A stretch of DNA of 64,000 nucleotides, taken from Datnioides undecimradiatus. Lineage: Eukaryota; Chordata; Actinopteri; Lobotiformes; Datnioididae. Under the pieces are notes generated by a model. The model searched no databases, was not told the DNA's origin, and was given only the letters and a program-made list of their open reading frames with translations. The DNA lies in the NCBI GenBank assembly GCA_008933995.1, contig WARS01002854.1, positions 56,356-120,355 of the forward strand, given 5' to 3'. Of this stretch, positions 1-64,000 are shown piece by piece. How positions within the stretch are numbered: position 1 is the stretch's first letter; every line of letters starts with the position of its first letter. A program made the position numbers and the translations under genes.

Positions 1-1162
1 GGTGGCGGCGGCGGATGATGTAATAAGAGCCTCCTCTCCTGACCAACGCCCGGACTCTGGAGCTGAGTCCTGCTCCTGTGCATCTTGCCCAGGCTAATTC
101 TCATGGCAGCCCCCCACGCTGCGCTCTCCCGGTGCTGCAGCTGCTCTGCTTTCCGTGCAGCATCCGTCTCCACTCGGAGCCATTAACAGTAAATAGGTGT
201 GATTTTCCTCCGTGGCGGCCGAGCAGGATATCAATACCGCTCCCCTCATTTATCGGCGCGGTGCAGCGTGCAGCCCAGACAGTGACGGAGGAGGTTTGAC
301 CCCCTTAAACCCTCCATCCGCTGAGCTCCCTCCACCTGCGGCTTGTGCAGGAAAAATGATGGAGGCTCCATAATCGTTATCTTCCTGCGCCGTTACTTAC
401 TGCAGGTAATAGCGTCCCCAGACAGAAGCCTCTTTAGGAGCCGCGGCTGATTGTGGCGGCTAATAGAGTCCGGGCGGATGCGGCCGGGTTTAAACGGCGG
501 AGACGTTTTCTGAGCCGCGCCGTGATGTTGTGTTTAATAGCTGAAGGATTCAGCCTCTATAAGCTTTGGAGGAATGTCCCCGTTTCAACCCAGGCTGGGT
601 TCGAACACATTCCTGCAGACTTTCAGCCATTTGGACGGATGAGTCACTGCAAACCGGTGAGTCAGATGCAGGTTTGGCCGATGCAGAACAACGGACTGTG
701 TTTCCAAAAGTCTGATGAGCTGAACTTCCTGTTTCGATGCCGGCGCATGCGATTTGATCGGAGCAAGCAAGCAAATCAACGGCGAGTGTGATCGACCTGT
801 GAGACGTCGGTTCAACTGTTGCGAACTGAACTGGGTTTGTTTTGGGACACTCGTCCCAGCAAAGTGGTGAATTCAACAACACTGGACCGTTAAACTGCAG
901 CAAAGGTTCAGTGTTTCTTCCCCTCTGCTTCCTGTATTTGTTGATAAAGTCACAGGAAATCACACCTTTCAAAATAAAACGCAGCTACACCAGAGCCCAG
1001 CTTGTTTCCTGCCTCCTGACTGAAGCAACAAAAGGCCGATTGTCTGCAATGAGCCGTCTACAGCAGGTCCACACACAGGCTCAACGCCCAGTTGCTCATA
1101 ATCAGCCAATCAGGTCCTGCAGGAGCTCATCTCAACACACAGCTGTGCAGATTATTTCAAAT

Positions 1163-1184
1163 CACACACACACACACACACACA
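1163..1184 (+). repeat. (CA)11 microsatellite
   Basis: Uninterrupted dinucleotide run. Confidence 0.95.
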
Positions 1185-2720
1185 GCTGAATAAAGCCTTA
1201 TTGATTCCCTCCTCCCACGCAGGAACACCAGTTCAGAGCCTCGTACTATTATCAGACATAAAAACAGAGATCGAAGGCAGGGAGCGCGGCGCCTGACCGG
1301 ACGCCCACGGTGACGCGTGCTGAGGGCAGGAGGGGGAGGAGGTTCAGGAGGAGCACGATGGAGGAGCACGATGGAGGAGCTGGGGGTTCATTTTAATTTC
1401 ACCTGTTCTGCTCAGTGATTTTAATCCCAGCCGGAGTTCGGACGTGGGCCGTGTTTCACCTCCACCCCCCTGATAATTACAGCCTGGGTGACCTTGGCTG
1501 AACCCGCTGCTCCTCCTCATCTCAGCCCCGTCCCTGGATTTTAAAAAGTGGATCTCTGAGTTTCTGAGCTCGTGGATCGCCAACTTCTTTATTTATTATC
1601 ATCTTAAGTGAAAATGATGCGTCAGCTGATCCGTGGAGCTGCAAACACTGACGCTTATTGGACAGCTCATGAGTTTGGAAAGGTGACGTTAACCCCAGAA
1701 ACAGGCGACAGACGACAGATAACAGCGATGAGACTGCACTGAGTCACAACAGTGGGAAGAACTGTGGCTGAACAGGAAGTGACATCGTGACATTTGTGAA
1801 GTCGCGACTCGTTTTCGAGGTTTTCTAACGTGGGGTTTGAGAGCGAGCAGATGGAAACTGTTCCCGCTGTGAGGAAACGAGGATTTCACCTGCTGCTTGA
1901 TTTTTAAAAGCTGAGAAACAAAGATGGCCGACGGCTTAGAACCTGAGAGCGCCTCCCAACACGGATGCCCTCTCAGGGTGAAACACGAGGACGGACACTG
2001 GGGTTAATAACAGTTAATGGTTTGATGAGGCTGAATGATGCGGGTTAGCTTGCTAGCTCACGTTAGCACCACCTACAGCAAATATCATCTTACAGGTTGT
2101 TTCACGGCCCCACAACCTGCAACGATCCTCCAACTTTACTCTCTTCCTGTTTGAATCTGGGATCATTAACCTATGACTTGTCCTGTCGCTGCAGCAGAGA
2201 GGAGAAACTGCACCCAACATGTGACGCATTCATAAAGCAGCGATACACACAGAGGACAGGTGCAATGATGATGCTCTGCAACATGGGATCTGCATGTCTA
2301 CAACACGCTGAAGTCACGCTGCTATCCCACAATGCCTCTGGTGGCTTTTACAATGAGTAGAGCCGCCGGTGCGACTGTGTGCACCTGGAAACAACGTGTG
2401 TGTGTTTGTTTGCTGCACCCGCTGCACCAATCAGAGCTGCTTTTCAGAACAAAGCGCCAGCCAATGAACAGCGTGCACCAAAACACTCACCGGCAGACAC
2501 AAATGAGTCAAACTCGACCAGAGCCAAGTGCGAGCTACTGCAGGGCCTCTGTATTGTATTTAAAGCGTTTGTCCGTCAGCCGCTTCAATCATCTGCAAGC
2601 TGCAGGAGCAGGAAAGGTGAAGAGACAGCGAAGAGAAAGAGACTGAAGTACTCACAGAATGAAGACAGCAGGAGCCGGATTCAGAAGATTCCCTCGGATG
2701 ATGGAAGCCAGTTTAATCCC

Positions 2721-2751
2721 CGGGACGGACGGACGGACGGACGGGCGGGCG
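2721..2751 (+). repeat. (GGAC)n / (GGGC)n tetranucleotide repeat
   Basis: GGGACGGACGGACGGACGGA and then CGGGCGGGCGG. Confidence 0.9.
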
Positions 2752-4659
2752 GCTGCAGAGAATACGATCCACAGGCAGGAGAGCTGCGAAAAGCTCCTGG
2801 GAGAAGACGAACTTTACAAAAGAGGAAGTGAAGCTTCGGGGAGCGTCGGCGGGACCTCGGGGCGCCGGGGAAATGAAGTCTCTGCACCGTCCTCTCCTGA
2901 TTTGCTCCCTCGACGTCTCTTTCTTCTTCTATCAGTCCCTTTTTGCTTTTATCTCACAGCTGATGTGGAGGCTGCTGGGAAACGTCCCGGGGGGACATGT
3001 GTCCACGCTGGGAGGAAGGAGACGAACCCGGCAGGAAGCGTCCTGTTTGACCTCGACTCAAATGAAAGTGCGTTTGTTGTTGAGGTGGTTGTTGCCTTGC
3101 TTCCTTCCTTCCTTCCTTCCTTTCCTCTCTTTCTTCTGACTTGGTTTGAGGCAGGAACAGACTCAATTACGGGCGGACGGAGATAATGGTGTGTATCGGT
3201 GGCACCTGCACCTGCCTCCTCTTTCTCTTCCTGTCTGCTTTTCCACCTGACTGCCAAGATTAAGGCATATAATCAAATTCTCTTAATTGGCCCTGATCGT
3301 GGCGACCGGCCAGGAGTCTTTCCTCTCGCTCTCTCTCTCCCTCTGTGCTTCCCTCCCTCGCTCGCCCCACACAGTGCCGGGAATGACAATGAGCCCTGGA
3401 GCGCCTGTCAGTCAAGACTCGGGGCTCCTGCAGTCAACTCTACCTGCTGACTCAGAGCTGGTTGTTATCTCTGCTGTCTGTCGCTGCCCTGAGCTCGCCA
3501 TATCCTCCCCGCTGCCCCGCCCTCTGCTCCACCCTCTGCTCCACCCTCCTATCGATTACCCAGGATGACTGACGGGTTCGGTATTAACCCCCACCGCCCC
3601 TCCTCTTCTCCTTTTTCTTCTTCTTCTCCTCTTTTTTGCTTTGTGTTTGGATCTAATCTGCCCCGCTCCTCCTGCGTCTAATCCCCATCCAGATCTGCTG
3701 TTGCTAATTGGTTTCAGGTGTCTCTGACGGCGGCGGCGGCGGCATGGAGAGCAGGGTGGGGTGGGTGGGTGCTGGCGAGGGAAGATTTCACGCCGCCGTC
3801 GCCATTAATTAAAAAGATGATTACTCAGGATGCAAAGATTAAAGACGGAAACAGGAAGCGCCGGGCCGATAATGACCTGGTAGCACTGTCTAACTCCGCG
3901 CTCTGCTCATCCAGCGTTTGGCTTCTCCTCTGTGTGTGTGTTTAAAAATGGCCACCTTCAGATTAAAAGTTTGTGCAGGTGTCTGTGGCTACATGGCAGG
4001 ACGAGCAGCGCGTCACCTCCTCTCAGTCCACATTTTGCAAAATCATTTAAAAAAATGATAAAAGCTCTTTTTTCGTTTTTGTCCCGTTTCCTCAAATCAC
4101 ATCAAAACAGGAAGTCCATCAAAAACACCCACAATCCTTTGTCTCGTCCTCGCTGTCCTCAGTGCAGCAGCTGGACACCGCCAGGTCTCTGACTGGATGT
4201 GGTTGCCATGGCGCCTCTGTGCAAGATGCTGGTTGGCTGAGAGCTGGCGGTCACACCTGGGGCATTCTGGGAAGGGACGTGAGTTGAAGCCACGCTGAGG
4301 AGGATTTGAGCAGATCTGCAGAAAACAGAAAACAGAGTTTAGATCTAGTCGTTATGCTTCCAGTGTGAAAACCCTGCGAGCTCTGAGATGCTGATGGTCA
4401 AGTTTATGAAAGAGAAACGTGTCGTTGGATTGAATCCAGGTCAGGATTCATGGAAATAATGAAACGAGATCTTTGGAGGAAGTTTAGTGAACAAATTCAG
4501 ATAAACTGCTGGACATTAACGTCCAAAATACAAAATAAAACATAGAATAAATAATAAACTAAAGAATAAAATACAACATTTAATTTAACATGTGTTCTAT
4601 TAATTTATTAAGTGGGAATAATCTGAATATGATTAATCTGCAGCAAATGATTCAAAAGG

Positions 4660-4815
4660 CCATTAACTCAATAATAAAACAGTAAATGTAGCGTATAGCA
4701 TATTAGAATGTCATTAGCATGTTATTAGCATGTTATTATTATGATATTGGCATGTTAGCAGCATGTTATTGGTGTGTCATTAGCATGTTATTAATATTAT
4801 GTTATTAGCAATTGT
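4660..4815 (+). repeat. AT-rich TTAGCATGTTAT repeats
   Basis: Irregular repeats of TTAGCATGTTATTAG and variants (TTGGCATG, TTAGCAGCATG). Confidence 0.75.
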
Positions 4816-6329
4816 TCAGGTCGAAGCCACTGTGACGCCATTGGTTGGTTTGAAGCCTCGAATTTCAAACTTTTGCCCGTCGCCATCTTTGTTTTTATTG
4901 GTGTTGCCATGGTAGCAACTGTTTTTCCTCTCAATGGGACTGTGATTTACAAAATGAACGCCGGGCTGTGTTGACGAAGACTTGAAACTAGCGACTGAGG
5001 CCATGAGCTCGTTAGGAATCCACATTAAGTCAAGTCTGAAGCTGCGTTTGAGCGTCGCCTCAGAGATGTCAGACCTGCGGCTCCGTCAGACCTGCAGCTC
5101 CGTCTGTATTCATGACAAGTCGCTGTGGATGAAAGCAGCGAGAGAAACGCTAAATGTTTGTCTCCACACAAGCGCGGAGATTAAACAGTGATAAATTATA
5201 AACACAGAGCGAAGTGAAGCAGATAACTCAGTTCGACTTCAAGATAAACAACAAAGAGGATTATGGAAATCCCAGTTTTTCTTCCACACAACAAAAAATA
5301 AAATTAAGTTGACAAGCGCCGACATGAGAGGGGTCGATAAACGACAAGAGGAGGGAAACAAACCGGGCGGATCAAAACAAGACGACGCGCAAAACCCAGG
5401 AGTCTCAGCGGGAGGAGGAGAGGAGGAGGAACAAGGGTTTAGAAGAGAAGAGCAAGAAGAAGCAGGAGAGGAGACACATGTTCAGGGAGATCTGTGCTCC
5501 TCAGACGAGAGGAGGCGGCGTCTGACTGGACCTCAACTCAGGGACCGGATCCAGAGAAGGTCCAACGTCCCCAAGGTGTCGGTGTTCAGGGTCAGAGTTC
5601 AGTGACTGCAGGAGGTTCGTAGATGTTTGTAGATGTTTCACCACCTTCTAACGGCCAGGTTACATCGGTGAAACCAGACGAGACGGGTGCATCGTTTCCA
5701 CGGCAACGCCTCCCTGTTCTTACACCCCAGCTGGCTGTTTCTGTGACGGTTCTGTTTGGTTTGTTGGGACACCATCTACGGTGGTGTTGGTGCTGTTGAT
5801 GAACAACATCCATGCTGACACTTCCTCCTTCCTCTGTCTCAGCCCTTTAAACCAGCTGACTACAGCGCTACGAGCTGATTGGCTGCTGAAACAGGTGATG
5901 CTCCTGGCGTTGTGAAGGCAGCCAATGGTCTGAGTGTCAGTTCGTTTAATAACTGCACCGATCCACGCGCCAGTGTTCTGCTGCTTTTCTGTCTCTGCAG
6001 CTTCGACTGATGTCTCGTGTTTTCCTGTCTTTTCCCTGGTCGAAGGTTTGTTTGGAGGGTCGAGGACACATGAAGCTAACGTGGTCTGTTGTTCACAGAT
6101 CTGACTGGCTGAAAACAAATAAAGTCTCCGTCTACACAAACGACCTGTGTTCTGTCGCACGAACCTGGGGGGGTGGGCGCCAACATATAGATCAGTTTTG
6201 GTAAAACACGGGTCATGTGATTCACAGAGCAGACGTGTTGCTTTCAGTTGGACAACAAACCAGAAGAGACATTTCCTGTTTACAAGCCGCACAGAAACTC
6301 AGTGTTTCCTCAGTGTTTCCTCAGCATTT
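4816..6329. other. Gene-free stretch
   Basis: A segment around 4820-4930 (GAAGCCTCGAATTTCAAACT and CGCCATCTTTGTTTTTATTG) looks like a dispersed repeat. A charged plus-strand frame at 5324-5605 (Glu/Arg/Gly-rich) has an ATG but no recognised similarity and is left uncalled. Confidence 0.5.
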
Positions 6330-6560
6330 CCGGGGTCAAACCCAAAGCTTTTAGCTCCTCTGCTCGTCACCTGTGGAACGAGCTTCCTGAACACCTGAGG
6401 TCTGCAGACACTGCTGAAATCTATTTACTGCAGCGTTTCAGTAACAGAACACCTTTGATTTCCTTCGATCAAACTTCCTTTTGATTTATTTCTAATCCCC
6501 TGTAAAGCTCTTTGAATCGCATCTGTCTGAATGTTGCTATGTGAATAAAGTTGCCTGTAG
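6330..6560 (+). mobile_element. 3' end of a LINE-type retrotransposon (L2/Rex-like), degraded
   Basis: The peptide AFSSSARHLWNELPEHLRSA, then DTAEI, resembles the extreme C-terminus of fish L2/CR1-type reverse transcriptases (APRLWNSLP..IR.A.....FK). It is followed by a short 3'UTR with CTTTGAATCGCATCTGTCTG and TGTGAATAAAGTTGCC, a typical tail. The frame ends after further diverged codons. No upstream reverse-transcriptase domain is seen. Confidence 0.6.
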
Positions 6561-8264
6561 CTTCAGTTCTCAAAGTTCAGGCTCGTCCGACTGCCTTTCA
6601 TCAGACCTCTGGAAGACGAGGACGTGAGACTAAACACTGATGATACTCAGTGAGGCTTAGGAAATAATATGCATTTGAGTTTAGTTCATTTCTGATGTTG
6701 ACGTCTGGTTTCACATCAGCTACATCAGCTGAAAAACAGTCTGTTTGACTCATGCATCCACGCTGACGTTCAGGGTCAAAACATCTTTACTCAAACTCTT
6801 CCAGAGAATCAAATGCACGTCTGATGTCGTGGCTTTGTTGAACAGTATCTCTGAACGATCCTGAGCGAGATGTTTCCCTGCACAGTCAGATATAAATGTA
6901 TAAACAGTGAAATATGTTCTGTGCGTGAGGTGCGACTGCAGCTAAGTGAGTAATTTTTTTGGGTGGAGACGCCCACTCGAGGAGCTGAAGCACAAATAAT
7001 AATTACACTACAGTTCCTGCAAATGTGCTTCTGAAAACCTGCAGTCACCACGCTGTTTGAAATGACTGTGATTACTGTGATTTCATATCAACCCTCCTCT
7101 GGAGGCGGAGCCTGCACCGGGGTTATTATTAATGCCCAGACAGGGAGGACGAGTGGTGAGAGGAGGCCAGTAATTCTGTCGGCCACTTCAAACTCGTGTC
7201 TTTAATCTGTGCTACGTCGAGCTGGTTCGTGCACGCAGCGGAGAGCACGGAGGAAAACACGCGGCTTTACTGCTGCAGAGTCACCTGCTGCGTGTGCTGC
7301 GCTGCATGACAGCTACAGTGGAGTGAGCGCCGCTCTGCAGCCTGCAGCACGCAGCACGCAGCCTGCAGCACGCTCCTCAGTTTCAAAACGAAACAAAGCT
7401 ATTCTGGATCTTTTCTTAAGTTTCAGGACGAGCAGCTGTGCAGAGGCAGAAACTCCATGTTCATGTCTGTTATCAGCTCCTGTTAACCTCACGCCTCAGA
7501 TTAGCCACAAACATGTTACTGGATATGAAAAAGCTAAAACGTCCACAAGTAAAGACGACAAACAGATGAAGTGTCTATAATCCCTGTTTGCGCTGAATAT
7601 TGTGACTTGCAGGTTGAAAAACATCTGGATGTCGGGTTTGAGAAAGATTCCTTTAAAACTTCACATTAAACTTTATCTAATTCAGCTCCCGTTACAGTGA
7701 CACATAAGCTCCTTTTCAACATAAATCAGGCAACTTGACCTGAATGCTAATGTTAGCATGCTAACACACTCACAGTGACAATGCTAATCATGTTGATAGC
7801 ATGTGTTAGCTTGTTTATACGTATATGCTCATTAGCTCAAGATGCAAACTCCAGCTGAGGCTGGTGGCTAACGGTTTAAGTTTACTGTCATGTGGCGGCG
7901 TCTAGTGGCGGTTATGATGCTAGCAAAGCAGGAATTCATGTGACGCAGCATAACAAGCAACCACATCTGTTTACAGTTCAATCAGAGCAACACTGACTCA
8001 TTTTAAGCAACAAACCGTTACATCACACACACACGATGAAACGCATGTTTACTGATTTTAACCCGAATCATCACATTTTAAATCTAACCGAGGAGTTTTG
8101 GACCAAAGCAAACGTCTCATGACTTTAACCTTGTGTTTGACTCTAAACTTCATCTTCAGTTTGTGACTGACTGACAGCGTTGACCACCTGTTTGTTCCTC
8201 AGTCACACATGTTGTACTGACCGTCGACCTGTCCTGTCATCATATAGGAAAGGTTATTAGAAAA

Positions 8265-8294
8265 ACCACCTGACCTAAAGAAAGGTCAGGTGGT
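8265..8294. repeat. 12-bp perfect hairpin
   Basis: ACCACCTGACCT and AGGTCAGGTGGT are separated by six bases (AAAGAA). It lies at the left boundary of a possible interspersed repeat (8,350-8,705). Confidence 0.7.
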
Positions 8295-8349
8295 CACCAA
8301 CATCAGCTGGATTCATAACAGCATGAACTGCTCTGTAAACTAACGACAA

Positions 8350-8705
8350 CTCGATGTCATGTCTGTGTCCGACAGGAAGCAGGACAACAGGAGGTTTAGC
8401 ACCCAGAGCGGCGGTGGACGCAGAACACAAACGCTTACGAGTGGACGAGGCAGGCGGGGTCAAAACCAGAGAGATCCAAAGTCCACGAAACCAGGCAAAG
8501 TCCAAAAACACCAGAAAGTCCCAGAGAGGCAGAGCTCCATGTCTGCTGAGAGCAAAGGGAAGGCTGACGAGGCCCAGGTGAGACTGATGAGCACAGGTGA
8601 GGCAGCAGGTAAAGACAGCTGGAACCAGACAAAGGGTAGACGCTGTCAAAATAAAACAGGAAATGATGAAATAAAAACAGGAAATGACTGGATTCAAACT
8701 GCAGG
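8350..8705 (-). repeat. Possible interspersed repeat remnant
   Basis: Minus-strand text such as TTTGGATCTCTCTGGTTTTG, CCCCGCCTGCCTCGTCC and TCACCTGTGCTCATCAGTCT has the style of long terminal or non-coding parts of fish retroelements. A 22-bp tandem pair (AAAATAAAACAGGAAATGA type) sits at about 8648-8692. No coding domain is visible; the 144-codon minus frame is not credible as a gene. Confidence 0.25.
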
Positions 8706-9328
8706 TCACTATCTGCTGTGCAACACGTTACAGTGACTTCTGCTGCTGCTGCTGCTGTAAGGCAACGAGCAGCTCTCTGCAGCTTTCAGCCCAAGGTCGA
8801 CTGTCAACAGCCGTGGTACTGTAACACTCTCTGCCAACACCGTCCTGGTTACATAACGCCGCCAGGGCCCGGCGCCGCCTCGATGGAGCAGCGGTGTGGG
8901 GGGTGCAGCTCACATAAAGAGAGCTGCAACACTTTGCACATCACGGCACTGCATTAACCACAGCGTGGAGACAAGCACCATATGTCACAGGTCAGAGACT
9001 GAAAGTCCTCCTCAGCTCTGAGACATCGCAGTCACCAAAACCTCTCTGACCTCAGCTTCAGCCAACAGGAAACCAGGGTGAGCTCCCCCGCCGTGCAGAC
9101 ACTGACTCACATGCATGCAATGTTTCACCTCTGCAAACACGTAAGCAGCAAACTCCTGATGGGTTTTACCAACTAAAGATACCAAAACTGACTGATTGCA
9201 TGAAATGAGAGAGAGGAAGCTGCAAAATGAGCAGAAAACAACAAGAAGCTGATTTTACAGAAGGATCAGGCGAAATCCAGCAGAACAGCAGAACAGCATC
9301 AACTCAAACCAAACCAGCTCCTCGCTGG

Positions 9329-9387
9329 GCTCATTGCTCAGCTCTGAGGAGCAGCTCTGAGGAGCTCCTCAGAGCTGAGCAATGAGC
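9329..9387. repeat. Perfect 23-bp inverted repeat (hairpin, 13-nt loop)
   Basis: The arms 9329-9351 and 9365-9387 are exact reverse complements (core CAGCTCTGAGGAG / CTCCTCAGAGCTG). The 13-nt loop CAGCTCTGAGGAG is itself a repeat of the end of the left arm, so two alternative stems are possible. Confidence 0.85.
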
Positions 9388-10759
9388 AATGTATCGGGGC
9401 TTACTGCTGTTGTGTTGTTTGTTTTGTGCATTAAATGTTTGTGTGTGTTTGTTGCAGCTCTTCACCATCAGCACTTTGTGGCAGACACACGGCGTGAAGC
9501 GTTAATGCAGTCGGACGGTGTGGTCACACTCTTCAGAGCTACTTGAGCCTGAGGGGCTCAAACAGCCGCTAAGTGTCCACTTTATCTCGGAAAGTCGCAG
9601 GTTTGCAGGTTGACCGACTCCGAGGGTGGAACCACTTCGGTCTGACTGTTGGTTTTATTCAAGCACTCGTCTGTACGAGGCTGCGAACGCATCACGGGGC
9701 AGCGGCGATGAAAGGTGGACTGCATGGCTTCCAGCGCACACATGGCTGCTGAGTCGGGTTGCCGTAGTGTTTTAAGAGCTGCGGTGTGTTCACGTCTTGT
9801 TTCTTTAATAAATCCTTCTTTGGTGATTTAACATCCTGAAAGATTTTAACGTTTCACCTTTTTAACAAACTTTTATTTTTATGTATTTTAAAACTTTATT
9901 TTATTCATTTTCCTCCTTGTCTCGTTTTGTTGGTGTGGGACTGATACATCTGTTAAATTTGACTTTTGTCTTTTTCATGCTTTGTGTTTTCTGCAGAAGA
10001 CTGTGTTTTATCACATATACACCTGAGCTAATCTGTTCTTTGAGGGGGAACGTAAACAGGAAGTAAGCGGCTTTAACAGCGTGAAACCTGTTTGGCATAT
10101 CTACACCGTCAGAGGCTGAATCATCTGTTGCAGCCGTGTGTCACTAAAATACTCTGACGCTGATGAAAGCGTGAAATGCGCCGCGTTGCAGCTGGAGAGG
10201 CCCCAGTGTAGCAGGGATGGAGTCGTCAGAGTCTGGATGCAGGCTCAGGTTTCATTTTCAGTATCAGGATGTAAACTGGCCCCAACACTCGTCTCATGTC
10301 TCCAGCGTCTCTGGGTCGTATCTCTGGATCTTGGTCTTTGCTGCGTCTCCAGATGCTGCAGGTGGAGCCGAGTGTGACTCGTGCATCTCTGCAGCAGCAT
10401 GAGGCTTCCTGCAGACGACTGAAGCTCACGGAAATGAATCTCTGAGTGTGTTCATTCATTCATTCATGGAAACAGGCCAAGAGCAAACAGCCTGATCAAC
10501 GTTGGCGCCCTCTGACCTGATGTCCCATTTACAGCTTCCTGTTGTGTCTGTGCGTCCTGCTCCACTCTGCTCTGAGCCATCTGTGACTGAGAAGCTTTGG
10601 GTTAGCGTTCGACCGGATGGCGTCCCCGCTGAGCCGCGTTTGTTGCAGTTGGTGAAGCAGAGAGGAGCGGAGAGGTTCCTCTGCCGTTTCCTGTCTCGCA
10701 CGGATGTTTGAGGAGGAAGTGCGAGGGTACGACCGCAGCACTGGCGTCAGCTCTTGTGT

Positions 10760-11005
10760 CATTGTGGACATGCAGTCATTTTGTGCGTTTCTCAGGCTAT
10801 TTCCTGTCTCTTATTGAACATTTTGTGTCTGAGGTGATTATGTGTCTCTCTATAGATGTTTATTGTGCTTTTGTGGTCATTTTGCATCTCTTTAGGTTAT
10901 TTTGTGCATCTTTGTAAACATTTGATGTTTTTTGGGTCATTTTGTGCGTTTCTTTGGTTATTTTGTGTCCTCGCAGTCATTTAGTGTCTCTTTGTGTTAC
11001 CCTGT
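10760..11005 (+). repeat. Degenerate 'TTTTGTGTCTCTTTGTGGTCA' minisatellite
   Basis: Diverged units around CATTTTGTGCGTTTCTTTGG and CATTTTGCATCTCTTTAGGT. The reverse complement of the same motif forms the array at 50.9-51.4 kb. The tail TCTCTTTGTGTTACCCTGTC and the following ~80 bp recur at 12,600-12,680. Confidence 0.7.
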
Positions 11006-11230
11006 CCCCTGTGTGTGCGCTGTTGAAAGAGTTTGGCAGCAGATGAGATGGCGAGCAGCATCCAGAGCAAACAAAGCGCTGCCGCCGTGGTCCACTTCTG
11101 TTTTGTTTCACACAGCAACTTCAGTCAGTATTCCAGGTCACACTGATCTTCATCAATGTGTGTTGTACATGTTTGTGTGTCCACCTGCATCATGACCTCT
11201 GAGCTGAAGCCTGAGAGAGCAGCCAGCAGC

Positions 11231-11850
11231 CTGATGGAGCTGATGGAGCTGATGTTTGTCTGCAGAGCAACCAGCAGCCTGAGCAGTGGAGCAGCTGCAG
11301 AGTCAGAGGGAAGTGTCTGCATCAGATCAGGAGGACATGCTGGTCGTCTCCTCCACATTCGCGGGGCTGTGCAGCGTGAATTCATCCCCCAGGGTCAGTG
11401 GAGAGCTCTGCTGCACCGCTCTGAGGCGTCTGAGGGAGGAGACTCAGCACCAACCACCTGAACTGGGACAGGTGGAGCTCTGCTTCTCCATCAGGACACA
11501 CAGCACTGAGAACACACACAGTGTTTTAGCTGCAGCAACACAATCGCTGCTCTGCACCGCCCTGCTGCTGCACCTGCAGACACACATTTCTCCTTCTTCT
11601 TCTCCTTCTCCTCCTTCTCCACAGTGACGGTGCAGCTGAAGGGTCTCTGCTCTGACACAGTGGAGGAGGTCCAGAGGACGTCACAGATGGAGCTGCACAA
11701 GGTCACAGAGCAGGACTTCAGGGAGAGATCAGAGCGTTGCAGGAGCTCTGGGAGCAGAGCATCACTGCACAAGGTCACTACTCTGCACAAGGTCACTACT
11801 CTGCACAAGGTCACTACTCTGCGCAAGGTCACTACTCTGCAGGACGGAGG
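11231..11850 (+). pseudogene. Mariner-like (SETMAR-type) transposase relic, copy 1
   Basis: Seen: a REFIPQGQ peptide at 11375-11398, then in shifted frames RRLREETQHQPPELGQ, then DTVEEVQRTSQMELHKVTEQ after a CT-rich insert. Known: mariner-family transposases have an HREFIPQGQ-like motif, an RRLRE-RRPE-W segment, and a C-terminal IEEIQ...FQ..F end, so the order fits. Broken: an 8-bp deletion relative to copy 2 after the GQ codons, frameshifts, loss of the DNAPAH-like catalytic segment, and a CT-rich insertion at about 11588-11623. The 3' end is an array of four 18-bp units (GCACAAGGTCACTACTCT) at 11767-11838 that would encode repeats of AQGHYS, a stutter of the terminal motif. No terminal inverted repeats were recognised. 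Confidence 0.65.
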
Positions 11851-12519
11851 TTCCTGTTTGTTTACCTGCAAACTGTGGTTTATTGTGACTCATGTTGTGA
11901 TTTTAATATCAAATGACTGGTTTTGGCCACGTGATGAGTTTCCTGTTCGGTCTCTAACGATGAGCTAACGGAGGTGGCGGCGGCATCTCCACCTTTGACG
12001 ACCGCCTCCAGTTCCAACAGAAACAGCGTTTTATCTCCATCTGTGCCACCAATCATCCCTCACAGCCACCGCCCACGCGCGCTTTAATTACGACATAAAT
12101 GTGCTTGACATCTCCCTATCCCTCCCCCCTCGCTGCCTCCCCCCTCTCTCTCTTCACCTGACACACACTGTGACGCTCACTCCCAGCAGCCATTTCCGCC
12201 ATGCGAATGGCTTTTCAAACAGCACTGATGGAGTTTCTAACTGATGTCAGGCGGCATGTAAGACATGATGAATGCTCGCCACCCCCCCACCGGGCGGGGC
12301 GGGGTCGAGTGCTGATGTATGGCCGCAGGTTGATAAAGAGAAGACATACGGGACACAGGAAACGTGGTGGATGGAGATCCTGGAGTCATGTGACGCTGTC
12401 TGAGAAGGATTTACAGCTGCATCAGTCAGCGGCCAATCAGAGCGGTCCTCAACGTCCACTCGCTCTCTGCTGTCGCACACTGAAGGACACACAGTCGGTG
12501 TGCTCCCTGTGTCTCTGTG

Positions 12520-12680
12520 GGTGTTTTGTGTGTCCGTGTTGACCCGGTGATCAGTTTGGGTGTCTGTGTAGATGTTTTGAGTCATGGTGTGTGTTTCTGT
12601 GGTCAGTGTGTGTCTCTGTGTTACCCTGCCCGCTGTGTGTGTGCTGAGATGTTGAGCAGCGTCCAGAGGAAACAAACATC
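12520..12680 (+). repeat. Second copy of the degenerate minisatellite and its flank
   Basis: Shares TCTCTGTGTTACCCTGCCCG, a CTGTGTGTG stretch and GAGCAGCGTCCAGAGGAAAC with 10,985-11,075, so a local duplication about 1.6 kb apart is likely. Confidence 0.6.
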
Positions 12681-13028
12681 TGTTTGTTTGTTTGTGTGTG
12701 CATCTGGTTTGGTCTCATTAACACACACACAGACACACACACACACTCAGCTGATCTCATGGAAACAGTAGTTGTGAGTGTTTTGTTGTGTGTCAGTGTC
12801 TGAAAAGTGAACGACTCAATCTGAGACGTTATTAATAACTCACTCGGCCTGAGACACAAACGACTGCTCTGCAGCGTCTACACTGAGTCTGAGCGGACGA
12901 TCAATCATCCGATCAATCAGTTCAATCACTGATTGATCGTCTCTGAACGTCTCTTCTCTCTGCAACGTGCAGCTGCTGTGACAGTTGGGTGAGTCACGGT
13001 GCGTTTGGGTGTGTAAAGGTGCTGCAGA

Positions 13029-13037
13029 TGTGTGTGT

Positions 13038-13072
<35 letters not shown>
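13029..13072 (+). repeat. (GT)n microsatellite, one interruption
   Basis: TG repeats with a single TATG. A complementary (CA)n lies 210 bp downstream at 13282-13319. Confidence 0.95.
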
Positions 13073-13073
<1 letters not shown>

Positions 13074-13280
13074 GTTGCAGCAAACATCCCCGGTTGCTGC
13101 GCTGCCTGCAGTCAAACATCTGAATACACACACACGTACCTACAGATGTGTAGGAGGACACACACATGCACACAGCTGTGAACACACTTACGCAACCAAA
13201 CAGCATGTGGAGGCAACAACACACACACTGCATTACACACACACCTACAGATGCGCCAGTGACTGATCAGGCAGGAAGTC

Positions 13281-13281
<1 letters not shown>

Positions 13282-13319
<38 letters not shown>
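13282..13319 (+). repeat. (CA)19 microsatellite
   Basis: Uninterrupted run, with a further (CA)11 at about 13453-13474. Confidence 0.95.
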
Positions 13320-13320
<1 letters not shown>

Positions 13321-14989
13321 GCTGATGCTCGTGCAGAACAAACGTCGACTCCATCAACCGGCGCTGTCACCCGCAGTGACAACAGGCGGCTGACACTGCC
13401 TGGAATACAGCGAGCATACGTTACCCCTCCACCTGCCGTCCTCACATCTCGTCACACACACACACACACACACAATCACAGGTCAGACAACGGCCCAATG
13501 TCCAGTTCCTGCAAACTGATTCTGTTTCCACCACGCTGCTTTATGGCGCCGCGCCGCCTGAGAGGTTGTTTGAACGAGCGCGGATGGCACCATGAAGCTC
13601 ACGTAACACACATAATGGCAGCAAAGGACTCTGGGCTTTATGCAGCGTGGATTCGAGCCGTGTACACAAAGGCAGACAACAGGAGACCATCAGAAGCGTT
13701 GAGGGAGCAGGAAGTTCGTCTGCCCGTCATCAGAAATACTCAAGTACTGTCGAACTTCAGGAGCAACGAAAACCTGCAGCGGGATGTGATTCTCCTTCAA
13801 CACGTCGCTCTGACCAAACGTCAGATTAAGGCTTCGATGCCACTCACATGTTAAACAGACGTTTCACCCTGAGCCACAAACTGAAGCCTGAGCTCATGAG
13901 TTTCACTAATTCATCATGATGATGTTGGAAACCAAGGATGGCAGCATTCAGAGAAGACACTCGACTCTCTCAGATTAAAGTTTGTGACACTCACTTTAAC
14001 ACTTTACGGTCATGTTTGTGAGTCAATGCTAAGCCCACTCGCAGCAGCCTGAGAGCTGGTTCCAGCTCTTCTCCTGTAAATGTGATTTCTAAAATACTCT
14101 CCAACATAAAACTGCAACTGTTTTTGGAAACAAAGAAAGGAAAGAGCCGCTGGTTTTAAGACTCAGATATATTTAAAAATCATCTTTACGTCATTAAAAG
14201 TTAAACGGCTTTAAAACATCGGGCCAGATCGGGGTTATGGCGGCCCAACTTTGGTCCGCAGGCCCCAGTTTGGGCAATCCTGCCAAAGAAAAGAGGCTTT
14301 ATTGACATCTACGTGAACTCAGACCACGACCAGACCCTGGTCTGACGTTGACTTCCTGGATGAAGCCAAACGGACAGGAAACAGTTTGGTTGTCATGGCA
14401 ACGGCAGCTGCAGCTGTTTGCTAAATGTGCACAGAAATCTGCAGCAAACAAAACAACAACAACAGGACGCCGCTCAGAGTTTCACACGACCCTGCCGCTG
14501 TGACCAACTGAGGAAGACCATGAGCTGCAGCTGAAAGCTCCGACGGGCCATTGAGCAGATTTGATGAGACGTGCGACTGCTTCCACAGACGAAGACATCA
14601 GAGTCCACACACACACGCAGCTCAGCGCGGTGGACGCAGCCGCTGAGCGAGCGCAGTGTGTGAGTGTCTGTGTTTGTGAGGGCGAGCAGGAGCTGACGAC
14701 GCCTCGTTAACAATCAGGCTGCTGTTTCCAGCTCAACCAAACAATTAATAAACATCTCGCCCGCAAATTGGACCACATGGGACGTTTTAGGATGCGAGCA
14801 CTTTTCATCTGATGAATAATTTATCATGTGAATGAATCAACTTCCCGCCTGGTTCCTGCACCGCGCGCGTGTGTGTCACGGAGTGTGTGTGTGAGTGTGT
14901 GTGATCTGGTTCATGGTGTACGATGATGCTCAGCTGTTAACACCAAGCTAACTGTAGCATGACTGGCGTTTATCAGGCTGATGCAAACA

Positions 14990-15390
14990 GGCTTGTGTGT
15001 GTGTGTGTGTGTGTGTGTGTCTGTGTCTGTGTCCGTGAGGATGCATGTGTGTGTGACGGTGCGTGTGTGTGTGTGTGTTGATGTCTGATGTTGATGTGGC
15101 CATTTTTCAGTGTTTTTATCGAGGATGAAAGAGTTGAAGGGGATGTTGGATGTTGTGTTTGTGTGTGTGTGTGTGTGTGTGTTGCAGGTGGTGATGGAGC
15201 AGCAGAGTGATGGATGAAGAGAGCGATGGAGGGATTATCGAGGTTCAACCCCCGACTGTCGATTTCATGTCGAGCCCAACGCCTCTCAGCTTCAGAGTCT
15301 CGATGACTTCCAGTTTACGACGCACAAATGTGCGTGCATGCACGAGTGTGTCTGTGTGCACAGATGTGTGTGTGTGTGTGTGTGTGTGCG
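14990..15390 (+). repeat. Cluster of (GT)n microsatellites
   Basis: Runs at about 14995-15020, 15062-15079, 15158-15182 and 15364-15388. Between them, after a TGTTGCAG at about 15181-15188, is a short frame starting at 15210 (MDEESDGGIIEVQPPTVDFM) with no recognised homologue. Confidence 0.85.
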
Positions 15391-15739
15391 TGTGTGTGCA
15401 TCTTCTCGGGTGCTTTGCCTGGCTGCATGGCTGATGGTGCAAATGAGTGATGGTTGCAGAAGAGAAGGGCGAAGGAGGAACAAGAGGACGGGAAACGTGG
15501 AGGAGAAGGTGAGTGATGGAGGAAAAGGGAAACGTCTGATGGATGGGCGCACGAAAAACGATGGCGGAGGAGGTGCGAAGGAGGAGAGCAAGGAGAGTGA
15601 TGGATGGAGGGAAACGAACAAATAACGAGCGCGGCCACAGAGAGGAGGAGAAGAAGGAGAGAACGGGGTGAGGAGAGGAGACGGTGGAGGGGAGAAAGAT
15701 AAAAAGCAGCAGAGGAGAGCAGGAAAAGAGCAGCCCCCC

Positions 15740-15741
15740 CA

Positions 15742-15773
<32 letters not shown>

Positions 15774-15860
15774 ACGCACAGACACACGCGCACACACACA
15801 CACACACACACTATCACACACACACTATCACACACACGCACACACTATCACACACTCACC
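15740..15860 (+). repeat. Compound (CA)n / CACTAT microsatellite
   Basis: (CA)n broken by GACACGCACAGACACACGCG, then CACACACTATCA repeats. Confidence 0.95.
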
Positions 15861-15879
15861 CATCTGCTTCTCCTCTCCG

Positions 15880-16156
15880 TGGGCGAGCCAGCGAGCGCCA
15901 GTCGTAGTGCCGGCACAGTTACGGCAAAGCCGGCTGAAGGCTGAGAGGAGAGAGGAGGTAGGAGAGAGAGAGAGAGAGGGCGGTAGTCCCTCGACCAAGT
16001 GAGCGAGCGAGCAGCGACGTGTGCGCCGGAGGAGGAAGGAGAGAGAGAGAGCCAAAAAAAAAGGAGGTGCAACAGACGAAACACCAGGAGGCAACTCCTC
16101 GTGATGAAAATCCCAGGTTTACTCCGAATCCACCTGAGAGACGAGTCCTCAGCTGA

Positions 16157-16196
<40 letters not shown>

Positions 16197-16450
16197 AGAC
16201 ACACACACAATCCACTCTGCTCCTGCACGCTCTCTTCGCTGGAGCGCTGTCGCAATGACACCGCCGGCCGTGAGGCTCCTCGGGCCGACGGTGCGAGAGG
16301 CGGAAAGAGCCCCCAGACCTCCAACACCTCCTCCTGCGGCTCCTACTGCTCCTGCTGCTCCTGCTGCTCCCGCTTTATCTTCCGCTGCTGTTTGTCCGCT
16401 TCATCCAGCCGCTCAGTGACAGAGAGGGACAGAGGTTAACGCTGCTCTTC
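15880..16450 (+). other. GC/GA-rich, CpG-containing block, possible upstream exon or promoter region
   Basis: Holds GAGCGAGCGAGCAGCGACGT, a GGAGAGAGAGAG tract, poly(A) and a CTCCTGCTGCTCCTGCTGCT tract. No recognised coding exon; a short frame from 16256 is Pro/Ala-rich and stops within about 55 codons. Seen as unusual base composition only. Confidence 0.2.
16159..16193 (+). repeat. (CA)17 microsatellite
   Basis: Uninterrupted run; a second short run (about 16778-16803) lies downstream. Confidence 0.95.
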
Positions 16451-18554
16451 TCCTTCTCTGTTTTAATCCCCGGTTTGTGATCCTGCGCTGAGCCGTCGGC
16501 TGCAGACGGAGTCGCTCCTCTCGGTGTCCTTCAGAGTCGGACTGGCTGCTGCTTCCCAGCGCAGAGAGGCTGGACTGCATTCAGCTCGCTCGCTCTCTCT
16601 CTCTCCCCAGCTCCAACCCCCCTCCCACCTCTCTCGCCCCTCTCTCTCCTCTCCCTCTCTCTCTGCCGGCTGATGGATGTGTCTCCATACCTCTTCAGCT
16701 CCTCTCTTCAATTCAGCCTCTCTCATCTCCTCGGTCTCTAAGCATGTTCTCATCCACCTGTTTCTGTGTGCTGAAGAAACACACACACACACACACACAA
16801 ACACACATTCACAAACACGCGCCAGCTGCGTCACGGCATTTGACAGCCGTCTATTAAAACACCTGCAGCACCTACGCCACATGCATCAGGGCTCCTGATC
16901 TGTGCGTTTCCTGTGTTTTCAATAACGTCCTGAAGGTTTACCAACAACTTTCTGAGATCTTCTGTTACCCATGAGCCTTTGCTGTCGCCACTGCAGCTAA
17001 TTGGAAACGTCTTTGCTGTTTTGGCGCCACGAGTCCTGGGTGTGACTCTGAATCAGCGGCGGCACAACATCGACAACATTCGGATTCGGACCGAGCTCAA
17101 ACCAACGTGTTTTTACGTCTGCAGTCGTTGGTACTTTGATCGGATCAGTCATGATTCAAGCTGGAGCTTTCCATGTTGGTCCAAGTTGTTGACTCGCTGC
17201 AGCCGGGAGCACTGGATTGAAACTGTCTCCTCCGGTGATCAGAAGCACCTGAGCCTGCTCCTCCTACCCCACAGGTCTGTTGAACTGGACTCGTTTGACT
17301 GTTTTAGGGCATTTTGAAGAAGCTGAAACTCCTCCTGGTGCAGCTGTGTTTGGTTATTTGGTGCCCAATGGACTGGAAGCCACCAACGAGTGAACAATGA
17401 GCGATCAGTGCTGCCGAGATCGACCATGACAAAAGCTGCTGAGGGCGATCAATCAGTACTTCACAGTCTCAGACGTCGATGTTCCTCCGGTCAGTTTATC
17501 TCATCACCAGTCGTTGGATTCCTCCTCCTCATCCTATTTGTTTCAGGACCTTACATCACTGCAACAGCCAATGAGATAAACTCACAATTAACTGAAACAA
17601 TGACAGTCGCACCATAAACCACCCAGCTGCAGTCACTGGAGCGTCCGTCTCCATCTCTGAATGGGCAGATGGATAACAGACCAAACCGTCCATCCATGAT
17701 AGGTCAACACATCTGTCATCAATGGAAAGCTCTACCCATCCATGTATTGATCTGTCCCCGGTGATTGCTGTGTTGTCAGATGATTGGTCACAGATCCACA
17801 AACTGTTTCCATAGCGCCACGTTTTAAATGTCCTTTTTGGATTTGGACGCGTCCTCTTGTTTCACCGACGGCAGGTCCTGGAAACAAACTTCAGTTGTTC
17901 ACTCACAGCAGAAACGTTAATGTAATGTTAATGTTGCTTCTGCACCGGTTGTTGGACGAGTAGTTGCTTTATCATTGTTCATCATCAAACACTTGAAATC
18001 AACTTTCACACAGCCTCATGGGGCGTGTACTCGATGGATTTGTTGCTGTATCCTCGAGGGAAACGTCTTGATCGAACTTCACTTCACACCTGATGAGAGA
18101 GCAAACATCAAAACCAACAGGTCCCTCAGGCTGAGGTCACTTCCTGTCAGGACTGTGACGTCACACATCTCAGGAAAATCGTGCGGAGGTGTTTTCACCG
18201 TCGCTCTCGACTCTTAGGAACTCGTTTTAAACGTCAGACCTTAAAGCTCTGCACTGCAATGCTGATATCCCTGAATCTGCCTCGTGCTTTCCTGCTGGTA
18301 TTTGAAGTTTTATCATCAGTCCCCAGTCCACATGTCATGAACTGATTAATAATCAATCAGCGACCAGCAGCGGGACAGCAACACAAAGGAAACAACGGAA
18401 ACAAAGGAGTCGATGTTTATTCATGTTAAAACTGCACATTTATACGTAAAAACGGACCTTTTGTTAAGATCATTCCCGCCTGCTCCCATGCAGAAGTTTG
18501 GAACAAAATGGTCTCCGATCCTCAGGAATCCCACAGGATACAGGAAAAATGTCA

Positions 18555-18598
<44 letters not shown>
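18555..18598 (+). repeat. (CA)22 microsatellite
   Basis: Uninterrupted run; a (GT)n of about 16 units follows at 18890-18920 and a shorter (CA)n at 19051-19068. Confidence 0.95.
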
Positions 18599-18601
<3 letters not shown>

Positions 18602-18884
18602 GCGCACCTGTAACTCCTGTTAGACACCTACTGACACAACCTGGGTACTGCACCAAACAAAGCAATGCCTCCTCCGTCGCTGACGACAGATCAGAGCTGA
18701 ACTTCATTAAAATCTGCAGCTTGAACGAATCCACCCTCAGACTCTGGATCAGATCTGGATCATGTTTGATCAGCGAAAGTGAAACAAGCGGCGAGGGAAA
18801 GTCGTGAATGATTCGATACTTCTCTCCGTGGATCATCCCGACTCTACTCTTTCTGTTATTCAAACAGGTGAGACTGCTCCCGTG

Positions 18885-18923
<39 letters not shown>

Positions 18924-20289
18924 CGTTTCAGCCTAATCAAACGACACACAACACGTGTGTGATATACAAACACTTCACATTAACTCGCTGCTCAAAGCAT
19001 CGAGAGAACACAGACTGGAGTATTCCCAAATGACCCGACCCATCCAGTTACACACACACACACACACGTATATACAACCAATAAGGTGAGTCCACAGTGA
19101 GTTGTGTGAAGGTAAACAGTCCAGTGCTGACAGAGGAAGAGCTTCAGGGGGAAGAAATCCCTGGTGTGTGTGTGTGTGTTTCTCTGAGTGTGTGTGTGTT
19201 TCTGTGTGTGTGCACGTATGAGTCACTGCATAAAATCTCCATCTTAATTCATTTTCTCTATTTCTGAGAAGCAGAATCCTATTTTCTTAAGGTTTCTCTC
19301 TGTCTTCGCCTCAGGGGCAGAAAACTCCACGAGCCGATGCACTGAGCGCCGAACTCAGCCGCCACTTCCTGTTTCTCCTCCACAGGCGAGAAATCTTCCC
19401 CCAGTGTCGCATCCACACCTGAAATAAACACAAATCACCAAAAATAAGCCAACCTGGCACCAGCGGTGTCTGCAGAGGAGCGGGAGGCGTGGAGCGTCCC
19501 TGTTAATCTAATATTTATACTGTTAGCAGACTTTAACAAACACCATTTCCCACAAGCCCCGCAGGCTGGAACCAGCTCCTCCGCCTGCACACAAACGTCT
19601 CGTTTGGAGACATTTGCATGGAGGACTGTTTTAACGCTCGGCTCAGAGTTTCAGGACGACACCGTCTGTTGTTATTCTGAACAATCAGCTCAGATAATTC
19701 ATGAAATATGAAAATATATCAAACGTCACCACAGATACAGCTTCTGTGGTGTTTCATGTAATTTCACACATGCAGCTTCATTCACACTAAAATTCAGCAT
19801 TAGCTTCAGCGACAGGTGGAGCCAGAGGCCCGGTGACGCGTTCACAGGGCTGCTCATAGAACGGCTAACACGTTAGCAAGTCAGCTGGCATGCTGTCGTA
19901 AAGCATTCCGTTAGCTCTGTCGCTAATGAGGCCATCACTTAAATAATAAAGGAGCGGCTTACAAACAGGACAGGTTACAGAGAAGGTGTCATGCCGTTCT
20001 CCTGATGATCCGACATGATCCTGAGGATCGGTCCCGGTGGACTGGAAGCTCGTTATTCCCAAACCAGAGAAACAGAAAACGTCTCTGAAGGTCCGATGTT
20101 CTGAAAATACACACGGGCAGCACCGACTTACCTCAACTAAAACCACGACCTTTAAACAAAACTGACCGAGCAGATCGTTGACTGCACGTTTACGCTTGTT
20201 ACCATGGCAACGAGTGTGAAAATGCTGCTGTTCACACGTCCTGCGGTCGCGTTTGTTTGTTTGTGTCCACCTGATGAACATAAACTCCT

Positions 20290-20320
<31 letters not shown>

Positions 20321-20332
20321 ACACGCACACTG
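20290..20332 (+). repeat. (CA)n microsatellite
   Basis: CA repeats with an ATACAC and a GCAC interruption. Another array at about 20717-20759. Confidence 0.9.
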
Positions 20333-20727
20333 ACCGACCTGCTGCCCCAAATACTCACTGGAGCAGCTAATGTGCATTAATCGTCTGCAGCAGATGAGCT
20401 GCGGTTCAGACTGCGAGCGGCTGTTTGAGGAGACGGCTCCACGCTACTTTAAACATTAAACTTAATGTTTTTATTCCTTTTAAAGACTTCCACCTTCAGC
20501 AGGAGCCAATGAGCTGCAGCGCTGCAGACAGGAAGTGAGAGACGCTGTGTGTTAACCTCACCTCGCTCGACCACACTAACCTCTCTCTCTCTCTGCGTTA
20601 TCTCCGTCTGTCTCTCGCTCCGTCCTCATCTGTCTCTGCCATCCTCCTCTCCGCTCTCTCTCTAAACAGAGCGCTCCCTGGGGGAAACAGTGTGTAGGAG
20701 CAGCCCCGCCCACCCCCTCACACACAC

Positions 20728-20759
<32 letters not shown>

Positions 20760-21183
20760 CAGCTGAATCACTGGTGCAGGAACAATCTCTCCATCACGTC
20801 TCATTCTTATATTTTCTATTTATACATTTGTTCCTCACACTGTTTGTGTTTATTATATTTCATTCATTTACACACACTCGTGTCTTATTCTCTTTTAATC
20901 ATTTTATTTACTTTATTTTTGCTTTTCTACTTTTTTCTTAGATTTTCTTCATCATTCTTTGATTTTATTCTATTTTATTTTTACCAGAAAATTGTTTTTT
21001 ATAGGAAATACTTTCTAACATTTGTTTTGAAAATTGATCTATGAATTAATATTATCATTGTTATTATTATACAATCTCAGTATTTATGTATTCACATTTT
21101 ATATTATTACTAGTGTTTAAGGTGCTCCTGTTTTAAGGCGGTATTACTGTCACAAAGACAACTATCATTTGATGGAACGACGG

Positions 21184-21341
21184 TCAGTTCAGAGTCTGCA
21201 GCACAGCTGGTCGCCTCTGTTCAGTCAGGAATAACCCGGTTGTGAACACTGGACGGTCTGAAACCTCCTGAAGGTCACAGATGCTGAGACGAGGGCGCCG
21301 CTCAGGGTTTGACTCCTCAGTCAGGATGAAGCGCAGCTGTT
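21184..21341 (-). other. Possible terminal coding exon, unidentified
   Basis: On the minus strand the acceptor TTAACTCTTTCCCTGCAG is followed by 158 nt open to a TGA. It encodes EQLRFILTEESNPERRPRLS and then ICDLQEVSDRP, ending VLQTLN. The third codon positions are strongly G/C, as in coding sequence. I recognise no family, no polyadenylation signal is obvious nearby, and no partner exon was found. It could equally be part of a retroelement or chance. Confidence 0.2.
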
Positions 21342-23530
21342 CTGCAGGGAAAGAGTTAAGAAGCATAGCAGGCCACATGGGCCGCTTCTCCGACACGCCG
21401 CCGCAGACGTGTGGGGCGGATTGAGATAAATGACTGCTGCTGCACAATATTGACAAAGAGGATCACATCTGGATGTTTTTGCTGAGTGCTGAGGGCGTGA
21501 TATGAATCATAATACACCTGGATGCAGCGCCGCCGTCCTCCCGCCTCAGAGGCAACCTGACCACCTTGTCTGACGCAGGATGACAGCAGGGCGGAGAGGA
21601 GGCGAGTCTGACGGGAGGTGACACCCGGGATGGAAACAGAGGAACCACAGGCGGCAAATAGGAACAAACTGAGAGGGTCTGTTTTAAAATGGGATCGATA
21701 ACAGTCGGGGTGGTGAGGATGATGAGGCGTGACGTGGGGACGCACAGGCCGGGTGGAGGGGGCGGGGGGTACGGGCTAGATCTGCGCTGATTAGAATGAA
21801 AATGAGGATCTGTTACTTCACAACGACACTCATCCACATTCAGAGAGGTCCAATCAGAGAAGCTTTTACTGCTGTTTGACGCTGGTTCTTTGTGTCAGAC
21901 GTGACTTTGTCTCCTCTGCTTATATTCAGCTTCACTCTTATTGTCACTACTTATTGTCCAGGGACATATTTATGTTTCAAATTAAAACCGTATTTTGCAT
22001 CTTGGAGCATAAGAAGAAGCTAAAATCACAACGATTCTGATGTTTTCTCCCTGTACAGTGTTCAATCCAATGTGTCAGCTTCATTCTGCACACGCCAAGC
22101 ACCCGTTCACACCTTGTCACCCGATCACGAGCGGACGGCTCTAAGTACATCAGTTCACACCTGTTGCTGAAACGCGTCGCTACTTCATGAGCCTCCAGTG
22201 AGCACTCGTCCAAATAAACATCAGTTCTGTTTGCAGGTTTGTGAGGCCATGTGCAGCCCAGACCACCTCTGAATGTGGTCTGAGAGATCTGGTCTCAGTG
22301 TGCTTTACTTAAATCTGTCTAACTGTGATCGTGTCACTGCAGATGCATATTAACGAGTAAGTGTAGAGCCATGTTTGTCTTCACCAACCTCTGGGGCTAA
22401 TATCGGCCCGTTTTACTGTTTAATGTTGATTTTACTGCACCACCTCATCCGACTGTGTCTGTCTGTGATGTGCAGCTGCTTTATCAGAGCTTATTTGATG
22501 AAAATAGATGGAAACAGACTGAATGCACTGAAACAAGGAGCTAAAAGAGGCTAAAAGCCAAATTAAAGTCAAATTAAAATGATTTTTATTGAATTGCAAG
22601 CTCCATAAGTATATTTTTCATTAAAAGCCATTAACTGCACCCCACCTCCTAGTTATACTGTAAATGTGCCTTATGTGTGTTTCTGACATGTGGTTTGTGT
22701 TTGGTAGTGATGCTGATGAGTCCTGATGTTGAGCAGTTTCCTGTTTGTCCAAAGAAAATGATTAGTCAGCATCTGTTGTTGTAACTTTGACATGAATGTA
22801 TTTAACATTACAACAAGTTTCTAACAGTATGACTGTTTACTGCAGTTCAGGGTGATGAAAATGACCTTTTACGTTAATCTTTGATGGATTTTACTGTTTT
22901 TTTCCTTGTTGAACCTAAAAACTGCTTTGATTCAAATCCCCCGGCTTCAGTAAAATCTACCAAACAGCTTAAGAACTGCAGCCGTGTGCCGCCGTGATGC
23001 TTTGCGTTTGCCTCGGTCCCAGTGAGCCGTTGTTGAGACCACATGGAATAAATGTCCTTCAGACACGTTCAGACTGATAAAGTCCTGAATCACAGCAATT
23101 CATCCAGGACTGTCACGAATTCTGGGACATAATAAATAAGATTTACTCTTTATTTAAATAAATAAATAAAAGTTAATCCCCACCAGAAAAATAAAACAAT
23201 TTGTTATGTTACTTTTCATGTTTAGTTAAAACATAACTGACCTCAGTCTGTGGTCAAAGCAGCCAACGTGTTTTCATGGTAAAACTAAGGGGAGTCACTT
23301 TAAAACCTTAACGTAATGCATTAAACAGTGTATTTGCTAAATGCTGCTAATGTTAGCATGTCTGGCTAACCGTCCAAACTGCACTGGTAACATATGGGAA
23401 AGCAAGATACAGTTGAAAGCAATTAACCAATTAAAGACACAGGTGAGGAAACCAGACACAGGAGGAGGAGCCTCTTCAAAATAAAACAGCAAGTATTGGA
23501 AAAGACACGTAAAACCACAACATAAGCTAG

Positions 23531-24073
23531 AGCTCCAGAGCTGAACATCTGAGCTGTGGCTCCACCGACCTGCTGCCATTGTTCTGTATTGTACTGTAAA
23601 TAGTTCCCATAGTTAGGACTCTGTTGTCCTACCATTCTGCCAGTTGTCGTCTACAGTTATCTCTGTCTGTCTTCGACAAGATGTATTTTCTCTCTCTCTC
23701 TCTCCCCCTCTTGTCTCTCTCTCTCCCCCTCCTCCCTCTTGTCTCTCTCTCTCCCCCTCCTCCCTCCTGTCTCTCTCTCTCTCCCCCTCCTCCCTCCTGT
23801 CTCTCTCTCTCTCTCTCTCTCCCTCCTGTCTCTCTCTCTCTCTCTTTCCCCCCAACTGGTCAAGGCAGATGTCCGTCCACCCTGATCCAGGATCTGTCCA
23901 AGGTTTCTGCCTGTTAAAGGAAGTTTTCCTTGCCACTGTTGCCAAGTGCTTGCTCATGGTGGAACTGTTGGGTGTAACTAACAGTAATGAGTGTGGTCTA
24001 GACCTGCTCTGTTTGTGACTTTGGTTGTGAATTATAAATAAAATTGAATTGAATTGAATTGAATTGAATTGAA
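23531..24073 (+). repeat. Interspersed teleost repeat with (GAATT)n tail, copy 1
   Basis: Contains GCTCCAGAGCTGAACATCTG, a CT-rich block (23689-23850), the block GGAAGTTTTCCTTGCCACTG, TGAGTGTGGTCTAGACCTGC and the tail TTGTGAATTATAAATAAAAT plus (TGAAT)n. This 3' module is very common in fish genomes and looks retroposon-derived; the exact family is not certain. A second copy lies at 57.3 kb in the same orientation. Confidence 0.7.
23689..23850 (+). repeat. CT-rich minisatellite inside repeat copy 1
   Basis: Units of roughly 25-28 bp (CTCTCTCTCCCCCTCCTCCC then TCTTGT or TCCTGT), about five copies, giving spurious Leu/Ser and Glu/Arg open frames on the two strands. Confidence 0.85.
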
Positions 24074-24483
24074 AAGTAAAACAACCATGCTGTTCATTAA
24101 CGGCTGAGGAAGCTAGCTGTAGTTAGCTTTTTGAGCAGCACGGTGCTAAATTAGCAAACATTAGCATCAGCATCATGTAGCCAGCAAACAAATGATGGTT
24201 TATTGTTTTTGTTGTTGCTGTTTTATTTATTTATGACTCAGGTCTGAATCTGAACTTAATTCATTTATTTAATGTTATTTTAATTAGCTAGAACAGATAA
24301 TGACAGTTATCATTTCAGCTGATGAAATGAGAATAAGTTAACTTATTGTGACTGAATCAAAAGCCAGTTATTTAAAATATCAGTGTAATTTTAAGCTGCA
24401 TCACTATGAGGCGCCGAATTCAGCAGGATAATGATCATTATCGTCAGCTGAAAACATTAAAATCTCCTGCAGGTGATTAGCTG

Positions 24484-24527
24484 GCTAGCCACAAAGCTAG
24501 CCACAAAGCTAGCCACAAAGCTAGCCA
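24484..24527 (+). repeat. GCTAGCCACAAA 12-bp tandem repeat
   Basis: Three full units and a partial fourth, each with an NheI-type GCTAGC palindrome. Confidence 0.95.
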
Positions 24528-25764
24528 CTGATGCACTACGGCCAAAGACAGCTGCTGACCAGAAGCTGCTTTTGTTTTCGTTGCAGCCATCAAATCAGTA
24601 TGTAAAGGGGTTTTACGCTCATATGACGACACTGGAAACAGGTTGTGCAGTCAGACCGATCGATTATTAACGTCTGCATTATCAGATTTAATTCACGCTT
24701 TGCAGCGACTCATTGGGCAGATTGACAGTGATTAAGACGGACTGTTACCCAGAGACAGACGTCTGATGGGAAAAGCAAAACATCATCTTTAGACGCCTGC
24801 TTCTCTTCGCTCTCGTTCACATCTTGGCTCTGTATTATCGGTCTTTGCGTTATCTCGGTGGTCGTCTGTTGTTGTTTTTCATCATCCCTCGCTGTCGTCT
24901 TTTCACCACACGGTCCTACTGAGAGATAGAGCGAGGGAAGGAAAGACAGGAGCAGAGAGCGAGAGAGAGATGGAGGTGAATTGACACTCCACCCTGACTC
25001 CTGACGCTCGCCGGCAGAATAACGAGTAGCTGCTCGGCATGCTGGTCACATCGCCTCCACTATCAATGAGTGAGTGAGCGAGCAAGCAGCGGAGTGACAG
25101 AGAGAGAGAGGGGTATAGAGAGTGGATGGCAGATGGAGAGAGATAGAGGGAGAGAGCGAGGAAGAGAGAGAGGGAGAGAGGGATCTGAAGAGGAAAAGGC
25201 AACAAGGTGAATAATAGGAACAGAGGGAGGAGGGAGAGAGAGGCAGAGAATGAATGGTGGAATGAGAGAGAGAGAGAGAGAGAGGGTGAAGATGGAGAAG
25301 AGAGGAGATGAAGGGCAGCGATGCTGATGTAGACAGGAGGAGGAGGTGGGGGGGCTGTGAGTGTAATGAATGAAGATTTATGGGAACACAAATGCACATA
25401 CATACAGTAAACACACACACACACACGTCCACGTGAAGATGACTGTGTCAACTGTGGCTAAAAATAAAAAAGGATTTATTCAGGTTTGATTTTACACAGA
25501 AGGATAAACAGGCAGCAGGTGGGTCTGAGGGAATAAAGCAGTGTTTGAACCGTTATCAGTTTATATTTACATTGTTTATGTTACCTAACACATTCAGACA
25601 AGGAGTTATAATGAGAAATAGATGGATGTGATAAATATATGATAGAGTGCAACATGACAGCCTTTGTAATGTTGTGTGTTAGCTGTACTCTAGCTAGTTA
25701 CATTGCTTATTCCCTTTAGCTTCAAGGAATATGATGTCAGTTCATATATATTATATCAATATAC

Positions 25765-25810
25765 TGAGCAAAACAGCAGCACCCAGATACTGGTGCTGCT
25801 GTTTTGCTCA
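25765..25810. repeat. Perfect 19-bp inverted repeat (hairpin, 8-nt loop)
   Basis: TGAGCAAAACAGCAGCACC (25765-25783) and its exact reverse complement (25792-25810) flank CAGATACT. The flanking bases do not pair. The stem is short for a microRNA precursor. It could be a nested transposon end or a recently formed palindrome. Confidence 0.85.
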
Positions 25811-25974
25811 TTTGCATCATTTGGAGTCTGTGCAGTAGTGATCAGAGGTATCAAGGCCCGCCCACGTTAGCTGTCAATCATGAGGCCACATCCCTTTTCA
25901 CAGCATCAATAACTACTTAAAACCAAACTGATCAGAAAAATGATCCAGCTGAACTGACAGGAAGCATCTGCTGA

Positions 25975-26110
25975 CATGGAGGGGGCGGGGCTTATGAGCT
26001 GTGCTGCAGCCAGACACCAGGGGGTGGGGCTTATTAGCTGTACTGCAGCCAGACACCAGGGGGTGGGGCTTATGAGCTGTACTGCAGCCAGACACCAGGG
26101 GGTGGTCCAG
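25975..26110 (+). repeat. 39-bp tandem repeat with CTCF-like cores, array 1
   Basis: Four units with exact 39-bp spacing. Three carry ACACCAGGGGGTGG (starting 26014, 26053, 26092) and the first is partial. The unit is GGGCTTATGAGCTGTACTGC followed by AGCCAGACACCAGGGGGTG. The array ends in GTCCAGATGT. Confidence 0.9.
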
Positions 26111-27080
26111 ATGTGTTGTGAGCCATCTTTAAATGCAGTTTGTGCAGTAAACATGGTGCATGTTGGTGCAGGCTACTGCTTGCTTCAGGCCTCATTTAAC
26201 CCAAACCACGCTCAGGAAACACAGGAGCATGAAACTGAGATTTCAGACCTTTCCAGGAATTTATCAGGATAGGCTGAACAGAAGAGCACACAACAGGGAC
26301 TCACACACACATGAACGAAGACAAACTGTGGGTTTCATTTGTGCTGCAAACACACACACACACACAAAACCTGAAAATAAAACAGTGTGACGGTCCCATT
26401 AAGCGTTAAACACACCAGTTGTTAAACGTCAATCACACACCAACACACAGGCTTTCACACAGTATCACTGCTATCCAGATGAAGGAGGCAGCAGCTGAAT
26501 CTAACACGAGCTCAATGGGAGTGTTGACGATTAGCGTGAGTGAAAGACAAGTGTTGATTCTCGTGACTGCGTCGCTGTGAAATGAGTTGTGACAGAAGGA
26601 AAATGTGTTGAACGCTGCAGCTCTGGAGACGCGAAGCCTGCGCCAGCACTGACAAACCAAATCATATTCTGGAGCTGAGAGCTCTTAATAATGAAAATAA
26701 TCATCCACTGCAACCTTAAATTACATTATTCAATAACAGAAGAGTATTTGGGTACCACTGAGCAGCTACTGGTGCAGGGTTTCATCTGACAGCAGCAGGA
26801 AAACAACAGGTTTGTCTGAAGCTTTTAAAGCTGAAGGACAGAGACGGTCGTGACAACGCGTCCATGTTGGGTTTATGTGAGCAGCACAGTCAATAAAACA
26901 GCACCAGGGACAGTTTAATCAATACCAGAGCAGAACCGTGCAGCCAAAGACAAAAAACAAAACTGACCGACCAATCAGGACGTCCTCATGTGATCTGGAC
27001 TGATCATGTGATTTTAACATGTAAACAAAGATGGCCGACACACCTTCACTGCAACAATATCTTAGATTTGGGCTGCCACT

Positions 27081-27212
27081 TTGCCAGGGGGCGGGGCTTA
27101 CGAGCCACACTACAGCCAGACACCAGGGGGCGGGGCTTATGATCTGTACTGCAGCCAGACACCAGGGGGCGGGGCTTATGATCTGTACTGCAGCCAGACA
27201 CCAGGGGGCGGT
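27081..27212 (+). repeat. 39-bp tandem repeat with CTCF-like cores, array 2
   Basis: Four units at the same 39-bp period, with ACACCAGGGGGCGG starting at 27120, 27159 and 27198 and a partial unit at 27081. The same unit and same ending (GTCCAGGTGT) occur as in array 1 about 1.1 kb upstream. ACACCAGGGGGC differs from the published CTCF core CCASYAGRKGGC at one position. Confidence 0.9.
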
Positions 27213-27359
27213 CCAGGTGTCTCGGCCATCTGTAGTATTCGCTTTTGACAGAAGATAATGAGCTGTGTGCTGTAATATGAATATTTTATTCAGTATTTTA
27301 ATCGAAATATGAACATTTCTCTCAGCTCACCGTTGTCCCCCCCGTGTTGAAATACAGCT

Positions 27360-27720
27360 GCTCTCCAAGCTTTAAAAGCTGTGACAAAACCTGAAATATG
27401 GCTCCAATATGTCCCTGCAGTTTCATTCGGCCCCTGTAAACATAAATCACACATTGTTAAAGTGTCGGGGATTATACAGCAGCCCTTGATAACGGTATCA
27501 GTTAAACAGACGCACTGTAATGCAAATGTAGCGTCATGAAAGAGCGATTACATTTCGCCTGCAAAATTCAATTTAATATGAGATAAAAGAGTGCGGAGGG
27601 CCATTAATGCAGGTCATTTGGCAGCCGCTCGACACCATAACCATTACATGCAGGTTTTGGCCCATACTGAGCTGATTACTGCATGTTACTGGTGAGGAGG
27701 GAACGCAGGGAGCAGCACAC
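27360..27720 (+). other. Repeat-free, low-complexity-free block, candidate conserved non-coding element
   Basis: A 350-bp stretch with no microsatellite and many homeodomain- and POU-like words (AATGCAAATGTAG, CATTAATGCAGG, TTCAATTTAATATG). This style is typical of vertebrate developmental enhancers. Conservation cannot be judged from one sequence. Confidence 0.2.
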
Positions 27721-29317
27721 GGAGGCGTCATCATAAATAAGCCAGTGAATGAGGAAGGGATGTAAACGACAAGACGGGACAAGTGGATGCTTCAAAAACA
27801 AGACGATGCACAATGAGGACATTTGTTTTTGACCTTGTGGCGTCCTCAGCTGCCCGATAATGACTGTCACTTCCTTTAGTACTGGCGTTAATCTCTCTGT
27901 AATTAAAAAGCCACCACACTGATTCACTACTTCATTAAGCTGGCAGCTTTCCAGAGCGGTTCCCAGTTTGAGTGAAGCTCCAGGCGCACTGGATCCTACA
28001 TTTCCCATCATGCATCTTTGCCTTGTCTGTCTGTTAATGTGAGCTTGAACCGACCAATCACCTCCTGCCATCCAGCCACCAATCAGAGTCCAGCTGTTAG
28101 CATCAGAGCTAAGCTTCATCAGTTAGCTAGCTAGCAGCAGCATGCTACGTGGGTGTGTCTTCAGGTGTTGGTCACCCCAAACCCTGTTGAGGTGGAGAAC
28201 ACCTGAACCTTGAGGCTCATCATCCAACTCTGAATCACTGGAGCTCTCCATGTTTGTTCTGACCACGCCCACTTTTCAAACGGGCCAATCAGAGTCCTCC
28301 AAACTTTACCATAATAAGTCCATGAGGAAGTCTGATTTATGACTTCATTGAACATGTCTCTGATGGTTTTATGGACTCCATTGTTGTTTACTTCATCACA
28401 GCTTGATGTTTATTTAGTAAATTAAGGTTCCATTTAGAGGAAAATAGACAACGAAACATGGTAAAGTTGACGGTGTTGCTCTCTTTTGATTGACAAGTTG
28501 CTACGGTGGTGACTGTGAAACAGGATGGCAGCATGGTTGCTCCATACACGGTCACCTCTAGCGGCCAAAACGCTTCAGTGGTTGACGTTACTGTGGCGAC
28601 TCCTGCTCCCAGTCTATGATCGTCCCAGATGTAAAGACACAAAGTGAAGAAGTCTGTGGCTGATAGCCGCCATCACACAATCGTCCTCAGTCAACATTTG
28701 CAGGATATACAGGATGTACACTCTCTCTAGGCAGCAGTGCACCACAGGAGTTGTCAGCTGGTCTCCTAGCAACGGCTGCACTTGGTTGTCAGTCAAACTG
28801 TTGCCGTGGAAACGCCCACTCACAGGCTCGAAGCTTAAACACAAACAGGTCTAAAAATGTTCTTTTATCTCTTTTAAGAAAGATGAAAAATGATTGTAGA
28901 AGCAGAGTCAGAGCCGAAAAGAAGCTGGGTCATGTTTATTTTAGTTTATTTCAGACTCTGATCGTTTGCTCGTCTCTGTCGGCGCAGTGAGCAGCAGCAT
29001 CTCCAGCTTTCAGGCTTGAGTTGAGTGGTTTCAGCCTCAAACTTCAGATAAACATCAAACAGTGTCTGAAACAAGGCAGCGCCTCACAGCTCCTGGAACA
29101 CTTTACACACTTCGGAGATAAAACACTGACGACGTCCACTTTACTGATCTCTTTATATTAAAAACAGAAAAATACGAATCTGCAACTGAAGCTGCCAGAG
29201 GTGAAGAAGACGATATTTCCCTCTGTGAAGTTAAAGTCTAACACTTACTGAACACTCTCCGTCACTGAGCGTCTACCTTTTTATTTGTGTGCACCAGAGT
29301 GAATCACGCACAAACAA

Positions 29318-29339
29318 ACACACACACACACACACACAC
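29318..29339 (+). repeat. (CA)11 microsatellite
   Basis: Uninterrupted run. Confidence 0.9.
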
Positions 29340-32300
29340 GGTGCAGCAGCTGGTGCTCCTCTCCGACAGGCCGACAGGACCAGAATGGGAAATATCTGAA
29401 TCGAGCTGTGTTCTACATATTCATGTCCCGCATCATTGAGAATTATGATCCAGGTGGGGGAGAACAGACCGACAAACGGAGACTTTAGCTGAGACAAACA
29501 GTGCCGAGGCTGCAGCCGCTGCAGCCGCTGCCACTGATGCAAATCACACCCCTGCATTCGCAGTCATAAACGCTGATTGATGGCTGAACACTGGAGAGCG
29601 CGCTGAATGAGCTCTGGATTGAATTTGTTGAGACATGCTAAGCCGTCTGTGCTGTGGTGTGTTTGTGTGTGTGTGCGTGTAAATATAATCAGCTTGTTGT
29701 GTGTTAACGTGTCGGCCATAATAAATCTAATTAACCTTTAATCCAAGCTAAGCTGCAGAACATGTGGCTGCGTGTTGCTGCAGAAACAGGTCGACATGTG
29801 TGTGGATGCTCAGTTGACACCATCGGGGGGGAGTGTGTGTGTGTGTGTGTCGGGGGGGGGTCACACTCACAGCAAACAGTGTGCATTTATTTGTTTACTC
29901 TCTCACACAGCGCCGTCGTCAGGTTTACGTTTATCCAACACTTCAGTTTGCATTCCCACAGACTTCCCATCATCCTCGGCGGTGCTCAGAGCTTCATTGA
30001 TGTTCTGTTCATTAACTATATTTAGTGCGTGAAGGAAAAATGAATCATGTTAAGGTGGAAAAACACAATTTGCTCCTGAAAAAAGGCGACATTTGTTAAA
30101 TTTGTGAAGAACATGCTGATTTCTTTCTAAAACAAAAACAAAAAAATCACAAAAATTGTTTATTTGATGTGTTGAAAATCAGGTTTAAAGCAGCTGCTGA
30201 GTCGCTGCAGAGTCACAGAGAGAAGCTCTGTTTCTCTGTCTGCACTTTATTAATTATTTAATGAATTAATATACGTTTTACGTGATGCTGCTGAAGAATC
30301 GGTGACAGTCAGCTGACACGAACCATCCGGGGGTCAAACCGTTCCTCCGCTCATCTGTCGCCTGCTCTCAGCCTCAGCCGAACGCTCCCGGTGACAATTA
30401 ATCGAGTTTGTCTCGATCTCTGCCGCCGCGGTCGCTGGGATCACATGCACGACCTGCACTGCATTATTCACACGCTCGCAGTCAGCACAGGGGGTTTCCC
30501 CGCTGAGACCGGATGCAGTTATGATGCACTGCAGCGCGGCCTGCGGGGATTACTTCACAGACGGTGGCATGACACATCTGGCTCATGTTGCATCACCACA
30601 TCAAACAACGGGTCATCGGTGGGGGAGCCGGGCGCTGACCGACCTCCAGTCTGACGCCTGCACTCTTTGATTAATGGATTGATTCATCGTCCGACGGGCT
30701 GATTGGATCAGAGGCTCCTGAAGCAGGATCAGGGGCCTCTGAGGACCGTCGCGGTTCTTCCTGCACTTCAGACGCTAAACGAGTTAAATCTCACTTTAAT
30801 CAAACCAGCTTCAGATTGTCCCACCAACACATTCACCACGACTGCGACCATCACAGGCGTCAGTGTGACGGAGCAGCTCTGAGTGATCGATGAGACGTCG
30901 CTGTTTGTTCTGAAGGAAAGGGAAAATGCTGACAGAACAAAACCGACGCACTTTGTTTTCTAACCTGAGCAATTAGTGTTGCCATGGTAACTCTCCAGAG
31001 TCTCACAGTGATCTAATCTGTGTAAGCCCTGAGTCCTGTCTGCAGGTGCTCCCTGTAGGTCTCACACATTTCTGCTCCCTGTAGGTCTCACACAAAGACA
31101 ACTTTCACTAACAGGATCAGGCAGCGTGAACGCAGCCTGACAGACAACATCCAGGGTGACAGAGTCCAGCAGAGCTCACTGCACCCCCAAGTTAAGCTCC
31201 CCGCTCTGAGGGAAAGTCTGACTGAAGGCGACTCGGCTAGTTTATCAGCGCTTGCAGCTATCGGCTCAGATCTTCTCTTATCTGGGTTTCAGCAGCCGGA
31301 TGGTCGGAACGAATCTCTGCTCAGAAAACCAACCTGAAACTAATAAAATGAGCAAATCCTGGAGGGAAACAAGGCTCCAGGTTGTGAAGATAAAGCTCAC
31401 CAGGAAGATGCATTCATTAGTTTTAAATGTTAACAGTCGGAGCAGCTATTTTGCACCAATATGCATGAAAAACGTGCATTCGGTGTCACAGGAAGCCTGG
31501 ACCAGCGTGCAGGCAACATGGCCGCTGACGTGCAGTCGCTCCAGCGTCAGTTCACACAGAGAACAGAGGTGCAAAGAGCAGAAAGGTGCAGAGTTAGACT
31601 CGTGCATATGAACATATATGGAGAGCACAGTCAGGAGCAGATATTTAGCACAGGTGAGCGTGCACCTGTGCTGACAAAGAGTTGTCTTGAACAAGAGACG
31701 CAACAGCTTTTACTCGCCAAAGAAGCCATTTTGTTTTATTAAAGCAGATAAAGCACAAGCGGTAATCACACTACTGTCAGTAATCACATTACTGGAGGTC
31801 CATCCCAGCATCCGTTGAGCGAGGCTGCAGAGCAGAAAGAGGAACGAATGTTGTTTCATTAAATGGTTAAACGCAGCAGCAGCAGCGGCAGCACGCCGCA
31901 GACGTGGCTTCGCTCCCGTGCACGCCGTGAACGAGCTGCGGGGTGTGTGACACTCTGTCCGTCCTCTGCCTCTGCAGCAGCGCCGGAGCCTGACGTCACC
32001 TACTCTGATTGCGAGTGTTTGTAATGAGCGTCTGGCAGGACGGGAGCAGGATGACACCGTTTGGCCTTGGCAGGGAGTCTCCTGCTATAAAAAGTAATGC
32101 CCACACCTATTAAAAAAGACACTGAGTCAACAGTTTGGACGACAGGCTGGATTACAAATCCCACAAAGAGTTGGACTGGAATCAAACGCAGCGCCGTGTT
32201 TCTGTTTATAAATCCCGCTCAGCGTGTTTTTATTATTATTATTTATTTTAAATCCTAACGAACCTGCTTCTGCTGTTTCCTGTTCACACAGCATCAGATG

Positions 32301-32411
32301 CTCAGCTCCTCCAGCTTCTCCTGATTAAAGCAGACAAAAGACAAAAACAGTCCAACGCTGGACGACCACCTCAGGTGTTAAAGGCCTCAGTGCACCTGTA
32401 AACTGTCTGCA

Positions 32412-32435
32412 TAGCTTAGCTTAGCTTAGCTTAGC
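32412..32435 (+). repeat. (TTAGC)n pentanucleotide repeat
   Basis: AGCTTAGCTTAGCTTAGCTT and AGC. Confidence 0.9.
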
Positions 32436-32785
32436 CTCATGTAGCAGGGGGAATTGTGAACCTGGCTCTGTAACATCTGTAACATCAAATTCACAGTCAA
32501 ACCTATAAAACAAAGACAAACTGAAAACACGAGCCATAAGGGACGAACTGATGCTGAAACACAGTTTGGTTTCAGGAGAGTTTAAAGACTTTCCAGGTGA
32601 CTGGAGAAGAGAAGCTGACTGTGCTTGGAGCTTATTATTGAGACACAGACGCATCAGTGAAGTGGAAAATGTGCAGTTATCCAAAAGTGTCAACACTCCA
32701 GTTCATTAAACTACACAGAAAATAATAAAATGTTCAAAAGCAACAAACTCAGTGCTGCAGATGAAAGCATGTCACACACATGGTG

Positions 32786-33060
32786 TGGAGCCTGATGGAG
32801 CTGATGGAGGCTGATGGAGGCTGATGGAGCTGATGGAGGCTGATGGAGCTGATGGAGGCTAATGGAGCTGAAGGAGGCTGATGGAGGCTGATGGAGCTGA
32901 AGGAGGCTGATGGAGCTGATGGAGGCTGATGGAGCTGAAGGAGGCTGATGGAGGCTGATGGAGCTGATGGAGCTGATGGAGCTGAAGGAGGCTGATGGAG
33001 GCTGATGGAGGCTGATGGAGCTGATGGAGACTGATGGAGCTGATGGAGACTGATGGAGCT
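32786..33060 (+). repeat. GCTGATGGAG / GCTGATGGAGG minisatellite
   Basis: About 25 imperfect units of 9-10 bp (GAGCTGATG, GAGGCTGATG). The mariner relic copy at 11.2 kb has only two or three units at the same place, so the array expanded in copy 2 after duplication. Confidence 0.9.
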
Positions 33061-33656
33061 GATGTTTGTCTGCAGAGCAACCAGCAGCCTGAGCAGTGGA
33101 GCAGCTGCAGAGTCAGAGGGAAGTGTCTGCATCAGATCAGGAGGACATGCTGCTCGTCTCCTCCACATTCACAGGGTTGTGCAGAGTGAATTCATCCCCC
33201 AGGGTCAGACTGTCAGTGGAGAGCTCTGCTGCACCGCTCTGAGGCGTCTGAGGGAGGAGACTCAGCACCAACCACCTGAACTGGGACAGGTGGAGCTCTG
33301 CTTCTCCATCAGGACACACAGCACTGAGAACACACACAGTGTTTTAGCTGCAGCAACACAATCGCTGCTCTGCACCGCCCTGCTGCTGCACCTGCACACA
33401 CATTTCTCCTTCTTCTTCTCCTTCTTCTCCTTCTCCTCCTTCTCCACAGTGATGGTGCAGCTGAAGGGTCTCTGCTCTGACACAGTGGAGGAGGTCCAGA
33501 GGACGTCACAGATGGAGCTGCACAAGGTCACAGAGCAGGACTTCAGGGAGAGATCAGAGCGTTGCAGGAGCTCTGGGAGCAGAGCATCACTGCACAAGGT
33601 CACTACTCTGCACAAGGTCACTACTCTGCACAAGGTCACTACTCTGAGGGACAGAG
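33050..33656 (+). pseudogene. Mariner-like transposase relic, copy 2
   Basis: A near-identical direct copy of the relic at 11.2 kb. It keeps the 8 bp missing there, so SEFIPQGQTV (33185-33214) runs in frame into ALRRLREETQHQPPELGQ, through the CT-rich insert and into DTVEEVQRTSQMELHKVTEQ. It has three 18-bp units at 33592-33645 instead of four. The catalytic aspartate segment is not recognisable, so it is not a functional transposase although one frame stays open for about 219 codons. It sits directly after an expanded GCTGATGGAG minisatellite. Confidence 0.65.
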
Positions 33657-34290
33657 GACAGGGTCACAGTGGGGACTTTACATTAAAAACAAAGGTTCTT
33701 ATAGATGTTTGATAAATAATGCATTGTCAGATTCAGGAGCGTCAGTTGATGTTTGTCACGTCCCTGATATTTCAGGCTTCAGTGAAACAGGAAGCTGCAG
33801 AGCGTCGATGAATACACAGAGCAGTTCCACTCTGACAGGACTGAGCACTGAGTCATTTAATCCTGACTTATTTAGATACATGACGGAGGATAATTCAATT
33901 TATATAAGCAAGTTTGAGCCTCACACACACTCACACACACACAGCGAGCGCGGGATGAATGGGCCGACAGAGTTAATGTCTCAGCTGTGCGTGGCCATAA
34001 AATGGGATGAATCTTTACGGCCGTGTCATCCCATCACATAATATCCTTCAAGCTGCGTTCTTCTCCAGCGAGCTGAACCGCCGCGCTTTCAATTTAGAAG
34101 ATTCAGTCGCTTCAGTTCCCTCCGTGACACCACGGGCTGTGGGAGGAGAGACGACCTCCACCCTTCCCCCACCCGTTGGTTCATCACTGCAGCTGCAGGC
34201 AAAGAGGCAGCGAGGTGTTTTCGTGATGCTCCTGCTGAGTTTCAGATGAGTCCTGTTTCAGCAGCTGGACCATGTGGAGGCGAACAGCCG

Positions 34291-34380
34291 GCAGGCGGAG
34301 GCAGGTGGAGGTGGGTGGAGGCAGGTGGAGGCGGGTGGAGGCGGGTGGAGGCAGGTGGAGGCAGGTGGAGGCAGGTGGAG
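34291..34380 (+). repeat. GCAGGTGGAG 10-bp minisatellite
   Basis: Nine nearly identical 10-bp units (GCAGGTGGAG / GCGGGTGGAG). Confidence 0.95.
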
Positions 34381-34502
34381 CTGTGTCAGGCTGAGGTGGT
34401 GAAGGCTGGTGTTTGATGTTTGCAGCGTCTCTGACCGAGGACTGCGTCAGCTGATGAAAGGAGGACGACCACGGCAGTTCTGTCGTCACGTCACGTGCAG
34501 TA

Positions 34503-34610
34503 GCGGCCATGTTTGCTGCACACAGACTGTAAACAAAGATGGCCGCCACGCCTCCACCTGCTGCACAACAATGAAGCTAAAACATCCCGGATACAGCAGC
34601 CGCCATCTTG
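34503..34610 (+). promoter_or_regulatory. Cluster of YY1-like GCCGCCATCTTG motifs
   Basis: GCGGCCATGTTTG at 34503, AAGATGGCCGCC at 34536-34547 and GCCGCCATCTTG at 34599-34610 occur on both strands. Similar AAAGATGGCCG stretches are at about 1,920 and 27,028, so this may be part of a dispersed repeat and not a promoter. Confidence 0.3.
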
Positions 34611-34653
34611 CTCTGGTGACATCATTGCAGCCGTGACCTCAGGGTGGAGCTGC

Positions 34654-34699
<46 letters not shown>
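34654..34699 (+). repeat. (GT)23 microsatellite
   Basis: Uninterrupted run. Confidence 0.95.
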
Positions 34700-34700
<1 letters not shown>

Positions 34701-36366
34701 TGTTCAGAGTCAGCACAGGAATGTTTGTCTGTATTGAGTGTGACCTGCTCTGAGCTCTGAGCTGTGTTTCAGTACATTTATGGAATCTGAGGCTGAAGGT
34801 TCGCGCAGCGTTCTGCAGCTGTTGAGTGTCGAGCGTTTGGAGACACACTGAGGCGAACACCGGCCTCACCTTCACCCAGCTTCATCACTCCATCCAGGAC
34901 AGTTTCTCGGCGTCTCCAGGAGGTTTGTTTTTGGTTTTCCATAAATTAAAAAGCTGACAATCCAAAAACCAAAGATGCTTCGAATAAAACCTCCAGTAAA
35001 AACTGAAAAACCGAGGATTTGAGTTGATTAATTGATGGAAATGATGAGCTGCTCGGTGGAACGAGCCAGAGGAAACTCGTCTCATCGTGACATGTGATGA
35101 AGGCCAATCTGTCGTGTCTTCTCGCCTCCAGGCTGCTGCTCAGATCCCGCCACAGGAAGTCCGTCAGTCGCGGTTCCTTCAGAAGAAGGAGAGGTGCCGC
35201 TCGGACTCGTGCGGCCTGATGGGGGCATGTTCGGAGATATTGTGATATTTTGACAAAGGCCCAGCGCTGCAGAGACTAATCGGATGATAATTTGCCGTTA
35301 ACAGCTTGATCCCGTGCACCAGCTGGTCTGGAGGAGCACCAAATGCTGCCGTCTCGTCCTAAATCTCCGGCTGGGCTGCGCACAACAAACTGTTGAGAGG
35401 ACGGCGGCCAAGCGGCGGTGTGCTGCTCGAATTATTCCACCACACACACACACACACGCTAATGACTGTGTGTTGTCATTCAGAACAGCTTTCAGCCTTC
35501 AGCCTGTTTCCCACGTCGGCTGAATCACAAGCAGGATCCCTGCTCGTTAGCGATGCGCAGTGTTAACATGGAGGAAACAGGTTGAAGAGGTCGGACTGAG
35601 AGATGCCTACAGGCCGCTTCAGATCATCCAGCAGAGTTTTACAGAGTCTGGCAACATCCTGGTCCCCCTAAAAACCCAGGACTCACTTCAGCAAACTGCC
35701 ACCAGAGACCTGACCCATGTTCTCCACCTGGTGACACCTGTGAGGAACCCTCGCCGTCAGATTGCTGGACACGAGTTGGAGTCATGTTCAGGGAAATCCT
35801 CCGACTTCCTCGCTGTTTTAATGTGTGTGCACCCTTTAAAGAGATGAGCAGTCGATGGATCAATGGATTCGTGGTGTTTTGACAGTTTTGCTGTGCAGTT
35901 TTCTGTCACGAGGCCACGAGGCCACGAGGGCGCAGATCGCTCCTGGAGCTGTGAAGACGCCCGCAGGTGCCCGCAGGTGCACAGGTGAAGGCTCTGAAAC
36001 GAAGAGCGTGTGGAAAACTGGTATTTGTGCTGCAGAGCTGATGAGGGAACGAGGCACAGGTAAGGAGGTGGGCGGGGCGGCTTAGGTGAGGACTGCGGTG
36101 ATTGGAGGAAAGGATGGAAGGAAACAGGAAGCTCGACAGTCAGAGGTCACTAACTTTCAGAGGAGCGCAGACAGGAAGTTTATTTATTTCTGCTGTGAAG
36201 CTGCAGAGTAGAAACACAGAGAAGAAGAAGAAGTTGATGCAGGTCAGACTCTGTCCCTGTCTCTGACAGACAGACCTTTAAACACAGCTTAAAATATTAG
36301 TCCATCAAATATAGAAGCTGCTGTAAATAACTGCCAACACCCTGAGAGACAACTGAATCACTAACT

Positions 36367-36400
36367 GTGTGAGTGTGTGTGAGTGTGTGTGAGTGTGTGT
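36367..36400 (+). repeat. GTGTGTGTGA 10-bp repeat next to the cwc22 exon
   Basis: Three units; begins about 12 nt inside the intron after the exon's donor. Confidence 0.85.
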
Positions 36401-36411
36401 TCCTGCGTTAC

Positions 36412-36493
36412 CTGGACTGTATGGCGAGGTAGATGGTTCTTCTGAAAGCCACGAGGTTGACTTCTGTCTGATCAAAGATGGTGACCTTCTCAT
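36412..36493 (-). CDS. cwc22: Single internal exon of the pre-mRNA splicing factor CWC22
   Basis: Seen: on the minus strand a pyrimidine-rich acceptor (CTCTCCCTCACAG) is followed by 82 nt and then the donor CAG|GTAACG. Read with two leading bases, the exon encodes EKVTIFDQTEVNLVAFRRTI and then YLAIQS. Known: CWC22 joins its N-terminal MIF4G domain to a C-terminal MA3 domain and loads EIF4A3 into the spliceosome. This peptide matches from memory the start of the vertebrate MA3 region. The exon is in phase 2 at both ends, so skipping it would shift the frame. Odd: I could not find the preceding acidic exon, or the next exon (expected to begin with a Leu-Asp-Phe-Glu-Glu-like sequence), anywhere in the window. 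Either the introns are very long or this is a transposed fragment. The ATG at its first bases starts a different, meaningless frame. Confidence 0.75.
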
Positions 36494-37663
36494 CTGTGAG
36501 GGAGAGGCAGAGAGATGGTGTCTTTAAGGTCATCGAGGATGACTGGCTGTTCAGTTATGTTAAAAGGGAGGAAAATTGAAGTTATAATTAATATGGCACT
36601 ATAATGTCAATATTTTGAGCTGTAAACAAAATCTGATCTCGACCGGCTTCGTGTTGTCATAGACACGCTGTAACTCGTCGGTGGAGCAGACTGAACCTCT
36701 CACCTGCTCCGTGTAACAACAGGATCCTCCACCAGCTCTCATTACTGGTCCTCGGCCAGCTGCGATTGAATAACTGGAAGTTAGCAGCTCTCATCAATCC
36801 ACAGCTAATGGGCTGTGGAAAGTGCTACAGAGACTCTTATCACATCCGAGATGGAGCTGGAGGAGCTTTGGGCCCGTGCCCGGTCGGGGGAGGCTATTTG
36901 GCCTCCATTTGCATCACCGCCTGCCCCCATTCAGACGGCGGCCGGTGAAATGATCATTTTTCACTGCAACAGGCTCAGAAAGAGCTGAAAAAGTCGTTGG
37001 GATGACGGCGAACGATTCCCCGGTGAGCGTGGATTTACCCCCGATCGCAGCCTGTTTCATAAAACTTTTAATTTCTGACTGTAGAGGAGCTCGGCTCGCC
37101 GCCCAGGAGTGACTAACATTTACTCTTTAATGCATCGCAGACCTTTCAACCTCGGATTCGCCGCCGTGCTGAGCTGTGAGTTCGCTCTGAGAAATGAACC
37201 CAGAGCTCAGACGGGACCGGGGGACCGGGTCAGAGTGAGGACACTGAGGGAGCAGGTCAGCAGGTCTCTGCCTCCTGGTTGTTCCCAGCTGCACCAGAGG
37301 CTGCAGCGAGTCGGTGGACGAGCAGTCGACAGGTTCTCTCTCCTGGAGACAGAGCCTGAAGCCTGACAGCCTCATCACTTCACGTGCAACCACCTTATTC
37401 AAACCCAGCAGCTCACCGGCTGCAGAAGCAACTGCACGAGCGTTGACAGATGATACTGGGAGCTCCTGAGCGACTGAGTCACTGCGGCAACTTCCTAAAT
37501 CAAACCTCATCGTTTCCCTCATGTTACAACTCAACACGTGAACACGTCACCTGCGTCTGACTGCAGGTCGCTGCAGAGTTGCAGTAACCCGCTCAGAGTC
37601 AGAGCTAACACGAGTCAGCGTCACAGTGACGGGGGTCAGCGGCTGGAACAAGATAAAACCAGA

Positions 37664-37664
<1 letters not shown>

Positions 37665-37714
<50 letters not shown>

Positions 37715-37845
37715 TCCTATCTGATCCTCCACCTCTTATCTGCTAACAAAGGCTTGTCAGGGAGCGCGGAGTGAATACCTCATTAACACAATTATGCCAA
37801 AATAACAGGCTAGTGACTGTGTGTGTGTGTGTGTGTGTGTGTGTG
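37665..37845 (+). repeat. (CA)23 and (GT)14 facing pair
   Basis: (CA)n at 37665-37710 and (GT)n at about 37818-37845 are mutually complementary and about 107 bp apart. Confidence 0.95.
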
Positions 37846-38551
37846 GTTAGCAGCAGAGCAGAGGGCAGGCTGGACCCCGGCCTGTCCAGCCGGGGGGGGG
37901 GGGTGGACATATGGTGGACAGCAGACGGGCGTATGGACTCACGCGCAGGCGGCCGGCGCTGTGAGGCTGCAGAGCAGAGTCATGATGCTGCAAACACACA
38001 GAGCCACTCGCTCGTAAACGCAGCGAGAAAATGCAGTAATATACGGCGACATGTCCGCGATGCAGCCAGATGCTCCGAGTCCTGACAGGAAACACAGCGG
38101 AGTCGCTGGACTGAGACACATCTGCACGGTTTGCATTAATGAGGTGATGGAGAAACTCATGCAAAACACTTTATTGTTTTATTTATGTATTTGTTTATTA
38201 AAATTCAACCTGAGCAGCTGTGGTTCTGCAGGAAGTGACTGCTCATAAAGACGTAGCTTAGCTGCTGCCATAGCATCTGACTGGTTGATGTTGGCCTGTA
38301 GCTACATGAAGACAAAAACACAAAAGCAAAGTCAGGAGGAAGCAAACATTGTTAAATGAGAATGTGATGCCGTGATGCTGCAGAGACGAGCTGCGGTGAT
38401 GTGGTGTTGTACAGCTGCACAGGCTGCAGTGGAGCTGCGACTGTGACCTCTGACCCCCCCGTGGACCGCACTGACGAACACATCGAGAGTTGAATAAACC
38501 ACCGGACGGAGTGACGGGTCGGGTCAGGACCTGCAGTAAAAACTGGAATCA

Positions 38552-38553
<2 letters not shown>

Positions 38554-38588
<35 letters not shown>
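38554..38588 (+). repeat. (CA)17 microsatellite
   Basis: Uninterrupted run. Confidence 0.95.
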
Positions 38589-38590
<2 letters not shown>

Positions 38591-39069
38591 TAAATCTGTT
38601 CTGTTGGATTTCACAGTGAAACATGACGTTTACTGACAGGACGGAGAACGACTTCAACACAAAGACTCGAACACACGTGATGAAACTCCTCCGGCTGCAT
38701 TTCGTCATGTGTTGTTTCTGCATTCGTCTCATTTGGTTCTTCCTGTGTGTGAGGTGACGCCTCTAGTTACTGATAATGCGCCTGCTCTGTGCCGTTAAAG
38801 AGACAAAAGGAGCTTTATTCAACAGCTCTAAGTGAAAAATGGAAGATGAGCATGTTTCTGCAGCTGATCTGCTCGTCTCAGAGGAGGCTGCAGGGCGCTG
38901 CTGCACAGCGAGACAAACTGACACAATGAGTTTTAAATAAAGTTTGTTTCTTAATTTGCAGCCTCGTGTTGACGCACAGCGTAATGAGTCCAGCAGCAGG
39001 AAGGGACCAATGACAGTGACTTGACTCATTAGCCTTCATCTCTGATTGTGTTACCGTCTGCATGCTCGT

Positions 39070-39070
<1 letters not shown>

Positions 39071-39112
<42 letters not shown>

Positions 39113-39122
39113 CACACACACA
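39071..39122 (+). repeat. (CA)n microsatellite
   Basis: About 25 units with a TACACG interruption. Confidence 0.95.
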
Positions 39123-41254
39123 CTCTCAGCTGTTAAATCATCATGTCTGGTTTAGTTGATGCTGAATTACTTCACCCTGCAACTTTACCTGCAGCTGCAA
39201 TGCATTTTTAAATGTGCATGATTTTCCTTTGTATGCAGCCACTTTCAGAGGTTTAGTGTCTCTTTGAGGACTTGGAGGGTGAAGTACAGAGCAGCCCGTC
39301 TGTTGTGAATGTTTAATTTGATTTGAACACAGGATGTTGTTTACTGTGTGTGAGGAGTTAAAGGAGATCTGAGAACTGGGAAATGAATGCAGCTCTCGTG
39401 CAACAGGAGGGAGGACAACAGGGACGGAGAGCGAGTTGCATCTCAGCGATTAAAGCTTCACAGAGATGGAATGACAGAAGCGTTTGTGGGTGTTTGCAGA
39501 GTCCAAGCCTGGGAAACTGTGACACAACACAGCAGAAAGCCAGAAAACACAATGAAACACAAGAAACAACAGCAGCAGCAAACACAGATGAACTGACACA
39601 GAACAAGAGGAAGACAAATAAATGAAATTAACTTCATCTGTCTGGTAGAAACACGATAAACACCGGCCCCGCAGCTGTTTGGACTTGACTTTGAAAGGAA
39701 AACATCGTCGTCTGGGTCCTCGGCTCGCTCTGCATCCAGTGTTGAATCATAAAAACATTAGTTCTGTCCACGACTCCACCGGCTGGACTCTCATGTGGAA
39801 CCAATGCAGCAAGATTAAACTCGTCACACAGCTTTTATCGGCCGAGTGTAATGAGCGTCACCTCTGCACCTCCCGCCTCTAATGGAAAGATGATCTTCAA
39901 AGGGAAGATCGCGGCGACCGTGCCGGTCGCAGCAGAGTCGCCACCTCCGTGCTGCTGAGAACAAAAACCAAAAATCAAATCAGGTTTTTTTCTTTCTTTC
40001 CCCTTGAACATCAAAGCGGTGAAACAAAATGGAAGCGGCACACACGAGCGGCGGTCCCAGGTCAAGCGCACGTCCTAATTACTTCATTACCTCATGCTGC
40101 AGAGAGCGGACAGTTCAGAGCAGGACGCAGTTTATCTGCCGTGTCACTGGGAAGAGATTGGGAGTGAAATTGCTCTATTGTTCTCTTTAATGCTCTGTTA
40201 CACGATGCAGAGCCCGGAGAGCTGCACAGGAAAGTGGCTTTCTGCCGCTGCTCAGCGGTTTAATGAGAAAAGTGTGATGAAACTGTTCAAACGACAGCGT
40301 CCAGAAACGTCGCCTCTGCAGCTGAATCGACACAAAACAATCAAGTCGTTGGGTGACATCACAGGTTTGGAAGCTGATGATTGGCTGAAATCACAGTTTG
40401 AGGTCTGAGGTTGAACAAAATCATCAGCGTCTCTGCAGAGATGAGTCCTGCAGGTTTGTTGGTGGACGATGATGATCCAGGACACTGGTGTCTCACAGGT
40501 TCTGCAAGCAGCAGGGACCTGTTTCCTTTGCCTTTCATGCCCCTGCAGGCCACCGTACTGCAGTGATCAATGACATGATGAGTTCACCATTTGTTTTGTT
40601 TATTATTAAAGATGCATTAAAATAAACGCCATCAAAGAAAAAACATGATATTTAGATCCATACATCACTTCGGGCTGCAGCCTCTGGGGGGTTCACTGAC
40701 ACAGACGCACCTGTTGCTGCAGGTTTGGACTCAACCTGTGCTGTCAGTTGCAACCAGCAAATCAACTAAATTGCTCTGTTGCTCAGTTGGGTTTATGCTG
40801 TTGCTACCAGCATCAACAATGCTCTGTTCAGCCATGACAGTTTGACAGCGAAGGATCCTGAATCTGAAACATCCGTGCAGCTGTTCTCCTCTGCAGCTTG
40901 TACCATGTATATGTAGGCAACACTTAGCTGATCGCCGTAGCAGCGCTGCGTCAAACTGCTGTGACATCATCTTCAACGTAACACAAGCACACAGTAGAGG
41001 ACTGTTCGCTCTTTGTCTCTGTCGAGTGAGGTTTCTGAGGTTAGCCGTGCAGGTTTGAGCACATGTGACCGCTCCCTGACCAATCACAGGTCGGCAGCGT
41101 TTAAACTCAGGTAGGGCTCAGGTGAACCCGGCTGCGGTGGAGTCGAGCTGCAGCAACAGGCAGCGGCTTCATGTGATTTAACTCAGAATAAGGATTAAGG
41201 ATCAAAAGTCAGGTTTTAGAGACACGCTGCTAATTTCCAGACTATGCTACACAG

Positions 41255-41465
41255 TCTATTAGCCGGGCGCGGGCTGAGAGCCTCTTTGCTGGAGCTAATA
41301 AATAAAATCCAATCAACCTTTTAAAAACCAGCCTCGGGCTGCGGCGCTGCTTTAAATAAGGCTTCAGTGTTGAGGATGATTGATGGCCGCGTTAGGCCGC
41401 AGGATTTATTAAATCTATAATGGAGTTGATGTTGCGTCCATAATGAGCTGTATAAGAGACAGGGG
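41255..41465 (+). other. Candidate conserved non-coding element
   Basis: Contains GAGCTAATAAATAAAATCCA, TTTAAATAAGGCTTCAGTG, TTATTAAATCTATAATGGAG and CCATAATGAGCTG, a dense run of A/T-core factor-like motifs with no open frame or repeat. Inference from composition. Confidence 0.2.
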
Positions 41466-41583
41466 GGGGGGGCATCAGCACACAGCTTTACCATCTGACC
41501 TTCTACAGTGGCAGCGTTTCAGCAGCTCTGCCCCACTCTAATCTTTTCATTTAACCTTTATTAGCCGCAGCTCTCATGAACCG

Positions 41584-41605
41584 TGTGTGTGTGTGTGTGT
41601 GTGTG
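41584..41605 (+). repeat. (GT)11 microsatellite
   Basis: Uninterrupted run. Confidence 0.9.
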
Positions 41606-42616
41606 CATGAGGAGCTTTGTGCCCTGCACATGCTGCTCAGTTACTGTCGAGTCGGCAACATGTGAATGAAACACTTCAGTCAGGTTTTGTTTCCAGAGTT
41701 CAGACACAGCGAGACCGGCAGCAGCAACGCAGCACCGACGCAGCATGATGCAGCACGATCTCCTCCAAACGAGATCAGCTGCGTCTTCATCACATGCATC
41801 TCTGCAAGCTGGGATGTGATGTCGCTGCATTTGAACCGAATGCAATAAAGCAACAGTCGTTCGTCCACAGATTCAAACACTTTAACACACATGAAGTGAA
41901 CTGCGCAGTGTCTGAATATGCAAAAGGTGCAACATGGAGTTATTACACGTTACACAGGAGTGACCCACCACCACAGCATGAACACCACAGTGCTGCATGT
42001 GTTTGCATGCAGCCCGGTCAGCCTGCTGACTCGCCTGCAGACAGGAATGGGATGACAGGTTGGGATGCAGAGCAGCAGAGCTCCTGCAAACAAAGGATCC
42101 TGTGATTTGACTGAGAAGTGGCTTGAATACAGCTCTGACACAGTGAGACTCCATGTTTCTGGTGTCCAATCAGACAATTGTGCAGTTCATAACCTGGTCA
42201 GAAGGAGGCGCTGTTGTACCACAGATACACACACATGCACACACACACTGGTCTCAGCAGGACTTCAGACAGCCTGACTGCTTCACCCTGAGTGTGAAAC
42301 TGTAACAACATCAGTTTACGTCTCATCTGTTTTCCTTCTGTCTCTCTCTCCTCTGACACTTCCTTCATCAGCTGCTCACTCACTTCATCTGCTCCCTCTG
42401 TATCATCGTCCATCACTCATCCCTCCGTCGTCTAATTAACCTTAATCTGTTCACTCGTTCAATCACCCATCCATCATTTACCTACTCATCCATCCATTTA
42501 TCTATTCATCTGTCCATATGTCTCTCTCTCCCTCTCTCTCTCTCTCTGTCTGTCTCTCAGTGTGATTGTGAGCTTCCCATCGATGAAGCAGATGGCCGTT
42601 CACTGTTTGGCAAACT

Positions 42617-42770
42617 CACACACACACACACACACACAGAGATACACTTTTACAAACACAAATGCTGCAGCATGTGTCAGCGTGACCTATTACACACATC
42701 ACTGTGTGTGTGTGTGTGTATGTGTGTGTAGGTGTGTGTGCGTGCGTGTGTGTGTGTGTGAGTGTGTGTT
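42617..42770 (+). repeat. (CA)n and (GT)n pair
   Basis: (CA)n at about 42617-42639 and interrupted (GT)n at about 42704-42770. Confidence 0.9.
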
Positions 42771-42880
42771 CACCTCCATCGCTGTTTCTCCTCCTGCAGC
42801 GTTCAGTAACCTTGATCCGTCTGCAGCTCCTCTGCAACATCCTGAACAGCTGATGGACACAATGAGCTGAGATGTTTGTT

Positions 42881-43190
42881 CTCCTGCTGCACCTCCTGCT
42901 GCCCTCCTCCCGCTGCTGCTGCACCTCCTGCTGCACCTCCTCCTGCTGCACCTCCTCCTGCTGCTGCACCTCCTCCTCCTCCTCCTGCTGCTGCACCTCC
43001 TCCTGCTGCTGCACCTCCTCCTGCTGCACCTCCTCCTCCTCCTCCTGCTGCTGCACCTCCTCCTGCACCTCCTCCTCCTGCTGCACCTCCTCCTCCTCCT
43101 CCTCCTGCTGCACCTCCTCCTGCACCTCCTCCTCTTCCTGCTGCTGCACCTCCTCCTGCTGCACCTCCTCTTCCTCCTCCTGCTGCACCG
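42881..43190 (+). repeat. CTG/CTC-rich minisatellite (TGCTGCACCTCCTCC units)
   Basis: About 20 imperfect units of 12-18 bp. All six frames are low complexity. The minus strand reads Glu/Val/Gln repeats (EEVQQEE) and stays open with about 30 non-repetitive codons upstream, but there is no clear exon boundary. Confidence 0.85.
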
Positions 43191-43302
43191 ATGCAAACTG
43201 ACGTTTTATATCCAAAAGGTCAAAAGTCGGCTTCACTGTGACATCATCATGTTGCGTCAGCAAGATACTGATGCTGAAACTGTGCAGAGTGCAGAGATCA
43301 TG

Positions 43303-43333
43303 ATCATCATCATCATCATCATCATCATCATCT

Positions 43334-43366
<33 letters not shown>
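43303..43366 (+). repeat. (ATC)n followed by (CTG)n trinucleotide repeats
   Basis: About ten ATC units, then TTCTTCTG, then about nine CTG units. The CTG run is uninterrupted and is expected to be length-polymorphic. Confidence 0.9.
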
Positions 43367-43369
<3 letters not shown>

Positions 43370-46300
43370 TCAGACAGCAGGACAGGAGCAGATGTGATGG
43401 TTGTTGGAGGTCCACTGACCTCTGACCTCCAGCTCCTCAGAAGACAAAGACACCGTCTTCGTCTGAAGCTCAGTGTTTCTGCAACAGAGCAGCCGCCTGT
43501 GAACTGTGAGGAGATAAGAGAGAGAGAGAGAGATCAGATCTGAGTGCTCGTCATTCAACCATGCACCTGAACACTTCGCCACCAACGCCACCTTTTGTTC
43601 CTGTGCTGTCAGGCATGTTGGTCTGTGTTGTTCCTGCTGCTGCTGCAGCCAACAATACAACTCATTAGAAATAACCTTGGGACGAGAAACTGTGTGTGTG
43701 TGTGTGTGACTCATGCATCACTCTTTAGACTGATTGGGGACCAGTCGAGGTCCCAGTTGTGGAGAAAGCAGATTTCAGTGGCCGGTTTGATGTTTCTGTG
43801 AACTCAAACAGCAACAGAAGCAAAAGGTGAAGACCTGAAGAGAGAAAAACAGGCCCTGAGCCGTTGGCACAGCAACCAATGGGCACAGCGAACGAGGGAG
43901 TGGGCGGCGAGATGAAGACCTCGTAGAAAGCAGAGAGTAGGTGGAGATAAGGGTGGAAATGACGGCGGGGAAGATAAATGAGGTTTTATCAGAGAGCAGA
44001 AACGCTGGAGAGGAGCGGATCAGGGAGTAAAAGGATCTGAGGAGGAGGAGGGCGTCGGCGTGCGCACACTTCAGGTGCTGCAGGTATGAATGAAGCGGCA
44101 GCTGACGGAGGAGGCGGTGCAGCCCTGCAGCCTCTCGTGTGCACGCAGTGAAGGGATTTTCCATTTTGTTCGTTAATCCTCTGAAAGAGTCTGCTGCCTG
44201 CTCTTGCTCTCTGTGAATCGTTTTGATCCGAGCGTGTTTCCCAGCTGTGAACTGTGTGTAAACAGCACGCAGCATGTGAATATGCAGAACATATGCAGAT
44301 ATGGTCTGCAGAGGGTGGATGTGAGATGTTAGCAGCCTTATTAGAAAGCTCCCTCTAACGGCCTCCGGGGGGCGACTGCACTCCCTGTTTGCACAGACAC
44401 GAGCCGACGTCTCACCTGATCTGTGACCTCGGGAACATTTACCTGCTGAGGTTACGGTCACAGCCGTTAGTCTGGAGTCTGCTTCAACACAGCAGGATGT
44501 TTGTTTTGGGAATTATTGTCTAATTTAGAGGAAAATCAACGATAAACAGAAATTATTTATGTATTTTTAGTTTTCCGTGTCGCTGACATGTTGCTACCAT
44601 GGCGATGGGATGTGTTTCCATGGAAGCTCCGCCCTCTCGTCCAGATGTGGTCACCTCTAAAAGCAACATTGTCATTTTATGAACCAGTGGGTGGCGTCAC
44701 CATGGCGACGTCCACTGTTTCATAGAGGCCTACAAGTTTAACCTTTGACCTGATCCTGCTTTCCTTAAATCACACCAAGCTGTGACTGTTTCACCGTGTT
44801 AACAACAGAAGTCAACAGGAAGGACTGGAGTGTCCCCTGCTCGCAGTGAGGCTGTGCAGCACGGTGTGGATCCTACTGATGCAGAGGAACCGTGAAACTT
44901 TATTTTCAGCTCTTTGTTCTTTGGTTGGAGTTTTGACAAACTTTAAAGTTCAAACCACAGTTTTCAGATGTTGTATCTAAACGTGAGATTTACATGCAAA
45001 CCATCTTCTAAGTAAAATCTTAAGTGTTAGCGTTCGATTGTTACAGAGTTGAGTGCAGGTCGAGCAGATGTCATCACGTCCTGACAGCTGAGTGGCTCCC
45101 TTTGAGCCAATCAGGGCTCGTGTTTCCCTGACTGGATCACAGTTACGGATGTCTCACGGCAGCCTGTGTTAGTATTTTCACTCTTCATTCCCGACGCGTC
45201 CACGCCACAGTTTCTGTTTTCAGAGAGTCAGACGCAGCAGAACGAAGCTCTGAAGCGAATGAGTCACAGTTTAAAAGTTCTTTATGTCCAAAATGTGTGT
45301 GAGATTAATGAAACACACAGCGGAGGGTGAAGCTGCTGCAGGGAACCCTGGGTAATGCTGCCCTCTGGTGTCCGTCACATCAAACCACAGCTTGCAGAGC
45401 TGAGGTCAGCAGACTTTACACTGTTAGGGGTCTCTAAATCTGGGTTAATGTACATCTTTAGTTGTTGTCATAGCAACACAGCAAACCAAATCCAAAGCTG
45501 CTGAATCAATTTTCACTCATCGACTGCAAAAAGACTACACACGTGTCGCAAAGATGCCGATTCAGCTTTTTTGTGATGCGTTCATGTCCCCTGTCGGTGC
45601 TGCAGCGCTGACAGGTGTCGGCCTCCTCCCGTCTCCCTAACCCACCACACAGCAACACACACACACCAGCTGCTGCGGAGGGGATGTGTGAGCTTAAGTC
45701 GCTCTTGCAAAAACCAAATCAGTGGCGGGAGAGACACCAAAGCACAGGAAGTCATTATATATGCAGATCATGTGACATCAGTGATCTTCTGTCAGCCTCG
45801 TCCGGCAGATCTGGACTCTGGACTCTGGACTCTACAGGGCTGCCTTTGGACGAGCTGCTGTTCTCACGATTTGGACTCATTGGCCTTTCTGCAGCTCTGA
45901 GATGACGGACGACGGTTCGCAGTCGTGGATCCAACGCGGGATCAATCACACTGTCTGAATCTGGTTTAAAGTTCACTCTGAGCTGCTGGGACCAGCGTTT
46001 TCAGATGCAAGCAGTTTCATGGATTTATAACAAAAGATTCTTATGGTTTTTGATCAAACTGTGCAGCTTAATGTGAAATATACAAAACTCAAGTCATCAA
46101 AAAACATCAATTTACATTAAAAACATTCAAAACACACACGAAGAAGAGGCAGCGCAGGCAGGAACTACGAGGAACCCAGAGCTCAGACAAATCACTGCAG
46201 GAGGCGGAAGGAGACGGACTTTAAATGGGAAGCTGGGAGTCAGGAGCCAATCAGCTGCCTGGAATGAACCTGCACCCAATTAATCAATTAAACAAACTCA

Positions 46301-46858
46301 CCTGCAGCCAATCAGGGAGAGAGAGGTCCCCAGACATGCAGGAGGCTGAAAATATCCATATAAATGTCAAAATATGACTTTCAGCTCATAACACGAAGAA
46401 AAATAAATGAAAATGCATCTAATTATGACTAAACTGTGTTAATTAGCCCAATAGAACCTCGATAACCTTTGGCTTTTTTAATAAAATTAGACTTATTTCA
46501 ACATTATTTCATTGTAATTCAGTGTTTCCACATAAAACTGACTTGAACCCCCATCAGTGAAACCCTGATAGCTGCTGGTTCATCAGCCTCAGGCCTGTGA
46601 GGACCTCGGCGTCCTCTCACCGCCCAAAGGAGCCACCTCGTGTCGTCACAGGACCTGTGCTGCAGTTTGATTTTACCACTGTGGTACTAATTATTTCATT
46701 TTATCCTCATAATTAATATATTCACAGATTCACGCAGCGTGATGTTGCTTTTTCTGCTCAGCTGCATGAGGCGGCAGTTTGCAGCGTTGTTGTGCATCGT
46801 GTTCCTGTTGTTGTGTTCACCTCTGTGTGTAGAGTTAAAGGGAGGCTGTCCAGACAAA

Positions 46859-46882
46859 CACACACACACACACACACACACA
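46859..46882 (+). repeat. (CA)12 microsatellite
   Basis: Uninterrupted run; a (GT)12 lies at about 47601-47624. Confidence 0.9.
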
Positions 46883-47969
46883 CCTGAAACCTCGGCTGAA
46901 CACACTCACTCACATCCAGCCGTTTAACCTCTGAGGAATCAAATATAAAATATAAGAATAAACCGTTGCTCATCAGTTCTGGGTTTTCAATGTGTTTATA
47001 TAATAATCATCAACGAGGTTATTGAAGCTTCTTTTGTGTAAAAACTCTCAGACAGCAGAGGAATTTCATGTCCTGAGGCAATGATCACTACATCTGATGT
47101 CAGATTAATTAATGCAACATTAAAGGTGTCTGTCGTACTGATGAAGCTCCTGACCTGAGATCTGCGTCTGAGTGATTCAGCTTTGTTTACGCTGATGAAC
47201 GTTTTTAGTAAAAGCGTCGTCAAAGCTGCACCTGGATCAGATCTGATGGAGAAACCTGAAGCCCTCAGGCTGCTGATGAACAGGCAGCTTTACATGTTGC
47301 TATGGTAACCGCTAAACGCTACTAATTATAGCTGCTGTTAGCCAGTTAGCTCGGTTAGCCATGCAGGTAGCTGAGAGCTCGGAGCAGCCCGGTGTGAGTG
47401 TGCTGGTGTTTACACTGTCGGCGTAAATCCAGGGATTAACGAACATTTCCATATTACAGGTGTCACATGACCACAGAGACGCAGAAGCACCGAAAAACAC
47501 ACACAACTACCTCAGAGACACGCAGCAGTACCACAACAGGTCAGCACAAAGCGACGCACAACTGAACTAAACAGACACACAAATCGAGGACAAACAGACC
47601 GTGTGTGTGTGTGTGTGTGTGTGTCCCCTCTAGGATGGGTCGGGGGTCGTGACCCTAACGACTGTTTGATCTCAGCCTCTGTTGTTTCAGCTGCTCGGTG
47701 ATGTTGTGTGGTTGCACTTGTGGATCATGTTTACAGCTGAAGCTGGAGGATCCACCGGGCGCCTCGCCACCGGCCGCTCCGCTGCAGCTTCAACGTGCAG
47801 GTGTGTGGAGTCAAAGGTCCAAACTGCAGACTCAGCGATTATCACAGGTAATAATCACCTGTGTGTTGACGTCGGCGTCACACTCACAAGCCTCTCAGGT
47901 CAGTTTCTGTGCATCAGAGCCGACCTTCCTCCCTGTTCCTGCCCAGCGCGTTCGTCTCTCTCTCTCACA

Positions 47970-47970
47970 T

Positions 47971-48018
<48 letters not shown>
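47970..48018 (+). repeat. (CA)24 microsatellite
   Basis: Uninterrupted run. Confidence 0.95.
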
Positions 48019-48019
<1 letters not shown>

Positions 48020-48870
48020 GTTCTTCTTTTCAGGTCTTGTCAGCCCAGCTGAGGACAACAAGGTCACTGAGACCAAACAGGACTCCACCTGAGCCGTAAC
48101 CCACAGCTGGTAAATCAGGGGCAGCTGATGGAGGAGAGGTGAGCGGAGCAGCGGGGTCTGTAGACACACATCAATATCTCACTGAGTGTTTAAGAAGAGG
48201 AACAAACAAACATTTCCTACAGACAAAAAGCAAACATTAGCTTTGAGTTTCATGTTATCAGTGTCAGCAGGATGAAGAGAATCCAAAGTAAAACTATTTA
48301 AACACACAAACACACGGGTGTAAACTCTGATACTGAATGTTTGTTTAACTTTCATCAGTTTACAGTCAAAGTGACGCAGGCTGCTGGAGGAGGAAGTGCT
48401 GCATCTCATGCCTGAACAAAAATAACCCGTGGAGCGAAGCCAAAGCCGGAGCAGGAAGAAACATTGAGAACCTGCAAGGCCTCAATTAAAGGATTCATCA
48501 CATCACGAGCCATTCTCTGCAGGCTTGAGTGCGTGTTCTAGGTCACTGACGACGAAAGCTCACGAGGCGCCGACTGAACACACGTGCTGCCAACTTATGA
48601 AAGGTTTCAGACTCACAGTGAAGATTCAAAACAAATAAAATGCTGTTTGTTTGTTGAAACTCCCAGAATGTTTTAAGAAATGTTGTAATTTCGTCAGATT
48701 CCAGCAGTTTTAAAGTTTTAAATATGGAATAAAAATCAATCAAAATCAAATAAAAATCAGGCCAAACATCAGCTGCAGTGAAACGTCTGAAACAACTGGG
48801 TCTATGTTCTACATGTTGTTCATCTATGTTCTACACGTCCTAGATCTCTGGTTATGTGTCAGTGTTGTCT

Positions 48871-48976
48871 GTGTCAGCAGTTTCATAAACTGACTCTGGA
48901 TCAGCTGTAAGACACATTTCTGTGTGTCAGCAGCTTGATAAACTGACTCTGGATCAGCTGTAAGACACATTTCTGT
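48871..48976 (+). repeat. Two-copy 53-bp tandem duplication
   Basis: GTGTCAGCAGTTTCATAAAC (48871) recurs as GTGTCAGCAGCTTGATAAAC (48924). Both continue with TGACTCTGGATCAGCTGTAA and GACACATTTCT. Only two bases differ. Confidence 0.95.
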
Positions 48977-49889
48977 GCTCCTCTTTTCAGCCGCTGCTTG
49001 TTTTTAACTCTGTATCTGAAGCAGATGAAGGATTTCAGTCGTCGGACGTCTGGATCTGAAGTTATCAGAGAAACAAGCTGAGCAAACGTTAGCAGCAGCT
49101 CGGCTCGCCGCCCCTCCAGGACGTCCCGTGTGCGGCCGACAGCGTGGGAGAAACAGTGGTTTTTAAGGTGGAACTGCTTTATTCAGTGTTTCTCTGGGTT
49201 TGAATCAGCGGCTCTGTTTGTTTTGGAGAGGAGGAGACCTCTGTGGAGAATTCAGCTCCCAGTAAAAACCTCCTGAACCATCAACACTGAAGGAATCCCA
49301 GCTGACAGGAAGACAACAACTCCCAGCATCCCACGCTCCCACTTGAATGAACTGGGTTTATTCTGGTCAGTGAAGGTTCATCAAGGAGTTCAAAGTTTTT
49401 AAACTGTCTCATCATTTCATCGTCTAACAGTTCATAGTAATTAAAACACTGATTGTAGCTGTTTGACGCTCTGCAGGGAGAGAGTTTATCTGTGTTTCTG
49501 AGAGTTTCTGTGTCATGAAACAGCCAATCCAGTTTTCTCCTTACGTAAAAATGCAAAGAGAACATCGTGAGCTACATAATGTTCCTCGCAGGAATGCTGA
49601 ACATTTCAAACCTGTCTCCTGAGGCCCGCGGGTCAAACGTCTGGAAGGTTTCAACCTCCGCGCCGAATGTGACTTTGACTTTTCCCTCCCTCCAGCTGTG
49701 CCAGCAAACACAGACTGTGGTTTTATTGGGCGAGACCCGTGCAGTGCGTGGAATTGTACCTCACTTGTGCCAAATAGCAGAGATGCTACACACCTCGCTG
49801 CAGGAAGGACATATCCTAAAGACACGTTTCTTCTTCAGCTGCAATCTGTGATATTTTAACATTGTTTTACACAAAATAACTTAAACATG

Positions 49890-50346
49890 TAGTCAAATGT
49901 GCTCTCTGGTTCACCTGCTGGCCAGCTGTGTGCACTCAACACACCCAGCCCCATGATGCACCTGGGTCTGTTTGTCCCCACTCCCAGACCTCCTGAGCTA
50001 CATGCTGGCTCGGGGTTTTGCTGGGAAATACCAAACCACCTGAACTTCCTCCTGGTTCTGTGTATTTACTGGAACATTCCAGCCTCCTTTACTCCCTAAG
50101 CTACCCACAGGCTTTGTGTATTTCCTGGATGTTCTCACGTTGTTCACTTCACCCCTACTTATATTGTACACTCAACCAAAACAATTTGCACATACAGGTC
50201 TGTGTATTGCACATAAATCATCTGCACAAACTTTATAATAATACTACTCTTTTGCACTTTTGGTTAGATGCTAACTGCATTTCATTGGCTGTCTACCTGT
50301 ACGCTGCACAACAGCAACAGAATTCAGTCTAATCTAATCTAATCTG
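49890..50346 (+). repeat. Interspersed repeat ending in (TCTAA)n, probable non-LTR tail
   Basis: The 3' part (about 50160-50346) has TTTTGCACTTTTGGTTAGAT, GCTAACTGCATTTCATTGGC and the terminal TCTAATCTAATCTAATCTG. This arrangement is seen at the ends of many fish retroposons. The 5' part contains diverged internal repeats of a CTACCC/GAACTTCC-rich unit that reappear beyond 50,400. Confidence 0.5.
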
Positions 50347-50434
50347 AATGCACTGCTATTCCTGTTCGCCCTGAGCTAACGGCCTATGCTAAATATGCTG
50401 TTAGCCTTCCTGTGAGTTTATGAACTACCCACCA

Positions 50435-50440
<6 letters not shown>

Positions 50441-50466
<26 letters not shown>
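50441..50466 (+). repeat. (GT)13 microsatellite
   Basis: Uninterrupted run. Confidence 0.9.
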
Positions 50467-50934
50467 AACATTCCACTTTCCCAGGCCCCTTGAACTACCC
50501 GCCTGACGCCCTGCATGTGAAGCCTCAGGCTGATCTGATAGGAGTCTGAATCGGTGCCAGACACTTTTCTGTTTGCTGTTCTTGTATCAGTGAAAAAGTC
50601 CTGCACCCAGTCCTTCGTTTTTCTGAGAAGTTAATCTGAGCAGGTATTCGCCTTAACTGCAAACACATCGATGCACTTAAACCAGGCAGGCCCAGAGTGA
50701 AATAATGTTCTGCTGCAGGGCTTCTTCTTCTGGACGCGCCCTCCTGTGTGAAACTGCAGTGTGATAAATGATGATTACACTCGTTTTTAAACTGTTTCTC
50801 TTATAGGAACAGTCACTCACAGACAGCAGGAAGCAGCGCGTCCAAACCAGCCTGGAAAGCCCTGAAATAGAACAAACTGATGCCTCAGTGACGCATTTAA
50901 TGACGAAGTCAGAGTGAGCACAAATACACAAAAC

Positions 50935-51375
50935 AGCTAGAAACAGACACAACAAAGACACAAAAACACAACAGATAACCACAAAAGACAGACAACGAGA
51001 CGTGAAACCACTTCAAAGACACATATCAACATCGCAGGGACACAATACAGCTCCAAAAAGGTAAAACCACCACAAAGACACACAAACCAGTACAGCAAGA
51101 CATAAACTACTGCAGAGACATAAAACTACGACAACAGAGACACACAAACACCACAAGATGGAAAACAACTACAACACAAAACCCACGACAAGGAGACACA
51201 AATCAAACAGTCACAAAGTCGCTGCAGACACACAAAACAACCTCAGAGTCACAAAGTCGCTGCAGACAAATGCAAAACCACCACAGAGAGACACAACTCA
51301 GCTGCAAAGGACAACACCACTGCAAATAGACACAACTTCAAAGACACAAAATCAACGCAGAAACACAAAACAAGT
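50935..51375 (+). repeat. Degenerate 'GACACAAAACAACCACAAAGA' minisatellite
   Basis: About 20 diverged units of 20-26 bp (e.g. ACCACCACAAAGACACACAA, AACTACGACAACAGAGACAC). This A/C-rich minisatellite type is common in fish. A shorter stretch of the same kind lies at about 47,475-47,595. Confidence 0.75.
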
Positions 51376-51550
51376 GATTTGAGGGCTGCTCTACATTAAG
51401 TTTGGGGTTGTGGCGTGAAACTGTGGCGATGGTGCTGTTCCACTGAGATGTGTATGCGTGTGTGTGTGTGCGCGATTCTTTACAAACATCTCGACCTCCT
51501 GCATCATCAGACTCCTCTGCTTTATCAGCTCCTGTGTGAGCACTGTTGCT

Positions 51551-51563
51551 CCAGCAGAGGGCG
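51551..51563 (+). promoter_or_regulatory. Single CTCF-like core motif
   Basis: CCAGCAGAGGGCG fits the vertebrate CTCF core CCASYAGRKGGCR at every position. A 13-bp match can occur by chance and binding is not shown. Confidence 0.35.
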
Positions 51564-51610
51564 TTGCTGCTCTTCACACTGCAGAGCTCAGTCCTGATTG
51601 GTCAATGTCT

Positions 51611-51613
<3 letters not shown>

Positions 51614-51663
<50 letters not shown>
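51614..51663 (+). repeat. (GT)25 microsatellite
   Basis: Among the longest uninterrupted dinucleotide runs in the window. Confidence 0.95.
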
Positions 51664-51664
<1 letters not shown>

Positions 51665-52233
51665 AGCTGGAGCTCAGGGACAGTGTGTTTGTGTGTATCT
51701 AACAAACATCTGTGATGCATAGTTTGCATCCAGGGACAGGAGGATTGCAACTGGCAGTCGGACAAAAGGACGCAGGCTCACGTGCATCACAGCCAATAAA
51801 CTACATTTACTGTATGAACCACTGTCACTGAATGAGGCAGAGGGACAGACAGACAGTGGGAGAGGGAGAAGCCATTGCTAACTGTGAAGCTAAGCTAACT
51901 TGCAGATACTAAAAGCTTGTGTGCAGCCGTGGGTGTTTGATGGTGCTGCAGGTAATCAGCTACAGAATACGATGATGTGCTGATATTAGCGTGTTAGCAT
52001 GTTGCAGCATGTCAGGTGCAGTATCATTGGTGCAGAGCTGGTTTCAGTTGTGTTGTCTTTCCATTGTGTAATTTATCACTGTATGAATTCAGACGCTGTG
52101 AGCCAACTGTGATTTTTAAGATTCTTTTTATCAGATGTTGATGAATAAAGAGCAGTTTGAACACAGTCACAGTCTGATTTAACTTTCACTCAGGAGCGAA
52201 AATCAGTTAAACCAGAAAAAATAATGATTAGCA

Positions 52234-52239
52234 TTTATT
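52234..52239 (-). terminator. Candidate polyadenylation signal of the small mucin-like gene
   Basis: AATAAA on the minus strand, about 380 nt after the stop codon. It is the first canonical hexamer I noticed downstream. The 3'UTR would include a short (GT)n run at about 52562-52577. Confidence 0.4.
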
Positions 52240-52620
52240 GTGATAATTAAAAATCTTTTTTTTTTCTCTTTGCTTTTGTTTAAAAGGTGAAAAACTAACC
52301 TGTTTTTGAGGTTTTAGTTGTTATTATTTGTTTGCTGTGAGTCAGATTTGATAAAACCACATATTAAAATTTCAATAAACATGAATAATTAAGTTGATTT
52401 AGCGTAAATTATTATGCAGACACACTATAATATATAAAGCACTGACACGTAAAACATTGGAAAAACTATATTGTAAACAACAGAAAGTTTACAGTTACAG
52501 ACAAACTTCAGAGTGTTCCAGTGAGTCCTCCCATCACAGAAGTGACACCTCCAGGAGGGAAACACACACACACACAGCAAAACAAGTCAGCGTATCAGTT
52601 TAGTTACAGCATCGTAACCT

Positions 52621-53291
52621 TCAACAGCCGAACTGAAGAACAAGGGTAATCGCAGCCACGACGACGGAGAGGAGACTGATTTTGTTGATGAAGGCGGAGG
52701 AGGCTGTGGATGTAGTTGTTGGTGTGGTTGTTGGTGTGGGTGTGGTTGTTGTGGAAGCAGGTGTGGTTGTTGTTGGTGTGGGTGTGGTTGTTGGTGGTGG
52801 TGTGGGTGTGGTTGTTGTGGAAGCAGGTGTGGTTGTTGTGGAAGCAGGTGTGGTTGTTGTTAGTGTGGGTGTGGTTGTTGTTGCTGGTGTTGTTGTGGTT
52901 GTCGTTGGTGTGGGTGTGGTTGTTGTCGAAGCAGGTGTGGTTGTTGTTGGTGTGGGTGTGGTTGTTGTCGAAGCAGGTGTTGTTGTTGTTGGTGTGGGTG
53001 TGGTTGTTGTCGAAGCAGGTGTGGTTGTTGTCAAAGCAGGTGTGGTTGTTGGTGGTGTGGGTGTGGTTGTTGTCAAAGCAGGTGTGGATGTTGTTGGAAC
53101 AGCTGTGGTTGTTGTTACAGCAGCTGTGGTTGTTGTTACAGCAGCTGTGGTTGACTGTGCGTCGCCTGAGGCTGTGTTGATCAGAAAACGTTGGATCATT
53201 TTCATGTTTCTGGTTCAAACTTGTTCTTTTTGAAATTAAAGTTTTTCTTACCAACAAACAGAAGCAGGACGACCCAAACAGCTGTAGTCAT
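52621..53291 (-). CDS. Small Thr-rich, mucin-like, probably GPI-anchored surface protein (two coding exons)
   Basis: Seen: the coding sequence joins 53252-53291 (start codon and 13 residues) to 52621-53171, giving 196 residues. The start context is CACCATGA, a good Kozak site. The first exon encodes MTTAVWVVLLLFV and is followed by the donor GTAAG. The second exon follows a CAG acceptor at 53172-53174 and continues ASGDAQS, so splicing builds an ordinary signal peptide with cleavage likely near residues 17-20. Residues about 20-172 are roughly 60% Thr with Pro, Ala and Ser, in irregular units such as TTTTPASTTTTPTP. No Cys or N-glycosylation sequon lies in this part. The last ~24 residues (SSAFINKISLLSVVVAAITL onward) are hydrophobic and end without a basic anchor, as in GPI-attachment signals. 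Inference: an O-glycosylated cell-surface protein. It is a probable paralogue of the giant gene at 58,554-64,000. Alternatively the tail is a short transmembrane segment. The specific family is not recognised. Confidence 0.8.
53172..53251 (-). other. 80-nt phase-1 intron of the small mucin-like gene
   Basis: The donor is G|GTAAG at 53251 reading down. The acceptor is TTTTCTGATCAACACAG ending at 53172. Removing it joins the signal-peptide codons in frame to the Thr-rich exon. Reading through it instead gives a stop about ten codons after the donor, which supports the intron. Confidence 0.75.
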
Positions 53292-53324
53292 GGTGACGCA
53301 GGTGTAGTTTCTCTGCCCCGCTTT
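53252..53324 (-). other. Exon 2 (5'UTR end plus signal-peptide codons) and its acceptor
   Basis: A TGTTTTTAG acceptor ends at 53325, so the exon would begin at 53324. A second CAG at 53313-53315 would give a start at 53312. No ATG precedes the start codon at 53291 in this exon. The upstream intron would run about 53325-53952 and is AT-rich. Confidence 0.55.
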
Positions 53325-53952
53325 CTAAAAACACATGAAATGGTTCATTTTCATCACTTAAAAAACCTAAAAATGTGGATATTGAATAAACGAGTATCAA
53401 CTGAGTGACATATTATGAAACTGCTTTTGTTTCCAGTATGTCTGTAATTTATTGAATCCAGTTTAGGACAATTAAAATATAATTAAATATAATATTAAAT
53501 ATAAATTAAATATAAGATTGTAATTAAATTTAAAAAAACAAATGAAAATGTGTATTGAAATGTGTTGATCGTAGTATAATGACAAACTTTGTTTGTTTGT
53601 ATCACTGTATTTATTTAAAGTGTTAAAGTTTTTTTTCAGAAATATTTTTTAAAAAACTTAAACACATTAAAATCTGGCACAATAAAACAAGTACAATAAA
53701 ACAGGTCAAAACTCTGCCATGTTTCTTTAGTGTAATGTATAAAATGTGAATTCTATTGATGAGTGAAAATTGTATTTGGATTTGATTAATTTACAATTTA
53801 CAATTTAATTAAATTGTAAATTGATTAATGTATTGGATCATAAACAGTTTAGAAATCTTGCTTTAAATATACACATGCACATAAAACCCTTATGATAAAA
53901 TGCTAAAAATAAGAAAATACAAACATAATTAAAAAATAAATTAACTACTCAC

Positions 53953-53995
53953 ATGTTCCTCGTGTTGAGGGTGGTTGCGTGCAGTGGAGCTGTGA
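53953..53995 (-). other. Putative untranslated first exon of the small mucin-like gene
   Basis: It lies about 30 nt downstream of a TATA box and ends at the strong donor GTGAGT (53952 reading down). It contains no ATG once spliced. The 5' end is estimated from the TATA spacing and is not seen directly. Confidence 0.5.
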
Positions 53996-54017
53996 GGTTC
54001 TCCAGCCTCAGTTCTTC

Positions 54018-54025
54018 TTTTTATA
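54018..54025 (-). promoter_or_regulatory. TATA box of the small mucin-like gene
   Basis: The minus strand reads TATAAAAA, in the right place relative to a donor-terminated short exon and the coding exons. A TATA-driven promoter suits a tissue-restricted, highly expressed gene (inference). Confidence 0.55.
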
Positions 54026-55308
54026 TGAGACCTATCTGAGATGAGATCAGCCTGAGGACACAGGTGAGACGGACGTGGCAGGTGCACTGGGAGTAAGGGT
54101 GAATCCCTTCGTGATTGAAGCTGTGCTCAAGAACCTTTTCATTATCACGTTTGCATCTTTTGTTCCACCAATGCAAACATAATACCTGCCATGGTTTCAA
54201 CGATGGCTGCAGACGCCGCTCGTGCACTGTGACACTTTACAAGTCGATTTAATGACCTGGGTCTGTTTCCTTTAATGGTTCTTTGTTACTGTAGAACATT
54301 TCAGTCATTGTCAGAGCTCTGATCTACTTCCTTACCAATGATCTGCAGCAAGTTGTTTCATGCAGATAGTCACAAGTCAATTATAAATATGTGGAAGTGA
54401 AAAAGAGGATGAAAGCACTGACTTCCCTCCACGTTGTTCACTCAAATGTTCATTTTATGTTTCATGTTTCATTTTATAAATATTATATTTAAGAATTAGC
54501 ATGAGGTCTTACGTCACATCTCGGGGCCTCTGTCAGATGAGTTTCCACCATCTTCTATCACAAGATGCAGGATCCAGGTCTTTGGATCAACACCTGCAAC
54601 TCCAGCAGCTGCTGAAGCCCACAGAACTGGCTGAATGATCTGGATAAAACTTACAATAAGTGGACTGAAAATGACACATGCTCACAACAAACGCTACTCA
54701 GAGTAACCTTTCAATGAAAACAGAGTCAAAGTTACGAGATTCACGAGAGAACGGCGCGACTGATGAACAGTTTCAAACCAGGAGTAAGAAATAAATCAAT
54801 AGTTTAATCTAAACACATTTAAAATATACTGAGTGTATATGTTCAAGTGGCGTGTTACTGAATGTTTTGCTTAATTACACAGCAATAGTATAATTATTAC
54901 AGACTTTCTTAGAAACACCTGTTTAGCTGCTCGTTAATACAAACATCTAGCCAATGATGCGGCAGCAGCTCATTTGAATTTAGTCTTATAAACACGATGG
55001 AGATGATCTGCTGGTCGTCGGCTTATCATCCCGACCAAACCAGTTCAGACCAGCATCAGAATGAGGAAGAGATGTGGTTCCAGATAACTTGGGCTGTTTT
55101 TTGGATTCCAGAAGCTGCAGATCTACCAGGATTTCATGGACGACATATCTGCTGGGGGAAATTACTTTGTCAGTGGTGGAGGTCAAAGGTCGGACTGAAG
55201 TGAGCACAATGCCAGGTGTCGCTCCTGTTGATTAAGAACTGGAAACTGAAGCTGCAGTCGACCAAAGTTGTGCTGCCTGAAGTCTCGATTTCTCCTGCGA
55301 CATTTATA

Positions 55309-55462
55309 ATTTCAGACTTTGGCATGAACAGCATAGAAACAAGGATCCGTCCCGCCTCGGCTCGACAGCTCACACTGCTGCCGGTTCTCCCAGCTGGATG
55401 GCGGATATGACGCGAGCTCACTGGGCTCAAATGGCCTCCGCAGTCTCCAGATCTCCTTTGGT
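55309..55462 (+). pseudogene. Degraded Tc1-like transposase fragment
   Basis: The stretch around TTGGCATGAACAGCATAGAA and then AAATGGCCTCCGCAGTCTCC resembles, from memory, two blocks of a common fish Tc1-like transposase. The second reads LKWPPQSPDL, the start of the WPxQSPDLNPIEHLW motif; the NPIEH codons are deleted before a TTTGGTATG remnant. The DDE catalytic residues between the blocks are lost. No inverted terminal repeats were identified. Confidence 0.5.
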
Positions 55463-57261
55463 ATGTTTGATGGGCGTTCTTGTTGGTCAGATACAATGCT
55501 AATACTTACAGTATATATCTATAGATACAGATGCACACACTGTATATGCAGGCACTGTTGTTGTTCAGGTCAAATAGGCCTGAGAAGATTCTTTATAATA
55601 AAGGTCATGTGACAAAACATTTCCTGTTTTATAACTACATCCTTCATCTTTCCCGCGCTAAGTTCCCCAAACTTAATGCTAATGGAGATCCAGTAAGAGC
55701 TGATTTGTTGTCATTAAATTCAGAGAGGAACGCTGACACGTCACAGTCTGCAGGTTTCACCCAACACAATAAAGTGAATGGGTCCATAGTCTCCATCTAT
55801 AATCCTGTTGTAAACCCGTTCGTCCTGTTCAGGGTTTGGTCAGACTGGAGCCCATCCTAGTTGCGGCACAGACTGAACCTCCCATGTTATTATATTTGAG
55901 TCAGAGAGCAGCAGTGGCTGCCTGCTTCTCTAAAATGTGAACCCAGGAAAGTGGTTTAACATCATTTGAAGAGCTGTCAACGGTTTTAGAACATTTGGAT
56001 CAAACATGTTCTGTTCGGTTCACGATAGAACTGATTTTTCTCATTTCTGTGAATCTGTAATCCTAATGCTTTGTTTGCTTTGTGCTTCCAGAAGAAGAAT
56101 CCATGTTCTGGTTTGTTTTACCTGGTTTGGTCACATCAGGTCCAATACATTTTTAAAAATTCAGTAATTTTTGACAATTTTATGTCAAACTTTGTGTCAA
56201 CAGCTTCTCTCCTTTCTGGTTTAACACAACGATGCCCGTTATAATCAGACTTTTTAGATCAAGGAAGTGCATCGGCTCCAGAGAACCAATGAAAAGTGTT
56301 CAAAAGAGCATAACATTCTTGGCTCTTCACCAAAGACAAATCACTTGTATCTTGGCTGATGACCAGGCCTGATTTCATCAAAGTGTATTAAGTTTCTCTT
56401 GATCTCGTGGCACATCCTGCTTTGCTAGTGCAAACAGTCTGCAAATTATCGTGTCAGTCAATCACCTCTCTTATAAACGACACTGTCAACCCCATAAAAA
56501 CCGTGTGATATACAAACTAGCAAAGCCACTGATAGTGTGCTCAGCGGCTCATGCTAAGCTCAGGAAAGTGATTCATTCTCAGTTATTTCACTCTTGTTGC
56601 AGTGACGCTCATTAATCCTTTAAAATGACCTTGTTATTGAGATGTACTGTTAAAATAATCCTTGACTCAGGGTCGAATATCACTTCCCACTGATTCTTAG
56701 TGGCATATTGTATCGATCATGATGTGCAGCTGCTGTGTTCCTCTGCTGTCAGATGATCCAGTTGGCCGACTGTTGACAACCAAATGTTGTAGCTGATGCA
56801 AATCAGGATGAAAATGTGGTTTCTTGCTACTTTACTTTATTGTTACATTGATGCATAAATGAGTCAAGTCAAAAGTCAAGAAAGCAAATAGAAAAACGGC
56901 CATAAAATTAGAAAAATTATAATAAAGCATGTTGGTTACATCTCATATGAGCAATATGACTGTTATCTAAACAAAACAGCTGTAAAATCTGAAGCAATGT
57001 GCAAAACTGTGTATTAACCCTGTAGCTGGAGACTGGTTGTGGAGGAGGTTCTCAGATCATAAGCACAAAGTAAACGATGATTAGCATCAACATATACTCA
57101 GGGTAGAAAGTACAATATTTCTCTGTTATTGTTATTTTGAGTGAAATGTAATTAATTACTTTTCACATATGATCATGTCATTAACTCTGTGTCCTCTCTC
57201 CTCTAGTGCTGTGCTTGTTTCTCTCTGGTCTCTCTCTCTGTACCTCTCTACAGATACCTGT

Positions 57262-57617
57262 GGCTCCAGAGCTGAACATCTGATCTGTGGCTCCACCGAC
57301 CTGCCCCGTGTCCTCTGCTGCCACTTCTTATCATTATTGTATTATTATCATTATTGTCCTGCTAACAGCAGCACGTACGTGCATGTACAACTTGCATATG
57401 CTGCTGTGTCTTCTCTCTTCCTCTCTCTCTCTCTCTTTCCCCCCAGCCGGTCAGGGCAGATTTCCGTCCACCTAGAGGCAGGCTCTGCCCAAGGTTTCTG
57501 TATTTGTGTAACTAATACTAATGAGTGTGGTCTAGACCCTCTCTGTCTGTAAAGTGCCCTGAGATGACCTTGGTTGTGAATTACCCCTATATAAAAAAAA
57601 ACTGAATTGAACTGAAC
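57262..57617 (+). repeat. Interspersed teleost repeat, copy 2
   Basis: Shares with copy 1 GCTCCAGAGCTGAACATCTG, the CT-rich block ending CTTTCCCCCCAGCCGGTCAG, TAATGAGTGTGGTCTAGACC and TTGGTTGTGAATTA. The TTCCTTGCCACTG block is deleted. The tail is TATATAAAAAAAACTGAATT. It lies between the two mucin-like genes. Confidence 0.65.
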
Positions 57618-58495
57618 ACTGAACTCAACATTATAATAAATAATTATTTTCTGAATAGAAACTATAGGAAAACACATCCGGGCGAAAATATGCTGAAAGA
57701 CTAAATATCATTTGTATTTGACTGCGAGGTACAAAGTAGAAAGGTCTGCACACTGTTAGCCTTCAAATCATTTTCTCCTTAACTTTTGATTTAAATCCCT
57801 GTTGGCATCTCACACCTGTGTTCTGCTGCATTGGAGTTAGTTTTTTTAGTTTTTATATTTTGTTTCTTTAGATGCCTACCATGCTGGGTTTTGCTGTACT
57901 TGGATCGTAGGGAATATAATCTGTTATGCAACAGATGCCAAGTCAACATGGCGCTGCAGGACACTCTCCATCAGAAACAAAACACTAGTATGATGCTGCA
58001 TCAGAAATTAAAGCTGAAGGACACATAAATGTTTTCTGCATTTGATGCTTTAATACATTTAATAACTGAATGTTTACATAAACAATCACTTCAGTATTCA
58101 TCCACTAAATTGAGAACAGGAAATGCATTTGGATACAAAACCAAACTATGGCCTCATAATACTTCAATCAACATCACTTTAATAACATCACAAACAATAG
58201 CTGTTCATGATGTGGCCACCACATCACAATTGATTAGAAGTGATTCTGGATATTGAGACATGAACTGTATGTACACTAGTCCTTAATTTGAATAAAGTAG
58301 GTGTGATTCATCAGAAAATGACTGAAAATCTATTGTAATGTCCATGAATGTATCACTTCTCAGTATGAAATAACATAATGTTAGAGATCGGAAGTTTGAA
58401 CATCCTCCCTAAAAAATTTAAGATACAGTAATGAAACAAATACAGGTACAATAAACCATTAGAATAAATTAATTAAGTATAAATAAAATGAAACA

Positions 58496-58501
58496 TTTAT
58501 T
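58496..58501 (-). terminator. Candidate polyadenylation signal of the giant mucin-like gene
   Basis: AATAAA on the minus strand about 52 nt after the stop codon, which gives a very short 3'UTR. The flanking sequence is AT-rich, so chance occurrence is possible. Confidence 0.4.
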
Positions 58502-58553
58502 GAATATGTTAACAGAAGTTAATTGGATTTAGTGCCTTATTCCAATCTAGTTC

Positions 58554-61500
58554 TTAATTGCAGAGAACTGCTGTAACAACTGCAATTATAACAAGAAAAC
58601 TTGTTTGGCTAATGACTGCAGAAGAGGCAACCGTTGTTGTCGCTGGAGCTGCTGCTGCTGGTGGTGCTGTTGTTGTAGTTGCTCTGACTGTGGTCATTGT
58701 TGACGCCACAGTGGTTGTTGCAACAGTTGTTGTTGTCGCCGCTGTTGTAGTTGTTGTTGTTGCAGTTGTGGCTGTTGTTGGGGTCGCTGTACTGGTTGTT
58801 CTTGCAGTTGTTGTTGTTGGGACTGCTGTGGTTGTTGTTGCTGCTGCAGTTGTGGTTGTTGTTGCAGTTGTGGTTGTTGTTGGTGAGGCTGTGGTTGTTG
58901 TTAGGGCAGCTGTGGTAATTGTTGGTGGAACCCCTGTGGTTGTTGTTGCTGCAGTTGTTGTTGCTGCTGTAGTTGTTGCTGTAGTTGTGGTTGTTGTTGG
59001 TGCAGCTGCAATTGTTGTTGTTTTTGAGGGTGTGGCTGTTGTTGGGGCTGCTGTGGTTGTTGTTGGACTAGTCGTTGTTGTTGTTGCTGTAGTTGTTGTT
59101 GCTGTAGTTGTGGTTGTTGTTGGACTAGAGGTGGTTGCTGCCGTTGTGGTTGTTGTTGCTGTAATTGTGGTTGTTGTTGGGGCCACTGTACTGGTTGTTG
59201 CTGCAGTTGTTGTTGCTGCAGTTGTAGTGGTTGTTGGGGCTTCTGTGGTTGTTGTTTGACTAGTGGTGGTTCTTGCTGCAGCTGTGGTTGCTGTTGGGGC
59301 CACTGTAGTGGTTGTTGGGCCCACTGTGGTTGTTGTTGCTGAAGTTGTGGTTGTTGTTGGTGCGGCTGTCGTTGTTGTTGGGGCTGCTGTAGTGGTTGTT
59401 GCTGCACCTGTGGTTGCTGTTGGGGCCACTGTAGTGGTTGTTGGGGCCCCTGTGGTTGTTGCTGCAGTTGTGGTTGTTGTTGCTGCAGTTGTTGCTGCAG
59501 TTGTGGTTGTTGCTGCGGCTGTGGTTGTTGTTGGACTAGTCATTGCTCCTGCAGTTGTAGTTGTTGTTGGGGCTTCTGTGGTTGTTGTTGGACTAGTGGT
59601 GGTTGTTGCTGGAACCTCTGTGGTTGTTGTTGCTGCAGTTGTTGTTGCTGAAGTTGTGGTTGTTGCTGCAGTTGTTGTTGTTGGGGCTGCTGTAGTGGTT
59701 GTTGCTGCTGCAGTTGTTGTTGCTGCAGTTGTGGTTGTCGGTGCGGCTGTCGATGTTGTTGGTGTGGCTGTGGTTGTTGTTGGACTAGTCATTGCTGCTG
59801 CAGTTGTAGTTGCTGTTGGGGCCACTGTAGTGGTTGTTGGGGCCCCTGTGGTTGTTGCTGCAGTTGTGGTTGTTGTTGCTGCAGTTGTTGCTGCAGTTGT
59901 AGTTGTTGCTGCGGCTGTGGTTGTTGTTGGACTAGTCATTGCTCCTGCAGTTGTAGTTGTTGTTGGGGCTGCTGTGGTTGTTGTTGGACTAGTGGTGGTT
60001 GTTGCTGCTGCAGTTGTTGTTGCTGAAGTTGTGGTTGTTGCTGCAGTTGTTGTTGTTGGGGCTGCTGTAGTGGTTGTTGCTGCTGCAGTTGTTGTTGTTG
60101 CAGTTGTTGTTGCTGCAGTTGTGGTTGTCGGTGCGGCTGTCGATGTTGTTGGTGCGGCTGTGGTTGTTGTTGGGGCTGCTGTTGTTGTTGTTGTTGGACT
60201 AGTGGTGGTTGTTGTTGGAGCCTCTGTGGTCGTTGTTGCTGCAGCTGTGGTTGTTGTTGGACTAGTGGTGGTTGTTGTTGGAGCCTCTGTGGTTGTTGCT
60301 GCAGTTGTGGTTGTTGTTGGGGCTGCTGTGGTTGTTGTTGGAACCTCTGTGGTTGATGTTACTGCAGTTGTGGTTGTTGTTCGTGCGGCTGTCGTTGTTG
60401 TTGGACTAGTGGCGATTGTTGTTGCTGCAGTTGTTGGGGCCTCTGTGGTTGTTATTGCTGGAGTTGTTGTTGTTGCTGCAGTTGTGGTTGTTGTTGCTGC
60501 AGTTGTAGTGGTTCTTGGGGGTGCTATAGTGGTTGTTGTTGCTACAGTTGTAGTGGTTGCTGGGGCTCCTGTGGTTGTTGTTGGACTAGTGTTGGTTGTT
60601 GCTGCAGCTGTGGTTGCTGTTGGGGCCACTGTAGTGGCTGTTGGGCCCCCTGTGGTTGTTGTTGCTGCAGTTGTGGTTGTTGTTGTTGTTGGACTACTGG
60701 TGGTTGTTGCTGTTGGAGGTGTTGTTGTTGCTGCTGCGGCTGTGGTCGTTGTTGGGGCTGCTGTAGTGGTTGTTGTTGGGGCAGCTGTGGTTGTTGTTGC
60801 TGCAGTTGTAGTGGTTGTTGGGGTTTCTGTGGTTGTTGTTGGACTAGTGGTGGTTGTTGCTGCAGCTGTGGATGCTGTTGGGGCCTCTGTCATTGTTGTT
60901 GCTGGAGTTGTTGTTGTTGGGGCTACTGTGGTTGTTGTTGGACTAGTCGTTGTTGTTGCAGTTGTGGTTGTTATTGGGGCTGCTGTAGTGGTTGTTGCTG
61001 CTGCAGTTGTGGTTGTTGATGGGGCAGTTGTAGTGGTTGTTGGGGGTGCTGTAGTGGTTGTTGTTGCTACAGTTGTAGTGGTTGTTGGGGCTTCTGTGGT
61101 TGTTGTTGGACTGTTGTTGGTGGTTGTTGCTGCAGCTGTGGGTGCTGTTGGGGCCACTGTAGTGGTTGTTGTTGCTGCAGTTGTGGTTGGTCTTGGGGCC
61201 GCTGTGGTGGTTGTTGTTGCTGAACTTGTGGTTGTTGTTGGTGCGGCTGTGGGTGTTGTTGGACTAGTGGTGGTTGTTGTTGCTGCAGTTGTGGTGGTTG
61301 TCGGGGCCACTGCAGTGGTTGGTGCTGCAGTTGTTGTTGCTGCTGTGGCTGTGGTCATTGTTGGGGCTGCTGTAGTGGTTGTTGTTGGGGCAGCTGTGGT
61401 TGTTGTTGCTGCAGTTGTAGTGGTTGTTGGAGTTTCTGTGGTTGTTGTTGGACTAGTGGTTGTTGTTGCTGCAGCTGTGGATGCTGTTGGAGCCCCTGTG

Positions 61501-64000
61501 GTTGCTGTTGCTGCAGTTGTGGTTGTTGCTGCTGCAGTTGTTGTTGTTGGGGCCTCTGTCATTGTTGTTGCTGGAGTTGTTGTTGTTGGGGCTACTGTGG
61601 TTGTTGTTGGACTAGTCGTTGTTGTTGCAGTTGTGGTTGTTATTGGGGCTGCTGTAGTGGTTGTTGCTGCTGCAGTTGTGGTTGTTGATGGGGCAGTTGT
61701 AGTGGTTGTTGTTGCTGCAGCTGTGGTTGCTGTTGGGGCCACTGTAGTGGTTGTTGTTGCTGCAGTTGTGGTTGGTGTTGGGGCCGCTGTGGTTGTTTTT
61801 GCTGAAGATGTGGTTGTTGTTGGTGCGGCTGTGGTTGTTGGACTAATGGTGGTTGTTGTTGCTGCAGTTGTGGTGGTTGTTAGGGCCACTGCAGTGGTTG
61901 TTGCTGCAGTTGTTGTTGCTGCAGTTGTGGTTGTTGCGGCTGTGGTCGTTGTTGGGGCTGTTGTAGTGGTTGTTGGGGTTTCTGTGGTTGTTGTTGGACT
62001 AGTAGTGGTTGTTGCTGCAGTTGTGGTGGTTGTCGAGGCTGCAGTTGTGGTTGTTGTTGCTGCCGTTGTGGTTGTTGTTGCTGCAGTAGTGGTGGTTGTT
62101 GTTGGAGCCTCTGTGGTTGTTGTTGTTCCTGCCGCTGTGGTTGTTGTTGGGGCTGCTGTTGTTGTTGTTGGATTAGTGGTGGTTGATGTTGGAGCCACTG
62201 TGGTCGTTGTTGCTGCAGCGGTGGTTGTTGTTGGACTAGTGGTGGTTGTTGTTGGAGCCTCTGTGGTCGTTGTTCCTACAGTTGTGGTTGTTGTTGTGGC
62301 AGCTGTGGTTGTTGTTGGACTAGTGGTGGTTGATGTTGGAGCCTCTGTAGTTGTTGTTCCTACCGCTGTGGTTGTTGTTGGGGCTGCTGTTGTTGGACTA
62401 GTCGTTGTTGTTGCAGTTGTGGTTGTTATTGGGGCTGCTATAGTTATTGTTGTTACTGCAGTTGTTGTTGTTGTTGGGAATCCTGTGGTTGTTGTTGCTG
62501 CGGTTGTGGTTGTTGCTGCAGCTGTGATTGTTGTTGCAGTAGTGGTGGTTGCTGTTGGAGCCACTGTGGTCGTTGCTGCACTTGTGGTTGTTGTTGGGGC
62601 TGCAGTTGTGGTTGTTGTTGGACTAGTGGTGGTTGCTGTTGGAGCCACTGTGGTCGTTGTTGCTGCAGCTGTGGTTGTTGTTGGACTAGTGGTGGTTGTT
62701 GTTGGAGCCTCTGTGGTTGTTGTTCCTGCCGCTGTGGTTGTTGTTGGGGCTGCTGTTGTTGTTGTTCCTGCCGCTGTGGTTGTTGTTGGGGCTGCTGTTG
62801 TTGTTGTTGGACTAGTGGTGGTTGTTGTTGGAGCCTCTGTGGTTGTTGCTGCAGTTGTGGTTGTTGTTGGACTAGTGGTGGTTGTTGTTGCTGCCGTTGT
62901 GGTTGTTGTTGCTGCAGTAGTGATGGTTGTTGTTGCTGCAGTAGTGATGGTTGTTGTTGGAGCCTCTGTGGTTGTTGTTGTTCCTGCCGCTGTGGTTGTT
63001 GTTGGGGCTGCTGTTGTTGTTGTTGGATTAGTGGTGGTTGATGTTGGAGCCACTGTGGTCGTTGTTGCTGCCGTTGTGGTTGTTGTTGGGGCTGCTGTTA
63101 TTGTTGTTGTTGTTGGACTAGTGGTGGTTGTTGTTGGAGCCTCTGTGGTTGTTGTTCCTGCAGTTGTGGTTGTTGTTGGGGCCGTTGTGGTTGTTGTTGG
63201 ATTAGTGGTGGTTGCTGTTGGAGCCACTGTGGTCGTTGTTGCTGCAGCTGTGGTTGTTGTTGGACTAGTGGTGGTTGTTATTGGAGCCTCTGTGGTCGTT
63301 GTTCCTGCAGTTGTGGTTGTTGTTGTGGCAGCTGTGGTTGTTGTTGGACTAGTGGTGGTTGTTGTTGGAGCCTCTGTGGTTGTTGTTGGGGCTGCTGTTG
63401 TTGTTGTTGGATTAGTGGTGGTTGCTGTTGGAGCCACTGTGGTTGTTGTTGCTGCAGTTGTGGTTGTTGTTGGGGCTGCTGTTATTGTTGTTGTTGGACT
63501 AGTGGTGGTCGTTGTTGGAGCCTCTGTGGTTGTTGTTCCTGCAGTTGTGGTTGTTGATGGGGCCGTTGTGGTTGTTGTTGGGGCCGCTGTTGTTGGACTA
63601 GTGGTGGTTGTTGTTGGAGCCTCTGTGGTTGTTGTTCCTGCGGTTGTGGTTGTTGTTGTGGCAGCTGTGGTTGTTGTTGGACTAATGGTGGTTGTTGTTG
63701 GAGCCACTGTGGTTGTTGTTGCTGCAGTTGTGGTTGTTCTTGGGGCCGCTGTTGTTGTTGTTGTTGGACTAGTGGTGGTTGTTGTTGGAGCCTCTGTAGT
63801 TGTTGTTCCTGCGATTGTGGTTGTTGTTGTGGCAGCTGTGGTTGTTGTTGGACTAGTGGTGGTTGTTGTTGGAGCCTCTGTGGTTGTTGCTGCAGTTGTG
63901 GTTGTTGTTGGGGCTGCAGTTGTGGTTGTTGTTGCTGCCGTTGTGGTTGTTGTTGCTGCAGTAGTGGTGGTTGTTGTTGGAGCCTCTGTGGTTGTTGTTG
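58554..64000 (-). CDS. Giant Thr-rich mucin-like surface protein, 3' end of gene (5' end beyond window)
   Basis: Seen: one minus-strand frame is open from the window edge to a TAA at 58554-58556, at least 1,814 residues with no intron or stop. It is almost entirely Thr, Ala, Pro, Ser and Val, with occasional Glu, Gly and Ile. It is built from diverged units around EAPTTTTTSPTTTTAA and AAPTTTTTAGTTTT; EAP, SPTTTT and VAPTATT blocks recur throughout. The last ~24 residues (SSAVISQTSFLVIIAVVTAV onward, ending LCN) form a hydrophobic tail with no trailing basic residues, as in a GPI signal. The tail resembles that of the small gene at 52,621 (SSA, I, S, LL/FL, V, A, T, VL in order), which supports common origin. 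Known: Thr/Pro tandem-repeat domains of this kind carry dense O-glycans. Inference: a long, stiff, membrane-tethered mucin. No methionine start is needed inside the window. The signal-peptide exon is expected upstream of 64,000. No von Willebrand, SEA or cysteine-knot domain is present in this part. Confidence 0.75.
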   Translation of the reverse strand, partial: TTTTEAPTTTTTTAATTTTTAATTTTTAAPTTTTTAATTTEAPTTTTTSPTTTTAATTTTTIAGTTTTEAPTTTTTSPTTTTTAAPRTTTTAATTTTVAPTTTTISPTTTTAATTTTTTAGTTTTEAPTTTTTSPTTAAPTTTTTAPSTTTTAGTTTTEAPTTTTTSPTTTITAAPTTTTTAATTTTVAPTATTTNPTTTTAAPTTTTEAPTTTTTSPTTTTAATTTTTTAGTTTTEAPITTTTSPTTTTAAATTTTVAPTATTTNPTTTTTAPTTTTTAGTTTTEAPTTTTTSPTTTTITAAPTTTTTAATTTTVAPTSTTTNPTTTTAAPTTTTAAGTTTTTEAPTTTITTAATTTITTAATTTTTAATTTTTSPTTTTTAATTTEAPTTTTTSPTTTTAAPTTTTAAGTTTTAAPTTTTAAGTTTTEAPTTTTTSPTTTTAAATTTTVAPTATTTSPTTTTTAAPTTTTSAATTTVAPTATTTTATTITAAATTTTAATTTTGFPTTTTTAVTTITIAAPITTTTATTTTSPTTAAPTTTTAVGTTTTEAPTSTTTSPTTTTAATTTTTTVGTTTTEAPTTTTTSPTTTTAAATTTTVAPTSTTTNPTTTTAAPTTTTAAGTTTTTEAPTTTTTTAATTTTTAATTTTTAASTTTTTAATTTTSPTTTTETPTTTTTAPTTTTAATTTTAATTTAATTTAVALTTTTTAATTTTISPTTTAAPTTTTSSAKTTTAAPTPTTTAATTTTTVAPTATTAAATTTTTTAPSTTTTAAATTTTAAPITTTTATTTTSPTTTTVAPTTTTPATTMTEAPTTTTAAATTTTAATATTGAPTASTAAATTTTSPTTTTETPTTTTTAATTTTAAPTTTTTAAPTMTTATAATTTAAPTTAVAPTTTTTAATTTTTSPTTPTAAPTTTTSSATTTTTAAPRPTTTAATTTTTVAPTAPTAAATTTNNSPTTTTEAPTTTTTVATTTTTAPPTTTTTAPSTTTTAAATTTTAAPITTTTATTTTSPTTTTVAPTTTTPATTMTEAPTASTAAATTTTSPTTTTETPTTTTTAATTTTAAPTTTTTAAPTTTTAAAATTTPPTATTTSSPTTTTTTTAATTTTGGPTATTVAPTATTAAATTNTSPTTTTGAPATTTTVATTTTIAPPRTTTTAATTTTTAATTTTPAITTTEAPTTAATTIATSPTTTTAARTTTTTAVTSTTEVPTTTTAAPTTTTTAATTTEAPTTTTTSPTTTTAAATTTTEAPTTTTTSPTTTTTAAPTTTTAAPTTSTAAPTTTTAATTTATTTTAAATTTTAAPTTTTAATTTTSATTTAAATTTTSPTTTTAAPTTTTTAGAMTSPTTTTAAATTTTAATTAATTTTTAATTTGAPTTTTVAPTATTTAAAMTSPTTTTATPTTSTAAPTTTTAATTTAAATTTTAAPTTTTAATTTTSATTTAATTTTEVPATTTTSPTTTTEAPTTTTTAGAMTSPTTTTAAATTTTAATTAATTTTTAATTTGAPTTTTVAPTATTGAATTTTAAPTTTTAAPTTTTTSATTTTVGPTTTTVAPTATTAAARTTTSQTTTTEAPTTTTTAATTTAATTSTVAPTTTTITATTTTTAATTSSPTTTTTTATTTTATTTTTSPTTTTAAPTTATPSKTTTIAAAPTTTTTTATTTAATTTAATTTTGVPPTITTAALTTTTASPTTTTTATTTTTAAATTTTAVPTTTTARTTSTATPTTATTATTTTTTAATTTTVATTTVASTMTTVRATTTTAPPAAAAPATTTVASSAVISQTSFLVIIAVVTAVLCN

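Follow-up and report, generated by a model that had tools for sequence, protein, structure and literature searches.

Probable GPI-anchored, mucin-like surface coat genes of graded length in a cluster beside MHC-region genes of the fish Datnioides undecimradiatus

Here we describe a local fish gene family that most probably encodes GPI-anchored, mucin-like surface coat proteins of graded length, found in and near a window (the whole stretch of DNA that was analysed, 64,000 nucleotides) of Datnioides undecimradiatus. On the evidence of its sequences this is one family with at least four copies, spread over both strands of a single contig: gene 1 (196 residues) and gene 2 (at least 1,814 residues), both on the minus strand of the window; gene 3 (150 residues), on the plus strand approximately 26 kb beyond the window; and a broken fourth copy, which has lost its tail, has an in-frame stop on both this and a second, near-identical contig, and in which no signal exon was seen. 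A sequence-only reading of the window had described two minus-strand Thr/Pro/Ala repeat genes about 4.5 kb apart, of 196 and at least 1,814 residues, and both were found where it placed them; its advice to look for further copies beyond position 64,000 was rewarded by gene 3, and the broken copy came to light elsewhere on the contig.

Gene 1 runs from 53,291 to 52,621 on the minus strand, its 196 residues being made up of a signal exon, Thr/Pro/Ala heptads and a GPI-type tail, with an 80-bp intron after the signal exon. The first coding exon (53252..53324) contains the ATG at 53,291 and the predicted signal peptide, ends at the donor GTAAGA and resembles the signal exon of gene 3. It is followed by an intron in phase 1 (53172..53251), which in the sequence-based gene models of both genes 1 and 3 lies at the identical position and phase, after LLLFV. 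The repeat exon (52621..53171) holds the heptads, the tail and the stop; the C-terminal tail, STASSAFINKISLLSVVVAAITLVLQFGC (52624..52710), reaches a best 15-residue hydropathy of 2.82 and resembles that of gene 3. An AATAAA motif stands at 52,239 (52234..52239). Further upstream, a TATA-like box was matched by consensus only at 54,026 (54020..54026), and a putative 5′ untranslated exon, placed by eye with an approximate start, occupies 53953..54000 and has its 3′ end at the donor GTGAGT; this exon resembles neither its counterpart in gene 3 (2,611 of 3,000 shuffles equally good) nor that in the broken copy (1,683 of 3,000). From the TATA-like box of gene 1 to the stop of gene 2 is 4.5 kb.

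The repeat exon of gene 2 (58554..63998, minus strand) has an unbroken reading frame that enters at the window edge and closes with the stop at 58,554; its 5′ end lies beyond the window, where a signal peptide would presumably be encoded. The visible 1,814 residues include 1,064 Thr, 385 Ala and 154 Pro. The C-terminal tail, VASSAVISQTSFLVIIAVVTAVLCN (58557..58631), the stop, and the polyadenylation signal AATAAA (58496..58501, 52 bases past the stop) are all intact. That the frame stays open for so long is in itself weak evidence, because ACN, GCN and CCN codons cannot become a stop by any single base change and because the complementary strand of the array is open as well, for 1,580 codons. 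Gene 2 might be a large minisatellite that lies beside a decayed gene end and owes its open frame to such stop-resistant repeat codons, an explanation we consider unlikely. The array itself argues against it: among the 60 best-matching pairs of 63-base windows (identity at least 85%, the pairs being mutually non-independent), C/T differences were rarer at codon position 2 (27 of 1,163) than at position 3 (20 of 401; p 0.010), so that C is the more conserved at position 2. An alternative count gave a p of 3e-5, on which we do not rely, and overall differences in the 60 window pairs were nearly flat over the three codon positions (0.064, 0.052, 0.071). Self-alignment of gene 2 with blastn gave divergences of 0.157, 0.095 and 0.212 at codon positions 1 to 3 and 148 of 201 gaps in multiples of 3, which we treat as supporting only, because the filters left 2 of 71 rows to count from, long ones that overlap each other, and because slippage favours threes.

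Comparison with the second contig (C188), which is probably the other haplotype, bears on the same question. The repeats of the two contigs differ by whole-codon indels: gene 1 encodes 182 residues on C188, a 42-bp difference, and the homologous stretch of gene 2 encodes 1,800, with four indels of 21, 24, 42 and 45 bp. In a global alignment all coding indels (four in gene 2, one in gene 1) are multiples of 3, as against none of four nearby intergenic indels; the blastn alignment instead splits the 42 missing bases of gene 1 into gaps of 21, 11, 5 and 5, and a repeat made up of three-base units will tend to slip by multiples of 3 even without selection. All ten coding substitutions counted between the contigs in the three genes change the amino acid, where 32.5% would be expected to be synonymous (p 0.037), although the count depends on the alignment, gene 2 having 8 substitutions in the global alignment and 20 mismatches in blastn. 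Recent repeat change therefore shows no purifying selection, which, like the open opposite strand and the existence of a broken copy on the contig, speaks for the minisatellite. Against it stand not only the conserved position 2 and the intact gene end, but also the readable 5.4 kb of the gene 2 array, which are free of frameshifts on both contigs, and the tail, whose dN/dS against gene 3 is 0.11 (Fisher p 0.0005); judged by this ratio, the tails of genes 2 and 3 are under purifying selection. We continue to read gene 2 as a probable member of the coat protein family.

The composition of the proteins is that of a long Ser/Thr/Pro-rich, mucin-like repeat domain. Thr and Ser together make up 46-62% of residues across genes 1-3, and Thr, Ala, Pro and Ser 81% in gene 1, 92% in gene 2 and 75% in gene 3, while Thr autocorrelation over lags 1-29 peaks at lag 7 in all three (0.54, 0.46 and 0.51). 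Dense O-glycosylation of the Thr repeats may be expected. Fish antifreeze glycoproteins are likewise Thr/Ala-rich, but they repeat every 3 residues; a Thr-Ala-Ala tripeptide period is ruled out here, since at lag 3 the autocorrelation falls below zero (−0.16, −0.40 and −0.18 in genes 1, 2 and 3) and the cluster has a period of 7.

At the N-terminus, genes 1 and 3 have the signal peptide proper to GPI proteins, recognized by reading and by hydropathy (2.23 and 2.29). A GPI signal has, in its textbook layout, a site of small residues, a spacer and a hydrophobic end, and the tails of genes 1-3 follow this by reading and hydropathy: SSA, 23-26 residues from there to the end, and a 15-residue hydropathy of 2.67-2.82. 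All three tails are hydrophobic to the C-terminus and have no basic cytoplasmic tail, as the earlier reading had noticed for genes 1 and 2 when it proposed GPI-type tails and a mucin-like family, and no internal hydrophobic stretch of genes 1-3 exceeds the limit set. GPI attachment is thus predicted. A hydrophobic C-terminal stretch is by itself no proof of a GPI signal, and the proteins could instead be single-pass membrane mucins with a very short cytoplasmic tail or none; we give this a chance slightly lower still than that of the minisatellite, for the stretch is short, its strongly hydrophobic part measuring about 15 residues, and continues almost to the C-terminus with nothing basic behind it, and ahead of it come the triplet of small residues and a spacer some 6 residues long, as in a GPI signal.

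In keeping with the inability of that reading to match the family to a named mucin, Pfam searches of genes 1 and 3, and of gene 2 as far as it is visible, gave no family at E 0.01, the vWD, C8 and cystine-knot domains of gel-forming mucins included; the same sequences show neither a SEA domain nor a transmembrane segment with a cytoplasmic tail, as membrane-spanning mucins would. Ten open reading frames of the window (genes 1 and 2 and eight other candidates) likewise gave no Pfam family at E 0.01, no PDB sequence matched gene 1 at E up to 1, scans of the window for Rfam families (gathering scores) and for tRNA genes came back empty, and among the 10 segments listed by a coding-potential scan there was no convincing exon of another gene.

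The kinship of genes 1 and 2, proposed from their tails, is borderline on the pair alone. The local score of 47 was matched by 5 of 20,000 full shuffles, and by 1 of 20,000 when the test was repeated; once the shared SSA was left out, however, 397 of 20,000 were as good (386 in the repeat), and 513 of 20,000 when polar and hydrophobic blocks were shuffled separately; the tail DNA shows no likeness (1,220 of 3,000 shuffles equally good). These tails are only modestly alike, too weak a ground for kinship. It is gene 3 that settles the matter, since its tail matches both of theirs and it agrees with gene 1 in signal exon and intron phase. In shuffles that preserve composition, the signal regions of genes 1 and 3 were never equalled (0 of 20,000 for protein, 0 of 3,000 for DNA), nor were their tails (0 of 20,000; 9 of 20,000 without SSA); the tails of genes 2 and 3 are identical at 21 of 25 residues, and their DNA is alike through the tail to the first 3′UTR bases just beyond the stop (0 of 3,000 shuffles). 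With all of this on one contig, the chance acquisition of GPI-like tails by two unrelated Thr-rich genes is highly improbable. On these comparisons, gene 3 is the closest relative seen for gene 2, with gene 1 branching off farther away. A single ancestral duplication of a pair, as suggested at first, does not account for four or more copies lying on both strands. The extreme change in size of the repeat exon, which is real, is to be measured between 150 and at least 1,814 residues, because gene 2 is nearest to gene 3, not gene 1. More distant members may exist, as the genome search was insensitive: gene 1 was missed when the tail of gene 3 served as query at E up to 10. An open frame of 8,410 residues was rejected as an artefact of N read as X.

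Several known systems resemble the cluster in part. CD24 and CD52 are small GPI-anchored sialomucins with a signal peptide, a short Ser/Thr-rich stem, a GPI signal and few exons, all of which, by description, the cluster shares, but they are much shorter and have no long heptad repeat. Human MUC21, MUC22 and MUCL3 are Ser/Thr repeat mucins of the MHC class I part, membrane-spanning with a cytoplasmic tail; likened by description, they and the cluster are MHC-linked repeat mucins, the cluster differing by its GPI-type tail and its place beside RING1-RPS18-VPS52. The GPI-anchored mucins of Trypanosoma cruzi, a gene family with Thr-rich repeats and a GPI signal, are alike in working, in an unrelated organism and with no relatedness implied. 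Vertebrate mucins such as Muc2, Muc13, Muc19 and I-Muc of the gilthead sea bream have, like the cluster, long Thr/Pro-rich repeats that are likely O-glycosylated, but the cluster (for gene 2, the part in the window) has a GPI-type tail and no Pfam domain. For sea bream I-Muc and Muc13 a SEA domain, a transmembrane segment and a cytoplasmic tail are described, and a figure legend of the same source names vWD, C8 and CK domains (PMC3680472).

On the contig of the window (C179), at approximately 188-205 kb, RAWUL, Ribosomal_S13 and Vps52 matches on exons mark neighbours that are RING1/RNF2-like (the RAWUL match cannot separate the two), RPS18-like and VPS52-like. This is the RING1-RPS18-VPS52 adjacency of the block that in teleosts is linked with the MHC class I region and sits in or near the MHC in other fishes. 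No MHC class I gene was found on C179 or C188, which are partly N, against at least 17 MHC_I matches genome-wide (16 above the cut-off). Two long open reading frames at 215-217 kb of C179, near VPS52 as in salmon, were considered as a VHSV-induced gene and set aside, the name being a guess with no Pfam match; the first had no PDB match. In Nile tilapia, Table 4 of a 2021 study lists muc5ac with vps52, rps18, rnf2 and hmcn1 in the first 755 kb of Oni22, placing it beside vps52 on the chromosome that carries the tilapia lake virus locus (PMC8405827). That tilapia muc5ac is orthologous to the cluster is a guess, the gene being compared by name only. The block containing RING1-RPS18-VPS52 has been mapped for virus resistance by SNPs (PMC8405827, PMC12774591), and the newer of the two studies discarded indels (PMC12774591).

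If the family works as its layout suggests, the genes are presumably transcribed and a short signal peptide would bring each protein into the ER, where a GPI anchor would take the place of the hydrophobic tail at the Ser-Ser-Ala site. Heavy O-glycosylation on Thr of the 7-residue repeat would then make each protein a stiff rod covered with sugar and held at the outer membrane. The rods would differ in length (150, 196 and at least 1,814 residues) through slippage in codon-sized steps, which would lengthen and shorten the single repeat exon, with signal and tail conserved. Being Thr-rich, probably sugar-coated and encoded beside MHC-region genes, the proteins look like a cell-surface shield; their most likely job would be that of a barrier or glycocalyx coat on epithelial or blood cells, with length setting the reach.

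We know of no large vertebrate mucins other than secreted or membrane-spanning ones, a GPI-tailed mucin of more than 1,800 residues would be unusual, and among the literature matches listed (titles and abstract starts) there was no report of fish GPI-type mucins of this kind. Between the close relatives gene 3 and gene 2, length has changed at least 12-fold while the tails stayed constrained. The position of the cluster beside RING1-RPS18-VPS52 would place a repeat-length polymorphism inside a block mapped for virus resistance. It is a long shot that these GPI-tethered mucins form a family linked to the MHC block, conserved in position among spiny-rayed fishes, hyper-variable in repeat length and a candidate for disease-resistance effects; if true, length alleles, which are difficult to detect with SNP arrays or short reads, would be candidates behind resistance effects such as that to tilapia lake virus on Oni22.

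Both genes of the pair that the sequence-only reading had proposed, Thr-rich and mucin-like with GPI-type tails, were found in the window on the minus strand as it had described them. Gene 1, whose product has 196 residues, has a TATA-like motif at 54,026 and a putative 5' untranslated exon, recognised by eye, that ends at a GTGAGT donor. By sequence reading, the first coding exon holds the ATG together with the signal peptide (MTTAVWVVLLLFV), an intron of 80 bp with GT...AG ends follows, and repeats, tail and stop share the single last exon, with an AATAAA 3' of the stop at 52,239. The readable part of gene 2, that within the window, is a frame of 1,814 residues that enters at the window edge and stays open as far as 58,554, and an AATAAA lies 52 bases 3' of its stop on the same strand. 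This long frame is weaker evidence than it appears, because no Thr, Ala or Pro codon can become a stop in fewer than two changes and because the strand opposite the array is also open: the plus strand at 59,260-63,999 has 1,580 open codons (Val/Gly/Ala), a by-product of the gene 2 repeat.

The earlier claim that the two tails align held in part. Their local alignment score of 47 was equalled by only 5 of 20,000 full shuffles (1 of 20,000 in a rerun), but with the shared SSA (Ser-Ser-Ala at the tail start, the proposed GPI attachment site) set aside 397 of 20,000 shuffles equalled the real score, as did 513 of 20,000 under block-wise shuffling and 1,220 of 3,000 at the DNA level. The alignment is therefore only suggestive. 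Further copies were sought past the window (C179:56,356-120,355) by reading other parts of the same contig (C179) and scanning for Thr-rich frames, and there are at least two, gene 3 and a broken fourth copy. Gene 3 lies on the plus strand of C179, with a TATA-like box seen by eye near 146,246, its ATG at 146,512, an exon to 146,551, a GTGAGT donor and a second exon at 146,647-147,059, and encodes 150 residues. Its signal region, MMMKICLILLLFV followed by GSGRGQ, matches that of gene 1, MTTAVWVVLLLFV followed by ASGDAQ, better than any of 20,000 protein or 3,000 DNA shuffles, and intron position and phase are identical. No shuffle in 20,000 was as good as the match of its tail (AASSAAINKTSFLVIIAVVTAVLCN) to that of gene 1, and 9 of 20,000 were when SSA was left out; against the gene 2 tail none of 20,000 protein and none of 3,000 DNA shuffles did as well, and the DNA likeness extends just past the stop. 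The broken copy (C179:149200-150720, plus strand, outside the window) has a Thr-rich array interrupted by an in-frame stop, both here and on C188, a near-identical second contig. None of 3,000 shuffles equalled the likeness of its 5' untranslated exon to the gene 3 one, and in a genome search 178 of the 356 bases of the gene 3 promoter-signal query aligned to it at 70% identity; inspection by eye recognised no signal exon, and a normal tail is also absent. The 5' untranslated exon of gene 1 resembles neither of these two exons: 2,611 of 3,000 shuffles did as well against gene 3, and 1,683 of 3,000 against the broken copy.

Over lags 1-29, Thr autocorrelation is highest at lag 7 in genes 1, 2 and 3 (0.54, 0.46 and 0.51), so the three share a heptad design; tripeptide repeats of the antifreeze kind do not fit this peak or the negative value at lag 3 in each. 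From SSA to the C-terminus the three tails measure 23-26 residues, with a best 15-residue hydropathy of 2.67-2.82. Basic residues are absent beyond the hydrophobic part, and further inside the chains no hydrophobic stretch exceeds the limit of 1.6. Searches of the fish's own genome covered 581 Mb in 497 contigs and scored only the best candidates. With E up to 0.001 the tail of gene 1 was found in at least two places, gene 1 on each contig. For the tail of gene 2 (E up to 1), as for that of gene 3 (E up to 10), there were at least four places, genes 2 and 3 on each contig. The 356 bases from gene 3 promoter to signal exon (E up to 1) also gave at least four, namely gene 3 and the broken copy, each on C179 and C188. 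Since the gene 3 tail missed gene 1 even at E up to 10, distant members could escape such a search.

C188 (219.5 kb) was examined at 100-151.5 kb. Compared with C179 (219.7 kb), its mismatch rates are 0.05% and 0.11% in the two intergenic stretches near genes 1 and 2; around gene 3 a stretch of 7.1 kb has 19 mismatches, of which 15 sit inside 0.5 kb. By this comparison the contigs look like two haplotypes, the alternative being a recent duplication. Gene 1 has 196 residues on C179 and 182 on C188, the readable part of gene 2 has 1,814 and 1,800 (indels of 21, 24, 42 and 45 bp), and gene 3 has 150 on both. All five coding indels in genes 1 and 2 are multiples of three in global alignments, although blastn splits the 42-base difference of gene 1 into 21, 11, 5 and 5; none of the four intergenic indels aligned by blastn is (20, 2, 8 and 1 bases).

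Elsewhere in the window, the 18-bp tandem repeat CTGCACAAGGTCACTACT occurs in each of two similar copies of one stretch, at 11,283-11,900 and 33,044-33,700, a similar 39-bp minisatellite forms two arrays about 1 kb apart (25,980-26,105 and 27,084-27,211), and similar ORFs suggest by eye a putative dispersed repeat element at 57,350-57,600 and 23,600-24,000. Outside it, ORFs at C179:170336-170755 resemble what we take to be a fish retrotransposon end. RAWUL, Ribosomal_S13 and Vps52 exons occupy about 188-205 kb of C179 (Pfam E 6.5e-19; 1.4e-14; 4.9e-52 and 5.8e-26), and domain matches place two V-set Ig exons at 209-213 kb. Two long ORFs (C179:215304-217150) lie near VPS52, a position that the VHSV-induced gene has in salmon; neither has a Pfam match, and the first also has no PDB match. 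Zebrafish vps52 is on chromosome 19 alongside other MHC-type genes, with RING1 not found (PMC1309616); the first 755 kb of Nile tilapia Oni22 lists vps52, rps18, rnf2, hmcn1, ha1f and muc5ac (PMC8405827); and a 2025 tilapia fine-mapping study, whose authors state that indels were thrown out, gives a first group of ring2, rps18, vps52, ptk7, hmcn1, ha1f, lgals17 and h2-k1, with tap2a and psmb9a about 8 Mb away (PMC12774591). The word 'mucin' does not occur in the main text of PMC8405827 or PMC12774591. The genome of this fish has at least 17 MHC_I matches, 16 above the cut-off; because none of these 17 is on C179 or C188, MHC linkage here is drawn from the conserved block alone.

The tails of genes 2 and 3 share 21 of 25 residues, and across their 25 codons the changes number 9 at 20 synonymous sites against 4 at 55 nonsynonymous ones (dN/dS 0.11, Fisher p 0.0005); these tails are under constraint. 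In the array of gene 2, codon position 2 shows fewer C/T differences (27/1,163) than position 3 (20/401; p 0.010), though all differences taken by codon position lie close together (0.064, 0.052 and 0.071). Between contigs, genes 1-3 show no synonymous and 10 nonsynonymous substitutions where 32.5% synonymous were expected (p 0.037), a pattern that counts against constraint; these fall as 0, 8 and 2 in genes 1, 2 and 3, the gene 2 count coming from a single global alignment where blastn gives 20 mismatches. The repeats of the family are loose or diversifying. GPI anchoring, glycosylation, expression and function of its members are putative, and a local family of predicted GPI-type mucins, built to one design and of wildly varying length, is well supported at the sequence level.
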